A stretch of 64,000 bases of DNA from Oscillospiraceae bacterium (GTDB taxonomy: Bacteria; Bacillota; Clostridia; Oscillospirales; Oscillospiraceae). Each line of letters starts with the position of its first letter. Positions within the stretch are counted from its first letter, which is position 1. Below the pieces are notes generated by a model. That model was not told the origin of the DNA, did no database searches, and saw nothing but the letters and a program-made list of their open reading frames with translations. The position numbers were made by a program, and so were the translations under genes. Location of the stretch: the NCBI GenBank assembly GCA_016286665.1, contig JAEETX010000002.1:27128-91127 (forward strand), written 5' to 3'. Positions 1 to 64,000 of the stretch are shown piece by piece.

Positions 1-310
1 CCGCCTGACGGTCCAGAGACGGCGGTTTCGGCAGGCCTTCCACATCCAGCACCGTGCCGCACTGGTCGCAGATGAAGTGCGGGTGGGGCGAGGTATTCGC
101 GTCAAAGCGCTCTCTCCCGTCCACAACGCCGACGCAGATGACGCTTCCTTCCTCGCGAAGCTTTGTCAGATTGGCGTAAACCGTCGTCCTGGAAATACTG
201 GGGTAGACCTTCTGCAGGTCACGGTACAGGGTGTCCGCCGAGGGATGCAGCTTGGTTGCCGCCAGCGCGGCATAGACGGCGCTCCCCTTCCGGGCATACT
301 TTGTTTCCAA
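1..310 (-). CDS. Fur/PerR family transcriptional regulator (3' end cut by window edge)
   Basis: Minus-strand translation from a TTG start at 310: METKYARKGSAVYAALAATKLHPSADTLYRDLQKVYPSISRTTVYANLTKLREEGSVICVGVVDGRERFDANTSPHPHFICDQCGTVLDVEG. Fur winged helix plus HxHFxCxxC motif. Not in the ORF track because it is truncated. Confidence 0.9.
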   Translation of the reverse strand, partial: METKYARKGSAVYAALAATKLHPSADTLYRDLQKVYPSISRTTVYANLTKLREEGSVICVGVVDGRERFDANTSPHPHFICDQCGTVLDVEGLPKPPSLDRQA

Positions 311-364
311 TGCTTTTTCCTTTCTTTGCCTTTGATCGGGGAAAACCTGATCGGTTACCATTTA

Positions 365-393
365 ATAAAACCATAAATCGCCGCTTTTGTAAA
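365..393 (-). promoter_or_regulatory. Candidate sigma70-type promoter of the Fur/PerR gene
   Basis: Minus strand TTTACA - 17 bp - TTTTAT. Confidence 0.4.
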
Positions 394-436
394 GTGCTTT
401 CTTTCATATTCTTTTCGCTGAAACAGCCGCGCCGCG

Positions 437-464
437 CTTGACGGATAACCGATTTATGTTATAA
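437..464 (+). promoter_or_regulatory. Candidate sigma70-type promoter of the NUDIX operon
   Basis: TTGACG - 16 bp - TATAAT; -10 ends 10 nt before the ATG at 475. Confidence 0.7.
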
Positions 465-474
465 TTTTCATGCT

Positions 475-966
475 ATGGAAAACACGACTTTATGCTACCT
501 GGAAAAGGACGGGCAGTATCTGATGCTGCACCGGGTCAAAAAGGAAAACGACCTGAATCACGACAAATGGATCGGCGTCGGCGGGCGGTTTGAAAAGGAT
601 GAAAGTCCGGAGGAATGCCTGCTCCGTGAGGTTCGGGAGGAAACCGGTCTTATCCTGGACCGATGGAGATTTCGCGGCGTGGTGACGTTTATCAGCGACG
701 AATGGGAAACGGAATACATGTACCTCTTCACCGCAGACCGCTTCCACGGCGAGATGATCGACTGCGATGAAGGCGTGCTGGAATGGGTGGACAAGGCCCT
801 TGTCCCATCGCTGCCCCTGTGGGAAGGAGACAAGCTCTTTTTCCGGCTCCTTGCTCAGGATGCGCCGCCTTTTCTGATGACCCTGCGCTATCGGGGGGAT
901 ACGCTCTGCTTTGCCTCCGTCAACGGAGAACAGGTAATACCACGGGGAAAGGAAGATGGAAAATGA
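475..966 (+). CDS. NUDIX hydrolase (8-oxo-dGTP diphosphatase-like)
   Basis: NUDIX box GGRFEKDESPEECLLREVREETGL. Confidence 0.93.
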   Translation: MENTTLCYLEKDGQYLMLHRVKKENDLNHDKWIGVGGRFEKDESPEECLLREVREETGLILDRWRFRGVVTFISDEWETEYMYLFTADRFHGEMIDCDEGVLEWVDKALVPSLPLWEGDKLFFRLLAQDAPPFLMTLRYRGDTLCFASVNGEQVIPRGKEDGK

Positions 967-2018
967 AATCAATCCGCTGCGTCAGGATCGGTTCTCTGCG
1001 GGAAAAGGACCCGGAAAAGAAAGGAAAGATCGAAGTCTGGGATGTGCCGGAGGACCCTGTCGGGCCGGAGGACGTGAAGATCAAGGTTGCCTACTGCGCC
1101 ATCTGCGGCTCCGATCCGCACCTGGTGGAGGGCATCTTCGGCTGGCCGGTGCCCTACGGTATGGGGCACGAGGTCTCCGGCGTCATCGTCGAAGTCGGTG
1201 AAAAGGCCACGAAGAAGGGGCTCAAGGTGGGCGATCGCGTCGCGGGGAATTTCCTCAAATTCTGCGGCACCTGCTACTACTGCCAGAACGGGCAGCAGCA
1301 ATTCTGCGAGCACGCGGACGAATCCAACCATCCCGGCTTCAGCGAGACCCTGGTCTGGCATGAAAGCCAGGTTTACAAGCTGCCGGACAGCGTCAGCCTC
1401 AAGGAAGGCTGCCTGCTGGAGCCCGTCAGCATCGCCGTGCGGGCCATGGACAAGGCGGAGCTGAAATTCGGCCAGCGGGTGCTGGTCAGCGGCGGCGGCC
1501 CCATCGGCCTGCTCATCACCCAATGCCTGAAAAAGAGCGGTGCGACGGAGCTGACCCTTTCGGAGCCCATCGCGGAGCGGCGGGAGCTGGCTCTTCGCTT
1601 CGGGGCCAAAAACGTCGTCGATCCCATGACCGAGAATATCCGGGACGCCGCGGACCGGATCACCGGCGGGCGCGGCTTCGACGTGGTTTTTGATTGCACC
1701 GGCAGCACCAAAGCGGTCTATGACCTGCCCTATGTGACGGCCAAGGGCGGCAAGCTGATCTATTCCGCCATGTATCCCAATGATTTCGAGATGCCGCTGA
1801 ACCTCTACAAGTTCTGCTACTACAACGAACTGACCATCACCGGCATGTATGTCGCGCCTTACGCTTTCCCCCGCGCAGCTCAGATGCTGCCGGAGCTGGA
1901 CCTGGCGCCCCTGACCACCAAGGTCTTCGAGCTGGAGGATGCGGTGGCCGCCTTCGACGCTCAGGTCAGCGGCAAATACCCGAAGATCCTCATCCGCTGC
2001 AACAAGGATTTGGAATAA
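963..2018 (+). CDS. Zinc-binding alcohol/polyol dehydrogenase (MDR superfamily)
   Basis: CGSDPH, GHE, structural zinc site CGTCYYCQNGQQQFC, GGGPIG Rossmann motif. Start at ATG 963 (ATGA overlap with NUDIX stop), not 783. Confidence 0.92.
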   Translation: MKSIRCVRIGSLREKDPEKKGKIEVWDVPEDPVGPEDVKIKVAYCAICGSDPHLVEGIFGWPVPYGMGHEVSGVIVEVGEKATKKGLKVGDRVAGNFLKFCGTCYYCQNGQQQFCEHADESNHPGFSETLVWHESQVYKLPDSVSLKEGCLLEPVSIAVRAMDKAELKFGQRVLVSGGGPIGLLITQCLKKSGATELTLSEPIAERRELALRFGAKNVVDPMTENIRDAADRITGGRGFDVVFDCTGSTKAVYDLPYVTAKGGKLIYSAMYPNDFEMPLNLYKFCYYNELTITGMYVAPYAFPRAAQMLPELDLAPLTTKVFELEDAVAAFDAQVSGKYPKILIRCNKDLE

Positions 2019-2030
2019 GGAGGTCTGCAA

Positions 2031-2921
2031 GTGAAAACCGTAGCTCCCATCGATCAGCAGGAGGTCCGAAGGCTGGAGGAAATCTGCTACCGCGTGCGCA
2101 AGGGCATCCTCACCCTGGTCTACAACATCGGAATGGGCCATCTCGGCGGCGAGATGAGCATGGTGGAAACGGCGGTTGCCCTGTATTACCGCTATATGAA
2201 TTTCGATGTGCTGGATCCCCATAAGCCGGACCGGGACCGTTTCATTCTCAGCAAGGGCCACTGCTCCGAAACGCTGTACACCATCTTCTCCGATCTCGGC
2301 GCTTACAGCATGCAGTATATGATCGACAATTTCGAGTGTCTGGACAAATCCAAATTCGGGATGCACACCAACCGGAAATACTGCCCGCAGGTGGAGGTAT
2401 CCGCCGGTTCCCTGGGCCACGGGCTGCCCATCGCCGTGGGTATGGCCCTGGCGGGACGGAAGCAGAAGGCGCCCTGGCGGGTCTTCGTCATGACCGGCGA
2501 CGGCGAGCTGGACGAGGGCACCAACTGGGAAGCCCTCATGTCCGGCGGCCACTATCAGCTGGGGAATCTGACCCTGCTTGTGGACAAGAACCGTCTCCAG
2601 ATGACCGGCCCCACCGCTCAGGTCATGAACCATGACCCGCTGGACAAAAAGCTGGAGGCCTTCGGCTGGGACGTGCGTGTCATTGAAGACGCAAACGATA
2701 TGATGCAGGTATGCCGTGCCCTGGACGCCGTTCCCCAGGCGGACCCCGTCACCAGGAAAAAGCCCATCGCCATCATCTGCAACACGGAAAAGGGCCACGG
2801 AGTGGACTTCATGGCCGGCAACGTCAAGTGGCACGGCGGCGGCCTGGGCAAAGAGGACTATGAGCATGCCATCGACTATGTGGAATCCCAGTGGGAAAGG
2901 AGGAAGGAATCATGGCGGTAA
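2031..2921 (+). CDS. Transketolase, N-terminal (TPP-binding) subunit
   Basis: GMGHLGGEMSMVE, DRFILSKGH, GSLGHGLPIAVGMALAGR, GDGELDEGTNWEA motifs. Confidence 0.95.
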   Translation: MKTVAPIDQQEVRRLEEICYRVRKGILTLVYNIGMGHLGGEMSMVETAVALYYRYMNFDVLDPHKPDRDRFILSKGHCSETLYTIFSDLGAYSMQYMIDNFECLDKSKFGMHTNRKYCPQVEVSAGSLGHGLPIAVGMALAGRKQKAPWRVFVMTGDGELDEGTNWEALMSGGHYQLGNLTLLVDKNRLQMTGPTAQVMNHDPLDKKLEAFGWDVRVIEDANDMMQVCRALDAVPQADPVTRKKPIAIICNTEKGHGVDFMAGNVKWHGGGLGKEDYEHAIDYVESQWERRKESWR

Positions 2922-3883
2922 AATCCACCTTTGACTTTGACCAGATGCTTTCCAGCGCCAGGGAGGCTTATGCGGAGGAGCTGCTTCGCATGGCCGACGA
3001 GGGACTGGATTTCACCTTCACCTATTCCGATAACGTGGCCCCCTCCTCCTCCGCCGGCAAGCTGGTGGCCAAATATCCGGACCGCTGCTTCAATTTCGGC
3101 ATTGCGGAACCGGATCAGGTCGGCGCTTCCTGCGGCATGGCCCTGGCGGGCGAGATCGTGTATGCCCAGGTCATGGGGCCCTTCCTCAGCCTGCGCAGCG
3201 CGGACCAGATCCACACGGACATCGCCTACAACGACGTGAACGTCCGCCTCATCGGCACCCATGCCGGCGTCACAGCCGGCGGCGGCCCCACTCACAACTG
3301 CATCGCCGATCTGGCCCTCTATCGCGCCATTCCCAATCTGACGGTGGTCGTCCCCGCCGACGCCGCCCAGTGCTGCAAGGCGATCCGCCAGTCCTACAGC
3401 TTCCAGGGACCCATGGTCATCCGCATCGACCGCGCCGGGATGCCCGCTGTCTACGCAGACAGTGATTACGATTTCACATTCGGCAAAGCCATCCAGGTTT
3501 TGGAGGGCACGGACGTCACCATCATCTCCGCCGGTAGCCCCGTCTACTGGTCCATGATGGCGGCCAAGAAGCTGCAGGAACAGCACGGCATCAGCGTACA
3601 GCTCCTCGATATGCACACCATCAAGCCCCTGGACACGGCGGCGATCCTGAAGGTCGCCGGGGAGACGGGCAACGTGGTCACCGTGGAGGAGCACTCCATC
3701 AACGGCGGTCTTGGAAGCGCAGTGGCGGAATGCCTGCTGGAAAACGGCTTCTCCGGCCGGTTCAAGCGCATCGGTCTTCCCGATGAATTCGCGGTCCTTG
3801 GAGAGACGGACGCCGTCTATCGCTACTACGGTCTGGACCCGGAGGGGATCGCCAACACCGTTTTTGAACTGCTGACCAAGTAA
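2912..3883 (+). CDS. Transketolase, C-terminal subunit
   Basis: FNFGIAEPDQVGASCGMALAG, THAGVTAGGGPTH; overlaps the N-subunit gene by 10 bp. Confidence 0.94.
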   Translation: MAVKSTFDFDQMLSSAREAYAEELLRMADEGLDFTFTYSDNVAPSSSAGKLVAKYPDRCFNFGIAEPDQVGASCGMALAGEIVYAQVMGPFLSLRSADQIHTDIAYNDVNVRLIGTHAGVTAGGGPTHNCIADLALYRAIPNLTVVVPADAAQCCKAIRQSYSFQGPMVIRIDRAGMPAVYADSDYDFTFGKAIQVLEGTDVTIISAGSPVYWSMMAAKKLQEQHGISVQLLDMHTIKPLDTAAILKVAGETGNVVTVEEHSINGGLGSAVAECLLENGFSGRFKRIGLPDEFAVLGETDAVYRYYGLDPEGIANTVFELLTK

Positions 3884-3910
3884 GACGGATATCCGTAAAC
3901 GACCGGAAAA

Positions 3911-3950
3911 GATGCCCGCGGAGGAAGCTTTGACGCTCCTTCGCGGGCAT
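3911..3950 (+). terminator. Candidate terminator of the NUDIX-ADH-transketolase operon
   Basis: ATGCCCGCGGAGGA...TCCTTCGCGGGCAT inverted repeat just after the transketolase stop, between convergent genes. Confidence 0.6.
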
Positions 3951-3966
3951 TGTCCTTGCTGTCGGA

Positions 3967-6156
3967 TCAGAGCCGGAAACTTGCCTTCAGGACGGTGCTG
4001 CCGGTCAGCGCCTGCGTCCGCGCGTCCGGCTGCCCGCCGCCGACCCAAAGGGTATAGCTTCCCTTTTCCACCGCTCTCGTCCCATCCTCATGATAGGTGT
4101 AGAGGGCGTCCTGCCGGATGCTGAGCGTCAGGCGCTGCTTCTCTCCGGGCTTCAGGAACACGCTGCCCAGGGCGCAGAGATGCCAGCGGGGCTGCGTTTC
4201 GTCGCCGCCGTCCCAGCGGACGTAGGCCTGCACCACTTCCCTGCCGGGCATGGAGCCGGTGTTCTCCACGCTGACGGAGGCTTCCACGTTCTCTCCGGCC
4301 TCAACCTGCAGGCCATCGTACCCAAAGCTCGTGTAGCTGAGCCCGTAACCGAAGGGATAGAGCGGCTCTCCTTCAAAATAGCGATAGGTGCGGTTTTTCA
4401 TGGCGTAGTCCGTGAAGGGCGGCAGGTCCTCGATATCGCGGTAGAAAGTGACCGGCAGCCTGCCGGAGGGGCTGAAGCGGCCGAAGAGCAGCTCGCCTAC
4501 CGCCTGACCTCCCAGCGCGCCGGGATACCATGCCTGCACCAGCGCGCCGATGCGCGCGTCCTCCAGACTGAGGGCGCTGCCGGAGAGCAGCACCACCACC
4601 GTGGGCTTCCCCAGGTCCAGTACGTCTTCCAGAAGCCTGCGCTGATTGGAGGGTAGCAGCAGCGTCTTCTTATCGCCGCCGGCGAATTCATCGCAGCTGT
4701 AGCCGCCCATCATTTCCTCGCCCTCCACGCTTTCATCCAGGCCCAGCACCAGCACCACGGCTTCGGATTCCTCCGCCATCGCCAGGGCTTCCGCTTCCCG
4801 GTCCCCGTGGCCCATAAGCTCCATCAGATTGAAGGTCGGGGCGACGTTCTCAAAGAAGGATACGGAGGCGTCGTCACCGGTCCTGCTCTCCCGAGCGGCA
4901 GGCTGCTGATACGGCGTCAGCTCGCAGCCCACGCCGTAGCGGATGCGCACCGTATCCCCCGCGGCGCGGCGGATGCCGTCCAGCACGGTGATATACTCCG
5001 AAGCTTCGCCGTGGTAGTTTCCTTTCAGGGCGGAAATGCTCATCGCATTGGGGCCCAGAACGGCGATGGAGCGGAATTTGCCGGTGAGAGGAAGCAGCCC
5101 GTCGTTTTTCAGAAGGACCAGGGATTCTCTGGCGGCTTTCAGGTTCAGATAGCGGTGCTTGGGGCTGTCCAGCAGATCATGATTCACCCGCAGGGATTCC
5201 GGCGTCTCATACAGCCCCAGCCGCAGGCGCTGGGTCATCACATGGATGCAGGCCTTGTCGATATCCGCTTCCGTGATCAGGCCCCGTTCCAGGGATTCCG
5301 ACAGGTTCATATAGACAAAGCCCAGATTCATGTCGCAGCCATGCTTCAGGGCCAGGGCGGCGGACTCCGCAGCGTCCTTCGTGACCTTGTGGCCGGTGTG
5401 GAAATCCTTCAGCGCCGTAAAATCGGAAACGACCATGCCCTCGAAATCCCACGTCTCCCGAAGGACCTTCTGCAGGAGCAGCTCCGAGGCGCAGCAGGGC
5501 TCGTCCAGCGTGCGGTTATATGCGCCCATGACCTGTGCGACCCGCGCTTCCTTTACCGCCGCTTCAAAGGCGGGCAGATAGGTCTCATGCAGGTCCTTGG
5601 CGCTGACGACGGCGTTGAATTCATGGCGGATGGGCTCCGGCCCCGAATGGACCGCGTAGTGCTTGGCGCAGGCGGCGGTGAGCAGATAATCCGGATCGTC
5701 CCCCTGGAGGCCACGGATATACCGGACGCCCATGCGGCTTGTGAGCCAGGGGTCCTCTCCGTAGGTTTCCTGGCCGCGGCCCCAGCGGGGATCGCGGAAG
5801 ATGTTGATATTGGGGCTGTAGAGGCTCAGCCCCTTGAACAGGTCACGAACGCCGTGGGAAGAATACTGTTCATATTTGATCCTGGCCTCCTTTCCCACGG
5901 CTCTCCCGACCTCCCCAACCAGTTCGGGATCGAAGGTCGAAGCAAGGCCGATGCTCTGGGGGAACATGGTGGCGGTGCCCTCTCTGGCCGCCCCGTGGAG
6001 CGCTTCGCTCCACCAGTCCATTTCCGGAATGCCCAGCCGCTCCAGAGCGGGAGCGGCGGAAATGATCTGTGCGATCTTCTCCTCCGTGGTCATGCGGGAA
6101 ACAAGGTCTTCCGCCCGGCGGGCAAAGCTCAGGCTTTTATCCAGATAAGCTTCCAT
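3967..6156 (-). CDS. Glycoside hydrolase family 3 (beta-glucosidase/beta-xylosidase-like)
   Basis: PRWGRGQETYGEDPWL, KHYAVHSGPEP, VVSDF nucleophile motif, C-terminal fibronectin-III-like domain. Confidence 0.94.
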   Translation of the reverse strand: MEAYLDKSLSFARRAEDLVSRMTTEEKIAQIISAAPALERLGIPEMDWWSEALHGAAREGTATMFPQSIGLASTFDPELVGEVGRAVGKEARIKYEQYSSHGVRDLFKGLSLYSPNINIFRDPRWGRGQETYGEDPWLTSRMGVRYIRGLQGDDPDYLLTAACAKHYAVHSGPEPIRHEFNAVVSAKDLHETYLPAFEAAVKEARVAQVMGAYNRTLDEPCCASELLLQKVLRETWDFEGMVVSDFTALKDFHTGHKVTKDAAESAALALKHGCDMNLGFVYMNLSESLERGLITEADIDKACIHVMTQRLRLGLYETPESLRVNHDLLDSPKHRYLNLKAARESLVLLKNDGLLPLTGKFRSIAVLGPNAMSISALKGNYHGEASEYITVLDGIRRAAGDTVRIRYGVGCELTPYQQPAARESRTGDDASVSFFENVAPTFNLMELMGHGDREAEALAMAEESEAVVLVLGLDESVEGEEMMGGYSCDEFAGGDKKTLLLPSNQRRLLEDVLDLGKPTVVVLLSGSALSLEDARIGALVQAWYPGALGGQAVGELLFGRFSPSGRLPVTFYRDIEDLPPFTDYAMKNRTYRYFEGEPLYPFGYGLSYTSFGYDGLQVEAGENVEASVSVENTGSMPGREVVQAYVRWDGGDETQPRWHLCALGSVFLKPGEKQRLTLSIRQDALYTYHEDGTRAVEKGSYTLWVGGGQPDARTQALTGSTVLKASFRL

Positions 6157-6194
6157 ATCATTTCTCCTTTTTTGGAATCATACGACCATAGAAA

Positions 6195-6220
6195 ACGGGC
6201 CTGCCGGTCGGCAGGCCCGT
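6195..6220 (-). terminator. Rho-independent terminator of the 6231-6752 gene
   Basis: ACGGGCCTGCCG/CGGCAGGCCCGT stem followed by TTTTCT on the minus strand. Confidence 0.75.
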
Positions 6221-6230
6221 GTAGTCTTTC

Positions 6231-6752
6231 TCAGATATCGCTGTAACGCTGTCCGCCCTTTTTCTGAACTTCCAGATCCTTGGGGATGTTGTTGCGGGTC
6301 TGGAAAGCGGCGATGCCCTTCTCCATTTCCTGATAATAGGAATCCTGAATCTTCACGGTCTTGGAGCCGTCCTTGAAGATGAACTCGGCGGAGGTGTTGT
6401 TCACACGGGCAGCACGGGGGTTCATGGGGTTGATCCCGGGGAACTGCCAGATGATGGCGCGCACTTCGTCGGCGCGGATCACCCGCTGATTGAACAGGTT
6501 CTGCTGCACAAGCGTATCCTCATAGATGTCCAGACGCAGAGAGAAGATCTGACGCAGCAGCAGAGCAAGAACGATGACGAAGATGATGCCCGCGGCAATC
6601 GCAGCGCCCATCAGATTCCTGCCGCCCTTCAGCGTGGTAACAAGACATGCCACGAAAACGACGGCGAACAGGATCGTCAGCATAACAAAGGGAAGATGGA
6701 TCATGCCGGAGAGCTTGAGCGTAGTGTACTTTTTCCCGTATTTTTCTTCCAT
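6231..6752 (-). CDS. Membrane protein with two N-terminal TM segments and a PH-like C-terminal region; function unknown
   Basis: Good RBS (GGAGG) and a TTGACT-17-TATATT promoter; hydrophobic N-terminus then beta-rich segment. Confidence 0.7.
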   Translation of the reverse strand: MEEKYGKKYTTLKLSGMIHLPFVMLTILFAVVFVACLVTTLKGGRNLMGAAIAAGIIFVIVLALLLRQIFSLRLDIYEDTLVQQNLFNQRVIRADEVRAIIWQFPGINPMNPRAARVNNTSAEFIFKDGSKTVKIQDSYYQEMEKGIAAFQTRNNIPKDLEVQKKGGQRYSDI

Positions 6753-6784
6753 ACTGAGACCTCCAAGATAAATCTAATGGAAAC

Positions 6785-6813
6785 AATATAGCACGGGCGG
6801 AATCGGAAGTCAA
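6785..6813 (-). promoter_or_regulatory. Candidate promoter of the 6231-6752 gene
   Basis: Minus strand TTGACT - 17 bp - TATATT, overlapping the rsgA stop. Confidence 0.65.
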
Positions 6814-7694
6814 TTGCGGAAATCCCATTCTTTCAGGTCTTTCAATTCCTCCCGAAGACGCTGATAACTGCGGTATCGGCTTTCGCTGATCTGTCCGGCT
6901 TCGACCGCCGCACGCACGGCGCAGCCTTCATCCCTGCCGTGGCCGCAGTCATGAAAGCGGCACTTGCCGAGGAAGGGACGAAACTCCCGAAAAAGCTCCG
7001 GCAGGTCCTTTTTCAAACGGTATGATACATCCTCGGCGTCAAAAGCGGAAAAACCGGGCGTATCGGCGGCCAGCACGTCCTTTCCCAGGCGGAATGCCTC
7101 CACATGCCGGGTGGTATGCCGTCCCCGGCCCAGCTTTTGGCTGACTTCCCCCGTGGGCAGGAGCAGCGACGGCTCCAGCGCGTTGAGGAGACTGGATTTT
7201 CCCACGCCGGAATTCCCGGTAAAGGCGCAGAAGCTTCCCTTCAGCAGGGTAAGCAGCTCGCCGATCCCCTCTCCCGTGACGGCGCTCGTCTCCAGACAGT
7301 CGATCCCGGCGCTGCGATAGACGCCCGCCAGCTCCGCTGCGCGGGCCAGGTCGCATTTGTGGAAGCAAACGACGGGACGGCAGCCCTTCAGTTCGGCAAT
7401 GGCGATCATCCGGTCGATGAGAAAGGGTTCTGTGACCGGAACGACTGCGCTGGCCAGGATCACCAGGATATCCAGGTTGGCGACCGCCGGACGAATAAAG
7501 GAATTCCGCCGGGGTCGGATCTCCTCCAGGCTGCCCTTTCCCCCGCCCAGGGGCCTGACCTCCACCCGGTCCCCCACCAGCGGGGTGAAGTGCTCGGTCC
7601 GGAGCTTTCCCCGCGCCGAGCAGCAGAGGACCCCCTCCTCCGTTTCCGCATACCAGAGACCGCGGACCGCCTTGAAGATGAAGCCTTCAGCCAA
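6810..7694 (-). CDS. rsgA: Ribosome small-subunit-dependent GTPase A
   Basis: Circularly permuted GTPase: GNSGVGKSSLLN, ADTPGF, C-terminal CRFHDCGHGRDEGCAVRAAVEAG zinc motif. TTG start (LAEGFIFKAV) overlapping the kinase stop is preferred over the upstream start at 7760. Confidence 0.92.
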   Translation of the reverse strand: MAEGFIFKAVRGLWYAETEEGVLCCSARGKLRTEHFTPLVGDRVEVRPLGGGKGSLEEIRPRRNSFIRPAVANLDILVILASAVVPVTEPFLIDRMIAIAELKGCRPVVCFHKCDLARAAELAGVYRSAGIDCLETSAVTGEGIGELLTLLKGSFCAFTGNSGVGKSSLLNALEPSLLLPTGEVSQKLGRGRHTTRHVEAFRLGKDVLAADTPGFSAFDAEDVSYRLKKDLPELFREFRPFLGKCRFHDCGHGRDEGCAVRAAVEAGQISESRYRSYQRLREELKDLKEWDFRN

Positions 7695-9519
7695 TGATGC
7701 CGTCCTCGTCCTGCGGCGGCTGTTCTTCGCCCTCCTGTTCCGGCGGGACTTCGTTTTCATCCTCCTCCGGCGGCGGCGTTTCCACCGGTCCGGAGGATAT
7801 GATCAGGTTGATCTTCGTCTTTTCCTGCACGGAATCTCCCGCAGACCGGCTCTGCCAGGTGACCGTGCCCGCAGGCGCGTCGTCCGGCCGCTCCGTGATG
7901 CTGCCGACGACGAGCTCCAGCCCTTCCAGCTTGGCCTGGGCCGTGCTGATGGTATCGCCCACCAGCTGCGGCATGTCTACGAATTTGATTTCCGGTCCGG
8001 TGCTGATTTCCAGAAAGACCGTATCGCCGGCGTTCATCTCCGCGCCTTCTGCTGGGATCATGGAAATCACGTAGCCCTCTGTCACATCCTCGGATTTCAC
8101 GAAGCTCTCCTCGTGATTCAGGCCCAGCTTATTGAGCTGGATGATGGCGTCGCGATAATCCGTGTTGACCAGCGGCGGAAGGACGATGACCGTGGTACCG
8201 CTGCTGACCACCAGCTTGATATCCGCCTTTTTCTCGGATTTGATGACGCTGCGGTTGGCCATGGGATTCTGGTTCATGACCATGCCTTCCGTGATCGATT
8301 CGCTGGCCTCATAGGTCGGGATGATGTTGAAATTGTCCGTATATGCGGGATTGGCAAGGATATCCTCCAGCTTGGCGCCCACGAAATTCGGCACCGCCAT
8401 GGTCTCCGGCTCGGAAAACATATTATCAAACCAGGAGTGCCACAGATAAAGGAAAATACCCAGGATGAACAAGATCACAAGGAACATCCCGCTGAGGATG
8501 GAAACCGTTCTGGCGCGGCGGGAATTATCCCGGTATTCCTCTTTGCTCAGATCTCCCCTTCGGCTGACCGGCGTCAGGGTGCTGACGGGCGGTTCGGTGG
8601 CCTGGCGGGTCTCCTGCTTTTTCTGCTCGCGTTTTCCGTCGTCGTCGGGCTGGAACTGCAGGTCCTGCTCGGAAAAATCCACATCCGGATTCTTCCGGAA
8701 GGTCTCCAGATCCTCATAGAGCTGCTCGGCAAACTGATAGCGCTTTTCCAAATCGGGATTCATCGCCTTCATGGTGATGGTCTCCAGGCCCACGGGGATA
8801 TCCGGGTTGATCTCCCGCGGCATCAGCGGGATGGAGCTGATATGCTGGATGGCGATGGAAACGGCGTTTTCCCCCTCGAAGGGCAGGCGCCCGGTGAGCA
8901 TCTCGTACATGACCACGCCCAGGGAATAGATATCCGTCCGGGCGTCGATGCTGCTGCCCTTGGCCTGTTCCGGGGAAATATAGTGGACGCTGCCCAGGGT
9001 CTGCTGGGTCAGGGTGTTCTGGGTGGAGCTGAGGCGGGCGATGCCGAAATCGGCCACCTTCACGCTGCCGTCCCGCAGGATCATGATGTTGTGAGGCTTG
9101 ATATCCCGGTGAATGATGCCGCGGCTGTGGGCGTGGATCAGGGCCTTGCTGATCTGCATGGAGAAATGGAGGGCTTCCTTCCAGCTGAGCTGGCCGCGCT
9201 TCTGCATATACTGCTTCAGCGTCATGCCCTCGATGAGCTCCATGACGATATAGTTCACATCCTGGGTCCGGCTCACGTCATAGACCGTCACGATGTTGGG
9301 ATGGCTCAGCATGGCGACGGCCTGGGCCTCCGTGTGGAAGCGGCGGCGGAAATCCTCATCCACCGCGTAGTCGTCCTTCAGGACCTTGACCGCGACATAG
9401 CGGTTGAGCCGATGACAGAGCGCACGGTACACGATGGCCATACCGCCGATGCCGATCCTTTCCAGGATCTCATAGCGGTTGTCCAACATTTTTCCAATGT
9501 ATTTATCGTTCGTTTCCAT
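7687..9519 (-). CDS. prkC: PASTA-domain Ser/Thr protein kinase (PrkC/Stk1 family)
   Basis: Kinase motifs IIHRDIKPHNIMI, VADFGIARLS, single TM segment, three PASTA repeats. Confidence 0.96.
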   Translation of the reverse strand: METNDKYIGKMLDNRYEILERIGIGGMAIVYRALCHRLNRYVAVKVLKDDYAVDEDFRRRFHTEAQAVAMLSHPNIVTVYDVSRTQDVNYIVMELIEGMTLKQYMQKRGQLSWKEALHFSMQISKALIHAHSRGIIHRDIKPHNIMILRDGSVKVADFGIARLSSTQNTLTQQTLGSVHYISPEQAKGSSIDARTDIYSLGVVMYEMLTGRLPFEGENAVSIAIQHISSIPLMPREINPDIPVGLETITMKAMNPDLEKRYQFAEQLYEDLETFRKNPDVDFSEQDLQFQPDDDGKREQKKQETRQATEPPVSTLTPVSRRGDLSKEEYRDNSRRARTVSILSGMFLVILFILGIFLYLWHSWFDNMFSEPETMAVPNFVGAKLEDILANPAYTDNFNIIPTYEASESITEGMVMNQNPMANRSVIKSEKKADIKLVVSSGTTVIVLPPLVNTDYRDAIIQLNKLGLNHEESFVKSEDVTEGYVISMIPAEGAEMNAGDTVFLEISTGPEIKFVDMPQLVGDTISTAQAKLEGLELVVGSITERPDDAPAGTVTWQSRSAGDSVQEKTKINLIISSGPVETPPPEEDENEVPPEQEGEEQPPQDEDGIIG

Positions 9520-9528
9520 TGCTTATCC

Positions 9529-10287
9529 TCACAGTAACCCGGTCTGCGGATCGTCATTCGCCACAACCAGCGCCGTCACGTTGTCCGGCGCGCCGCGCTC
9601 CAGGGCGATATTCACCATCCGCTCCGCCGCTGTCTCGATCTCCCCGCCGTAGACCACCTCAAAGAGGAGCTCCTGGGGGTTGACGACGCCGCTGAGACCG
9701 TCGGAGCACAGAAGCAGCACGTCTCCCGGCACAAGGTCCCGGAAGAACAGATCACATTCCACCTGCTCCTCTGCGCCGAGGGCCCGGGTGATGTAGTTGC
9801 GGCGGGGATGCTTCCAGGCGTCCGCACGCTCGATCTCTCCCCGATCCACCATATCCTCCACCACGGAGTGATCCTTGGTCAGCTGGTGGATGCTTCCGTC
9901 GCGGATCAGATAGCAGCGGCTGTCACCCACGTTGGCTACCGTCAGGCGCATGCCGTCGGTGACGGCGGCCACGAGAGTGGTCCCCATCCCTTCATAGTCC
10001 GGATCGGAGCGGGCCTTTTCAAAAATCAGGCGATTGGCCGTCTTGACCGCGCAGAGCATCTGCACATCCGTGACGGAAGGCGCGTAGAAATCCTTCTGCA
10101 GTTCCTCCATGAAGGCTTCCACTGCCATCTCACTGGCAATATTCCCTGCTTTCGCGCCGCCCATACCATCGCACACGACGGCGGCCAGCGTTTCCGTGCC
10201 GTCGCCCAAAGCAAATTGGAGAAAACGACAGGCGTCCTGATTCTGCTTTCTGACCCGACCCTGATCGGTCAGGCTCCAAGCTCTCAT
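9529..10287 (-). CDS. prpC: PP2C-type Ser/Thr phosphatase (Stp/PrpC)
   Basis: DQGRVRKQNQDACR, VCDGMGGAKAGNIAS, NVGDSRCYLI, LCSDGLSGVV. Confidence 0.95.
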   Translation of the reverse strand: MRAWSLTDQGRVRKQNQDACRFLQFALGDGTETLAAVVCDGMGGAKAGNIASEMAVEAFMEELQKDFYAPSVTDVQMLCAVKTANRLIFEKARSDPDYEGMGTTLVAAVTDGMRLTVANVGDSRCYLIRDGSIHQLTKDHSVVEDMVDRGEIERADAWKHPRRNYITRALGAEEQVECDLFFRDLVPGDVLLLCSDGLSGVVNPQELLFEVVYGGEIETAAERMVNIALERGAPDNVTALVVANDDPQTGLL

Positions 10288-11313
10288 TCAGGTGGCCTCC
10301 TTTCGTCGAAGCTGGCCGCAGGCCGCGTCGATATCCGCTCCGAGGCGGCGGCGTACGGTGACGTTGACGCCCAGCTTTTTCAGCATTTCGGCAAATGATT
10401 TTGCATCGCCGGGGATCAGGGAGCTCCCCTCCACCCGGTTCAGAGGGATCAGATTCAGGTGACCGTGGGTCCGGCGCAGCAGAGCGGCAAGCTTTTCCGC
10501 CTGCCAGGGCGCGTCGTTGACCCCGCGGATCAGCGCGTATTCAAAGCTGATGCGCCGCTGCGTCCGTTTGAAATAATCGGCGCACGCGTCGATCAGCGTT
10601 TCGATATCGAATTTTCTTGCGATGGGCATGATGGTCTTCCGGGTTTCATCATCCGGCGCGTGGAGAGAAACGGAGAGCGTCAGCTGCAGGTCCTCCTCCG
10701 CCAGACGGCGGATCTCCGGCACCAGGCCGCAGGTGGAAAGGGAGATATGCCGCATGCCGATGTTCATTCCCTGCGGATGGTTCACCAGCCTGAGGAAACG
10801 GATCACCTGTTTATAATTCTCCAGGGGCTCTCCGATCCCCATGAGGACGATGCCGGTGACCGGCATGCCGCTGTCCATCTGGCTGAACAGCACCTCGGAG
10901 AGCATTTCTCCAGCCGTGAGGTCGCGCTTGAACCCGAGGCCGGTGGAGGCGCAGAAAACGCAGCCCTGGCGGCAGCCCGCCTGGGAGGAGATGCAGACGG
11001 TATTCCCGTAGGAATAGCGCATAACGACGCTTTCCACCGCGTTGCCGTCTCCCAGCCCCCAAAGGTATTTCACCGTCCCATCCGCCTGGGAGACCTGCTT
11101 TCGCAGCACCCGGGGAGGCGTCAGGTGAAATTCTTCCGCCAAACGGCTGCGCAGGGCCGCGGGAAGATTGCGCATTTCACCGAAATCCCAAACGCCCTTT
11201 TTCAGCCAATCTCCCACCTGTTTCGCTCGGAAGGGGGCTTCCCCCATGTCCCGCAGCGCCGCAGTCAGCTCCTCCGGCAGCAGAGAGGCTATATCCTTTT
11301 GCGCATCCTGCAT
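10288..11313 (-). CDS. rlmN: 23S rRNA (adenine2503-C2)-methyltransferase
   Basis: Radical SAM CX3CX2C (CRQGCVFCAS), GIGEPLENY, SLHAPDDETR. Confidence 0.96.
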   Translation of the reverse strand: MQDAQKDIASLLPEELTAALRDMGEAPFRAKQVGDWLKKGVWDFGEMRNLPAALRSRLAEEFHLTPPRVLRKQVSQADGTVKYLWGLGDGNAVESVVMRYSYGNTVCISSQAGCRQGCVFCASTGLGFKRDLTAGEMLSEVLFSQMDSGMPVTGIVLMGIGEPLENYKQVIRFLRLVNHPQGMNIGMRHISLSTCGLVPEIRRLAEEDLQLTLSVSLHAPDDETRKTIMPIARKFDIETLIDACADYFKRTQRRISFEYALIRGVNDAPWQAEKLAALLRRTHGHLNLIPLNRVEGSSLIPGDAKSFAEMLKKLGVNVTVRRRLGADIDAACGQLRRKEAT

Positions 11314-12596
11314 AGATAAAAACCGTCCGTCTCAAATTCAAAGGGCCATATCGTCTTCTGCCCTTCCGGCGCCGGACCGAAAGGCGCGGGCAGGTTAAAG
11401 CCTTCCCTCGACAGCTCCGGATGACGGATAAGAAAGGCGTCCGTCACGGCTTCGTTTTCCTCCCGCAGCAGCGTGCAGGTGGAATACACCAGCACCCCGC
11501 CGGGCCGGAGGCAGGCTGCCGCGCCCTCCAGAATGGCCAGCTGCGTCTTCGGCAGCTGCGACACCTGTTCCCGGCTTTTATAACGTATCTCCGGCTTTTT
11601 CCGAATGACCCCCATGCCGCTGCAGGGGACGTCCGCCAGCACCAGATCAAAGCTTTCCCGCAGCTCGGCAGCCGGGTCCGCCGCGTCGGCGGCGCGGGTC
11701 TCGATAATGCCGATCCCCAGTCGTCGGGCCCCTTCCTCGATCCTCCGCAGCTTGTTTTCATGGAGATCGCAGGCGAGGATGCTTCCCCGATTTTCCATCT
11801 GCTGGGCCAGCAGAAAGCTCTTGCCGCCGGGTGCGGCGCAGCAGTCCAGCACCCGCATGCCCGGTTCGACGGCGGCGGCGAAAACCGGAAGGGCCGCAGC
11901 CGGGTCCTGCACGGTCACCAATCCTTCCCGGAAAGCGCGCAAACCGGCGAGATCGCCGGGGTTCTCCCCATACAGGAAGCTCTCCGTCACGGACGGATGC
12001 GCTTCCACGCCATCCTCCTTCAGGGCTGACGCCGCTTCCTGAACGGTCGATTTCAGCAGATTGACGCGAAAGCAGACCGGCGCAGGCAGATTATTCAGGG
12101 CCAGCATGGCTTTCGCCTTTTCCGTTCCCAGCCGCTCCAGCCAGGTTTCCACCCAGATCCGAGGGTGGCTGAACCGGATGGACAGGCTTTCCGGATCATT
12201 CCCCCGGGGCAGCGGCGGCAGCTCCTTCTCCGTCAAACGGCGAAGCACGGCGTTTACCAGCTTCGCCGCGCCGGGATTAACCAGGCGCTTTGTCAGCTCC
12301 ACCGCTTCGTTCACCGCCGCGGAGACCGGGATGCGGTCCATAAACGCCAGCTGATAGACCGCCGTGCGCAGGATCGCGCGTACCGCGCTTTGCAGCTTTC
12401 CTTTCACATAGGGCTGCAGGTACCAGTCGCAGGCTTCCAGGTTTTGCAGCACGCCGGCGCAGATGCGGTAGGCCAGCGCGGCCTCCCGCCGGTCCGGCTT
12501 TTCCCGGTCAAACAGGCCGTTCAAATAAGCGTCCGACCAGGCGCCGCGCTTCTCGCAGGCCAAAAGCGCCTGCACGGCGGCTTCTCTCGCTCTCAT
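11289..12596 (-). CDS. rsmB: 16S rRNA (cytosine967-C5)-methyltransferase
   Basis: NusB-like N-terminus, VLDCCAAPGGKSFLLAQ, DVPCSGMGVIRKKPEIRY, STCTL. Start at MRAREAAVQALL (12596). Confidence 0.95.
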   Translation of the reverse strand: MRAREAAVQALLACEKRGAWSDAYLNGLFDREKPDRREAALAYRICAGVLQNLEACDWYLQPYVKGKLQSAVRAILRTAVYQLAFMDRIPVSAAVNEAVELTKRLVNPGAAKLVNAVLRRLTEKELPPLPRGNDPESLSIRFSHPRIWVETWLERLGTEKAKAMLALNNLPAPVCFRVNLLKSTVQEAASALKEDGVEAHPSVTESFLYGENPGDLAGLRAFREGLVTVQDPAAALPVFAAAVEPGMRVLDCCAAPGGKSFLLAQQMENRGSILACDLHENKLRRIEEGARRLGIGIIETRAADAADPAAELRESFDLVLADVPCSGMGVIRKKPEIRYKSREQVSQLPKTQLAILEGAAACLRPGGVLVYSTCTLLREENEAVTDAFLIRHPELSREGFNLPAPFGPAPEGQKTIWPFEFETDGFYLCRMRKRI

Positions 12597-13507
12597 GCCA
12601 GTTGATGGCCCCGCAGATAATCCGCGGCGCGCATCCGCTTTCCGCCGGGAGCCTGCAATTCCCGGATCAGGAGGGTCTCCCCGCCGCCGCAGGCGATTTC
12701 CAGGCCGTCCTTCCGCCTGGCGACCACGCTGCCGGGGGGAAGCTCCGTCCGGGAGTCTGTGCGCACGGGAGAAAACAGCTTGAACTCCGTACTTCCGATG
12801 ACGCCCCGGGCGCCGGGCTTCGGGTCCAGCCCACAAATGCGGCTGCTGACCTTGCCCGCATCCCAGGTCCAGTCGATCAGCGTATGCTCCTTCAAAATGG
12901 GCGGCGCATAGGTGACTTCCGCTTCCGCTTGCGGCGTTGCGGGCGGTTTTCCGTTTTCAAAGCGGGGCAGCGTCCTGACCAGCCCTTCGCCGCCCAAGAG
13001 CTTCATGCGCTCATACACGCTACCGAAGCTCTCCCCTTCGCCGATATCCAGAGCCAGTGTGTCGATCACATCCCCGGAATCCATGCCCTCTGCCAGATAC
13101 ATGACGGAGACTCCCGTCTTCTTTTCCCCGTTCAGCACCGCCCACTGGATCGGCGCGGCGCCGCGGTATTTGGGGAGAAGCGAGCCGTGGACATTGATGC
13201 AGCCAAGCCGGGGCATTTCCAGCACGGCGGGAGGCAGCAGCTTTCCATAGGCCACTACCACAAAGAGGTCCGCTCCCACCGCCCGAAGCGCGGAAAGGGT
13301 TTCCTCTGTTTTCAGCGACTCCGGCTGCAGGATCGGGATGCCCGCCTTCAGCGCATATTCCTTGACCGGACTGAACGCCATCTTCATTCCCCGGTTTTTG
13401 GGCCTGTCCGCCTTGGTGCAGACCGCCGAAACCGCATATCCGGCTTTGATCATGGCGTCCAGACAGGCCACGGCGAAATCCGTGGTGCCCATAAACAGGG
13501 TCTTCAT
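12593..13507 (-). CDS. fmt: Methionyl-tRNA formyltransferase
   Basis: MKTLFMGTTDFAVACL, GCINVHGSLLPKYRGAAPIQWAVLNGEKKTGVSVM. Confidence 0.97.
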   Translation of the reverse strand: MKTLFMGTTDFAVACLDAMIKAGYAVSAVCTKADRPKNRGMKMAFSPVKEYALKAGIPILQPESLKTEETLSALRAVGADLFVVVAYGKLLPPAVLEMPRLGCINVHGSLLPKYRGAAPIQWAVLNGEKKTGVSVMYLAEGMDSGDVIDTLALDIGEGESFGSVYERMKLLGGEGLVRTLPRFENGKPPATPQAEAEVTYAPPILKEHTLIDWTWDAGKVSSRICGLDPKPGARGVIGSTEFKLFSPVRTDSRTELPPGSVVARRKDGLEIACGGGETLLIRELQAPGGKRMRAADYLRGHQLA

Positions 13508-13998
13508 GCTTCCTCGCTCATTTTCTCGATCTCCTCATCGCTGAGGAAACGATCGACGAGAGAATCGAAAAGGACGCCGTTGAGATGGTCGATCTCATGG
13601 CAGCAGGCGCGGGCCAGCAAGCCCTCCGCTTCCAGCTCGAAGGGATTCCCGTCCCGGTCGAAAGCGTGAACGGTCACCTTTTCCGGCCGGGTGACGATGC
13701 CCCAGATATTGGGAAGGCTCAGGCAGCCCTCGGGGCCGATCTGTTCCCCTTCGGAAGACACGATCTCCGGATTCACGAGCTCATAGATCACCGGCTCCTC
13801 GCCGCTGATATCCGCCACCAGGACGGCGCGGCGAAGGACGCCGACCTGCGGCGCCGCCAGCCCGACGCCGTTCGCCTCCGCCAGCGTATCCCGCATATCG
13901 TCCAGCAGGATCTTGAGCCGGGCGTTATACTCCGTCACGGGACGGCTTTTCTTGATGAGACTGATATCCCCTTTTTTGATGATTTTACGGATTCCCAT
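13504..13998 (-). CDS. def: Peptide deformylase
   Basis: GVGLAAPQVG, EGCLSLP, ACCHEIDHLNG. Confidence 0.97.
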   Translation of the reverse strand: MGIRKIIKKGDISLIKKSRPVTEYNARLKILLDDMRDTLAEANGVGLAAPQVGVLRRAVLVADISGEEPVIYELVNPEIVSSEGEQIGPEGCLSLPNIWGIVTRPEKVTVHAFDRDGNPFELEAEGLLARACCHEIDHLNGVLFDSLVDRFLSDEEIEKMSEEA

Positions 13999-14029
13999 GG
14001 CCTACCTCACTTGCAAGTATGTTTACCTG

Positions 14030-16477
14030 TCACTCCAGCGGGTCCACATCCCCGTAGAGGACCAGATTCCGATATCGCTTGTCCGCGGAATACTGCCGCA
14101 GAGCCGCCGCGATCAATGTCCGCGCCTGCCCGGAGGGGGGGGCGCTCAGCATGACCCGGTAGCGGAAGCGGTCGTTGACACGAAGGACGCCCGCCGGCGC
14201 AGGGCCGAGGACGCGCGCGTCCTGCCAGGCGGCAACCGCTTGTTTCAAAGCGTTTTTCAGCTCCGTCACGCAGCGGAGCGCGAGGGCTTCTTCCGTACCC
14301 GTCACCGTAATGGCATAAAGGGCGCGGATGGGCGGGACCTTCAACAGCTGCCGCGTCTGGATTTCCGAAGCGTAGAATGCATCGTAATCCTGCCGGGCGG
14401 CGCAGAGGATGATCTCGCTCTCCGGCGTATAGGTCTGGATGACCGCCCGCCCGTTGAGGCTGCCCCTGCCGGCCCGTCCCACTACCTGGGTGATGAGGCT
14501 GAAGGTCCTTTCCTGGGCGCGGTAATCCCCCGCATAGAGGGACTGATCCGCCGAAAGAACGCCCACCAGGGTCACATTCTCGAAGTTCAGACCCTTGGTC
14601 ACCATCTGCGTGCCGATCAGAATGGGTATCTTTTCCTTCTCAAAGCGCCGCAGGAGTTCCTCGTGGGGGTGGGCGGCGGAGACCGTGTCCGTGTCCATCC
14701 GCAGGACCCCCTGCTCCGGATAGAGCTCCCGAAGCTCCTCCTCCACCTTCTGCGTGCCGAGGCCGCCGAATTGCAGCATGCCGCCGCAGGCGGGGCAACG
14801 CTTTTCCATGGGTTGGGAATGACCGCAGAAATGGCACATGAAGCGGCTGTTGGCCGCGTGGTAAGTGAGCTTCACGCTGCAGCTCGGGCAGGAATAGACA
14901 TAGCCGCATTCCGGACAGTGGATCATGCTGCTGGCGCCCCGGCGGTTCAGAAACAGGATGCTCTGCTGTCCCAGACGGAAGTTTTCTTCCAGCTCCCCCC
15001 GGAGGACAGAACCGATGCAGCCGCCGGAGCCATGTCCCAGTTCCCGCTTCAGATCCGCGATGATCACCTGGGGCAGCGGCCGGGTGTTGTATCTTCCCCG
15101 CAGGCGGAACAGATGGTAAACGCCCCTCTCCGCCTCATACATGCTCTCCACCGACGGCGTCGCGGAGCCCAGAAGCAGCATCGCCTGCTGCTGCACACAG
15201 CGGTATTTGGCAACCTCCCGCGCATGATATCGCGGGGTGTTTTCGGACTGATAGGTGCTCTCCTGTTCTTCGTCCAGAACGATGAGCCCGATGTTGCCCA
15301 GCGGCGCGAACACGGCGCTGCGGGTCCCCACCGCCACATCCACCAGCCCGCTGCGGATGCGCTTCCACTCGTCATAACGCTGCGCGACGGTGAGCGAGCT
15401 GTGCAGCACCGCCACCCGGTCGCCGAAATGGCTGTAGAATACGCTTACCAGCTGCGGCGTCAGGGCGATCTCCGGCACCAGCACCAGCGCCTGCCGTCCG
15501 GCATCCAGCACATCCCGGATGAGGCGGATATAGACGGCGGTCTTACCGCTGCCGGTCACGCCGTAGAGCAGGGACGCGCAGGCTTTTCCGCCGTTCAGAA
15601 GGGCGTGCAGACCTTCATAGGCGTTTTGCTGTTCCTCATTCAGGGACGTGATCTTCGGTCTCTCCTCGCCCGTGAACCTGGGGCGGCGGAATACCTCCTG
15701 CCGGCGGAGGGTGATGAGACCCGCCTTTTCCAGCGCGTGGATGCTCCGTATGCTCGCGCCGGTGAAATAACAGAGCTCCTTGGTCCCCGTCTCCCCCAGC
15801 TCGCTGAGGAGACGCAGCAGCTCCGACTGCTGCGGCGCGGCTTTCTTTTTCCTTTGAGCGATGGCGAGAGCTTCTTCCGCGGAGACCGCCAGTCTGGCCA
15901 GCGTAGCCGTCCGGTCGTTCACCGCTTTTCGCAGCTGCGCGCTCTGTTCCAGGATACCGGCCTCCGTCAGCTTCCGGATCGCTCCGGCAGCGCCGTTTCC
16001 CAGGGTGCTCCGAACGGCGCTCATGCTGCAGCTTCCCTCCAGCGCATAGAGCATATCCAGAAGCGCTTCGGCGTCCGGGTCGCCGCCGGCAGCTTCGTAG
16101 GCCCGTTCCCTGTCCGCGGCGTCGGCAAGAGAACAGACTTCATCCGCTTTCAGCCATATCCCGGCGGGCAGCATGGCTTTCACCGCGTCATAATAGGTGC
16201 AGAAAAAGCGCTGACGGATCCAAGCGGCCAGCTTCAGGCTCTCCTCCTCCAGGATCGGCGCTTCATCCAGAAAAGCGTCGATGGGCTTGAGCCGCTGGAG
16301 CTTGCTTTCCTCCGCGAGGGCGAACACCATGCCCTCCTGCCGCCGGTTTCCTCTGGCGAAGGGAACGCTGACCCTTTTTCCCACGGCGGCCTGGGCTTCC
16401 AGACGGGTGGGCACCAGGTAGTCATAGAGCTTGTCTATGCTGAAAACAGCGCCGGACAGGGCCACGCGGGCGATCAT
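14030..16477 (-). CDS. priA: Primosomal protein N' (replication restart helicase)
   Basis: GVTGSGKTAVY, LDEEQE, zinc-binding CPECGYVYSCPSCSVKLTYH, GRAGRG. Confidence 0.96.
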   Translation of the reverse strand: MIARVALSGAVFSIDKLYDYLVPTRLEAQAAVGKRVSVPFARGNRRQEGMVFALAEESKLQRLKPIDAFLDEAPILEEESLKLAAWIRQRFFCTYYDAVKAMLPAGIWLKADEVCSLADAADRERAYEAAGGDPDAEALLDMLYALEGSCSMSAVRSTLGNGAAGAIRKLTEAGILEQSAQLRKAVNDRTATLARLAVSAEEALAIAQRKKKAAPQQSELLRLLSELGETGTKELCYFTGASIRSIHALEKAGLITLRRQEVFRRPRFTGEERPKITSLNEEQQNAYEGLHALLNGGKACASLLYGVTGSGKTAVYIRLIRDVLDAGRQALVLVPEIALTPQLVSVFYSHFGDRVAVLHSSLTVAQRYDEWKRIRSGLVDVAVGTRSAVFAPLGNIGLIVLDEEQESTYQSENTPRYHAREVAKYRCVQQQAMLLLGSATPSVESMYEAERGVYHLFRLRGRYNTRPLPQVIIADLKRELGHGSGGCIGSVLRGELEENFRLGQQSILFLNRRGASSMIHCPECGYVYSCPSCSVKLTYHAANSRFMCHFCGHSQPMEKRCPACGGMLQFGGLGTQKVEEELRELYPEQGVLRMDTDTVSAAHPHEELLRRFEKEKIPILIGTQMVTKGLNFENVTLVGVLSADQSLYAGDYRAQERTFSLITQVVGRAGRGSLNGRAVIQTYTPESEIILCAARQDYDAFYASEIQTRQLLKVPPIRALYAITVTGTEEALALRCVTELKNALKQAVAAWQDARVLGPAPAGVLRVNDRFRYRVMLSAPPSGQARTLIAAALRQYSADKRYRNLVLYGDVDPLE

Positions 16478-16480
16478 TCC

Positions 16481-16690
16481 TTATTCGGCCTCGTGTCTGG
16501 CGGGAACCGCCGTGTATTCTCCCTGCGCCAGCTGGTCGATGGCGATGGAGACGGGTTTCTTTTCCAGATGCTCCTCATTCTGCTCCGCTTCCTCGGAAAT
16601 ATCCCGCGAGCGTTTGGCGATCACATTCACGAGCAGATAACGGCTGTCGATGCGTTTCAGCAGCGACGCCATGGACGGATACAGCATCAT
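16481..16690 (-). CDS. rpoZ: RNA polymerase omega subunit
   Basis: MMLYPSMASLLKRIDSRYLLVNVIAKRSRDI; ATGA overlap with gmk stop. Confidence 0.9.
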   Translation of the reverse strand: MMLYPSMASLLKRIDSRYLLVNVIAKRSRDISEEAEQNEEHLEKKPVSIAIDQLAQGEYTAVPARHEAE

Positions 16691-17289
16691 AAGGTTTTGT
16701 CCTCCTTCAAGATATGCAGCCTTTCGGCTGTCCTGCACTTCTCGGCAGTCATGATCGCTCTGGCTTCCTCAGCCGCGAGCTCCAGATCGTCGTTGATGAT
16801 AATGTAATCGTAATCCTGGGCGTGGGCGCATTCCAGGCGGCTTTGCTTCAGGCGGCTTTGGATGCGCTCCTCCGTCTCCGTGTTCCGCTTGCGAAGCCGC
16901 CGTTCCAGCTCCGCAAAGGAGGGGGGATAGACGAACATGGTCACCGCGTCCGGCCGCAGCGCTTTCACGGAATACATGCCGTGGGATTCCACATCCAGGA
17001 TCACGTCGCAGCCGGCATTCAGTTTCTCATCCACCGGCCCGGCAGGGGTGCCGTAGTAATTTCCGGCGTATTCCGCCCATTCCAGCATTTTCCCCTTCTC
17101 TATCCTGTCCAGAAACTCCTCCCGCGATACGAAGAAGTATTCCCGTCCGTCGGTTTCATAGTCCCGCTTGGGCCGGGTCGTGGCTGAAATGGAAAAGTAC
17201 AGCTTGTCGTCCTTCGCCATAAGCTTTTCCACGATGCTGCCCTTTCCGGCGCCGGAGGGACCCGAAATCACGAAAAGCTTTCCCGCCAT
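16687..17289 (-). CDS. gmk: Guanylate kinase
   Basis: GKLFVISGPSGAGKGSIVEKL, SATTRPKRDYETDGREYFFVS. Confidence 0.97.
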   Translation of the reverse strand: MAGKLFVISGPSGAGKGSIVEKLMAKDDKLYFSISATTRPKRDYETDGREYFFVSREEFLDRIEKGKMLEWAEYAGNYYGTPAGPVDEKLNAGCDVILDVESHGMYSVKALRPDAVTMFVYPPSFAELERRLRKRNTETEERIQSRLKQSRLECAHAQDYDYIIINDDLELAAEEARAIMTAEKCRTAERLHILKEDKTL

Positions 17290-17570
17290 CAGTCTTCTTC
17301 CTCCTCCAGTTCCTCAGGCGCCGCCGTCGGATCGGAAGCGCCGATGATTCGATTGGACACGGTCTCGGGCTGGATTGCGGACAGGATGATGTGACCGCTG
17401 TCGGCGATGATCACCGCCCTGGTCCGCCGCCCGTAGGTGGCGTCGATGAGACTGCCGCCGTCTCTCGCATCCTGGATCATACGCTTGATGGGCGCGGATT
17501 CCGGGCTGACGATGGCGACCACCCGCCCGGCGGATACCATATTCCCGTAGCCGATGTTGATGAGCTTCAT
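17289..17570 (-). CDS. remA: DUF370/RemA family regulator
   Basis: [32 protein letters not shown]...[29 protein letters not shown]. Confidence 0.94.
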
Positions 17571-17583
17571 TGGCCTGACCCGC

Positions 17584-18462
17584 CTATTCGATATTCTGGG
17601 CCTGCTCCCGGATCTTCTCGATGCAGGATTTCATCTCCAGCACGGTCTTGGTGATATCCAGATCCGTGCACTTGGATCCGATGGTATTGACCTCCCGGTT
17701 CATCTCCTGGATCAGGAAATCCAGCTTTCTCCCGATGGCCCCGCCGGAGGCCAGCAGATCGCGAAACTGGCGGATATGGCTGTCCAGCCGCACCAGCTCC
17801 TCATCCACGGCCACCTTGTCGGCAAAGAGCGCCGCCTCGGTCAGGATGCGGCTCTCGTCGATATCACTGCTCTCCAGGACTTCATGCATCTTGTTCAGCA
17901 GCCGCTCCCGGTATTCCTTCACCGATTCCGGCGACCGCCGGGCGACGAATTGCCGCATTTCCTCCAGCTCGTCCAGCTTGCCGGTCATATCCCCGGAGAG
18001 CCGCTCCCCTTCCTTGGCGCGCATAGCGCAGATAACGTCCAGCGCTTCTCCGGCGATCCGGAGCAGATCGGCGGTAAAGGCTTCCGCGTCCACCTGCTGC
18101 TTCTCCACGATGAACAGATCCGGCAGGCGGCTGTAAGCCGCGATGCCCACGTCGTCCGTGATCTGATACCGGTCCTTCATTTCCGCAAAAGCGGACTGAT
18201 AGGCCTTCAGCACAGGCTCGTTCAGGCGGATCACCACGCTGTCGTCCCGACTGGCGTCGATATTGACGAACACATCCACCTTTCCCCGGATCAGCCGCTG
18301 CTGTACCAGGCTTTTCAAAGGTTCTTCCGCAAAGGAATAGAGTCTGGGAAGCCGGACGGACGCATCCAGAAACCGGTTGTTCACGCTTTTGAGTTCCACG
18401 GTGACGGCAAGATTCCCGCTGGCGCCCGCCGCCGTCCCATAACCCGTCATACTGTAGATCAT
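17584..18462 (-). CDS. YicC family protein (endoribonuclease YicC-like)
   Basis: [12 protein letters not shown]-terminus; C-terminal [21 protein letters not shown]. Start 18462. Confidence 0.95.
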
Positions 18463-18466
18463 ACGA

Positions 18467-18892
18467 TTATTCTTCCTGTTCCCCGTCAATGTTGATGATG
18501 GTATATTCCAGAGGCTTGTCACGGCGGATGAAGCGGTTGACCGCCACGGCCGCGGCGCAGCCCAGCACAAGCCCGCCCACACCGGCGAGCGCCTGCACCG
18601 TTTCGCTGCCGCCCAGGATATAGCCAAGGAGGCAGCTGACCAGGAGCGCAGAGAGCGGCAGCAGATACACCAGCGCGGCCGCGCGGATAATGCGCCCAGT
18701 GGCGGTCTCCACCGTCACCAGATCGCCGGGCCCGGCTTTCAGCGGATTGCGCGCAAGGACGGTGATCGTCTTCTTCGCGCCGCAGACGCCGGAGCAATCC
18801 GAGCAGTCATGTCCGCAGGCGGATTTCTGATAGACGCGGACCATGGCGTCGCCGTTGCCGGCCAGCTTTTCCACGATGGCGTTCTGTGTCAC
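18467..18892 (-). CDS. RseC/MucC-like SoxR-reducing-system family membrane protein
   Basis: N-terminal Cys cluster CGHDCSDCSGVCGAKK, then two TM segments. Confidence 0.8.
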   Translation of the reverse strand: MTQNAIVEKLAGNGDAMVRVYQKSACGHDCSDCSGVCGAKKTITVLARNPLKAGPGDLVTVETATGRIIRAAALVYLLPLSALLVSCLLGYILGGSETVQALAGVGGLVLGCAAAVAVNRFIRRDKPLEYTIINIDGEQEE

Positions 18893-20175
18893 GGCTCCTC
18901 CGGCTCCTCTCCCTGTTCCTCCTCCGGAACGTCAAGCTCCAGGGAAACCACGACGTTGTAGTTGTCGCCGATCACGCCCACCTCGCGGTAGCCCAGTATC
19001 TCCACCGTGGTGGGAACGCTGTAGCGCCCCACGGCGTTTCCGATGTCCGTCAGATCCCCCACGATGCGTATGTTGCTGCCGCTGATCATATCGATGATCT
19101 CCTTGGGACCGCGGATCACGACTTCCTTGTACTGTGTAATGGGCCTGGGTACATAGCCCTCGGACACGTTGATGAAGCTGATGTTGGTGGTGATGACGCG
19201 CTTCGTCTCCAGTCCCTTGATGGAAACCGTCACGGTCGCCTCTTTTTCGCCGGACAGGTTGTTGACGCCGTTGGGCAGCACGACAGCGAAGGTCTCCGTT
19301 GTGGACTGGGCGAAGGAAGCCAGGTCGATGGTGCCCAATTGCAGCTGATTGATGCCGCTGAGCAGCTCCGCATCCCCAGAGACGGTGATGGTGGGCGGAT
19401 CGATGCGCACCACGGCGTCTTCCTCCGTGGCGCCGCCGCCGCTGAGGAGATTCACCGTCAGCGCCACGTCCTTTACCTTGACGATGGGGATGGTGTATTG
19501 TATCTCTTTCACCGAAGTGGTGATTTCCGGGCTCTCGATGATCTGCCCGTTGCTGTCCACCAGCGTGTATTCCACCACGCCGCTGACGGTCCGCGTCAGT
19601 TCTTCCCTGTCGATGACCACCCGTGCAAACGCGATGCGGGAAATGACGCTCTCCGGCCCGCTGACTTCGATCGTTTCGGGAGAATAAATGATGGGCTCGC
19701 TCATATAGCCCTCGGCAACGGTGCCGTCGAACACGCCCTTCACGACCACCTCCGGGATCACGTCCATACGGTCGATGTTCACCGTCATATATTCCGGCAC
19801 GCGGCGGGTGACGATCACGTCCTCCTCGTCCACGTTGTCATAGCTGATGGTATAGACCTTTTCATAGACGCCTCTGCTGCGGATATCCCGAAGGTCCACG
19901 CTGACATGAACGGTGTCCTTCGTCAGCTGGGAAACCAGGCTTCGCTTCACCAGCAGCGTCAGCGTCACATCCTGCATGTCCCTGTCCGTCACCAGCAGGT
20001 TCCGATCCTGAAGGATGTCCTCGCCGCCGATATACTGGACCTCCAGCCCGGTGAGCGTGACATTCTGGTTGGTGTTTTCGTAGCTTGCCACGTACATCCA
20101 CAGGATCACGGAGGCAATGCAGGAAATCACGATATAAAAAGTCTTGCTTTTGATGATCTTGTCAATTACGGCCAT
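18889..20175 (-). CDS. cdaR: YbbR-domain protein, CdaA regulator
   Basis: N-terminal TM, YbbR-type repeats; overlaps the cdaA stop. Confidence 0.9.
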   Translation of the reverse strand: MAVIDKIIKSKTFYIVISCIASVILWMYVASYENTNQNVTLTGLEVQYIGGEDILQDRNLLVTDRDMQDVTLTLLVKRSLVSQLTKDTVHVSVDLRDIRSRGVYEKVYTISYDNVDEEDVIVTRRVPEYMTVNIDRMDVIPEVVVKGVFDGTVAEGYMSEPIIYSPETIEVSGPESVISRIAFARVVIDREELTRTVSGVVEYTLVDSNGQIIESPEITTSVKEIQYTIPIVKVKDVALTVNLLSGGGATEEDAVVRIDPPTITVSGDAELLSGINQLQLGTIDLASFAQSTTETFAVVLPNGVNNLSGEKEATVTVSIKGLETKRVITTNISFINVSEGYVPRPITQYKEVVIRGPKEIIDMISGSNIRIVGDLTDIGNAVGRYSVPTTVEILGYREVGVIGDNYNVVVSLELDVPEEEQGEEPEEP

Positions 20176-21013
20176 TGTTTTTGCCCTTCATGAACATGTT
20201 CTGTGTGAGCGTACGCAGCTTCGACTGCTTCTCCTCCTGGTCCTTCAGCAGTTCGTTCTTCAGGATGCGTTCAAAGGTCTCCTCCGTCAGATGCCGTTTC
20301 AGGATGCCCTCGACCGCGACGCTGATGGACCCGCTTTCCTCGCTGACCACCACCACGACGGCGTCGGAAGCCTCGCTCATGCCGATCCCCGCCCGGTGAC
20401 GCATCCCCAGCTCGCGGCTCAGGTGGGTCTGGCTGGTGAGGGGGAGCATGCAGCTTGCCGCCTCGATCCGCCCGCCGCGGATGATCACCGCGCCGTCGTG
20501 CAGCGGGGTATTGGGATAAAAGATGTTTTTCAGCAGCTCCGCCTTCACGTCTGCATGGATCAGCGTTCCCGTTTTGATCGGTTCATCCAGCATATTGTCC
20601 CGCTCGAATACGATCAGAGCGCCGGTCTTGGTGGCGGCCAGGTCGCGGCAGGCCAGGACGACCTGGGAAATGGCGATCTCCACGTCCTTCGGGCTGCTGC
20701 GGCCGGGGATGTATTTCGTGATGCCGCCGACCTTTTCCAGGAGTGACCGGATCTCCGGCTGGAAAATGACCAGCAGGGCCAGAATGCCCAGCTCAAAGGT
20801 CTTTCCGAAAACATAGTTGATCACATACAGGTTCAGCGCGCGGGCCAGAAGCAGCAGCACCACCAACAGCAGGATGCCGCGCAGGACGCGCCCGGAGCCT
20901 GTCCGGGCCAAAAAGTACAGGACTTTGTAGAAGACAAACGCCATGATGACCATGTCGATGATGTCATTGAGCCGAATCGTCCTGACAATATCAAGAAAGC
21001 TGTTGAGGATCAT
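20162..21013 (-). CDS. cdaA: Diadenylate cyclase (c-di-AMP synthase)
   Basis: DisA_N motifs DGAVIIRGGRIEAASCMLPL and RHRAGIGMSEASDAVVVVVSEESGSIS; N-terminal TMs. Confidence 0.97.
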   Translation of the reverse strand: MILNSFLDIVRTIRLNDIIDMVIMAFVFYKVLYFLARTGSGRVLRGILLLVVLLLLARALNLYVINYVFGKTFELGILALLVIFQPEIRSLLEKVGGITKYIPGRSSPKDVEIAISQVVLACRDLAATKTGALIVFERDNMLDEPIKTGTLIHADVKAELLKNIFYPNTPLHDGAVIIRGGRIEAASCMLPLTSQTHLSRELGMRHRAGIGMSEASDAVVVVVSEESGSISVAVEGILKRHLTEETFERILKNELLKDQEEKQSKLRTLTQNMFMKGKNNGRN

Positions 21014-21062
21014 GCTGCTCCTCCATCCGAAATGCCATAGTATGTCTATTATGATACCCTAT

Positions 21063-21091
21063 ATTATATCTTATCTGAGCGGTCATTACAA
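21063..21091 (-). promoter_or_regulatory. Candidate promoter of the cdaA gene block
   Basis: Minus strand TTGTAA - 17 bp - TATAAT. Confidence 0.7.
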
Positions 21092-21106
21092 GCCGAATTG
21101 TTCAAA

Positions 21107-22219
21107 TCATAGCAAGTTTTCTTTCAGGACCATGGCGAATTTCCGAACCTCTCCGCTGTGATTGAACGCGGAAAAGCTGATGCGGACGGTTCCGCCGCTG
21201 CCGGCGGTATCGTGCGCCAGGGGCGCACAGTGAAGACCGGCGCGAACGGCAATGCCCCGGTCTGCAAGCTTTGCCGCCGTCACCTCCGGATCCTCCCCGG
21301 TCACGCGAAAGGACAGAACGCCGGTCTGGAGGCCGGCGTCCTCCGCCGCGTAGAGCTCCACGCCGGGCAGCTGACGCAGCAGGTCTTCCGCTTGCCGGAG
21401 AAGCAGCCGCTCGTGCCTGAGCAGACCGGCCGCCTTTGACCGGCGCACGAATTGCAGACCCCGATGCAGCCCGGCGATGCCGGGCATGTTGAGGGTCCCG
21501 GCCTCCAGGCGGTCCGGCAGCTGATCGGGCATGCGCCGGTTTCTGGAATCGCTGCCGCTGCCGCCCTCCAGGAGCGGCCTGGCCGGCGCGCCGCAGATCA
21601 GAAGACCGGTACCCTGCGGTCCGTAGAGGCCCTTGTGTCCCGGCATCGCGAGAAACGCCGCGCCGAGGGTCTTCAGGTCCAGGGGCAGCACCCCGGCGGA
21701 CTGAGAAGCGTCCACGATAAGGGGGATGCCCCGCTCCCGGCAAAGCCGCGCGATTTCCTCCAGCGGCTGGACATAACCGAAGACATTGGAAACATGGTTC
21801 ACCACCGCGAGCTTCGTGTCCTCCCGCAGTTCCCTGCGAAAGGCTGCAACGGCTTCCTCCGGCCGAAACAGCGGCGCGGCGGCGACGGCGAGCTTCGCGC
21901 GAAGGGCGGTCAGCGGCCGCAGCACCGCGTTATGCTCATAGCCGGATATCACTACCCGGTCTCCCGGACCGGCGACGCTTTTGATGGCGAGATTGAGGGC
22001 ATGGGTAGCGTTCATGCAGAAGACCACGCAGGACGGATCCGGCGCGCCGAACATTTCGGCCGCCAGGCTCCGGCAGGCATAGGCTTCCTCCGCGGCCCGC
22101 ATAGCCGCGTCATGGCCGCCGCGGCCCGGACTTCCGAGGGTATCAACGGCGGCGGCCATCGCTTTCGCAACGCTCGGCGGCTTGAACAGAGTCGTCGCCG
22201 CATTGTCAAAATAGATCAC
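21107..22219 (-). CDS. Class V aminotransferase / cysteine desulfurase family protein
   Basis: VIYFDNAATT, NATHALNLA, DASQSAGVLPLDLKTLGAAFLAMPGHKGLYGPQGTG (PLP Lys), catalytic loop RAGLHCAPLAH. Proposed GTG start 22219. Confidence 0.92.
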   Translation of the reverse strand: MIYFDNAATTLFKPPSVAKAMAAAVDTLGSPGRGGHDAAMRAAEEAYACRSLAAEMFGAPDPSCVVFCMNATHALNLAIKSVAGPGDRVVISGYEHNAVLRPLTALRAKLAVAAAPLFRPEEAVAAFRRELREDTKLAVVNHVSNVFGYVQPLEEIARLCRERGIPLIVDASQSAGVLPLDLKTLGAAFLAMPGHKGLYGPQGTGLLICGAPARPLLEGGSGSDSRNRRMPDQLPDRLEAGTLNMPGIAGLHRGLQFVRRSKAAGLLRHERLLLRQAEDLLRQLPGVELYAAEDAGLQTGVLSFRVTGEDPEVTAAKLADRGIAVRAGLHCAPLAHDTAGSGGTVRISFSAFNHSGEVRKFAMVLKENLL

Positions 22220-22457
22220 GGTCTCCCGCGCCGCCTTCCCGGCGATAGACGGTCTTTCCCGGCCGTATCCCGACTTCCGCCAGCGTCTCCGCAGCCCTCT
22301 CCGCATCGCGGTCCCGCAGCTTCAAGCCATAAGAACAGCTGATCCCGGGACCGGACGGCATCCGCACGATGCGCGAGCGGATGCTTCTGAGGGAAAGGAA
22401 TTCTGCGGCGCGCTGCGCGTCCGTCAATGTGTGGAAACCCATATAGGCAACTCTCAA
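22206..22457 (-). CDS. DUF3343 (putative Se/S carrier-like) protein
   Basis: 83 aa, MRVAYMGFHTLTDAQRAAEFL...RMPSGPGISCSYGLKL; overlaps the desulfurase start by 14 bp. Confidence 0.75.
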   Translation of the reverse strand: MRVAYMGFHTLTDAQRAAEFLSLRSIRSRIVRMPSGPGISCSYGLKLRDRDAERAAETLAEVGIRPGKTVYRREGGAGDRDLF

Positions 22458-22494
22458 CGGAGATTCCCCCTAAAGCTCAGAATGAAGGAAGACC

Positions 22495-22514
22495 GGCGGC
22501 CGAACGCGGCCGCC
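22495..22514 (-). terminator. Hairpin downstream of lon, possible terminator
   Basis: GGCGGCCG-AACG-CGGCCGCC perfect 8-bp stem; weak U-tract. Confidence 0.4.
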
Positions 22515-22580
22515 TCTGCGTCCGCGTGCGTCTCCGCACGGTCTTGCCGTTCCATTCTATTCCGCGTTGGGGAATCCGGT

Positions 22581-25004
22581 TCAATTGGCGAGGGTCCGCT
22601 CCGGCAGCCGTTCCGGTTCCGGCACGGTCGGCGGAAGAAGCGGCTTATCCGGCTGCTTCTCCGGCTTCCAGGGCTTGACGCCGGTGAAATCCAGGGCAAC
22701 GTGCAGCACATCGTCGATGTGGGCAGCGGTGACGAATTTCAGCCGGCTGCGCACGTCCGGATCGATCTCCGCCAGGTCCGGCTCATTTTCCTTGGGGATG
22801 ATCACCGTATCCGCACCGGAGCGCAGGGCAGCCATGGTCTTCTCCTTCAGGCCGCCGATGGCAAGGATCCTTCCCCGCAGGGTGATTTCCCCGGTCATGG
22901 CGATATTGCCCCGCACTCTCGCGCCGGTCAGCGCCGAAATCATGGCCAGGGTCATGGTGATGCCGGCGCTGGGGCCATCCTTGGGAACGCCGCCCTCCGG
23001 GAAATGGACGAGGATATCCTTTGTCTTGTGGAAAGCGGGGTCGATGCCCAGGATCGCCGCGCGGCTGCGGATATAACCCAGGCCTGCCGCGGCGGATTCC
23101 TTCATCACCTCGCCCAGATTGCCGGTGAGGCGCATCTGTCCGTTACCGTCGATGACGGCGACTTCCACATCCAGGGTGACGCCGCCCACGCTGGTCCAGG
23201 CCAGGCCGTGCGCCAGTCCGACGGTATCCTCCCTCTGCTTATCCTCCGGTTTGTATTTCCGAACGCCCAGATAGCTTTCCAGCTCCCGCAGGGTGACGGA
23301 AACGCTGTCCTTTTCCCCTTCCACCAGCTTCATGGCCGCCTTGCGGCAAATCGCCCCCAGCTCCCGCTCCAGGGTACGGACGCCGGATTCCCGCGTCCAG
23401 CCGGTGATCACGGCGCGGAGCACCGCGTCGGACAGGCGCAGCTGCTTTGCCTTGAGGCCGTGCTTCTGCCGCTGCTTGGGCAGCAGGTGGTCCTTTGCGA
23501 TATGTAGCTTCTCTTCGTCGGTATAGCTGCTGAGCTCGATGACCTCCATCCGGTCCAGCAAAGGCCGCGGGATGGTGTCGGTGGTGTTGGCGGTGGTGAT
23601 GAACACCACATTCCGCAGGTCGAAGGGAACCTCCAGATAATGATCCCGGAACGCGTGGTTCTGTTCGGAATCCAGGGCCTCCAGCAGAGCCGAGGAGGGG
23701 TCTCCCCGATAGTCCGTTCCCAGCTTATCCACCTCATCCAGCAGCAGCACGGGGTTGGAGGAGCCGGCCTGGGCCATGGCGTTCATGATCCGGCCCGGCA
23801 TCGCGCCCACATAGGTCTTCCGGTGACCTCTGATTTCCGCCTCATCGTGGACGCCGCCCAGGCTGATGCGGCTCAGCTTCCGGTTCATGGCGCGGGCGAT
23901 GCTCATGCCGATGGAGGTCTTGCCGGTGCCCGGCGGACCCACCAGGCAGATGATGGCGCCCTTCATATCCGGCGCGAGCTGGCGCACGGCCACGAATTCC
24001 AGGATGCGCTCCTTCACCTTCTGCAGCCCGTAGTGATCCTCGTCCAGGATCTTCCGCGTGTTTTCCACGCTGAGCACATCTTCGGTGAAAACGCCCCAGG
24101 GAAGCTCCAGCACCTTGTCCAGATAGGTGCGCAGCACGGCCCCCTCGGAGGAGCCCATGCCCTGATGGCTGAGGCGGTTCAGCTCCTTCATGAGCTTTTC
24201 CTTGATTTCGTCGGAGGCGCTCAGCGATTCGATCTTCTTCTTATATTCGTCGTATTCCGATTCGGCTTCCTGCTCCTCGTCCATACCCAGCTCCTGCTGG
24301 ATGGTCCGCATCTGCTCCCGCAGGATGCTCTCCCGATGGGCGGCCATCATGCGGCCCTGGGTGCGGCGCTGGAGCTGGGCTTCCACCTCCAGCACGTCGA
24401 TCTCATACTCGATGATATCGTTCATCTTTTCCAGGCGGCGCAGGGGCTGCAGGGTTTCCAGGATCAGCTGCTTTTTTTCATGGGGAATGTGCATGTTCTG
24501 GGCAAGGAAATCCGCCAGAGCGCCGGGTTCCCGGTAATCGTCGATGTTTCCGCTCACGGGTCCGTTGCCCTGCAGGAGCATGCTCATATGCCCGATCAGG
24601 CCGCGGGTCCGGCGCATCAGCGCTTCCTTCAGGCGGTGATGCTCCAGGTCCGGCTCCTCGGCGATGGCTTCCACTTCCGCCTCCATCCAGGGGCGGAACA
24701 GCGTGATCCGGTTCATGCGGGCGCGGGTCTTCCCCTCTACGAGGACCCGGACGCCCCCGTTGGGCATCCGAAGGATCTGGCGGATGGAGGCGATGCAGCC
24801 GATGGCATACAGGTCCTCCGCGGAGGGCTCCTCCACATCCGCATCCCGCTGGGCCAGCAGGAAGATACGGCGGTCAGATTCCATGGCGCGATCCAGCGCG
24901 GCAATGGAAATGGGCCGTTCGATATCGAAATTCAGGATCATGGAGGGAAAGACGGACAGACCCCGAAGGGGGATCATGGGCAGCTTCTCGATATTTTCAA
25001 ACAT
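22581..25004 (-). CDS. lon: ATP-dependent protease Lon
   Basis: GPPGTGKTSIG, GGVHDEAEIRGHRKTYVGAMPGRI, catalytic PKDGPSAGITM. Confidence 0.97.
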   Translation of the reverse strand: MFENIEKLPMIPLRGLSVFPSMILNFDIERPISIAALDRAMESDRRIFLLAQRDADVEEPSAEDLYAIGCIASIRQILRMPNGGVRVLVEGKTRARMNRITLFRPWMEAEVEAIAEEPDLEHHRLKEALMRRTRGLIGHMSMLLQGNGPVSGNIDDYREPGALADFLAQNMHIPHEKKQLILETLQPLRRLEKMNDIIEYEIDVLEVEAQLQRRTQGRMMAAHRESILREQMRTIQQELGMDEEQEAESEYDEYKKKIESLSASDEIKEKLMKELNRLSHQGMGSSEGAVLRTYLDKVLELPWGVFTEDVLSVENTRKILDEDHYGLQKVKERILEFVAVRQLAPDMKGAIICLVGPPGTGKTSIGMSIARAMNRKLSRISLGGVHDEAEIRGHRKTYVGAMPGRIMNAMAQAGSSNPVLLLDEVDKLGTDYRGDPSSALLEALDSEQNHAFRDHYLEVPFDLRNVVFITTANTTDTIPRPLLDRMEVIELSSYTDEEKLHIAKDHLLPKQRQKHGLKAKQLRLSDAVLRAVITGWTRESGVRTLERELGAICRKAAMKLVEGEKDSVSVTLRELESYLGVRKYKPEDKQREDTVGLAHGLAWTSVGGVTLDVEVAVIDGNGQMRLTGNLGEVMKESAAAGLGYIRSRAAILGIDPAFHKTKDILVHFPEGGVPKDGPSAGITMTLAMISALTGARVRGNIAMTGEITLRGRILAIGGLKEKTMAALRSGADTVIIPKENEPDLAEIDPDVRSRLKFVTAAHIDDVLHVALDFTGVKPWKPEKQPDKPLLPPTVPEPERLPERTLAN

Positions 25005-25030
25005 AGGATACCTCCAAGGAAAAACGCACG

Positions 25031-25054
25031 GGGACGGCTCGGAAACCGCCCCCG
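25031..25054 (-). terminator. Terminator between clpX and lon
   Basis: Minus strand GGGGGCGG...CCGTCCCC stem then GTGCGTTTTT. Confidence 0.65.
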
Positions 25055-25067
25055 AATTATCCTGTTG

Positions 25068-26324
25068 TCAGCCGGCGATCTCTTTGGCTTCGCGGAACAG
25101 CCTGGGCTGGGCTTCTCCCCGGACGCAGGCTGCGGTGATCTCCACCCCGGTGATGCCGGGGTCGGAGGGGATGCGGAACATCAGATCCCGCATCAGGTTT
25201 TCCATAATGCTGCGGAGCCCGCGGGCGCCCAGATCCATGGCCATGGTCTTATCGGCGATCGCCTCCAGCGCTTCCTTCGTGAAGCTCAGCTCCACATGGT
25301 CCATACCCAACAGTGCTTCATACTGCTTCGTCAGGCTGTTCTTCGGCTCCGTCAGGATGCGGATCATATCCTCCCTTGTGAGACTGCGCAGGGGGGTGAT
25401 CACCGGGAGGCGGCCCACAAGCTCCGGAATGAGGCCGTATTTCAGGATATCATGGGGCTGGACGCTTTCCAGAATCTCCCCGATATCCTTCTGCTTGCGG
25501 CTCTGCACCTCTCCGCCGAAGCCGATGGTGGTCTTGTTGCGGCGGTCCTCGATGATCTTCTCGATCCCGGCGAAGGCGCCGCCGCAGATAAAGAGGATAT
25601 TGGAGGTGTCGATCTGGATGAACTCCTGGTGGGGGTGCTTCCGCCCGCCCTGGGGCGGCACGTTGGCAACCGTGCCTTCCAGGATCTTCAGCAGCGCCTG
25701 CTGCACGCCCTCGCCGCTGACATCCCGCGTGATGGAAACATTTTCGCTCTTGCGGGAGATCTTATCCAGCTCGTCGATGTAAATGATGCCGCGCTGGGCC
25801 AGCTCCACGTCGTAGTCTGCCGCCTGCAGGAGACGAAGCAGGATATTCTCCACGTCGTCCCCCACATAGCCGGCTTCCGTCAGCGTCGTGGCGTCGGCGA
25901 TGGCAAAGGGCACCTCCAGCAGCTTGGAAAGGCTCTGCGCGAACATGGTCTTGCCGCAGCCGGTGGGGCCGATCAGCAGGATATTGCTCTTCTGCAGCTC
26001 CACATCTTCCTCTTTGCCGTAGAGGATGCGCTTATAGTGATTGTAGACCGCGACGGAAATGGTGATCTTCGCCTGCTCCTGGCCGATGATATACTGGTCC
26101 AGGAATTCCTTGATCTCCTGGGGCTTTGGCAGCCCTTCTTCCTCCATCTGCCGTGCTTTCTGCTTGAGCTGCTTCTGCTGGGGGGCGAAATCATCGCCCA
26201 TCACCTTGAGGCAGAGCTCCACGCACTCATTGCAGATATAGGCGTTCCTTCCGGCGATCAGCCGCTCCACCTCGTCCTGGGTCTTGCCGCAGAAGGAGCA
26301 GCGCGGGGTCCTTCTATCTTCCAT
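25068..26324 (-). CDS. clpX: ClpX ATPase
   Basis: N-terminal [27 protein letters not shown] zinc finger, [29 protein letters not shown]. Confidence 0.97.
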
Positions 26325-26336
26325 GCTTATGCTCCG

Positions 26337-26921
26337 TTATCGCTTATAAATCACATTGTCGATCAGGCCGTATTCCTTCGCTTCCTCGGCGCTCATCCAG
26401 TTGTTGCGTTCGCAGTCGGCATAGACCTGCTCATAGGTCTTGCCGCAGTTGCGGGCGATGATCTCCGTCAGGGTCTTCTTGATCTTTGCCATATGCCGGG
26501 CTTCGATCTGGATATCGGTCTCCTGCCCCCTGGTCTCCCCCAGCACCTGATGGATCATGACCTCCGCATTGGGGAGGCAGATGCGCTTGCCCTTGGCGCC
26601 GGCGGAAAGCAGGAACGCGCCCATGCTGGCGGCCATGCCCACGCAGATGGTGGATACATCCGCCTTGATATACTGCATGGTATCGTAAATGGCCAGGCCG
26701 TCCGTCACGCTGCCGCCGGGGCTGTTGATATAAAACTGGATATCCTTGTCCGGGTCCTGCGCTTCCAGATAGAGAAGCTCGGCCACGATCACGCTGGAAG
26801 ACGCTTCGTCGACTTCTCCGTTGAGAAACACGATGCGGTCGTTCAGCAGCCTGGAATAAATATCATAGGAGCGCTCTCCGCGGGAGGTCTGCTCCACCAC
26901 ATAGGGAATCAGCGTACTCAA
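26337..26921 (-). CDS. clpP: ClpP protease
   Basis: [47 protein letters not shown]. Confidence 0.98.
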
Positions 26922-26992
26922 TTTCCTTCCTCCTTCTTCCCGGTGTCACAATCATAGCCATCGGCAGAGGATTCTATTCCTGCCGCGGCGAA

Positions 26993-28351
26993 TTACTCTG
27001 CCTTGTCCTCCGCCTTTTCTTCTTCGGCTGCCTTCTCGGCTTCGGCGGGCTCCACCTTCTCCGGCTCGGGCTCCGGCAGGGCGACGGCGTTTTCGATGAT
27101 CAGGTCGGCAGCCTTCTTGTAAAGGATGCTCTCGTCCATCCGCTCGGTGTCCATGAAGGTCTTGATGGTGTCCAGCTCCATGCCGTACTGGTCGGCCAGC
27201 TTCTGCAGCTCCCCGTCCCTGTCCTCGTCGGTGACGGTGATGTTCTCCAGCTCGGCGATCTTGTTGAGCGCCAGCTCCTGACGGATGGTCTTCTCCGCAT
27301 TGGCCCGCTGGGATTTGGTGAAATCGGCAAGATTGGTGCCCATCCAGCCGAGATAGGTCTCCAGGCCGATGCCCTGCTGCTGGATGCGCTGTGCGATATC
27401 CTCCACCATCTGCTGGGTCCGCTGCTCCACCATGGCGTCGTTCAGGTCCACCTTCATGCCGTCCACCACCTGGGCCAGCAGCAGATCCAGGAAATCGTCG
27501 CGGGTCTTGTCTTCCTTCTGCTTGTGCAGCTTGTCCTCGATATTCTTGCGGAAGTCCGCCAGCGTGTCGAATTCGCTGACATCCTTGGCGAATTCATCGT
27601 CCGCCTCCGGCAGGAGCTTCTCTTTGACTTCGTGCACGTGGCACTTGAAAACGGCGGGCTTGCCCTTCAGCTCCTCGGCGTGGTAATCCTCGGGGAAGGT
27701 GACGTTCACTTCCGCGTCCTCGCCGGCGGAAACGCCGATCAGCTGCACCTCGAAGCCGGGGATGAAGGAATTGGAGCCGATCTCCAGGCTGTGCTTCTCG
27801 TCCTTGCCGCCCTCAAAGGGCACGCCGTCGATGAAGCCCTCGTAGTCCAGCACCACGGTATCGCCGAATTTGGCGGGCCGCTCGGCGGTCTGCACGGTGG
27901 CGTTGCGCTCCCGCAGCTGGTCCACTTCCATGTCGATCTCGGCGGGATCGACCTTGACAGCCTTGCGCACGGCCTCCAGGCCCTTGTACTGGCCCAGCTC
28001 TACCTCGGGATAGAGGATGGCGTTGAAGCGGAGGGTCAGGGACTTGTCGTCCTCCACATTGGCTTCCTCGATGGAGGGATTGGCAACCGGCTTCAGCTCC
28101 TTCTCTTTCACGGAGAAGAAATAGGCGTCGGGAGCTACTTCGTTGATGGCGTCTTCATAAAAGACAGATTCCCCGTACATGGCCTCCACGATCTTGCGGG
28201 GGGCTTTGCCCTTCCGGAAGCCGGGGATCTGGATATTTTTCTTATTCTTGTTGAATACCTTGACCAGGGCGGCCTCAAATTCCTCGGGGGTGACGGTGAC
28301 GGTGATGTCTGCGCTGTTCTTCTCTTTCTTTTCGATGCTCTTGACTTCCAT
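26993..28351 (-). CDS. tig: Trigger factor
   Basis: IPGFRKGKAPRKIVE, FKBP domain GDTVVLDYEGFIDGVPFEGG. Confidence 0.97.
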   Translation of the reverse strand: MEVKSIEKKEKNSADITVTVTPEEFEAALVKVFNKNKKNIQIPGFRKGKAPRKIVEAMYGESVFYEDAINEVAPDAYFFSVKEKELKPVANPSIEEANVEDDKSLTLRFNAILYPEVELGQYKGLEAVRKAVKVDPAEIDMEVDQLRERNATVQTAERPAKFGDTVVLDYEGFIDGVPFEGGKDEKHSLEIGSNSFIPGFEVQLIGVSAGEDAEVNVTFPEDYHAEELKGKPAVFKCHVHEVKEKLLPEADDEFAKDVSEFDTLADFRKNIEDKLHKQKEDKTRDDFLDLLLAQVVDGMKVDLNDAMVEQRTQQMVEDIAQRIQQQGIGLETYLGWMGTNLADFTKSQRANAEKTIRQELALNKIAELENITVTDEDRDGELQKLADQYGMELDTIKTFMDTERMDESILYKKAADLIIENAVALPEPEPEKVEPAEAEKAAEEEKAEDKAE

Positions 28352-28481
28352 GTCGGCTGATTCCTCCCATGCAGATTAACGCTACTCAGCGGTATTTTCA
28401 AGCATTGCAAAACACTATATCACAGCCCGTCGATTTTTGCCACACTTTTTTTCAGCGGAAAACACAATTCGGGCTTTCGCT

Positions 28482-29174
28482 TCAATCTCTGATTTTTCTC
28501 GGCGCGAATCCGAGATAATCGGCGCTCACGAGCTGATAATGCACATTCTCCACCCAGCCCTGGACCGCGCCCTTCTGGCCGGGGCCGTGGAGGTGCCCGT
28601 AATAACACTCCCGGACGCCGTAGGCGCTCAGCAGGTCCGTGATCTCCCTGCAGACATAGGATGCGCCGTAACGGGGCGGATAGTGGAGAAAGCAGAGCTT
28701 CTCCCGCTCTCCCGCCGCCTTCAGGGACGCTTCCAGGCGCATGACCTCCCGGTTCATGATCTTCCGGTCATGCCCGTCGCCCTTTTCCTCCTCAAAGAAC
28801 CAGCCCCGCGTACCGCAGAGGGCTGCGTCGCCGTAAAGACAGCAGTTGTTGTGGAGGATCTCGATGCTCCCGAATCCCTGCTCCCGGAAGAATGCCTGCA
28901 TCTTGGCGGCGGTGGTCCACCAGTAGTCGTGATTGCCCTTCAGGACGATCTTCCTTCCCGGCAGGCCATCGATGAAGCGCAGGTCCTCCGCCGCCTCCGC
29001 AAGGCTCATGCCCCAGCTCAGGTCGCCGCATAGCACCGTCGTATCCTCGTCCGTCAGGGCCCGGAAGCTCTCCCGCAGCCGGCGGTCGTGCTCCGCCCAT
29101 TTCGCGCCGAAAACGTCCATGGGCTTGTCCGAGCTCAGGGACAGATGCAGGTCTCCCAGCACATAGAGGGCCAT
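28482..29174 (-). CDS. Metallophosphoesterase
   Basis: GDLHLS, CGDLSW, LKGNHDYWW, YGHLHG. Confidence 0.92.
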   Translation of the reverse strand: MALYVLGDLHLSLSSDKPMDVFGAKWAEHDRRLRESFRALTDEDTTVLCGDLSWGMSLAEAAEDLRFIDGLPGRKIVLKGNHDYWWTTAAKMQAFFREQGFGSIEILHNNCCLYGDAALCGTRGWFFEEEKGDGHDRKIMNREVMRLEASLKAAGEREKLCFLHYPPRYGASYVCREITDLLSAYGVRECYYGHLHGPGQKGAVQGWVENVHYQLVSADYLGFAPRKIRD

Positions 29175-30658
29175 CAGCCGATCCCCAGCATCCCCAGGAC
29201 CGCGTTGGGCATTTCGGTCTTCTCCACCACCTGATCGAAGCGTACCTCCCGCTTGTCCAGCCCCGCCAGAGGCCTGGGGACAGGGGTCCCTGTTAGCTGC
29301 GAGAGCGTGTCGATCAGCTGCGTGCCGCTCCCCTTCGCTTCGGAGCCGATGGCGGAAAGCACATGGTCGCAGAATTTATAGGGGCTTGCGGTGGAAAGCA
29401 CGACGGCGCACTTCCGATCCCCGGTTTCGGCGCGGTAATCCGCCAGCACGCGGGAGGCCACCGCGGTGTGCGTGTCGATGAGATAGCCCTCCGCGTAGCG
29501 TGCGCCGATCTCCCGCCGGGTGTTTTCTTCGCTGCACCAGCCGCAGGCGAAATCCGTCTGCAGGGTCCGCAGCAGACTTTCGGGAACGCTGTAGCTTCCC
29601 TTTTCGCCGAGGGCTTCCATCCAGGCCTTCACCTGCCGGTCGTCCTCCGTCGCCATGTAAAGCAGGCGTTCCAGATTGCTGGAGATCAGGATATCCATGG
29701 AGGGGGACATGGTGGTGTGGAAAGGACGCATCCGGTCATAAGCGCCGGTGCGGAAGAAATCCGTCAGCACCTTGTTGGTGTTGGAGGCGCAGATCAGCTT
29801 ATCCACCGGCAGGCCGCACTTTTTGGCGATCCAGCCAGCCAGGATATCTCCGAAGTTTCCGGTGGGGACGCAGAAGTTGATCTTCTCCCCGAAGGGCACC
29901 ATCCCCTGCTCCACCGCGTCGCAGTAGGCGGAGAAATAATAGACCACCTGGGGCAGCAGCCGCCCCCAGTTGATGGAGTTCGCCGAGGAGAAGAAGTAGC
30001 CGGCCTCCGCCAGCTTCCGGAGCATGTCTTTATCCCCGAAGATCGCCTTGACGCCGCTCTGCGCGTCGTCGAAATTGCCCCGGACGGCGCAGACGCCCAC
30101 ATTCTTTCCCTGCTGGGTGCGCATTTGCAGCTTCTGCACGTCGGAGACGCCGTCGGAGGGATAGAACACAAAAATCTTCGTTCCCTCCACGTCCCGGAAC
30201 CCTTCCAGCGCAGCCTTGCCGGTGTCGCCGGAGGTGGCGACCAGGATGCAGACCTGCTTCGTTTCCCCGGTCTTCACCAGGGCGGCACGGAGCAGGTGGG
30301 GCATGACCTGCAGGGCCATGTCCTTGAACGCGCAGGTGGGCCCGTGCCACAGCTCCAGATAAGCGGTGGTTTCGTCCGCCTTATGAAGCGGCGCGGGCGC
30401 GGCGCCGAAGCGTTCTTCCGAATAGGCGGCCTCGGTGTATTCTTTCAATTCCTCCGCCGAATAGTCCTCCAGGAACAGCCCCATGATGGCCGCCGCCCGC
30501 CGGGCGTAGCTCATGCGGCCCAGACTGCGGAGGGTTTCCACGGAAACCCGGGGCAGGGCTTCCGGCACGAACAGTCCGCCGTCGGGGCTGAGGCCCCGGG
30601 CGATCGCCTCGGCGGCGGTGATTTTCAGGGAGGAATCTCTTGTGCTTACATAATTCAT
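29174..30658 (-). CDS. thrC: Threonine synthase
   Basis: MNYVSTRDSSLKITAAEAIARGLSPDGGLFVP; AFKDMALQ PLP Lys; VATSGDTGKAALEGF. Start 30658. Confidence 0.97.
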   Translation of the reverse strand: MNYVSTRDSSLKITAAEAIARGLSPDGGLFVPEALPRVSVETLRSLGRMSYARRAAAIMGLFLEDYSAEELKEYTEAAYSEERFGAAPAPLHKADETTAYLELWHGPTCAFKDMALQVMPHLLRAALVKTGETKQVCILVATSGDTGKAALEGFRDVEGTKIFVFYPSDGVSDVQKLQMRTQQGKNVGVCAVRGNFDDAQSGVKAIFGDKDMLRKLAEAGYFFSSANSINWGRLLPQVVYYFSAYCDAVEQGMVPFGEKINFCVPTGNFGDILAGWIAKKCGLPVDKLICASNTNKVLTDFFRTGAYDRMRPFHTTMSPSMDILISSNLERLLYMATEDDRQVKAWMEALGEKGSYSVPESLLRTLQTDFACGWCSEENTRREIGARYAEGYLIDTHTAVASRVLADYRAETGDRKCAVVLSTASPYKFCDHVLSAIGSEAKGSGTQLIDTLSQLTGTPVPRPLAGLDKREVRFDQVVEKTEMPNAVLGMLGIG

Positions 30659-30677
30659 GACGCTGTCTCCTTCCCCC

Positions 30678-31619
30678 TCAGTCCTGCACAGGCAGGACCC
30701 GGAGCAGATTGTTGTAAAAGATATCGTCCAGCAGGGTTTCCTCATATCCCCGCTCCGCCAGCGCATCCCGGATCAGATGCACGTCCTGTACGCCGCGGAT
30801 GCCTTGGGGCAGACGGTCGCAGCCGTCCAGATCGCCGCCGACGGCCAGGGTCTTTTCTCCGCCCAGGTCCAGGAAGCGGTCGATATGCCGGAGCACGGTT
30901 TCCACGGTCACTTCCCCTTCTCCCAAAAACAGGCTGTAAAGATTCAGTCCGGCGGTCCCTCCGTGGTCCCGGATGGCGCGGAACATGTCGTCCGTCAGGT
31001 TGCGGGGATGGTCGTGAACGGCGCGGGCATTGGAATGGCTGGCGATGAAGGGCCCCTTGGCCAGCTTTTCCACGTCCCAGAAGCCGGGGTCGCTGAGGTG
31101 GGACACATCCACCGTAAGGCCCAGCTCCAGGGCCAGCTTCACCAGCGTTTTTCCCTTTTCGCTGAGTCCCCGGTCCGGTTCCTGGGCGCTGGTACCGGTG
31201 ATTTTGTTTGCCCGGTTCCAGCAGACGCCGAAGCCCCGGACGCCCTTTTCCGCTGCTGCCTCCAGCTTTTCCGGCCTGCAGTCGATCACTTCCGCCCCTT
31301 CGATGCTGAGAAAAGCTGCCGCCTTTCCCTCTTTGGCGGCATTCAGAGCGTCCGTGCGGCTGCGGCAGAAACGCAGATGGTCCGCGCAGGCCTCCGCCTC
31401 GGCCTGAAAGCGGCTGTACAGCGTATCGAAGATATCGTTCCAGCCCATCTCCCGAAAACCGAACAGGGCGAAGGTCTGGGCGTAGGCTTCCATTTCCAGG
31501 CCGCGCTTCAGGTCCACCTGCAGCTCGTTTTCATACAGGCTGCCCACCGGCAGCGGACCGGATTTCGGGTTTCCCATGAGGCCGAGAAGCGTATCGCAGT
31601 GTCCGTCAAAGAGTTTCAC
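30678..31619 (-). CDS. Membrane dipeptidase (M19/renal dipeptidase family)
   Basis: FDGHCDTLLGLM, SIEGAEVI, ASHSNARAVHDHPRNLTDDM. Confidence 0.95.
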   Translation of the reverse strand: MKLFDGHCDTLLGLMGNPKSGPLPVGSLYENELQVDLKRGLEMEAYAQTFALFGFREMGWNDIFDTLYSRFQAEAEACADHLRFCRSRTDALNAAKEGKAAAFLSIEGAEVIDCRPEKLEAAAEKGVRGFGVCWNRANKITGTSAQEPDRGLSEKGKTLVKLALELGLTVDVSHLSDPGFWDVEKLAKGPFIASHSNARAVHDHPRNLTDDMFRAIRDHGGTAGLNLYSLFLGEGEVTVETVLRHIDRFLDLGGEKTLAVGGDLDGCDRLPQGIRGVQDVHLIRDALAERGYEETLLDDIFYNNLLRVLPVQD

Positions 31620-31621
31620 GG

Positions 31622-31984
31622 TCAGAATGCCTCCTCCAGATGTTGGATCCGCTTGACCCTGCCGCCGGTTTTCTCCAGATAGACCTCGATCACGTCGAAA
31701 CGGCAGGGCGCATCCTCCAGCTCGTTTTCCGCCAGCCAGGCTTCCGCGGCGAAGCGCAGCCGCCGCTGCTTGACGGGGGTCACGGCTTCCGCCGCGCCGG
31801 CGTAGCCTCCCTCCCTGCGAAGCTTGACCTCCGCGAAAACAAACGTCTCTCTATGCTTTGCCACGATATCCAGCTCTCCCAGCCGGCAGCGGTAATTCAT
31901 CGCCAGTATCTCATAGCGTTTTTTGCGCAGGTATTCCGCCGCGGCGGCTTCCCCGAAAGCGCCCATCAGCTTTTCCCTGCTCAT
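31622..31984 (-). CDS. YraN/UPF0102 family endonuclease-like protein
   Basis: GAFGEAAAAEYLRKKRYEILAMNYRCRLGELDIVAKHRETFVFAEVKLR. Confidence 0.94.
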   Translation of the reverse strand: MSREKLMGAFGEAAAAEYLRKKRYEILAMNYRCRLGELDIVAKHRETFVFAEVKLRREGGYAGAAEAVTPVKQRRLRFAAEAWLAENELEDAPCRFDVIEVYLEKTGGRVKRIQHLEEAF

Positions 31985-32559
31985 GGATGCGCCTTTTTCA
32001 AAAAGCTGCGTCGGTGGATGGGACAGGGCCCGAACTGCGCCAGCGCTTCATAATGGGCTTTCGTCGGATAACCCTTGTGACGGAGAAAGCCGTATTGCGG
32101 ATAAATCCTGTCCATCTCCTCCATGAGCCGGTCCCGGCTCACCTTCGCCAGCACGGAGGCGGCGGCGATGCAGGCATAGCGAGCGTCCCCTTTCACCTCG
32201 CAGCGGGTGGGGATGCCAAGGCCTGGGTCCCGGTTTCCGTCCACCAGGGCGAAGTCCGGCTTGGTTTCCAGCCCGGCAAGGGCCCGGCGCATGGCGAGGA
32301 AGGTGGCCCGGAGAATGTTCACCTCGTCGATCTCAGCCTCGGAGGCGAAAGCCACGGACCAGCCCGCCGCCTTCGCGGTGATTTCATCATACAGCGCATC
32401 CCGCTGTGCGGGCGTCAGCTTTTTGGAATCGTTCAGCCCCGCCGGCTCCCAGTCCGGCGGCAGGATGACGGCGGCGGCGCACACGGGCCCCGCCAGAGGG
32501 CCGCGGCCCGCTTCGTCGATGCCGCAGACGATCCCCAGCTCCGTTTCCGGCTTCAGCAT
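31981..32559 (-). CDS. rnhB: Ribonuclease HII
   Basis: CGIDEAGRGPLAGPVCAAAVIL, DGNRDPG, AAASVLAKVSRDRLM. Confidence 0.97.
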   Translation of the reverse strand: MLKPETELGIVCGIDEAGRGPLAGPVCAAAVILPPDWEPAGLNDSKKLTPAQRDALYDEITAKAAGWSVAFASEAEIDEVNILRATFLAMRRALAGLETKPDFALVDGNRDPGLGIPTRCEVKGDARYACIAAASVLAKVSRDRLMEEMDRIYPQYGFLRHKGYPTKAHYEALAQFGPCPIHRRSFLKKAHP

Positions 32560-33422
32560 TCCGGCGCCTCCAGGGTCAGCCGTCCCAGCTTTCCGGCCCG
32601 GAATTCATCCAGCAGGATGTTGGACATGCGCAGCGTGTCCGCTTCGCCGCGGGAAACGAGATATCCACGCTTCTTCGCGGCGGCTTCCAGCAGCTCCCAG
32701 CCCTGGAGGCCCTCCGTCTCCGTCAGCTTATAGCGTTCCGCCAGAGCCTGAGGCGCGATCTGCGCCAGCAACGTCAGCAGATGGGAGGCCAGCTCCTCCG
32801 TATCCAGGATCTGATCCTTCACCGCACCGGTGAAGGCCAGATGTTCTCCGATCACGGGATCGTCGAATTTCGGCCAGAGGACGCCGGGGGTATCCAGCAG
32901 CTCCAGCCCTTTGGATACGGTGACCCACTGCTTCCCCCGGGTGACGCCGGGCCGGTCCGACGCGGCGGCGGCTTTCCGCCCCGCGGCCTTGTTGATAAAG
33001 GTGGACTTCCCCACGTTGGGGATGCCCACCACCATGGCCCGCAGAGGACGGTTCCCCTGCCCCTTGGCCTCCAGGCTGCGAAGCTTTTCCTCCAGCAGAC
33101 TGCGGACCGCCTGGGGAAAACGATCCACGCCCCTGCCGCTGCGGCTGTCGGTTTCCAGGGCGAGGATGCCGCGGGCGCGGTAATACTCCGTCCAGAGCTT
33201 CGTCATGGCGCTGTCCGCCTGATCCGCCCGGTTCAGCAGCACGAGCCTGGGTTTCCGGCCCAGGAGTTCATCCAGCGCCGGATTGCGGCTGGAGCGGGGA
33301 ATGCGGGCGTCGGTGATCTCGCAGACGCAGTCCACCAGCTTCAGATCGTTTTCCATGTTCCGCAGGGCTTTCGTCATGTGCCCCGGAAACCAGTTGACGT
33401 TCATGGCCTCCGGACGCATCAC
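32553..33422 (-). CDS. rbgA: Ribosome biogenesis GTPase RbgA/YlqF
   Basis: NWFPGHMTKALR, LLNRADQAD, GIPNVGKSTFIN, DTPGVLWPKF. Confidence 0.96.
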   Translation of the reverse strand: MMRPEAMNVNWFPGHMTKALRNMENDLKLVDCVCEITDARIPRSSRNPALDELLGRKPRLVLLNRADQADSAMTKLWTEYYRARGILALETDSRSGRGVDRFPQAVRSLLEEKLRSLEAKGQGNRPLRAMVVGIPNVGKSTFINKAAGRKAAAASDRPGVTRGKQWVTVSKGLELLDTPGVLWPKFDDPVIGEHLAFTGAVKDQILDTEELASHLLTLLAQIAPQALAERYKLTETEGLQGWELLEAAAKKRGYLVSRGEADTLRMSNILLDEFRAGKLGRLTLEAPEC

Positions 33423-33979
33423 TTCACCGCTCCGATTTTATCCAGGGGCCACAGACGGAGGATCACGCGGCCCAGGACGCAGCGCCTGTCGATCATGCCT
33501 ATGGTGCTGCGGCGGCTGTCGGTGCTCTGATTGCGGTTGTCTCCCAGGCAGAAGATGCAGCCCTCCGGCACCGTCACCGGCCCTTTGAAATCCATTTCCC
33601 GCTTGGTCTTTTCCGCGATATAGGGTTCCTGCAGGACCCTTCCGTCCACCGTGACGGTGCCGTCGCTGAAATCGATATCCACGGTCTGCCCTTCGGTGGC
33701 GATCACCCGTTTTACGATGCTCTCATCGCTGAAAGCGGTCTTCGTCAGCACCACGACGTCCCCATACTTGAAGTTCCCCGCCAGCCGGGAGATGACGATC
33801 TTGTCCGACTCATGCAGCGTCGGCACCATGCTGCTCCCCTGCACGTTCACCACACGGAACAGGAAGAGAAAGATCAGGATGCAGGCAACGATGGCCGTGA
33901 CCAGGCTTTCGATCCAGTCATAGGCATTGCCCTTCGGGTCCTTCGCTTTTTTCTCCGGCGCCTGAGCGCTTTCTTCCAT
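33419..33979 (-). CDS. lepB: Signal peptidase I
   Basis: VQGSSMVPTLHESDKIVISRL, KRVIATEGQTVDI, FCLGDNRNQSTDSR. Start 33979. Confidence 0.96.
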   Translation of the reverse strand: MEESAQAPEKKAKDPKGNAYDWIESLVTAIVACILIFLFLFRVVNVQGSSMVPTLHESDKIVISRLAGNFKYGDVVVLTKTAFSDESIVKRVIATEGQTVDIDFSDGTVTVDGRVLQEPYIAEKTKREMDFKGPVTVPEGCIFCLGDNRNQSTDSRRSTIGMIDRRCVLGRVILRLWPLDKIGAVK

Positions 33980-34000
33980 AGGGTATCCCTCCCGAAAAAC

Positions 34001-34026
34001 AAAAGGGGGCGCTGTCAGCACCCCCG
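34001..34026 (-). terminator. Terminator/attenuator between rplS and lepB
   Basis: Minus strand GGGGGTGCTGACAGCGCCCCC followed by TTTTGTTTTT. Confidence 0.75.
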
Positions 34027-34035
34027 ATTGCCTGC

Positions 34036-34377
34036 TTAAAGTTTTTCCTTGACCTTCGCCTGCTTGCCGACTCTGTCCCGCAGATAGTACAGCTTCGCAC
34101 GGCGAACCTTACCGCGCCGAATCGTGTCGATGGAGACGACGTTGGGGGAATGGATCGGGAACACTTTTTCATAGCCCACATTGTAGGCGATGCGGCGGAC
34201 AGTGATCGTCTCATTGACGCCGCCATGTCTCTTCGCGATGACGATGCCTTCAAACACCTGAATACGCTCGCGATTGCCTTCCTTGACCTTGACGGACACG
34301 CGCACGGTATCGCCCACGTGAACCTGAGGCACTTCAGCCTTCATATACTGCTCGGAAAGCACTTTTACCAAATCCAT
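34036..34377 (-). CDS. rplS: 50S ribosomal protein L19
   Basis: [60 protein letters not shown]. Start 34377. Confidence 0.98.
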
Positions 34378-34444
34378 GATGATTTCCTCCTTTCCGCAAA
34401 AAGGCATTCGTACCGCTCCTCACGGCATAGGACTGCCCCATTCC

Positions 34445-34460
34445 GTCTGTTCATACAGAC
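34445..34460 (-). promoter_or_regulatory. 5'-UTR hairpin of rplS; possible ribosomal-protein leader
   Basis: GTCTGT-ATGA-ACAGAC perfect stem just after the predicted start site, about 70 nt upstream of rplS. Confidence 0.4.
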
Positions 34461-34466
34461 TTAGGG

Positions 34467-34495
34467 ATATTACCACAGCTTCCCGCAAAATGCAA
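34467..34495 (-). promoter_or_regulatory. Candidate rplS promoter
   Basis: Minus strand TTGCAT - 17 bp (extended TGTGG) - TAATAT. Confidence 0.75.
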
Positions 34496-34501
34496 GGGTT
34501 T

Positions 34502-35122
34502 TTATTGAAAAGTTTCCCGGTTTTCCGTCAGCAGCCGCAGCCGCAGGCAGCGCACGGGAAGCTCCTTTTCCAGCTTTCCTCCGAGGGCCTTGCGCAGGTC
34601 CCCGGCATTGACCGTGGGGGAATCCGCCCTGAGCAGCATCCGGAGCTCCGTTCCCTCGCGCGCTAGGAGCTCGATGTGCGGCGCAATGTCCAGGGTGCCG
34701 AGCCCCCGCTTCGTCTTCTTCTCCACCGGCAGGGAGGGAAGCCGGAACACGGTTTCCGCTTCCGACGCCGTTTCATCATCGGGAAAGCGCAGGGACCACT
34801 CAGTCCAGGCGATCTCCCGCACCGGGCGGAGGGGCTGCCCTGCGGCAAGCACGCGGATGCCTTCCGGCAGCGCGGCATTGAGGGCTCCGGCCATATCCTC
34901 GGGTCCGTCCAGCACGGAGGCGTCCAGCACTTCGCAGACACTTTCGCAGCCCAGCTGCAGCGGCAGGGCGATGGACATTTTCGGGTGAGGATTGAAGCCC
35001 TCGGAGTGGCGGATGCGGATACCGGCCCGGATGAACGCCCGCTGGAAGGTGCGCATCACATCCAGATGACTGAGATAGGCGGCCCTCAGACGCTTTTCAA
35101 AGCGAAATCGCACTTCAGGCAT
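34502..35122 (-). CDS. DUF2344 / radical-SAM-linked protein
   Basis: RFRFEKRLRAAYLSHLDVMRTFQRAFIRAGIRIRHSEGFNPHPKMSIALPL; overlaps the radical SAM gene. Confidence 0.93.
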   Translation of the reverse strand: MPEVRFRFEKRLRAAYLSHLDVMRTFQRAFIRAGIRIRHSEGFNPHPKMSIALPLQLGCESVCEVLDASVLDGPEDMAGALNAALPEGIRVLAAGQPLRPVREIAWTEWSLRFPDDETASEAETVFRLPSLPVEKKTKRGLGTLDIAPHIELLAREGTELRMLLRADSPTVNAGDLRKALGGKLEKELPVRCLRLRLLTENRETFQ

Positions 35123-36956
35123 CGCACTTGCCCCCTTCCAGCAGGCGGTTCGCGCCGCAGCCCAGGCACTGTTTCCGGCAGTCGGGGCTGACGACGCCGC
35201 GTTCGGAGAGGTGCTTTTCCCGCAGGAGGTGGGTTTTTTGGACGCCGTCGTCGATCACATCCCAGGGCAAAAGCTCCTCCTCGCCCCGAAGGCGGCGCAC
35301 ATAGAAATCCGGATCCAGCCCGGCTTCCCGAAACGCCTGAAGCCAGGCGGCATAATCAAAATACTCCTCCCAGGCCTGAAGACCGCCGGAAGAAGCGAAC
35401 AGGCGCTCCAGTACCTTTCCCAGGCGGCGGTCCCCCACCGCAAGGGCCGCTTCGATATAGCTCACGTCCGGCTCATGCCAGGAATAGCTGATGGCCTTGG
35501 AGCGCATGGAATCCTTCAGCAGCTTCTGTTTGCGGATGAGCTCCTCACGGCTGTCCTGGGGAAACCACTGGAAGGGGGTCATGGGCTTGGGGATAAAGCA
35601 GGAGGTGGAAACGGTGATGCGCACGCCCCGGCTGCGGTTGGGCGTGGCTTCCCGCCAGACCTGCCAGACCTTATAGGCCAGGTCCGCGATGCCCAGCACA
35701 TCCTCGTCCGTCTCTGTGGGCAGGCCCAGCATGAAATAGAGCTTCACGCTGCTCCAGCCGCCGGAAAAGGCGGTGCGGCAGGCATTCAGCAGGTCCTCCT
35801 CCGTCACGTTTTTGTTGATGACGTCCCGCAGGCGCTGGGTGCCCGCTTCGGGCGCGAAGGTCAGGCCGCTGCGGCGCACCTTCTGCACCCGCTGCATCAG
35901 CTCGAGGGAGAAATTGTCTGCTCGCAGAGACGGCAGGGACAGGCTGACGCTCCTGGGCTCGCACCAATCCAGCAGGCCGTCGCACAGCGCGCCAAGCTCC
36001 TTATAATCGCTGGTGCTGAGGCTGGTGAGGCTGATTTCCTCATAGCCGGAACAGCGGAGGCTTTCGATCCCCTGGCGGATCAGGGTCTCCGCCCGCTTGG
36101 CCCGAACGGGCCGGTAAATATATCCCGCCTGGCAGAAGCGGCAGCCCCGGATGCAGCCCCGGAAAAGCTCCAGCATGGTCCGGTCATGAACGATCTCCGT
36201 GGAAGGGATGATGGTGCGGACAGGGAAATCCGCCCTGTCCAGGTCCTGCAGGATGCGCTTGCGCACATATGCCGGCGCGCCCTCCTTCGGCGTGACGGAA
36301 GCGATCCGTCCGTCCGGCTGATAGGTCACATCGTAAAGGGACGGAACATAGACGCCCTCGATCTGCGCGGCGGCGCTGAGAAACTCCCCCTTCGTCCATC
36401 CTTCCCGCTTGGCCCTGCGGTACAGCTCCGTCAGCTCCGCGTCCAGCTCCTCGCCCTCCCCGATGGCCGCAAGGTCGATGAAATCGGCGATGGGCTCCGG
36501 ATTGAACATGCAGGCGCCGCCGGCAAAAACGATGGGCTGCAGGTCCTTCCTGTCCTCGCTGCGCAGGGGGATGCCCGCCAGAGAAAGCATGTCCAGGATG
36601 CCGGTAAAGGACATCTCATAGCCCACGGAAAAGCCGATCAGGTCGAAATCCCGGATGGGGTCGCCGCTTTCCAGGGCATACAGCGGCACCTTCGCCGCGC
36701 GCATGGCCTCCGCCATGTCGCGCCAGGGCTCGAATACCCGCTCGCACCAGACGCCCGGCAGCTTGTTGAGCACGCCGTAGAGGATGCGCAGGCCCAGGTT
36801 GGACATGCCGATCTCATAGGTATCCGGAAAACAGAGGGCAAAGCGCACCTCTGTTTCTTCCTTGCTTTTGATGATCTCGCCGAATTCGCCGCCGGTATAG
36901 CGCGCCGGCTTCTGCACCTTCGGCAGGATCGCTTCCAATGACGGATGCATCCGCAT
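35115..36956 (-). CDS. B12-binding-like radical SAM protein (TIGR03960-like)
   Basis: CIRGCRFCQAGYIYRPVR radical SAM motif; C-terminal Cys motif CRKQCLGCG. Confidence 0.94.
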   Translation of the reverse strand: MRMHPSLEAILPKVQKPARYTGGEFGEIIKSKEETEVRFALCFPDTYEIGMSNLGLRILYGVLNKLPGVWCERVFEPWRDMAEAMRAAKVPLYALESGDPIRDFDLIGFSVGYEMSFTGILDMLSLAGIPLRSEDRKDLQPIVFAGGACMFNPEPIADFIDLAAIGEGEELDAELTELYRRAKREGWTKGEFLSAAAQIEGVYVPSLYDVTYQPDGRIASVTPKEGAPAYVRKRILQDLDRADFPVRTIIPSTEIVHDRTMLELFRGCIRGCRFCQAGYIYRPVRAKRAETLIRQGIESLRCSGYEEISLTSLSTSDYKELGALCDGLLDWCEPRSVSLSLPSLRADNFSLELMQRVQKVRRSGLTFAPEAGTQRLRDVINKNVTEEDLLNACRTAFSGGWSSVKLYFMLGLPTETDEDVLGIADLAYKVWQVWREATPNRSRGVRITVSTSCFIPKPMTPFQWFPQDSREELIRKQKLLKDSMRSKAISYSWHEPDVSYIEAALAVGDRRLGKVLERLFASSGGLQAWEEYFDYAAWLQAFREAGLDPDFYVRRLRGEEELLPWDVIDDGVQKTHLLREKHLSERGVVSPDCRKQCLGCGANRLLEGGKCDA

Positions 36957-36982
36957 TTTCCTTCCTTCGGTATGGTACCGTC

Positions 36983-37011
36983 ACTATACACGATTTCCCG
37001 GGGAAAATCAA
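36983..37011 (-). promoter_or_regulatory. Candidate promoter of the radical SAM pair
   Basis: Minus strand TTGATT - 17 bp - TATAGT; the spacer holds a palindrome. Confidence 0.65.
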
Positions 37012-37601
37012 TCGCGCAGAAGGATTCTCAGCTGACGCAGAAGCAGCCAGATCCCGCAGAGGAACAGCTGCGGACTGCAAAGGATCCCCAGGGTGAGTGC
37101 GGCAAGGGCCGAGAGCAGGCCGAGCAGGCAGGAGAGCTTCTCCTGCCGGTCGACCGTCAGGAAACGCGGCAGGAGGCAGCGCAGCATCCGCTCGCCGTCC
37201 AGGCCGTAGGAAGGCAGAAGGTTGACAAGGCTGAGCGTCAGGCTCATGCCCGCGGCTGTGCGAAGGAATCCGCTCCCGGCGGAGCGAAGGCACAGCCAGA
37301 GGAGAAAACCCGCAGCCGGTCCCGCCGCGGCGCGCGCCAGCTCCTGTCGGGGACCCGGCTCCCCTCCGGCGCAGTAAAGGCATGCGCCGGAGATATCCAG
37401 GATCAGCCGGCGCGGAAGGCTCCCCTGTCCCAGGATCAGGGCCAGGTGCCCCAGTTCATGCGCTGCCGCGCCGATCGCGGCGGCTGCCAGCGCTTCTCCG
37501 CCGCAGAAAAACCCCGTCAGAGACAGGAGAAGGAGAAAACCGCCGCTGAGCTCCAGCCGGAAGACGCATTCCTTTTCCGGCAGAGACATTTCGTTTGACA
37601 T
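37008..37601 (-). CDS. M50/S2P-like membrane zinc metallopeptidase
   Basis: HELGH in a TM segment plus NLLPSYGLDG second site. Start 37601 (MSNEMSLPEKE). Confidence 0.8.
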   Translation of the reverse strand: MSNEMSLPEKECVFRLELSGGFLLLLSLTGFFCGGEALAAAAIGAAAHELGHLALILGQGSLPRRLILDISGACLYCAGGEPGPRQELARAAAGPAAGFLLWLCLRSAGSGFLRTAAGMSLTLSLVNLLPSYGLDGERMLRCLLPRFLTVDRQEKLSCLLGLLSALAALTLGILCSPQLFLCGIWLLLRQLRILLRD

Positions 37602-37622
37602 ACCGTCGCATCCTGTTATAAT
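37595..37622 (+). promoter_or_regulatory. Candidate strong promoter of the tyrosine recombinase operon
   Basis: TTGACA - 16 bp - TATAAT; overlaps the start codon of the divergent peptidase gene. Confidence 0.8.
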
Positions 37623-37664
37623 ATAAGTTATTCCACTGGTTTGGGTATTCCCGGGGAGGGCAGC

Positions 37665-38666
37665 ATGGATTATCGGGACGAAGCGCCGGAGATCATCCGG
37701 GATTTCCTCAGCTATCACGAGGTCGTTCGGGGCCACTCCCGCAAGACCATCGATGAATACTATCTCGATCTGCGGACCTTTCTCCGCTTTCTGAAGCTTC
37801 GCCGCGGCCTCGCGCCGAAATCCACGCCCTTCGAGGAGATCGGCATCTCCGACGTGGACCTCACGTTTCTCGGCGCGCTCACCAAGACCGAGGTCTATGA
37901 TTTCATGAGCTTCCTCGGACGGGACCGGATAAAGAATCCCCAGAGCCGGGAGGCGGAATACGGTCTCTCCCCCGCTTCCCGCGCCCGGAAGCTGGCGACC
38001 CTTCGCTCGCTCTACAAATATCTGACGATCAAGACGGGCAAGCTGGAAAAGAATCCCCTGGACGGCTTTGATTCTCCCAAGCTCCGCCGCAGTCTGCCCA
38101 AGTATCTGAGCCTGGAGGAGAGCATTTCCCTCCTCAACAGCGTGGGCGGGCGCAATCCGGAGCGGGACCGCTGCATCCTCACCGTTTTTCTCAACTGCGG
38201 CCTGCGCATCAGCGAGCTCGTCGGCCTCAACCTCAGCGACGTCAGCGAGAACCGACTGCGGGTCGTGGGCAAGGGCGACCGGGAACGCGTCGTTTACATG
38301 AATCAGGCGGTGGCGGACGCCATCAACGCCTATCTCCCCCTGCGGAAGAAATACGGCACGGGGACGACGGCGGCGCTTTTCGTCTCCGAGCGGGGGGAAC
38401 GGATCGCCCGCAGCACGGTCCACCGGCTGGTGAAGGTGCACCTGGGGGAAGCGGGGCTGGAACAGGACGGCTACAGCGCCCACAAGCTGCGGCATACCGC
38501 GGCTACCCTGATGCTCCGCAACGGAGTGGATGTGCGCACCCTGCAGGAGCTGCTGGGCCATGAGCACCTGAACACCACGGAAATCTACACCCACATCGAA
38601 AACACGGACCTTCGGCAGGCCGCCGACGCGAATCCCCTGGCAAAATACAAACCGGAGAAAGGATAA
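37665..38666 (+). CDS. Tyrosine recombinase, XerC/XerD-like
   Basis: Catalytic LRISELVGL Arg, HKLRHTAATL, LLGH, TTEIYTHI Tyr; start MDYRDEAPEI at 37665. Confidence 0.95.
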   Translation: MDYRDEAPEIIRDFLSYHEVVRGHSRKTIDEYYLDLRTFLRFLKLRRGLAPKSTPFEEIGISDVDLTFLGALTKTEVYDFMSFLGRDRIKNPQSREAEYGLSPASRARKLATLRSLYKYLTIKTGKLEKNPLDGFDSPKLRRSLPKYLSLEESISLLNSVGGRNPERDRCILTVFLNCGLRISELVGLNLSDVSENRLRVVGKGDRERVVYMNQAVADAINAYLPLRKKYGTGTTAALFVSERGERIARSTVHRLVKVHLGEAGLEQDGYSAHKLRHTAATLMLRNGVDVRTLQELLGHEHLNTTEIYTHIENTDLRQAADANPLAKYKPEKG

Positions 38667-38677
38667 AAGAACATCTT

Positions 38678-40066
38678 ATGGTCTTTTCCAGCCTGCTGTT
38701 TCTCTTTTTCTATCTGCCGGTCACCCTGGCGATCTACTACCTTGCTCCGTCCCGCTGGCGGAATCTGTGGCTGTTCATCGTCAATCTCGTCTTCTACGGC
38801 TGGGGCGAACCCGTCTATGTGGCGCTGATGGTTTTTTCCATCGCCGTGAACTACGCTGCCGGTTATCTGGTGGACCTGCACAGGGACAAAGCAAAGCGCA
38901 TCCTGATCCTGAACGCCGTGATCAACCTGGGACTGCTGTTCTTCTTCAAATACTATGACTTTCTGGCGCTGAACCTGAGCCGGCTCCCCGGTCTCGGCTT
39001 TTTCCATCCCCTGGGCGTCACCCTGCCCATCGGCATTTCCTTTTACACCTTTCAGAATATGTCCTACCCCATCGACGTATGCCGCGGCGACGCCCGCTCC
39101 CAGCGGAGCTTCATCCGCTACGGGACCTATGTCGCGCTCTTTCCCCAGCTCATCGCCGGCCCCATCGTCCGCTACAAGGATATCGCCGATCAGCTGGATT
39201 CCCGGCGGGAAACAAAGGCGAAATTCGCCTCCGGCGTGGGCCGCTTCTGCATCGGACTGTCGAAAAAGGTCCTTCTGGCGAACAACATCGGCGCCCTGTG
39301 GGACGTTTACAAGGCCATGGACCCGGCTTCTCTCTCCGCGGCGGACGCCTGGCTGGGAGCGCTGGCTTTCACCTTTCAGATCTACTTCGACTTTTCCGGC
39401 TACAGCGACATGGCCATCGGTCTCGGGCGGATGCTGGGCTTCGACTTTGTGGAAAACTTCAACTATCCCTATATTTCCCGCAGCGTCACGGAATTCTGGC
39501 GGCGCTGGCATATCTCCCTTTCCACCTGGTTCCGGGACTATGTTTACATCCCCCTGGGCGGCAACCGCCGGGGAAAGGGCCGCCAGATCCTCAACCTGCT
39601 GATCGTCTGGACCCTCACCGGCATCTGGCACGGCGCCAGCTGGAATTTCCTCCTGTGGGGCCTGTATTACGCGCTCCTGCTGGTTCTGGAAAAGGTTTTC
39701 CTCTATGACAGGCTGATGAGGGCCCCCGGCTGGGTGGGGCATATCTACGCGCTGATCCTGGTGATCGTGGGCTGGGTGCTCTTCAGCGTGGAGGACCTTT
39801 CAAGCTGTATCCTCTATCTCCGCAGCATGTTCTTCGGCGGAGCGGGGCTCTGCTCCACCACCTTCCTCTACTATCTGCGCTCCTTCGCCCCCGGCATCGC
39901 CGTCATGATCCTGGCCTCCACGCCGCTGGCGAAGCGGCTGTACGCGTGCCTGCCGCAAAAGCTGTCGCGGGTTTTGAATCCGGTGCTGGTGCTGGCTTCC
40001 CTCCTCCTCTGCACCGCTTATCTCGTGGACAGCACCTATAATCCCTTCCTGTATTTCCGCTTTTGA
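38678..40066 (+). CDS. MBOAT family O-acyltransferase (AlgI/DltB-like)
   Basis: LPIGISFYTFQNMSYPIDVCRGD, FDFSGYSDMAIGLGRMLGFDFVENFNYPY, LTGIWHGASWNFLLWGLYYA. Confidence 0.96.
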   Translation: MVFSSLLFLFFYLPVTLAIYYLAPSRWRNLWLFIVNLVFYGWGEPVYVALMVFSIAVNYAAGYLVDLHRDKAKRILILNAVINLGLLFFFKYYDFLALNLSRLPGLGFFHPLGVTLPIGISFYTFQNMSYPIDVCRGDARSQRSFIRYGTYVALFPQLIAGPIVRYKDIADQLDSRRETKAKFASGVGRFCIGLSKKVLLANNIGALWDVYKAMDPASLSAADAWLGALAFTFQIYFDFSGYSDMAIGLGRMLGFDFVENFNYPYISRSVTEFWRRWHISLSTWFRDYVYIPLGGNRRGKGRQILNLLIVWTLTGIWHGASWNFLLWGLYYALLLVLEKVFLYDRLMRAPGWVGHIYALILVIVGWVLFSVEDLSSCILYLRSMFFGGAGLCSTTFLYYLRSFAPGIAVMILASTPLAKRLYACLPQKLSRVLNPVLVLASLLLCTAYLVDSTYNPFLYFRF

Positions 40067-40074
40067 GGTGACCG

Positions 40075-41196
40075 ATGAAGAAACAGAGCCGGGGCGTGCT
40101 GCCCGTGATCTTGTGTTTTGCGCTCTTTCTCGGCGCCGGGCTGCTCCTCCACCTCGCGCTGCCCGACCACAGCCGCAGCGAGAATGAAAACCGCATGCTG
40201 GCTTTCGCGCCGAAATTCACGCTGAAAACGCTGTTTTCCGGCGGCTTTACCGAGGATTTCGAGGATTACATCACCGATCAGTTCCCCTTTCGGGACAGCT
40301 GGCTGGATTTGAAATCGCGGACAGAGCGCCTCATGGGAAAGACGGAAAACAACGGCGTATTCTTCTGTCGGGAGGACACCCTCATTTCCCGCTTCCGGCC
40401 GCCGAAGGCTTCGGCGGTGGAGGGCGGCGTCCGGGCGGTGAACGCCCTGGCGGCAAACACCGGCATTCCCGTATGCCTGGCGCTGATCCCCTCGGCTGCG
40501 GAAATCTGGTCTGACCGGCTGCCCGCCAACGCCGACACCGCCGACCAGGCGGCGCTCATCCGAAGCATCTATGATGCGGTGGACGTGAAAACGGCGGATA
40601 TCCTCTCCGCGCTGCGGGAACACGCTTCGGAGAGCGTCTATTACCGCACGGACCACCACTGGACGACCCTGGGCGCTTATTACGGTTATGCCGCCACGGC
40701 GGCGGCCCTGGGCCTGACGCCCGGGAACCCGGAGGACTATCGGCCGGAAACCGTCAGCGATTCCTTCTACGGCACCGTCTATTCCTCCTCCGGCGTCCGA
40801 TGGGTGAAGCCGGACAGCATCCAGACCTTCGTTCCCGCGGGGGATGCGGAGCTGACGCGCTACGACACTTCGGAAGGGACCGTAAGCCCGATTTACGACG
40901 TCGGAAAGCTGGAAACCAAGGATAAATACAGTATGTTCCTGGGCGGGAACACCTCCCGGCTGGTGATCCGAACCGGCCATGCGGGCGGGAAGCTGCTGGT
41001 GATCCGGGATTCCTATGCCGACTGCGAGCTCCCTTTCTTTTTTGAACACTATTCGGAAATCCACGTGCTGGACCTGCGCTACTACCGGCAGAGCGTTTCC
41101 GCCTACGCCTCGGAAGGCGGCTTCGACGCGATCCTGGTCAGCTACAGTCTCGCCGATTTTGTCACCGATACTTCCGTATTTCTGATGGGTACCTGA
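40075..41196 (+). CDS. DHHW family protein (AlgJ/AlgX-like, partner of MBOAT)
   Basis: SRSENENRMLAFAPKFT...FEDYITDQFPFRD, YYRTDHHWTTLGAYYGY. Confidence 0.93.
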   Translation: MKKQSRGVLPVILCFALFLGAGLLLHLALPDHSRSENENRMLAFAPKFTLKTLFSGGFTEDFEDYITDQFPFRDSWLDLKSRTERLMGKTENNGVFFCREDTLISRFRPPKASAVEGGVRAVNALAANTGIPVCLALIPSAAEIWSDRLPANADTADQAALIRSIYDAVDVKTADILSALREHASESVYYRTDHHWTTLGAYYGYAATAAALGLTPGNPEDYRPETVSDSFYGTVYSSSGVRWVKPDSIQTFVPAGDAELTRYDTSEGTVSPIYDVGKLETKDKYSMFLGGNTSRLVIRTGHAGGKLLVIRDSYADCELPFFFEHYSEIHVLDLRYYRQSVSAYASEGGFDAILVSYSLADFVTDTSVFLMGT

Positions 41197-41219
41197 CCCT
41201 CGGACGGAAAGGAGAAACT

Positions 41220-42692
41220 ATGAAACGCAGCAATCATCCGGCGGAGAATCCCCTGACAGAACAACTGGTCCTTTTCTGCGCAGCCCTGGCGCTGGTGCTT
41301 CTGATCGTCGCCTGGGTCCTGAGCGGGAATGCGCTTATGCGGTTCATCCTCTCTGTCCTCAGCTTCCTCGTCTCTCTCTTTGCCCTCAAGGATGAGCTTC
41401 TCGCGGCCATCCGGGAAAAGGATCTGGGTTCCGGCCTTATTCTGCTGATCGTCTCAGGAATCATCTGCATCTGCACCGGAACGGCGGTCTATGCCGCTCT
41501 GGCGATGCTGATCCGGCTGCTCGCCGGTCTGGTGCTGCCCAGGCTGCGCGCCGGCGTCCTCCGTCTGCTGGATACGCGCCGTGAACTGAATCCCCTGAAG
41601 GAGAGCCTGCCCGCCGTTCAGACGAAGACCATTCTGGTGCATCCTCATGAACAGCTGCTGAAAAACTATCTGACCTATCTGATGGTCCTGCTGGCGGCCC
41701 TGGTCGCCATTCTCTCCGTCCTTCTCTCCGAGCTTTCCGTTGCGGACGCTCTGAGCAGAGCCGCCGTGATCCTCGCCCTGGGCGGCACCTTCCCGCTCTT
41801 TGCCGCCTTTCCCCTCAGCGACTATGCCGCCGTTCTCTGTGCCGGTGAATCCGGCGTTCTGTTCCGCAGGGACACCATCACCCGTCTCATGGGCCTGAAG
41901 CTTGCCTGTGTCAAAACGCAGGAGCCCGTTGACGTCGGCACCGCCGCCGTGTTCCCCGCAAGGCCGGAGGCTGTCGGCCCCGAGCTGATGCTGCGCCTGG
42001 CCGCCACCGCCTGCGCCGACACGGAGCTGGACGCTGCGGAGAAGCTGGCGGCCGTCAGCAAGAATACCAGCAGCGCCGATATCGAACGCAAGGTGCTCCC
42101 TGGGCTGGGCGTCGTCGCCCGCGTCAAGGATATCACGGTGCTGGCGGGCAGTGCCGAATTCATGAAGCGCTCCGGCCTCTCCGTTCTCCCCTTCCCCGAA
42201 AACGCCCAGGTCCTCCACATGGGCGTCAACGGTCACTATGTGGGCTGCATCGACTTTTCCGAATCTCAGCAGGCCGAAGACTGCGAGAAGGCCTTGGACA
42301 GCGCCGGCTTCTTCCGCTTCAAGGATGCGCTGGAAGCAAGCGAAAAGCGGCTTCCTGGAGAAAAGCTCCTCTATGTCCGCCCGGCTTCGGAGCACCTCTC
42401 CGGCCAGAAGGACGACCTTTCCGCTGCCGCCGGCGTTCTGGACCGCTTCGACCAGATCACCATGGAACGCGCCGGACGTGCCGGCGTCGCCGCCCTGATG
42501 GAGCAGTTGGGCTGCGCCAGGCTGGGCCGCAAGGGCATCCTGCTGGTCGCCCTGATCGTGAAAGCCTTCCTGTTCCTGCTGACGGTTTTCGGCATCTGCC
42601 CCCTGTGGCTTGCGGTCCTGCTGGAAACGGCGGCGGTCGCCTTCACCTATCGCTACTGCGTCCGGCTTCTGGATTATCTCAGCAAATACTGA
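41220..42692 (+). CDS. Membrane protein resembling a P1B-type (HMA) ATPase but lacking the catalytic motifs
   Basis: LSRAAVILALGGTFPLFAAFPLSDYAAVLCAGESGVLFRRDTITRLMGLKLACVKTQEPVD aligns by eye with the CPC/DKTGTLT region of CadA-like ATPases; also matches N-domain and last-TM regions. Confidence 0.65.
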   Translation: MKRSNHPAENPLTEQLVLFCAALALVLLIVAWVLSGNALMRFILSVLSFLVSLFALKDELLAAIREKDLGSGLILLIVSGIICICTGTAVYAALAMLIRLLAGLVLPRLRAGVLRLLDTRRELNPLKESLPAVQTKTILVHPHEQLLKNYLTYLMVLLAALVAILSVLLSELSVADALSRAAVILALGGTFPLFAAFPLSDYAAVLCAGESGVLFRRDTITRLMGLKLACVKTQEPVDVGTAAVFPARPEAVGPELMLRLAATACADTELDAAEKLAAVSKNTSSADIERKVLPGLGVVARVKDITVLAGSAEFMKRSGLSVLPFPENAQVLHMGVNGHYVGCIDFSESQQAEDCEKALDSAGFFRFKDALEASEKRLPGEKLLYVRPASEHLSGQKDDLSAAAGVLDRFDQITMERAGRAGVAALMEQLGCARLGRKGILLVALIVKAFLFLLTVFGICPLWLAVLLETAAVAFTYRYCVRLLDYLSKY

Positions 42693-42705
42693 TGCGTCAG
42701 AACGG

Positions 42706-42735
42706 ACCGGCGGCAGCCAAAAGGCTGCCGCCGGT
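42706..42735. terminator. Bidirectional hairpin between convergent genes
   Basis: ACCGGCGGCAGCC-AAAA-GGCTGCCGCCGGT, 13-bp perfect stem. Confidence 0.6.
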
Positions 42736-42739
42736 TAGT

Positions 42740-43399
42740 TCATGCGCAGAACCTGTGCTTTCCGATGGTGAGGATCAGGGGCCGGGACCAGATCCAGGCG
42801 CTGGTGGCCGTATGGGGATTGAAATAGTAGATCGCGCCGCCGGTAGGGTCCCAGCCGTTCAGGGCGTCGTCCGCCGCCCGGTAGGCGCTCTCCGCCACCG
42901 GCTGGTTGAACTGGCCGTCGGTGATGCAGCTGAAGGCTCCGGACTGATAGATCACGCCGGGGATGGTGTTGGGAAAAGAAGGGTGCCTGACCCGGTTGAG
43001 CACCACCGCGCCTACCGCCACCTGCCCCACATAGGGTTCTCCCCTGGCCTCCGCGGAAATCAGCCGCGCCAGCAGCGCGCGGGTATTCCTGTCCGCGCTG
43101 GCGGACGGAACCCGGATGCCCAGGGCCGCCAGGGTCTTTTCGCCGCAGATGCCGTCCGCGACGAGCCCCTTTGCCCGCTGAAATTTCTTTACCGCCGCCG
43201 TGGTGCGGCTGCCGTAGATGCCGTCCACCGTGTAGGTATAATACCCCGCGCTTTTCAGCGTCTGCTGGATTTTCGTGACCACGCTGCCGCTGGATCCCTG
43301 CCTGTAGGCCACCGCCTCCGCCCGCTGGCTGAAGGAGATCAGCAGGATATTGACGAGAAACAAAGCGGCCAGGGCCGCCGTCAGTTTTGCTTTTTTCAT
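42740..43399 (-). CDS. sleB: Spore cortex-lytic enzyme, SleB-like
   Basis: N-terminal TM, PG_binding_1 domain, hydrolase_2 domain LISAEARGEPYVGQVAVGAVVLNRVRHPSFPNTIPGVIYQSGAF. Confidence 0.92.
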   Translation of the reverse strand: MKKAKLTAALAALFLVNILLISFSQRAEAVAYRQGSSGSVVTKIQQTLKSAGYYTYTVDGIYGSRTTAAVKKFQRAKGLVADGICGEKTLAALGIRVPSASADRNTRALLARLISAEARGEPYVGQVAVGAVVLNRVRHPSFPNTIPGVIYQSGAFSCITDGQFNQPVAESAYRAADDALNGWDPTGGAIYYFNPHTATSAWIWSRPLILTIGKHRFCA

Positions 43400-43402
43400 A
43401 CA

Positions 43403-43440
43403 TCGGCTCCTCCGTACGGTTTATTGTACGGAGGAGCCGA
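43403..43440 (-). promoter_or_regulatory. sleB 5'-UTR hairpin that sequesters the Shine-Dalgarno
   Basis: TCGGCTCCTCCGTAC-AATAAACC-GTACGGAGGAGCCGA, 15-bp perfect stem; GGAGGAG SD lies in the 3' arm, 7 nt before the ATG. Confidence 0.7.
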
Positions 43441-43459
43441 AAAACTATGTCAGGAAAAA

Positions 43460-45370
43460 TCAGATGACTTTGCCGTCGACTTCCTTTTGCAGCTTGGCAA
43501 GGAATTCGTCCACGGTCATGGTCAGCTGTTCGCCGGTGCGGGTGCGGACGCTGAGGGAGCCGCTCTCCGCCTCCTTGTCGCCGATGACCAGCATATAGGG
43601 TATCTTCTGCATCTGGGCTTCCCGGATCTTATAGCCGATCTTTTCGTTGCGGTAATCCCCTTCCACCCGGAAGCCGCGCTCGTCCAGCAGCTTGACCAGT
43701 TCCTCACAGCGGGCATGGGTGCGGTCCGTGATGGGCAGCACCTTCACCTGCACCGGGCTCAGCCACAGGGGGAAAGCCCCGGCGAAGTGCTCCGTGATGA
43801 CGCCGATAAAACGCTCGATGGAGCCGAAGACCACGCGGTGGATCATGACGGGGCATTCTTTTTCGCCCTTGGAGTTGATGAATTCCAGATTGAAGCGCCC
43901 GGGAAGCTGGTAATCCAGCTGGATGGTGCCGCACTGCCAGGTACGGCCCAGGCAGTCTTCAATGTGGAAGTCCAGCTTCGGGCCGTAGAAAGCGCCGTCG
44001 CCGGGATTGATGACATAGGTTTTGCCGAGGCTGGTGATGGCGTCGGCCAGCGCGTTGGTCGCTACTTCCCAGTCGGCCTCGGTGCCGATATGATCGTCCG
44101 GCATGGTGCTGAGCTCAATGGTGTAGGGCAGGCCAAAGAGGGAGTAGACCTCGTCAAAGAGCTGGGCGATCCGCATGACCTCATCCTTGATCTGCTCTTT
44201 TGCCAGGAGGATATGGGCGTCGTCCTGGGTGAAGCAGCGGACGCGGAACATCCCGTGGAGGGCGCCGGAGAGCTCATGGCGGTGAACGGTGCCGAGCTCG
44301 GAATAGCGCAGGGGCAGCTCACGGTAAGAATGGGGCTCCAGGTCATAGACCAGGATGCTTCCGGGGCAGTTCATGGGCTTGATGGCGAAGTCCTCGCCGT
44401 CGATCTGGGTGGTGTACATATTGTCCTTATAGTGATCCCAGTGGCCGCTGGTCTCCCAAAGGGTCCGGCGCATGATCTGGGGCGTCATGATTTCCAGGTA
44501 ATCCCATTTTTTGTGCACCTGGCGCCAATATTCGATCAGCGTATTGCGCAGCGTCATGCCGTTGTGCAGATAGAAGGGGAAGCCGGGCGCTTCGTCGCGG
44601 AAGGCAAAAAGGCCCAGCTCCTTGCCCAGCTTGCGGTGATCCCGCTTCTTGGCTTCCTCGATGCGCCGAAGGTATTCATCCAGGCCCTCCTTCTTGGGGA
44701 AGCAGGTGCCGTAGATGCGCTGCAGCATCTTGCGTTTGCTGTCGCCGCGCCAGTAGGCGCCGGTGCAGCTGGTGAGCTTCAGGCCGTTGCCCTTCAGCTT
44801 GCCGGTGCTGGCAAGGTGGGGTCCGGCGCAGAGGTCGGTGAACGTCCCCTGGCTGTAGAAGCTGATGACGGCGTCTTCCGGCAAATCCTCGATGAGCTCC
44901 ATCTTGTAGGGCTCGTCCATGCTCTGGACGAATTGGATCGCCGCCGGACGGGGCATCTCGAACCGCACGACCGGCAGATCCTCCTTGATGATCTTGCGCA
45001 TCTCGATCTCAAGCTTTTCCAGGATCTCCGGGGTGAACACGGTGTCGGAATCGATGTCGTAGTAGAAGCCGTCGTCGATGGCGGGGCCGATGGCCAGCTT
45101 GGAATCGGGATAGAGCCGCTTCACCGCCTGCGCCAATACGTGAGACGCCGTGTGGCGATAGGCAAGCCGCCCGTCCGCATCCTCAAAGGTGTTGAAGGTG
45201 ACCTCGCAGTCATGCTCCAGGGGCAGGGGCAGGCCGTGCACCTTCCCGTCCACGGTGGCGGAAAGCACCTTGCGGGCAAAGCCCTCGGAAATCTTCTCTG
45301 CCACCTGCAGCAGGGTCGAGCCCTTTTCCACCTCGATGAAGCTGCCGTCTTTCAGTTTGATCTTGATCAT
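43460..45370 (-). CDS. thrS: Threonyl-tRNA synthetase
   Basis: N-terminal TGS domain, RHTASHVLAQAVKRLYP, HKWDYLEIMTPQIM, class II motifs, anticodon domain. Confidence 0.98.
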   Translation of the reverse strand: MIKIKLKDGSFIEVEKGSTLLQVAEKISEGFARKVLSATVDGKVHGLPLPLEHDCEVTFNTFEDADGRLAYRHTASHVLAQAVKRLYPDSKLAIGPAIDDGFYYDIDSDTVFTPEILEKLEIEMRKIIKEDLPVVRFEMPRPAAIQFVQSMDEPYKMELIEDLPEDAVISFYSQGTFTDLCAGPHLASTGKLKGNGLKLTSCTGAYWRGDSKRKMLQRIYGTCFPKKEGLDEYLRRIEEAKKRDHRKLGKELGLFAFRDEAPGFPFYLHNGMTLRNTLIEYWRQVHKKWDYLEIMTPQIMRRTLWETSGHWDHYKDNMYTTQIDGEDFAIKPMNCPGSILVYDLEPHSYRELPLRYSELGTVHRHELSGALHGMFRVRCFTQDDAHILLAKEQIKDEVMRIAQLFDEVYSLFGLPYTIELSTMPDDHIGTEADWEVATNALADAITSLGKTYVINPGDGAFYGPKLDFHIEDCLGRTWQCGTIQLDYQLPGRFNLEFINSKGEKECPVMIHRVVFGSIERFIGVITEHFAGAFPLWLSPVQVKVLPITDRTHARCEELVKLLDERGFRVEGDYRNEKIGYKIREAQMQKIPYMLVIGDKEAESGSLSVRTRTGEQLTMTVDEFLAKLQKEVDGKVI

Positions 45371-45434
45371 AGTAACCTCCTCGGGCGTCCATACGAAAGA
45401 CTACCCAGATAATCTATATCATAGACCTTTTCGT

Positions 45435-46187
45435 CTATAATATGCCGAATACCCAGCCCAGGGCAAAGCAGAGGCCCGCCAGAATGGGCTGATGCAGGAT
45501 ATAGATGAGCAGGGCGTGACGCCCCACCTTCGGGAAGAAGGGAAACTGCGCGGTGTAGAATCTCTCCGGCAGCTTCCCTGCGCGGATCTTGCCCCCCAGC
45601 CAGGTTCCGAAAAGGAACACGAAAACCCAGGGCAGGATGGGGAAATAATCCGCGGAATAAAAGCGCTCCGTGACAAAGCCGAAAAAGAAAAGCCAGGGAT
45701 TCTCCGTAGCATAACCGCCGTCCGTGCATCTGGCGGTCAGCACCGTCAGGAGCACGCAGAGGGCGGGCATCAGCCAGTCCGGCAGCCGATCCCACAGCTT
45801 CCTCGTCAGCCCGTAAAAGAGCATGCAGAAGCCCAGCAGATGCAGCACGCCGAAGATGATGAGGATGCCCATTTCGCCCCCCAGGTACCGCGCGGCCAGC
45901 TTTTCTCCCAGCCAGGTGACCAGCGTCAGCGCCAGAGCGACGGCGACGACCTTCCCTCCCCGTTTGATATTGGAACGGCTGAAACGGGAGGATACGCCGG
46001 AAAGCAGGATAAAGCAGCCGGCGAAAAGATAATGCAGGACGTCGAAAACGGGATTGGTGAACAGCCACCAGGGAGCGCCCAGAAAGGCCGCCAGGTCATA
46101 CAGCAGATGGTGGATGCACATGAGGACCACGCAGAGGCCCCGCAGGGCGTCGATGCTCTGGATGCGCTCCGGCCTGGGTTCGTTCAT
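45435..46187 (-). CDS. HGSNAT/DUF1624-like acyltransferase membrane protein
   Basis: RIQSIDALRGLCVVLMCIHHLLYDLA; multiple TM segments. Confidence 0.88.
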   Translation of the reverse strand: MNEPRPERIQSIDALRGLCVVLMCIHHLLYDLAAFLGAPWWLFTNPVFDVLHYLFAGCFILLSGVSSRFSRSNIKRGGKVVAVALALTLVTWLGEKLAARYLGGEMGILIIFGVLHLLGFCMLFYGLTRKLWDRLPDWLMPALCVLLTVLTARCTDGGYATENPWLFFFGFVTERFYSADYFPILPWVFVFLFGTWLGGKIRAGKLPERFYTAQFPFFPKVGRHALLIYILHQPILAGLCFALGWVFGIL

Positions 46188-47266
46188 TTACTGACGTTGA
46201 AGCGGAACAGCACGATATCCCCGTCCCGCATCACATATTCCTTTCCTTCGCTGCGGATCAGGCCCTTTTCCTTCGCTGCCTGCATGCTGCCGGCCTTTAC
46301 CAGATCGTCGAAGGAGACCACCTCCGCCCGGATGAAGCCCCGCTCGATATCCGAATGGATCTTCCCCGCGGCTTCCGGCGCTTTGCTGCCCTTGCGGATG
46401 GTCCAGGCACGCACCTCCGGCTTGCCGGCGGTGAGGAAGCTCATGAGCCCCAGCAGGTCGTAGGCGCAGTTGATGAGGCGGCTGAGGCCCATTTCCGTAA
46501 TGCCCAGGTCCTCCAGGAAGGGCGCGCGCTCCTCCTCCGGCAGTTCCATGATGTCCATTTCCAGCCGTGCGCAGATGGGCATGCAGGACTCCCCGGATTC
46601 CTCCGCGAAGGCTTTCAGCTTCTGGTAATTCTCGTTGTGCTCCAGATCGGCATAGCCGTCCTCGCTGAGGTTTGCCACATAGATGACCTTTTTCAGGGTC
46701 AGGATGCCGCCGTCCTGGAAATAGACCAGGTCTGCGTCTTCCATGGGATAGGTGCGGGCGGGCTGCCCGTCGCTGAGGTGCTTCAGCAGGCCTTCAAAGA
46801 ATTCGGCCTCGCGCTGATATTTCTTGTCGCCGCCCTTCAGGTTCTTCCGCGCCTTCTCCACCCGGCGCTCCACCACTTCGATATCCGCCAGCACCAGCTC
46901 CATATTGAGGATCTCCACGTCCCGCAGGGAATCGGCAGGCTCGTCGAAAATCTCATCGTTGTCGAAGCAGCGGACCACATGCACCAGCGCGTCCGTCTGC
47001 CGGACGGCGGCCAGGTATTTGTTGCCCAGGCCTTCGCCCTTGGCAAGGCCCGCGATATCCACGAATTCGATGGTGGCCGGCGTTACCTTCTCCGGCTGGT
47101 GCAGCTCCGCCAGCCAGTCCAGCCGGCTGTCGGGCACCTTCACCACGCCCAGGTTGGGCTGAACTTCAAAGGAGCGATACGTGGCGGTCTCCGCCTTCTC
47201 GCCGGTCATGGCGTTGAACAGCGTGCTCTTTCCCACATTGGGAAGACCCACGATCCCTAATTTCAT
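46184..47266 (-). CDS. ychF: Redox-regulated ATPase YchF
   Basis: MKLGIVGLPNVGKSTLFNAMTGE, FVDIAGLAKGEGLGNKYL. Confidence 0.97.
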   Translation of the reverse strand: MKLGIVGLPNVGKSTLFNAMTGEKAETATYRSFEVQPNLGVVKVPDSRLDWLAELHQPEKVTPATIEFVDIAGLAKGEGLGNKYLAAVRQTDALVHVVRCFDNDEIFDEPADSLRDVEILNMELVLADIEVVERRVEKARKNLKGGDKKYQREAEFFEGLLKHLSDGQPARTYPMEDADLVYFQDGGILTLKKVIYVANLSEDGYADLEHNENYQKLKAFAEESGESCMPICARLEMDIMELPEEERAPFLEDLGITEMGLSRLINCAYDLLGLMSFLTAGKPEVRAWTIRKGSKAPEAAGKIHSDIERGFIRAEVVSFDDLVKAGSMQAAKEKGLIRSEGKEYVMRDGDIVLFRFNVSK

Positions 47267-47281
47267 ATATTACATCTCCCT

Positions 47282-48712
47282 TCAGGATTTCGCCGTTTTT
47301 TTCTTCTTTTTGAAAATGAGCTTGCGGAAGACGATCAGCTGCATCGCCGCAAAGAGCACGATCAGGATGCCCAGCGTGATCCAGCCCTTGCCCACGCTCT
47401 GGGCCGCTACGGGCAGCAGGAGCAGCATGGGGAATCCGAAGACGATGGCCCAGGGCTGATGATAAACGATGTTGTCGCTGGCCTGGGTCTCGAAATTGGG
47501 GTCCATTTCCCGGAGGAGGATGACGCCGGTGCTGGCGGTGCCGGTCTGCATGCCGTAGAGGCTCAGGAACGCCTCATGGGGATAATTGGGGAATACCCGG
47601 CGGCAGAGGAAATTCAGATAGGCGTAGGTCACCGCAGCCCCGGCCACGCAGATGATGCTCAGGGGCACGATGAATTCGCTCTTGCCAAAGGCGGAAAGGT
47701 CGATGGCGGCGATGGAGGCCACCACCATCAGATCGAACATGAAGCCCGCGATGCGGTTCTGCATGAAGACATTGGTGTATTCCCGCTTGATGACGCCCTT
47801 CTTGTGCAGTCCCCGGAGCAGAGCCTTTTCCAGGATGGCGAAAAGCGTGCCGAAAAGGAAATTGAAGCCCCAGATCAGCGGCCGGACCGTGTTGAAGCCG
47901 AAATTGCCCAGCACGCCCGCCTCGATCACCAGGTCTACGCCCTTCATGAAAAGATAGGCGGCGATATAGGCGATGAAAACGAGGGCCAGCTGGACGGTGA
48001 ACTTGTCCATGCTCTCCGCCAGGGGGATTTCATTCTTGCCGCCCAGCTGCTCCGCCGTGAGGGCTTCCGTCTCCTGAAAACCGTCGCTGTCGGCCTTCAG
48101 AACGCCCCGGCGGCGCAGACGGTTGAGGTAGATGACGCCCCCAACGCTGGCGGAGAGGAAGCCCATGGCCGCCATCGTCAGGCCGAAGCTTGTGCCGCCC
48201 TCGAAGCCGTAGAGCGCTTCGTAGTTATGGCCCCAGTTGTACGCCTGGCCGGGGCCCTGCCCGTAGCCCATGGGCAGCAGCAGGCCGGAAGCCCAGAAGG
48301 AACGAAGGAGATAATAGCAAATCAGGGAGATGACGATGCCCGTCACCGCCTGGATGAGGTAGCCGGAGACCACCGTGACCCCCGTGTCGAACGCGCCGGA
48401 GCGGCTGCGCTTATCCTGCTTCTTCTCGATGTTGCGGAGGGCCATTGCCACGAAGCCCAGGCCCAGACCATGGTAGGTGAGCATTTCCAGGGTCATGGTG
48501 GGGATCATGGCCCTGCCGCTGAATTCCTCATAAATCACGGAGACCAGCAGAAGGATCAGTCCCCCCAGCACGGAGGAAGGGATCATCAGCTTCCGCAGGG
48601 GCTTGATGGTGTTGCGCAGGGTGTTTGCAAGGATCATGGCGGCAAAAAGGTAAAACATGGTGACGACGAAGGCCCATACCTCGTGGTCCCAGAAATTGAT
48701 GCCGGTGGTCAT
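47282..48712 (-). CDS. Sodium/glutamate symporter (GltS-like)
   Basis: LRNTIKPLRKLMIPSSVLGGLI, GHNYEALYGFEGGTSFGLTMAAMGF; about 11 TM segments. Confidence 0.87.
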   Translation of the reverse strand: MTTGINFWDHEVWAFVVTMFYLFAAMILANTLRNTIKPLRKLMIPSSVLGGLILLLVSVIYEEFSGRAMIPTMTLEMLTYHGLGLGFVAMALRNIEKKQDKRSRSGAFDTGVTVVSGYLIQAVTGIVISLICYYLLRSFWASGLLLPMGYGQGPGQAYNWGHNYEALYGFEGGTSFGLTMAAMGFLSASVGGVIYLNRLRRRGVLKADSDGFQETEALTAEQLGGKNEIPLAESMDKFTVQLALVFIAYIAAYLFMKGVDLVIEAGVLGNFGFNTVRPLIWGFNFLFGTLFAILEKALLRGLHKKGVIKREYTNVFMQNRIAGFMFDLMVVASIAAIDLSAFGKSEFIVPLSIICVAGAAVTYAYLNFLCRRVFPNYPHEAFLSLYGMQTGTASTGVILLREMDPNFETQASDNIVYHQPWAIVFGFPMLLLLPVAAQSVGKGWITLGILIVLFAAMQLIVFRKLIFKKKKKTAKS

Positions 48713-48746
48713 TCGATTACGTTCCCTTCTGATTCTTTATCTTCCG

Positions 48747-51140
48747 TTATTCCACGGTGAATTCCAGTTCCTTTTCCTGGCCGAAAGCCCGGACGCGCAG
48801 GAGCGCGCGGCCCTTTTGCCCGACGGTGCGGAGCCATACGCCCGCCGCTCCGCCCCGCAGGGGGATGCAGTCGGGCCCTATGATCTCCAGCGGTCCTTCC
48901 ACCTCCAGATGCAGGGCGTCGGATGCGTAGACCAGCAGGTTGTCGTTCTGGTCCTCGGCGCGGATGCGCACCTCCGCTGCGTCCCACATGCCTTCCTCCT
49001 GAAGGGTCGTCCGGTCCGCCAGCAGCCTGAAGGATACGCTGTGCACCGGCTCCTTCACGACCGAAGCCGCAACCAGGCCCTTTTTCATGGCCTCGAAGCG
49101 GTAGACGGGTCCGCCAGCCAGGGGCGCGTAATAGCGAGCTTTCAGCTGCTCGGCGCGCTCCTTTGTGACGCCGTATTTCCGTTTCAGGTTCCGCAGGAGG
49201 GTGGAAACGTCCTCTCCCCGCTTTTCCGCAGCCCACAGGAGATGCACGTGCTCCGCCGCCTCGGGGGAAAGGCCCTCCTTCTCCATCAGCTCCGGTCCGG
49301 CGAAATCGTCGATGCACACCGGCGGATGGGGCAGATGGGGAAAGCGCTCCTTATCCGGGAAGAATTCCCGCAGGAAGACCCCGTTGCGGAACAGGCGGAC
49401 GCTGCCTGCATTGGTGAAGGCCCAGATTTCGTTCAGCTCGGAGGCGGGCCAATCGCCCTTATCCAGGCTGCCGCTGACCTCCAGCACGGGAACATCCTCC
49501 TGCTGGGAGGCGTAGACCGCCGCGGCCGGCTTGGGATTGCGGAACATATCCATGACGCCGTGGTAGCAGATGCGGTCGCCGGAGCCGAAATTCTGGTGGG
49601 TGTTGTAGTCGAAAGCGCACCAGCCGATGCAGCCGGAAATGCCCGCAAGGCCGTACATGGCGTTCAGCACCGCCGCATGCCGCAGCGCGTGGGCCGTGCG
49701 ATGGGGTTCGTCGTCGAAGCTCTTGGTGGGAAACATGTGGCCGTTGAACTCCGTCACCAGATAGGGGGCGCGGAGATCGTCCACGACCTGGCTCTTTTCC
49801 GCCAGGCCGGGATTGTTCCCCCGGTGGATGAAATCATTATAGGTATATACGTCCTCCAGCAGGTGACTGTGGCGGAAGCAGCGGACGCCGCCCGTCTGCC
49901 GGCCGGGGTCCAGGGCATGGGCAAGCTCATTCGTCTTTCGGTAAAGCCCGTCGTCGTCCGGCGATTCGTTGATGCGGACGCCCCAGAGGATCACGCTGGG
50001 GTGGTTCCGGTCCTGCCACACCATATCGTCCACATTCCGAAGCGCCTGCGCCTTCCAAGCTTCCCCGCCGATATGCTGCCAGCCGGGGATCTCCGTGAAG
50101 ACCAGAAGTCCCAGCTCGTCGCAGCGGTCCAGAAACGCCTGGGACTGGGGATAGTGGGAGGTGCGCACGATGTTCAGGCCCAGCTCCCGGCGAAGGATCT
50201 CCGCGTCGCGGCGCTGCACGCTGTCGGGCATGGCGTAGCCCGCATAGGGGAAGGACTGGTGCCGGTCGAGCCCCCGGAGGATCAGCTTTTCACCGTTGAG
50301 ATAGAAGCCGTCGGCGCGGAACTGCGCATCCCGGAAGCCGAAGCGGACGCTGCGCTCATCCAGCGCCGCCCCCTGACCGTCCAGCAGGACCGCCGTCAGG
50401 GTGTAGAGGTTCGGTTCCTCTGTGCTCCAGCGCTTCACGCCGGGGCAGGCGAGCTTCACGCGCCGGCGGCGGCACTCCTCCCCTTTCACCGGAAGTCCGG
50501 CGGGCAGGGGCAGAACGCTTTCCTCCGCGTCGGAGAGGGTCGTTTTTTCCTCGGCAACGATATTTCCCCCGGTGTCGGTGAGGCGCAGCAGCACCTGCTC
50601 GGCGCTGCCCACGTCGACGAGCTCCGCGACGGCGGTTTCGCCTTCGGTATGTACAAACAGGTCCGCAAGGAAGCTGGGCCCTGCGAGGATCAGGCGGCAG
50701 CCCCGGTAGACGCCCTGATAGGTGAGATAGTCGATCTCATTGCCGAAGGGGGGCTGGTCCAGGCTCTCCCGGGAATCCAGCTCCAGGGCCAGGAGGTTTT
50801 CCCCTTCCCGCGCGTGGGCGGTGAGCTCGGCGGTAAAGGCGGTGTAGCCGCAGCTGTGCTCCAGAAGGACTTCGCCGTTGAAAAGGAGCCGGCTGCGCTG
50901 GGCCGCCCCGTCGAACTGCACGAAAAGGCGGCGTCCCCCCTCCAGGGGCGGCAGACGCAGCCGTTTCCTGTAGCCGGCGAGGAACTGGTAATCCAGCTCC
51001 TCCGTGTAGTTATAGGGCAGTATGGCGCCGGTATGGGGCAGGCGCACGGCTTCCGCCGCCGCTTCTCCCCCCTGAAAGAAAGCTTCCGTGGGCGCTTTCA
51101 TGAACTCCCAACCGTCGTTGAGGGGTGTGCTTCGGGTCAT
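48747..51140 (-). CDS. Glycoside hydrolase family 2 (beta-galactosidase/glucuronidase-like)
   Basis: LRGLDRHQSFPYAGYAMPD, NIVRTSHYPQSQAFLDRCDELGLLVFTEIPGWQ, TEFNGH nucleophile region. Confidence 0.94.
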   Translation of the reverse strand: MTRSTPLNDGWEFMKAPTEAFFQGGEAAAEAVRLPHTGAILPYNYTEELDYQFLAGYRKRLRLPPLEGGRRLFVQFDGAAQRSRLLFNGEVLLEHSCGYTAFTAELTAHAREGENLLALELDSRESLDQPPFGNEIDYLTYQGVYRGCRLILAGPSFLADLFVHTEGETAVAELVDVGSAEQVLLRLTDTGGNIVAEEKTTLSDAEESVLPLPAGLPVKGEECRRRRVKLACPGVKRWSTEEPNLYTLTAVLLDGQGAALDERSVRFGFRDAQFRADGFYLNGEKLILRGLDRHQSFPYAGYAMPDSVQRRDAEILRRELGLNIVRTSHYPQSQAFLDRCDELGLLVFTEIPGWQHIGGEAWKAQALRNVDDMVWQDRNHPSVILWGVRINESPDDDGLYRKTNELAHALDPGRQTGGVRCFRHSHLLEDVYTYNDFIHRGNNPGLAEKSQVVDDLRAPYLVTEFNGHMFPTKSFDDEPHRTAHALRHAAVLNAMYGLAGISGCIGWCAFDYNTHQNFGSGDRICYHGVMDMFRNPKPAAAVYASQQEDVPVLEVSGSLDKGDWPASELNEIWAFTNAGSVRLFRNGVFLREFFPDKERFPHLPHPPVCIDDFAGPELMEKEGLSPEAAEHVHLLWAAEKRGEDVSTLLRNLKRKYGVTKERAEQLKARYYAPLAGGPVYRFEAMKKGLVAASVVKEPVHSVSFRLLADRTTLQEEGMWDAAEVRIRAEDQNDNLLVYASDALHLEVEGPLEIIGPDCIPLRGGAAGVWLRTVGQKGRALLRVRAFGQEKELEFTVE

Positions 51141-51144
51141 GGCT

Positions 51145-52326
51145 TCATCTCCCCGCAGTCACTTCCGTGACCGCTTCCAAAGTATAATGGTCTCGTTCCA
51201 GCAGCCGCAGCAGACGCTGAAGCTCCGGGAAATCCCCGGTCAGCAGCAGGCTGACGCTGCTGCGCGTATTCTCCAGCACGGCGGCGCATTCGGCAGCGGA
51301 CGCAAGCGGCGCTTCCCCCCGCAGGAGGCACAGTCCCGTTTCGCCCCAGCTTTCGACAGTCTCTTCCTCGAAGCCCACGGCGCAGCAGAGCAGGGATGCG
51401 CACATGGCGGTATCCCCCATGGCCCGGCGGAAGCCGTCGAATTCCTCCGCAGGAGAGGTCAGCACGCGCAGGCCGACGGCGCTGCCGCTGCCCAGGATGC
51501 GCCGGGTGAGATCGGCATTCCCATAGATTTCCTCCGCCGTGGCGAAAAAGCAGGCGGGCGTATCCCCCAGCTCGTCCAGCAGCTCCGCGGTCCCGCTCCC
51601 CAATCCCAGGAAGCAGAGGCGCACTCTTACGTCGCTCCTGTCCACATTCGGGGTCGGCGTCACCTCCGGAGAGGGAGACGGGCCGGCGGTATCCGGCGTG
51701 GGCGCTGGGGATGGTTCCGGCGTCGGCGCGGGCGTGGACGTCGGCAGCGGCTGGGTGGGCGCAGGGCTCGGGGTGGTCGAGGGTAGGGGCACAGCAGTCT
51801 CCTGGCTGCCGAGATACTGATTCAGTCTAGTCTCCATCAGGGATGCGGCGGCATTGAAGAATTCCTCGTCGCTGAGGACGCTGCCCTTGGTGATGCGCAC
51901 GATATGGCGGTTTTCCCGCCGGATGTAGGAATATCCGAGGCCGAAATAGTCCGCGACGAAAAACGCGGGGACATAGGCCGTGTCATTCAGGTAAATGGCG
52001 GCGTAGCGATAGCTGTTTTCCTCCCGGTCACGGCTGTTCCCGGTGCTCATATCAAAATAGAGTTCCTTTTCCCCATCGGAAATCAGCACCGTCTGCCCGC
52101 TGCGGGAATAGTAGGCCCAGGTATCCAGGGCGCGGGTGTTGAATACGCTGCAGGGCACATAGATCAGGCTGTTGTGATTAACGGGCATGGTCTCCGCCGT
52201 CAGCTCCAGCAGCGAATTGTTGACGGCGGTGAAAAAGACCGTATCCTCGGCAAAGACGGAGGGGATCATCAGCCCCAGGGCCAGCGCTGCCAGCAGGCAA
52301 AAGCTGACCCAGCGTTTCTTGCGCAC
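51145..52326 (-). CDS. Secreted protein: copper-amine-oxidase-N-like stalk domain, Pro/Thr linker, degenerate polysaccharide-deacetylase-like C-terminus
   Basis: Signal peptide; YAAIYLNDTAYVPAFFVADYFGLGYSYIRRENRHIVRI; linker PSTTPSPAPTQPLPTSTPAPTPEPSP; GTG start 52326. Confidence 0.75.
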   Translation of the reverse strand: MRKKRWVSFCLLAALALGLMIPSVFAEDTVFFTAVNNSLLELTAETMPVNHNSLIYVPCSVFNTRALDTWAYYSRSGQTVLISDGEKELYFDMSTGNSRDREENSYRYAAIYLNDTAYVPAFFVADYFGLGYSYIRRENRHIVRITKGSVLSDEEFFNAAASLMETRLNQYLGSQETAVPLPSTTPSPAPTQPLPTSTPAPTPEPSPAPTPDTAGPSPSPEVTPTPNVDRSDVRVRLCFLGLGSGTAELLDELGDTPACFFATAEEIYGNADLTRRILGSGSAVGLRVLTSPAEEFDGFRRAMGDTAMCASLLCCAVGFEEETVESWGETGLCLLRGEAPLASAAECAAVLENTRSSVSLLLTGDFPELQRLLRLLERDHYTLEAVTEVTAGR

Positions 52327-52371
52327 AGTGCCGTCCCCCCTTTTGTGCGGGACAAGGAGGCTCCCTGTCCC
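52327..52371 (-). repeat. GTCCC-type hairpin, possibly REP-like
   Basis: Minus strand GGGACAGGGAGCCTCCTTGTCCCGCACAAAAGGGGGGACGGCAC; GGGACA...TGTCCC stem. Confidence 0.35.
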
Positions 52372-52400
52372 CGAATGAACACTTCGATGTTGATGATGGA

Positions 52401-54236
52401 TCAGAACTTATTGAGCTCCTCCACCGATTCATCCAGCTTTTCTCTCCGGAACTGGTTCTGATAGAGCTCCCAATAGCGGCCCTTTTTTGCCATAAGCTCC
52501 TTATGACTGCCCTGCTCCAGCACCTTGCCGCCGTCGATGACCAGGATGCGGTCGGCATTGCGCACGGTACTGAGGCGGTGGGCGATGATGAAGCTGGTCC
52601 GGCCCCGCAGCAGCTTGTCCGCGGCGGCCTGGATGCGCTGCTCCGTCTCCGTGTCGATGGAGCTGGTGGCCTCGTCCAGCACGAAGATGGCAGGGTCCGC
52701 CAGGATGGCGCGGGCAAAGGAAATGAGCTGCTTCTGCCCGGTGGACATGTTGCTGCCTCCCTCGCCGGCGTCGGTATCGTAGCCTTTTTCCAGCTTCCGG
52801 ATGAATTCGTCGGCCCCCACCAGCTTCGCCGCTTCCTTCACTTCCTCGTCGGTAGCCTCCAGGCGGCCGTAGCGGATGTTTTCCAGGATACTGCCGGAGA
52901 AAAGATGGGGCGTCTGGAGCACATAGCCCAGATTAGACTGGAGCCAGATCTGGCTCCGCTCCCGGTAGTCGACCCCGTCGATGCGGATGGTCCCCTCCCT
53001 GGGCTCGTAGAAGCGGCAGGCCAGGTTGACGATGGTGGATTTGCCGCCGCCGGTCTCCCCCACCAGGGCGATGTTCTCTCCGGCTTTCACATGGAGGTTG
53101 AAGTCGGTCAGCACCGGCTCCCCCTCCAGATACCAGAAGGACACATGATCGAAATCCACATCGCCCCGGATCTTCTCCCAGTTTTCCTTTTTCGGGTGGA
53201 AGAAATCGCCGTATTTTTCGATGGCTTCCGGGCTGTCCTCGATCTCGCTGACGCTCACCAGCACGTCCGCCACGCGCTCCGCCGCGGCCTGGCAGGACTG
53301 GAAGTCCGAGAAGATGCCGGCAAAATTGCGGATAGGCTCGAACATCATGTTGCCGATGTTCAGGAAGAAATTCAGGGTGCCGATGGTGAGGACGCCGTGC
53401 TGCACGTCGTGGCCGCCGGCGATGAGGACAAAGCCGGAGACCAGGCTGATGACCAGGCTGGCCAGGGGCATATAGATGGCGGAGATGGTGGCCGAGCGCA
53501 TGGACGCCCGGTACATATCCCGCGTCTGGATGTTGAATTCCTCGTTGTTCAGGCTTTCCCGGTTCAGGGTCTTGCTGGTCTGCGCCCCCATGATCCCCTC
53601 GTTGACGCTGGAGGTGATCATGCTGTTGAGCTTTCTGGTCTTTCGCTGGTAGCTGAGGATCTTTTTCTGGAACCAGACGGAAAGGACGGCCACCACCGGC
53701 ACGGCGACAATGGTGATGAGGGCCAGCTTCATGTTCACCAGGAACATGGCAAGGAGGCTCGCCACCACCGCCATGATGCCCCAGCCCAGATCGATGCAGG
53801 TCCAGGAGATCATTTCCGTGATGCGGCCGATATCCCCCGTGAGGCGGGAGATCAGGTGGCCGGTGCTGGTCTTGTCGAAATAGCTGAAGCTCATGCCCTG
53901 GAGCCGGGTATAGGCGGCCTCCCGCACGTCGGCGGTGAGGTTGGCTTCCAGATGACCGGCGGCCCGGCAGTAGATCATGGTCAGGACCGCCATGAGGACC
54001 TGCAGGCCCAGGGCGGCGAAAGCGAACAGGCCCAGATGCTCCCGGCTGCCGGGGATCATGAAGCCGTCGATGGCCCAGCGGGACATGAAGGACATGGCCG
54101 TGTCGATGATGCCGGCCACCATGCCGCCGCCCAGGATGATCACAAAGGATTTCCGCCGGTTGGCGGCAAAGGAGAGGATGGTGCGCCAGGTTTTGGGGTT
54201 GATCTTCTTGCCTTCGTAATCGGTATCTTCGTTCAC
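52401..54236 (-). CDS. ABC exporter half-transporter (TMD-NBD)
   Basis: Walker A GETGGGKSTI, signature NMSTGQKQLISFARAIL, Walker B IFVLDEATSSID. Confidence 0.96.
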   Translation of the reverse strand: MNEDTDYEGKKINPKTWRTILSFAANRRKSFVIILGGGMVAGIIDTAMSFMSRWAIDGFMIPGSREHLGLFAFAALGLQVLMAVLTMIYCRAAGHLEANLTADVREAAYTRLQGMSFSYFDKTSTGHLISRLTGDIGRITEMISWTCIDLGWGIMAVVASLLAMFLVNMKLALITIVAVPVVAVLSVWFQKKILSYQRKTRKLNSMITSSVNEGIMGAQTSKTLNRESLNNEEFNIQTRDMYRASMRSATISAIYMPLASLVISLVSGFVLIAGGHDVQHGVLTIGTLNFFLNIGNMMFEPIRNFAGIFSDFQSCQAAAERVADVLVSVSEIEDSPEAIEKYGDFFHPKKENWEKIRGDVDFDHVSFWYLEGEPVLTDFNLHVKAGENIALVGETGGGKSTIVNLACRFYEPREGTIRIDGVDYRERSQIWLQSNLGYVLQTPHLFSGSILENIRYGRLEATDEEVKEAAKLVGADEFIRKLEKGYDTDAGEGGSNMSTGQKQLISFARAILADPAIFVLDEATSSIDTETEQRIQAAADKLLRGRTSFIIAHRLSTVRNADRILVIDGGKVLEQGSHKELMAKKGRYWELYQNQFRREKLDESVEELNKF

Positions 54237-56044
54237 GCGCCCTCACCTCCTTCCACAGCAGCACTCTGGATGTCGAAGGTGCGGCGGTAGATGCTGTCGG
54301 GAATGGCCATCAGCTCCTCGTGGGTGCCCTCCTCCGCCACGCGCCCGCCCTTCAGCACGAAGATGCGGTCCGCTTCCATGAGGGTGGTGACACGGTGGGA
54401 GATGATGATGGTGGTTACCCCCTGCCGCCGGGTGCGCAGAGCCTGCCGGATGGCGGCGTCGGTGCGGGTATCCACGGCGGAAAGGGAATCGTCGAAAATG
54501 AGCATGTCGCTCTCGCCGGTGAGGGCGCGGGCGATGGCGATGCGCTGCTTCTGGCCGCCGGAAAGGGTGACGCCCCGCTCTCCCACGACGGTGTCATACC
54601 CTTCCTCGAATTCCATGATATCGTCGTGGACGCAGGCGTCCTTTGCCGCGGCCTCCGCCAGCGCCCGGTCCGGCTGCTTATCCCGGATGCCGATGTTTTG
54701 GAGGATGCTTCTGGAATAGAGGAAGGGCTCCTGCAGGACGATGCCGATGCGCGTCCGCAGCCAGGATTTGCGGATATTCCGGATATCCGTCCCGCCCACG
54801 GTGATGCTGCCGGAGCCGGCCTCATAGAGCCGCTGCAGCAGCAGCGTGAGAGTGCTCTTGCCGCTGCCGGTGCCGCCCAGGATCGCCACGGTGCTGCCGC
54901 CGGGGATGTGCATATCCAGATGGTCCAGTACCGGCGTCGTGCCATAGGCGAAGGACACGTCCCGGAAGTCCACGTCGCCCCGGAGAACGGGGGTCTCCCC
55001 CTCCTCCAGGTCTTCTTCCTCCTCCGCCCGGAGGACCTCCTCCAGACGGCCGACGGCCACCATGGTGCGGCTCAGCTGGCTCAGCACCCGGCCAAAGCCG
55101 CGGATGGGCCAGAAGAAGGTGTAGACATAGCTGAGAAAGACGGTAAACTGGCCGATGGTCAGGTTCCCTTTCAGGGACAGGAGGATGCCCGCCACCAGCA
55201 CCGCCGCGAACTCGACGCCGCAGAGAAGGTCCAGCGTCGCCCACAGGGAAGCAAAGGAGTTATTCACCTTCAGGAGCATCTGCCGGTTTTCGTCGTTGGC
55301 CTTCCGGAATTTATCCAGCTCAAAGCGGGAGCGGCCGAAGGCCCGCACGACGCGGATGCCGGTCACATTTTCCTGCATGACGGTGAACAGTCTGCCCTCC
55401 GCCTCCTCCTGCGATTCCAGCAGCTTGTGGATGCGCAGGTGGAACAGGACGCTGACGGCGGCCACGGGGATCACCATGCCGATGGTGATGAAGGCCAGGG
55501 TGTTGTTGATGGTGAACATGACGGCGGCGCCCACCAGGACCATGAGGATCGTCCGCACGAATTCCAGCAGGACGCCGGAATTGAAGCGGCGGACCGTGTC
55601 CACATCGGTGGTGGCCCGCTGGATGATGTCGCCGGTCTGGCTGGCGGCATGCCAGCGGTAGGGCAGACGCTGGATATGGGCAAAGAGCCTGTCCCGCAGG
55701 ACCCGTACGCTGCCCTCCCCCGCCCGGGTGTTGAGCCGGGTGCGGGCAAAGCGCACCACGCCGGAAATGGCCGTCATGCCCAGCATGGCGGCGGCCATGA
55801 TCCACAGGTTGCGGCGGATGACCTCCACGCCCCCCACCATGGGCACGAACCAGCGGAAATACCACGCCACGTTCACGGGCTTCGTATCCAGCACGGAGTC
55901 GATGGTGATGGAAAGGACCAGGGGGGAAACAAAGCCGATGACCAGCTCCGCGGCCATCAGCAGGAAGCTCAGGATAATGGGGATGCGGAATCCCCTGGTA
56001 TAGCCCAGGAGCGCGCGAAAGCGCCCCCGAGGATGGGGCTGCAT
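54233..56044 (-). CDS. ABC exporter half-transporter (TMD-NBD), partner of the previous gene
   Basis: Walker A GGTGSGKSTL, signature TLSGGQKQRIAIARAL, LIFDDSLSAVD (D where E is usual). Start 56044. Confidence 0.96.
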   Translation of the reverse strand: MQPHPRGRFRALLGYTRGFRIPIILSFLLMAAELVIGFVSPLVLSITIDSVLDTKPVNVAWYFRWFVPMVGGVEVIRRNLWIMAAAMLGMTAISGVVRFARTRLNTRAGEGSVRVLRDRLFAHIQRLPYRWHAASQTGDIIQRATTDVDTVRRFNSGVLLEFVRTILMVLVGAAVMFTINNTLAFITIGMVIPVAAVSVLFHLRIHKLLESQEEAEGRLFTVMQENVTGIRVVRAFGRSRFELDKFRKANDENRQMLLKVNNSFASLWATLDLLCGVEFAAVLVAGILLSLKGNLTIGQFTVFLSYVYTFFWPIRGFGRVLSQLSRTMVAVGRLEEVLRAEEEEDLEEGETPVLRGDVDFRDVSFAYGTTPVLDHLDMHIPGGSTVAILGGTGSGKSTLTLLLQRLYEAGSGSITVGGTDIRNIRKSWLRTRIGIVLQEPFLYSRSILQNIGIRDKQPDRALAEAAAKDACVHDDIMEFEEGYDTVVGERGVTLSGGQKQRIAIARALTGESDMLIFDDSLSAVDTRTDAAIRQALRTRRQGVTTIIISHRVTTLMEADRIFVLKGGRVAEEGTHEELMAIPDSIYRRTFDIQSAAVEGGEGA

Positions 56045-56131
56045 AGGAACACACCTCAATTCCGGTTCGTCAGGGAGGCCGGGAACCGGTCTTCCCTTTT
56101 CTCAAACGCAAACAAATACGGATTGTACCTG

Positions 56132-56160
56132 ATTATAGTCGATGCTTCCGCATTTTGCAA
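56132..56160 (-). promoter_or_regulatory. Candidate promoter of the ABC exporter operon
   Basis: Minus strand TTGCAA - 17 bp - TATAAT. Confidence 0.7.
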
Positions 56161-56178
56161 GAGCGGGACGCACAGAAA

Positions 56179-56203
56179 GGGGACGGGCTTGAAGCCCGCC
56201 CCC
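56179..56203 (-). terminator. Terminator of the 56222-58105 gene
   Basis: Minus strand GGGGGCGGGCTTCAAGCCCGTCCCC followed by TTT. Confidence 0.65.
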
Positions 56204-56221
56204 GATTCACGCGATCCTCCG

Positions 56222-58105
56222 TCAGCCGGTAACGGTCACGTTGACGTTGATCCGTTCGAACGTCTTTATGCTGTCGCCTTCTTTTTCCTCGCTGATCCAA
56301 ATCCAGACGGAGCAGCTTCCATACCCGACCGCCGTGATGGACAGGTCGATGTAATCATCGGCCCAGTCGCCCCACTCCAGATCAAGCACGTCGTCCGCCG
56401 AAGGCTGATTGTTTATATACACGTAGTCAAACGACGGTCCGGCGATTTCCACGCAGCAGCGCAGCTTCAGGGTTTCCCCTTTCTTCATGCGGAGGCTGGT
56501 GGAGTCCACGGTCAGCTTGTATTTGTCCTTGACGACGGTGACGGTGCAGGCTGCGGCCAGTCCGCTTTCGGTCTCGGCGGTCACCACGGCGGTCCCTGCA
56601 GCAAGCGCAGTAAGATTCCCTTCGCCGTCCACGGTCAGCACGCTTTCATCGCTGCTGGACCAGTCGACGTATTCCTCCGGGGCGTTAGCAGGCAGGAAAA
56701 ACCTTTCGAGGCTATACGCGTCCCCTGCTGCCAGGGTCAGTTCTCCTTCGCTGAGGGCCAGTTCCGTTGCCGCAGGGTATTCCACCACGGTATTGGCGAT
56801 CCTTTTTCCCTCGGACAGGTCATAGGTGTAATCCGTACGGTAGTTGTATTCGCTGCCGGTGCAGGTCTCGCACAGGATATTTCCCTGGTCGTCATAGGTA
56901 TATTCGATCACATATTCCTCGTCGGGGCTGTCGTATTCCTCCTGCAGAAGCCGTCCGAGGGCGTCATAGGTGTAATACGTGGAGAAAAGATCGGCGCCGT
57001 CATAATAGACATAACTCAGCTCCCGGCCTTCTTCATTATAAGTATAGGTGGTATCCGTGTCCCAGTCGGAGCTGTCATTGTGGCAGTTCAGCAAATTGCC
57101 GCGTTCGTCATATGTATAGGTTGTGACGGAGTGGTATTCCTCATAATCGAAGGTTTCCGTCGCCAGCAGTCCGTAAGCATACGTATATTCATAGACGGAC
57201 ACGCCGTAGGGGGAAACGCTTTCGTATCTGATCTTCTGCCCGTCTTCGTCATAGGTATAGATTTCCTCCGCGTCGCCGTTTTCGGTCATATCCGTGCCCC
57301 CGGAAACGGTCGTCTTTTTGACCAGCAGGCCCCACTTGTCGTATTCGCTGGTGGTGGTATGGTAATTCTCCCAGACTTCTCCGTCATATTCCGAGTGATA
57401 CCGGTATGTGTTCTGCGTCTCATAGCCCAGCTCATTGTAGGAGTATTCGTAACTCTCCGTATAGCCGCCGTAATCGTAGAACGCGCTGAGGATGTTGCCG
57501 AATTCGTCATAAGTGGTTACGGAGCGCTCGTTCCTGCCGTTGTTGCCGGTGATGAAGGACTCCTCCGTGCGCCATGGCAAGGGTTCGCAGTACGCGCGGC
57601 TGATGATGATGGCGGTGTTGCTCTCCTTGTCATAGTCCACCTGGAAGCCCAGGGCGTCCCCCAGGTCACGGAGCTTGTAGAAGTTGTTGCCCTCCAGCTT
57701 GTAAGCGCTCAGGTCGCTGCGCTCCACGCCGTTGATGAACAGCTTGTCCGCACCGGGAGCCGCCGAAGCGCTCTTGTCCCCGAAGCTCAGGTCCAGCTCC
57801 GTTCCGTCGGGCGCATATTCTTCTCCCGTGACGATGGATATGCATTTGTTCTCCCCGTCCCAATTCACGGAAAACCGGCTGCCGGTGCCGCTCAGCACCA
57901 TGGCGATATCCCGCAGCTTGAAATAGTTGGAGCCGTCGATGTTGTACTTCTCACACGCAATGCGCTTCCCGTCCGCCCGCAGGTTCTGGGGCGACATGAC
58001 CACCTTTGCCTCAGCCGCGAACGCCCCGGCCGGAAGAACGGACAGCGCCAAAAAAAGGACCAGAAGGATGCTCAGTGCTCGTTTCATGCTCGTCTTTCCT
58101 TTCAA
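56222..58105 (-). CDS. Secreted protein with two stalk-like domains, YD-type repeats, and a BIG2-like Ig domain
   Basis: Signal peptide; KYNIDGSNYFKLRDIAMVLSGTGSRFSVNWD; repeats TYDERGNLL, TYNEEGRELSY, TYDALGRLLQE, TYDDQGNIL; VDWSSSDESVLTVDGEGNLTALAAGTAVVTA. Start may be 58087. Confidence 0.85.
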   Translation of the reverse strand: MKGKTSMKRALSILLVLFLALSVLPAGAFAAEAKVVMSPQNLRADGKRIACEKYNIDGSNYFKLRDIAMVLSGTGSRFSVNWDGENKCISIVTGEEYAPDGTELDLSFGDKSASAAPGADKLFINGVERSDLSAYKLEGNNFYKLRDLGDALGFQVDYDKESNTAIIISRAYCEPLPWRTEESFITGNNGRNERSVTTYDEFGNILSAFYDYGGYTESYEYSYNELGYETQNTYRYHSEYDGEVWENYHTTTSEYDKWGLLVKKTTVSGGTDMTENGDAEEIYTYDEDGQKIRYESVSPYGVSVYEYTYAYGLLATETFDYEEYHSVTTYTYDERGNLLNCHNDSSDWDTDTTYTYNEEGRELSYVYYDGADLFSTYYTYDALGRLLQEEYDSPDEEYVIEYTYDDQGNILCETCTGSEYNYRTDYTYDLSEGKRIANTVVEYPAATELALSEGELTLAAGDAYSLERFFLPANAPEEYVDWSSSDESVLTVDGEGNLTALAAGTAVVTAETESGLAAACTVTVVKDKYKLTVDSTSLRMKKGETLKLRCCVEIAGPSFDYVYINNQPSADDVLDLEWGDWADDYIDLSITAVGYGSCSVWIWISEEKEGDSIKTFERINVNVTVTG

Positions 58106-58110
58106 TAAAA

Positions 58111-58140
58111 GTCCGAGGCAGCCTTTCGGCTGCCTCAGAC
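58111..58140 (-). terminator. Terminator of the 58152-59618 gene
   Basis: Minus strand GTCTGAGGCAGCC-GAAA-GGCTGCCTCGGAC then TTTTATT. Confidence 0.8.
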
Positions 58141-58151
58141 ATTATGTACGA

Positions 58152-59618
58152 TCAGCCCTCGCCGTTATACTCCATAATGACCAGGCAGCTCATTTTCCGG
58201 GTCTCCCGATCATAGGTATAGGTCTTCGAGTGCTTGAAGCCGCCGCTTTCGTAGACGTCGGTGAGGATGTTGCCGTCCTCGTCGTAGGTGTATTCCTCCA
58301 CGTAATAGTAGTCTTCGCCGCTGGTCTTTTCCATCTTTACCAGCAGACCGCGCTCGTCATAGGTCCATACCTGGAGGCTGTTGCCGTAGACGCCGGTCTC
58401 CTCGCTCTGAACCAGAAGGCCATTCTCGTCGAACACCTGGTCGGTGGCAGTGCTGCCGTAGGGGTCCCGGGCTTCGATATGGATCACGTTGCCCGCTTCG
58501 TCGTAGGTAAAGGCATTGTAGTAGACGCTGCCTCCGAAGGAGCTGGTCTCCTCCTTTATCCTGCCGTTTTCATATACGCATTCGTAAGAGGCAACGATCT
58601 CGCCATCGTCGTCGGTAGTCACGCTTCGGATGGTGTTTCCGTCCGCGTCCAGGGTGAATTCTTCGACGCTCTTGACCTCGTCGTTCTCGGCATAGACTTT
58701 CTTGATTTCCCGGTCATTCTCGTCATAGGTGTAATAATCGGCGCTGCTGCCGGCGTTGTTTACCGTCTCCTTGATCACGAGATTGCCGTGATCGTCATAG
58801 GTGTACGTTGTCTCTGACACGACGTCGCCCACGGCGTGGTAGATTTCCTTTGCGAGGTTCCCCCAGATGTCGTAGGTGTATTCCGTCGTGCTGTGTTCCT
58901 CCCAGCCGTCGTCCCCGAAGCTGTAGACGTTGTCGCGGACCAGCTTCACAGGCCGGCCAAGCTCATCATAGGTGTACGCATGACTCTCCGAGCCGTATTC
59001 TCCCTCGTTGAGGTAACTGAGCTCACGGCCCATCTCGTCATAGACATAGACTGTATGGGAGGTCGCCGCGCCGTTCTCGTTGTAGATCGTCTCCTGGGTC
59101 AGCCAGGGCGTGGGCCAGCTCCAGGCGTAGCTGATGACGATCACGGTGCGGGAGGCGGTGTCATAATCCACCTTGAAGCCCAGGACTTCTTCCAGCTCCT
59201 TGAGCTGGAAGAAGTTGCCGCCGCCGATGTTGTAGACGGAAAGGCCCTCGCACAGCACTCCGTCGACCAGGAAGCTCTGGCTGCTGACGGTGGCCGTGGC
59301 GCTTTTGTCCTCGCCGACGATCAGTTCGCTGCCGTTGGGGGTAATGTAGGGCATGCCGGTGGTGACCACCATCTGTCTGGCTTCCGTGTCATAATCCACG
59401 TTGAACTGGCTGCCGGTTCCGTTCAGCAGGGCGGCCAGGTCCCGCAGCTTGAAGTAGTTATAACCGTCGATGTTGTATTTTTCGCATTCGATGAGCTTCC
59501 CGTCCACCCGCAGCTTCTGGTTGGACAGGACAACCTTCGCATCCGCCGCCAGAGCCCCGGCGGGCAGCAGCGCAGCCGCCAGAAGGACGATCAGAAGGAT
59601 ACTGGCGATTCTTTTCAT
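58152..59618 (-). CDS. Secreted protein with stalk-like domain and YD-type repeats, paralog of the downstream gene
   Basis: KYNIDGYNYFKLRDLAALLNGTGSQFNVDYD; repeats VYDEMGRELSYL, TYDELGRPVKLV, TYDIWGNLAKE, TYDDHGNLVIKE, TYDEAGNVIHIE, TYDERGLLVKME, TYDEDGNILTDV. Confidence 0.85.
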   Translation of the reverse strand: MKRIASILLIVLLAAALLPAGALAADAKVVLSNQKLRVDGKLIECEKYNIDGYNYFKLRDLAALLNGTGSQFNVDYDTEARQMVVTTGMPYITPNGSELIVGEDKSATATVSSQSFLVDGVLCEGLSVYNIGGGNFFQLKELEEVLGFKVDYDTASRTVIVISYAWSWPTPWLTQETIYNENGAATSHTVYVYDEMGRELSYLNEGEYGSESHAYTYDELGRPVKLVRDNVYSFGDDGWEEHSTTEYTYDIWGNLAKEIYHAVGDVVSETTYTYDDHGNLVIKETVNNAGSSADYYTYDENDREIKKVYAENDEVKSVEEFTLDADGNTIRSVTTDDDGEIVASYECVYENGRIKEETSSFGGSVYYNAFTYDEAGNVIHIEARDPYGSTATDQVFDENGLLVQSEETGVYGNSLQVWTYDERGLLVKMEKTSGEDYYYVEEYTYDEDGNILTDVYESGGFKHSKTYTYDRETRKMSCLVIMEYNGEG

Positions 59619-59664
59619 GATGTCTTTCCTTTCTGTTGGAGTAATGAAATATCACATATCCTAT

Positions 59665-59693
59665 CTTATACCACGAGCGGCGGTGTTTTGCAA
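59665..59693 (-). promoter_or_regulatory. Candidate promoter of the YD-repeat gene
   Basis: Minus strand TTGCAA - 17 bp - TATAAG. Confidence 0.65.
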
Positions 59694-59697
59694 CGGT

Positions 59698-60861
59698 TCA
59701 TCCCAGAATCGCCTGATACTGCTCCGGCGTCAGGGTGCAGTGGAAGAACAGCTCGTAGAAGCGATTGACTTCGGTAAAGAGGTCATAGGATACATACGCC
59801 GGATACAGGGTCTTCAGCAGCCAGAGAATGCCAAGATAACGCTGGACGGAGGCCGGGAAGCCCATCCAGTTGTAAGGTCCGTAAGGCGCTTTGGCGTAGT
59901 TCCCGTTTTTCACGGCGCTCAGCTGCTGCCACACCGGGTCCTCCCCCACCGTGTCCCCCACGCTGTCATAGGAAAAGACGATGAATTCCGGGTCCCAGAG
60001 CAGCAGCTGCTCCATATCCGTTTCGTTGCCGGTGCCCTTGCTGCTGGGATCCTCCAGCACCGCGGCGTTGTCCGACACAAGGTCGATGATCTCCGAATGA
60101 TAGGAGCCTTTGGCGATGACGTTCAGGCCCTCGTCCCCCAGGAGATAGAGCATCCGCACCCGGTTTTCACCGACGGCAGCCATGGTATCCTCCGCCAGGG
60201 ACATGATCTCGGCACAGTAGTCTGCCAGGTTCTCCGCCCGGTCTTCCAGGCCCAGGAGCGCGCCCAGCTTCCGGTAGGCCTCCGGCATGGTGGCGGTGGC
60301 GGCGTCGATATGGAGGAAGGGAATGCCCGTCTGCTCCGTCAGGGCGGCCAGGTCCTCACCGATGCTCTTTTTCGGTTCCCCTATATCCAGCACGATCTCC
60401 GGCGCGGCGGCCAGCAGTTCTTCCAGATTCAGCTCCCCCTTGCCGCCGTAGAGCTGGCCCAGAACGGGAAGCCGGAAATACTCCGGCGCAAAATAGGCTT
60501 CCGCCCCTGCGTCCCAGGCGTTGGCGACGGCGATCATCTTCTCCGGCGCGAGGGCAAAGAGCACGATCTGGCTCATGGGCCCGGTAACGGCGACGCGGCT
60601 GATCTCCGCCGGGATGGTCAGGGTCCGCCCCGTGTCGTCGGTGTATTCCACCGTGAGAGCTTCGCCGGGCACTGCGGGGGCTTCCGTAACCTCCGGGGTT
60701 TCCGTGGGCTGCGGTGCGGCAGGCGCTTCCGAAGGCGCGGGCGTTTCCGCGGGTGCGGGCGAAGGGCTGTTTGCAGGCTGCGCCGACGGCTTTCCGCAGG
60801 CGGCCAGAGCGGCAAGCAGGCACAGGGCCAAAAACAGGCTGACGATTCTTCTGAGCTTCAT
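59698..60861 (-). CDS. ABC transporter substrate-binding lipoprotein (iron-siderophore/cobalamin type)
   Basis: Lipobox LLAALAACGKP; Pro-rich linker; VEYTDDTGRTLTIPAEISRVAVTGP, LAALTEQTGIPFLHID. Confidence 0.92.
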   Translation of the reverse strand: MKLRRIVSLFLALCLLAALAACGKPSAQPANSPSPAPAETPAPSEAPAAPQPTETPEVTEAPAVPGEALTVEYTDDTGRTLTIPAEISRVAVTGPMSQIVLFALAPEKMIAVANAWDAGAEAYFAPEYFRLPVLGQLYGGKGELNLEELLAAAPEIVLDIGEPKKSIGEDLAALTEQTGIPFLHIDAATATMPEAYRKLGALLGLEDRAENLADYCAEIMSLAEDTMAAVGENRVRMLYLLGDEGLNVIAKGSYHSEIIDLVSDNAAVLEDPSSKGTGNETDMEQLLLWDPEFIVFSYDSVGDTVGEDPVWQQLSAVKNGNYAKAPYGPYNWMGFPASVQRYLGILWLLKTLYPAYVSYDLFTEVNRFYELFFHCTLTPEQYQAILG

Positions 60862-60900
60862 GGTATTCTCCTCTTTTCATATTATTACTATTTGAGATAA

Positions 60901-61070
60901 TTAAGGCAACACCGCGTTAGTTCTCGGCACACATCTTGCTTGCATCATGTTCCGTCATATTGCCCGAAAATCTTGGCCGATACAGGAAGTATTACCCGCG
61001 ATTTTCAGACAATCTGACGAAAATTCTGACTGCGCAATCTGCGCACCAGAATTGTGCGGTGTTGCCTTAA
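60901..61070. mobile_element. MITE-like element, 170 bp
   Basis: 15-bp perfect terminal inverted repeats TTAAGGCAACACCGC...GCGGTGTTGCCTTAA; the outer TTAA may be the target duplication; internal hairpin AATTCTGACTGCGCAATCTGCGCACCAGAATT; no credible ORF. Confidence 0.75.
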
Positions 61071-61117
61071 GTGTATAAGAAAAGCAGAAATCCTGACCGA
61101 AACACGGCTCGCGCCGA

Positions 61118-61897
61118 CTATTCCGTAACGCTCCTGGGGATGCAGACGCGCACCCGGTCGTCATAGAGACTGCACACCCGGATATCCGCGCCGTAGAGCT
61201 TTTCCATCAGCGTCTCCGTCACCACCCTGGAGGGCGGACCCTCCGCGATCACACGGCCTTCCTGCATGGCGACCACGCTGTGGCTGAACAGGAACGCCTG
61301 TTCCGGGTTGTGGGTGGACTGGATGACGGTATAGCCCTGGGAAGTGAGCTGCCGCACCTGCTCCATGACCCGGATCTGATTGCCGTAATCCAGGTTGGCG
61401 GTGGGTTCGTCCAGCACCAGCACGTGCGCGTCCTGCACCAGGGCGCGGGCGATGAGCACCAGCTGCCGTTCTCCCCCGGAGATGTTGGTATAGCCCTTGT
61501 CGCGGAGGTGGGCGACCCCCACCCGCTCCAGGGCTTCCGCTGCGGCGGCCCGCTGCCGGGGACCCGGGGAGGACAGGAGAGACACCTGGGAGGTTGCGCC
61601 CATGAGCACCATATTGAATACGCTGTAATTAAAGGATGGATAGTGGGATTGGGGGATGTAGGCCACCTTTTTTGACAGGCTTCTGGCGCTGAGGCGGCGG
61701 GTATCCTCCCCGTCCACGGTGATGGAGCCGCTGTAGCCCTTCATCAGGCCCAACAGGCAGCGGAACAGGGTGCTTTTTCCCACCCCGTTCGGCCCCAGTA
61801 CGCTGGTGAGCTCGCCGGAGGCGGCGGTGAAGCTGACGCCGCGGAGCACTTCCCCGCTGCCGTAGCCGAAATGGAGGTCACGCACTTCGATACTCAA
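61118..61897 (-). CDS. FecE/BtuD-type ABC transporter ATP-binding protein
   Basis: LGPNGVGKSTLFRCLLGL, NISGGERQLVLIARAL, VLDEPTANLD. Confidence 0.96.
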   Translation of the reverse strand: MSIEVRDLHFGYGSGEVLRGVSFTAASGELTSVLGPNGVGKSTLFRCLLGLMKGYSGSITVDGEDTRRLSARSLSKKVAYIPQSHYPSFNYSVFNMVLMGATSQVSLLSSPGPRQRAAAAEALERVGVAHLRDKGYTNISGGERQLVLIARALVQDAHVLVLDEPTANLDYGNQIRVMEQVRQLTSQGYTVIQSTHNPEQAFLFSHSVVAMQEGRVIAEGPPSRVVTETLMEKLYGADIRVCSLYDDRVRVCIPRSVTE

Positions 61898-62958
61898 AAG
61901 GCATCCCCCTTTCGGGTGATCAGCCAGACGAAGAAAGGCGCGCCGACAAAGGCGGTGAGGATGCCGATGGGGATCTCCGTCGCCAGCAGATTGCGGCTCA
62001 CATTGTCCACCGCCAGCATGAACGCCGCGCCGAAGAGCATGGAGGCCGGCGTCAGATGCCGGTAGTCGTTGCCCACCAGCTTGCGGCTCAGGTGAGGGAT
62101 CACCAGGCCCACCCAGCCGATCATGCCGCTCACGGCCACGCTGGCCGCCGTGATCAAGGTGGCGCAGAGGATGACGATGAGCCGCACCCGCCCGGCGCTG
62201 ACGCCCATGGTCCGCGCTTCATCATCCCCCAGGGTCAGCACGTTCACACGCCAGCGCAGCGCCAACAGCGGCGCAAGACCCACGGCCATGGGGACGACCG
62301 CCAGCCCTACCTGCTTCCATTTGGCCCCGGAGAGAGAGCCCATGAGCCAATAGGTGATCTCCGGCAGCTGGTTGGAGGGGTCCGCGACCAATTTAATAAA
62401 GGAAGTACCGGCGGAGAAAAGGGAACCCACCATGATGCCCGCCAGCACCAGCGTCAGCACCCGCTTGCCCCCCGCCACGCGGCTGATGGCGAATGCCGCC
62501 GCGACGGTGACGATGGAGAAGCAGAAGGCGGAGAAAGTGATCATCTGGCTGGCGGCCCCCAGAAGGATCGCCAGGGCCGCGCCGAAGGCCGCCCCGTTGG
62601 TAGCCCCCAGGATGTCCGGCGAAGCCATGGGGTTCTGGAAGACCCCCTGATAGGAAGCGCCGGAGACGCTGAGACAGCAGCCCACCATACAGCTCAGAAG
62701 AATGCGGGGCAGGCGGATGTTCCAAGCCACCGCCTCCATGCTGCCGTCCCAAAACGGCGTGACGCCCCAGTTTCCGGCGGCGGGGATCAGGGGACGCAGG
62801 AGGCTGCCCAGAGCATGAAGCAGCTTATTCAGAAGGATACCGCCCACCGCCGCAGGCGGCACCGGGTAACGGCCCAGAAGGAAGGAAACGAAGATCAGGA
62901 CCACCAGCACGGCGGCCAGGACCCAAAGCGCCCCCGTCCCCCGTTTTTCCTTCTCCAT
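61894..62958 (-). CDS. FecCD-type iron/cobalamin ABC permease
   Basis: RLPRILLSCMVGCCLSVSGASYQGVFQNPMASPDILGATNGAAFGAAL, GMIGWVGLVIPHLSRKLVGNDYRHLTPAS. Confidence 0.96.
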   Translation of the reverse strand: MEKEKRGTGALWVLAAVLVVLIFVSFLLGRYPVPPAAVGGILLNKLLHALGSLLRPLIPAAGNWGVTPFWDGSMEAVAWNIRLPRILLSCMVGCCLSVSGASYQGVFQNPMASPDILGATNGAAFGAALAILLGAASQMITFSAFCFSIVTVAAAFAISRVAGGKRVLTLVLAGIMVGSLFSAGTSFIKLVADPSNQLPEITYWLMGSLSGAKWKQVGLAVVPMAVGLAPLLALRWRVNVLTLGDDEARTMGVSAGRVRLIVILCATLITAASVAVSGMIGWVGLVIPHLSRKLVGNDYRHLTPASMLFGAAFMLAVDNVSRNLLATEIPIGILTAFVGAPFFVWLITRKGDAF

Positions 62959-63009
62959 GCCGGTTCCCCCTCTCCCCGCTTCATTATCTCTTTCCGTTTA
63001 TATTCTCAG

Positions 63010-63038
63010 ATTATATAATGCACCGTCCCTGATGTCAA
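63010..63038 (-). promoter_or_regulatory. Consensus promoter of the iron/cobalamin ABC operon
   Basis: Minus strand TTGACA - 17 bp - TATAAT. Confidence 0.8.
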
Positions 63039-63135
63039 GGGTGCCGCGCCCTGCTTTTCCCCCGGCGGCGGGGAAAAAGGAGCGGCATTTCCACTTATGG
63101 CGTTATAAGCTATTCTTATCGCAAGAGGAATTTCC

Positions 63136-63163
63136 TTGACTTATGGGGGAAGCATGATAGAAT
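63136..63163 (+). promoter_or_regulatory. Candidate promoter of the sugar-type binding protein gene
   Basis: TTGACT - 16 bp - TAGAAT. Confidence 0.6.
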
Positions 63164-63249
63164 GAGACGGTAATTTTTAAGAAATTACAAGCAAATTATT
63201 ACAGATCCTTTTCGCAATGCGAGAGGAACAAGGAAAAGGAGGACATTCC

Positions 63250-64000
63250 ATGAAGAAGATCCTGGCATTGGTCCTGGCTCTGATGATGGTATTTACCCTC
63301 GCTGCCTGCGGCGGCGAAGGCACTTCCACCACCCCCACCAGCCAGCCCACCGCGGCCCCGGCGCAGCCCGGCGGCAGTGATACGCAGCCTGCCGCGACCG
63401 GCAAGGCCTACCCCAACTGCAACCCCGACGGCAGCATCAACCTGGACACCATCGCCCATTATGACGCCGAGTATGACTACACCAAGAACCCCAAGTTCAA
63501 GGTCGCTTATCTCGTTCAGCAGAGCGGCCCTCTGTATCAGCAGTCCGCCGACGCTTATGAGCATTGGGCGCCCCTCTTCAACATGGAGTGGGCCGGCTTC
63601 ATCAGCGCCAACGGCGACTCCGACATGTTCCTGACCAACCTGCAGACCGCCATCGATCAGGGCGTCCGCGGCTTCATCCTGGACCCCGACGGCACTCTGT
63701 TCCCCTCCGTGCTGGCCAAGCTCTCCCAGTATCCCGACGTGTTCTGGATGAGCCAGATGTCTCCTCCCCGTGACGGCGAAGCCGGCGACGGAATCCCCCT
63801 GGGCGGCAACATGATCAACAACTACGTTGGCTTCGACAACGTGGAAGCCGGCCGTCAGGTCACCCGCCGTCTGGTCCAGTGGAAGAACGAGACCTATCCC
63901 GACGTTCCCTGGAGCGAAGTGGGCTTCCTGATGATGGACTACACCGTTTCTCCTCCCCTGGACGAGCGCCGCATCGGCTCTCTGGAGGTCTTCCTTGAGG
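63250..64000 (+). CDS. Sugar-type ABC transporter substrate-binding lipoprotein (periplasmic-binding-protein-like, 3' end cut)
   Basis: RBS AAAGGAGGACATTCC; MKKILALVLALMMVFTLAACGGEG lipobox; KFKVAYLVQQSGPLYQQSADAYEHWAPLFNMEW...LQTAIDQGVRGFILDPDG. Open to window edge; absent from ORF track. Confidence 0.9.
   Translation, partial: MKKILALVLALMMVFTLAACGGEGTSTTPTSQPTAAPAQPGGSDTQPAATGKAYPNCNPDGSINLDTIAHYDAEYDYTKNPKFKVAYLVQQSGPLYQQSADAYEHWAPLFNMEWAGFISANGDSDMFLTNLQTAIDQGVRGFILDPDGTLFPSVLAKLSQYPDVFWMSQMSPPRDGEAGDGIPLGGNMINNYVGFDNVEAGRQVTRRLVQWKNETYPDVPWSEVGFLMMDYTVSPPLDERRIGSLEVFLE

Follow-up and report, generated by a model that had tools for sequence, protein, structure and literature searches.

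Results

A P1B-ATPase-like gene closes an MBOAT-DHHW operon

The window, by which we mean the whole 64,000-nucleotide stretch of DNA analysed here, contains the operon XerD-MBOAT-DHHW-P, in which the first gene presumably encodes a member of the XerD family and the last gene, P, is separated from DHHW by 23 bases (Table 1). The reading frame of P is intact from ATG to stop and encodes 490 amino acids, exactly where the initial annotation had placed it. Downstream of P, before the convergent SleB gene, lies a hairpin that probably acts as a two-way terminator.

Alignment with intact P1B ATPases placed KTQEP of P at the DKTGT site, so that the phosphorylated Asp is a Lys here, and GTF at the metal-binding CPC; neither the HP motif of the N domain nor the GDGxND motif of the P domain was present in P. 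The initial annotation had already reported GTF for CPC, VKTQE at the phosphorylation site and the missing GDGxND, all of which the alignment bears out. It had also noted that TGE is missing, which is correct but understates the loss: in both the alignment and the profile comparison, the entire actuator domain of about 100 residues is gone. Where P1B-2 ATPases have their M5 Lys and M6 Asp, P has K448 and E469, the acid having changed from Asp to Glu. An AlphaFold model of P, built from an alignment of only two sequences, had a pLDDT of 39, too low for it to be usable.

Table 1. Features of the P operon and parts of protein P, in window positions.
Feature	Position	Strand	Basis
Promoter-like TTGACA-16-TATAAT (12/12), TG before the -10, upstream of XerD	37595..37622	+	Consensus match only
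XerD-like tyrosine recombinase (presumed), first operon gene	37641..38666	+	Neighbour in relatives too
MBOAT O-acyltransferase	38678..40066	+	PF03062, E 6.5e-35
DHHW (AlgX/PatB1-like) acetyltransferase	40075..41196	+	PF14286, E 2e-33
Ribosome-binding site AAAGGAGA	41208..41215	+	4 bases before the ATG of P
Pseudo-P1B-ATPase P, 490 aa	41220..42692	+	Intact ORF; P1B profile match; dN/dS
Helices MA-M2, residues 14-118	41259..41573	+	Alignment with intact P1B; borders approximate
Stump of about 29 residues in place of the actuator domain	41574..41660	+	Gap of about 100 residues against intact P1B
Helices M3-M4, residues 148-205	41661..41834	+	Alignment
GTF, residues 189-191, aligned to metal-binding CPC	41784..41792	+	Alignment with intact P1B
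KTQEP, residues 232-236, aligned to DKTGT	41913..41927	+	Alignment with intact P1B
N (nucleotide-binding) domain, residues 246-345; relative constraint up in dead forms	41955..42254	+	Holds Y340 and G342
C-terminal-half remnant of the P domain, residues 346-432, without GDGxND	42255..42515	+	Alignment
Helices M5-M6, residues 433-490	42516..42689	+	Alignment
K448, equivalent of ZntA K693	42561..42563	+	Alignment of dead forms
E469, at the ZntA D714 position	42624..42626	+	Alignment of dead forms
Hairpin between P and the convergent SleB gene	42700..42741		14-pair stem plus 4 outer pairs, z -7.5

P is related to zinc/cadmium P1B-2 ATPases

As a single sequence, P gave no match in a Pfam scan, only chance matches in a phmmer search of the PDB, and a weak match to NCBIfam TIGR01525 (E 0.002; 17 bits, with a family cut-off of 346 bits). 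A profile of seven window-type proteins aligned to one intact P1B ATPase over 461 columns with an hhalign probability of 99% and an E-value of 8e-18, the largest gap being the actuator domain, and the sole match of a window-type profile in the PDB was ZntA (4UMV, E 2e-11). Direct searches of related genomes returned full-length homologs of about 490 residues first and other P1B ATPases after them, with the nearest intact pumps matching P at E 1e-12 to 1e-13 and partly degenerate forms down to 9e-19. The profile, direct-search and PDB matches together settle the homology by sequence, at a level far above chance, and the P1B-like layout that the initial annotation had judged by eye is thereby upheld. 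At the sequence level, P descends from zinc/cadmium P1B-2 ATPases and is related to them along its full length. Compared with ZntA and CadA (P1B-2; TIGR01512/TIGR01525; PDB 4UMV), it shares the helix order, the N domain, the M5 Lys and the M6 acid, but has no actuator domain, CPC, DKTGT, HP or GDGxND.

Close homologs are dead and under purifying selection

Direct search yielded six full-length homologs, every one of them dead and without an actuator domain; five come from the same genus (73, 57, 34, 31 and 31% identity to P) and one from another genus (30%). The genomes compared are mostly fragmented drafts, one relative being a Ruminococcaceae metagenome assembly, RUG14053. No close homolog of P keeps DKTGT, and the nearest approach among operon members is DKTGS, in a protein of a different genus (locus L197). 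By the Nei-Gojobori method, dN/dS of P was 0.06-0.38 in 14 pairs, including 0.16 between the window and its nearest homolog; values for the neighbours in countable pairs were 0.05-0.18 for MBOAT and 0.07-0.25 for DHHW, so that constraint on P appears somewhat looser. Recent decay is excluded because six homologs are dead, dN/dS is low, DKTGT is missing from the close homologs, and P sits at the end of an operon with a strong ribosome-binding site and a hairpin. An assembly error is likewise rejected, since the form recurs across many separate genomes. The initial annotation had called P a pseudoenzyme, which these homologs, the purifying selection and a stepwise link to intact pumps all support.

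Catalysis was lost in parallel at linked loci

From neighbourhoods in relatives, mostly of the same bacterial family, we gathered 82 P1B-like proteins, comprising 40 intact and 41 dead forms and one that was set aside (L147, with GEGLND for GDGIND, which was displayed with the intact proteins in the trees). Most stand at two linked loci, and their forms grade from intact pumps to actuator-less proteins. Two settings recur among the dead forms, one behind MBOAT-DHHW and the other directly downstream of a gene that we take from its sequence to be class II fructose-bisphosphate aldolase (fba), often with XerD adjoining. Intact pumps also follow fba, at L107 and at L103, where convergent DHHW, MBOAT and XerD genes come next; genus g74 (L102, L139-L141) has the gene order of L103, but its P1B is a dead full-length form. 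At L197 (G008), the XerD-MBOAT-DHHW operon contains a 648-residue P1B that keeps its actuator, TGE and CPC and has DKTGS for DKTGT and GNGIGN for GDGIND, so that this operon probably carried an almost intact pump before the deep losses occurred. Scores against TIGR01525 were 528 bits for intact L103, 335 for L197, 295 for L038, 291 for L102, 287 for L081, 158 for L039 and 17 for the window. The genome of the window has its own intact P1B elsewhere (L174), so that transport is covered.

The dead forms, together with a few intact ones, formed a subclade apart from the other intact P1B ATPases in three trees (SH-aLRT 82 and 89; bootstrap 91). Within it, well-supported branches separated the MBOAT-linked from the fba-linked dead forms, and intact L103 fell with the latter. 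Well-supported branches require a minimum of two to three switches between the intact and the dead state, and loss of the actuator takes about six steps on the tree; the branches are long, which makes the counts rough, and attraction could explain part of the grouping. Catalysis has thus been lost in parallel, at least two to three times.

Constraint has moved to the N domain and M5-M6

Across the 41 dead proteins, Y340, G342 and G458 are invariant, A261, D399 and K448 are kept in 40 and W463 in 39. The M6 acid at the position of E469 is Asp or Glu in 40 of the 41, with a single protein, L143, being the exception both there and at K448; CPC is kept in ten. In ZntA, the corresponding K693 and D714 are joined in the E2-Pi state by a salt bridge, which presumably keeps zinc from flowing back (PMC6305203).

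Intact pumps show their lowest conservation in the N domain, but this domain is among the most conserved parts of the dead forms, in which conservation of the P domain is down. The ratio of N-domain to P-domain identity was 0.69 (0.58-0.84) and 0.78 (0.63-0.97) in two intact sets that share members, and 1.66 (1.35-2.06) and 1.42 (1.17-1.72) in two dead clades, with approximate region borders and with intervals that take columns as independent. In dead forms, constraint has shifted away from the P domain and towards the N domain and M5-M6.

Discussion

Because it has no phosphorylated Asp, actuator domain, GDGxND, HP or CPC, P cannot run a phosphorylation cycle, and it is very probably a membrane pseudoenzyme, conserved as such and derived from a zinc/cadmium exporter of the P1B-2 ATPase group. 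Pseudoenzymes such as pseudokinases keep a fold and lose catalytic residues while the gene stays under selection, and P appears to be alike in all three respects. Since the loss is repeated in relatives with the gene still intact, an old pump fold seems to have been put to a new job.

We propose that the ancestral pump probably stood at a locus with xerD, mboat, dhhw and fba, that in some lineages it came to follow MBOAT and DHHW within a single operon, and that several lineages lost catalysis in parallel while retaining the gene. Held in place by the retained Lys-Asp/Glu pair, the membrane bundle may anchor the N domain, which in turn would bind a partner protein or ligand. The constraint patterns, in which selection keeps an N domain on a membrane anchor, favour a membrane-anchored scaffold or sensor, an assignment that we make tentatively and at somewhat less than an even chance. 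The shared end point of the parallel losses further suggests a second role already present in the ancestral pump; the full proposal, that a P-type ATPase at one locus turned several times in parallel into a non-pumping scaffold or sensor with the former nucleotide-binding domain as its working part, is a shade more tentative still.

A special case of the scaffold reading would make P an accessory subunit of an MBOAT-DHHW O-acetylation machine, its bundle lying beside MBOAT and its N domain regulating or docking MBOAT. Earlier work ties MBOAT/DHHW pairs to the O-acetylation of polysaccharide in the envelope (PMC9487903, PMC7710045), and the initial annotation had suggested a role in envelope acylation. 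Same-strand MBOAT-DHHW-P arrangements in five genera speak for such a role: XerD-MBOAT-DHHW-P with short gaps in the genus of the window, g8 and g80, MBOAT-DHHW-P in g95, and, in g3, both XerD-MBOAT-DHHW-P with the near-intact P1B of L197 and XerD-DHHW-P (L093). In addition, the lone congener without P, G006, is also without DHHW, MBOAT and the XerD ortholog, with SleB-ThrS present on a 130 kb contig, although this is one event in one draft that is 82% complete. Against a general role, the company of MBOAT and DHHW is usual in the clade of the window but not in the fba-linked sister clade, where dead forms in other genera often have neither gene adjacent; G107, a 97% complete genome, carries a dead form and gave no MBOAT hit at E 1e-30, and at L103 and in g74 the P gene faces DHHW convergently and is not part of its operon. 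The persistence of related dead forms next to fba lowers the case for a function in acylation only. An O-acetylation tie is plausible within the clade of the window and is not general, and we regard the subunit reading as rather unlikely.

Four further readings compete with the favoured one. A transporter turned sensor, in which the dead pump would signal the presence of a metal or nucleotide to its partners, would fit genus g118 (L081, L082, L084), in which fba, P, a response regulator and a histidine kinase follow each other on one strand, the P-response regulator-histidine kinase order at L040, and the retained glycines of the N-domain nucleotide loop (G297 in 39 and G310 in 37 of 41). Most members, P of the window included, have no adjoining two-component genes, L086 and L087 have them on the opposite strand, the nucleotide-binding His of HP is lost in 38 of 41 and CPC in 31 of 41, and we consider this reading improbable. 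An ATP-independent ion facilitator or channel could use the nearly always retained K448 and D/E469, yet most dead forms have lost CPC, and the Lys-Asp salt bridge of ZntA closes the exit path (PMC6305203), which better fits a structural role; such a channel is very unlikely. We give equally little credence to slow decay of an unneeded pump under weak selection. Fast divergence, with dN/dS reaching 0.38, and graded motif loss would agree with it, but this reading is already disfavoured by dN/dS values that stay far under 1 in every one of the 14 pairs, by open frames in the members read whole and by specific columns that are invariant across 41 dead proteins, and constraint on the N domain has risen relative to the P domain and has not been lost evenly. 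As for a pump still active through unorthodox chemistry, all seven window-type proteins share D369, which lies close to where the TGD Asp stands; however, even within the window-type clade the residue at the phosphorylation site varies among K, T, E, D, R, Q and S, and P has no actuator, which makes activity scarcely credible.

P-type ATPases are generally treated as enzymes, and our literature search, in which coverage of subscription papers was incomplete, found no P-type ATPase pseudoenzyme. The genes beside P belong to the MBOAT/DHHW families of PatA1/PatB1, CcsH/CcsI and AlgI-AlgX, with the difference that the third gene here is a dead P1B, a component of which the available portions of the sources make no mention (PMC9487903, PMC7710045). 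Across related genera, forms that are intact, half-broken or fully dead share a locus or occupy linked ones, and they provide a natural series for asking what the fold can do without catalysis. They also carry a warning for annotation: less degenerate dead members pass general P-type ATPase models, as L081 does under TIGR01494 (91 bits; cut-off 62.3), and would be named as pumps.

Several further arrangements were seen among the relatives. On the strand of P, an OmpR-type regulator and a histidine kinase follow it at L081:4491-8960, L082:1743-6234, L084:4775-9429 and L040:2098-6116. In g95, a metallo-beta-lactamase-fold gene comes after MBOAT-DHHW-P (L080:6376-7206, L085:6708-7538), and G033 has two fba copies (L041, L045), and behind each of them stands a dead P1B that has CPC but no actuator. 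Outside both loci, L143 (G135, position 2596) encodes a dead full-length P1B with DKAGT and GSGADD that has also lost the M5 Lys and M6 Asp, which makes it a helpful point of comparison. Among the matches listed in an order-wide search, the sole actuator-less form outside the family was L159 (G494, 4994-6514), a dead P1B of 507 residues from another taxonomic family with EKSGV and YPS, in which the genome search flagged one in-frame TAA and which keeps the M5 Lys and M6 Asp.
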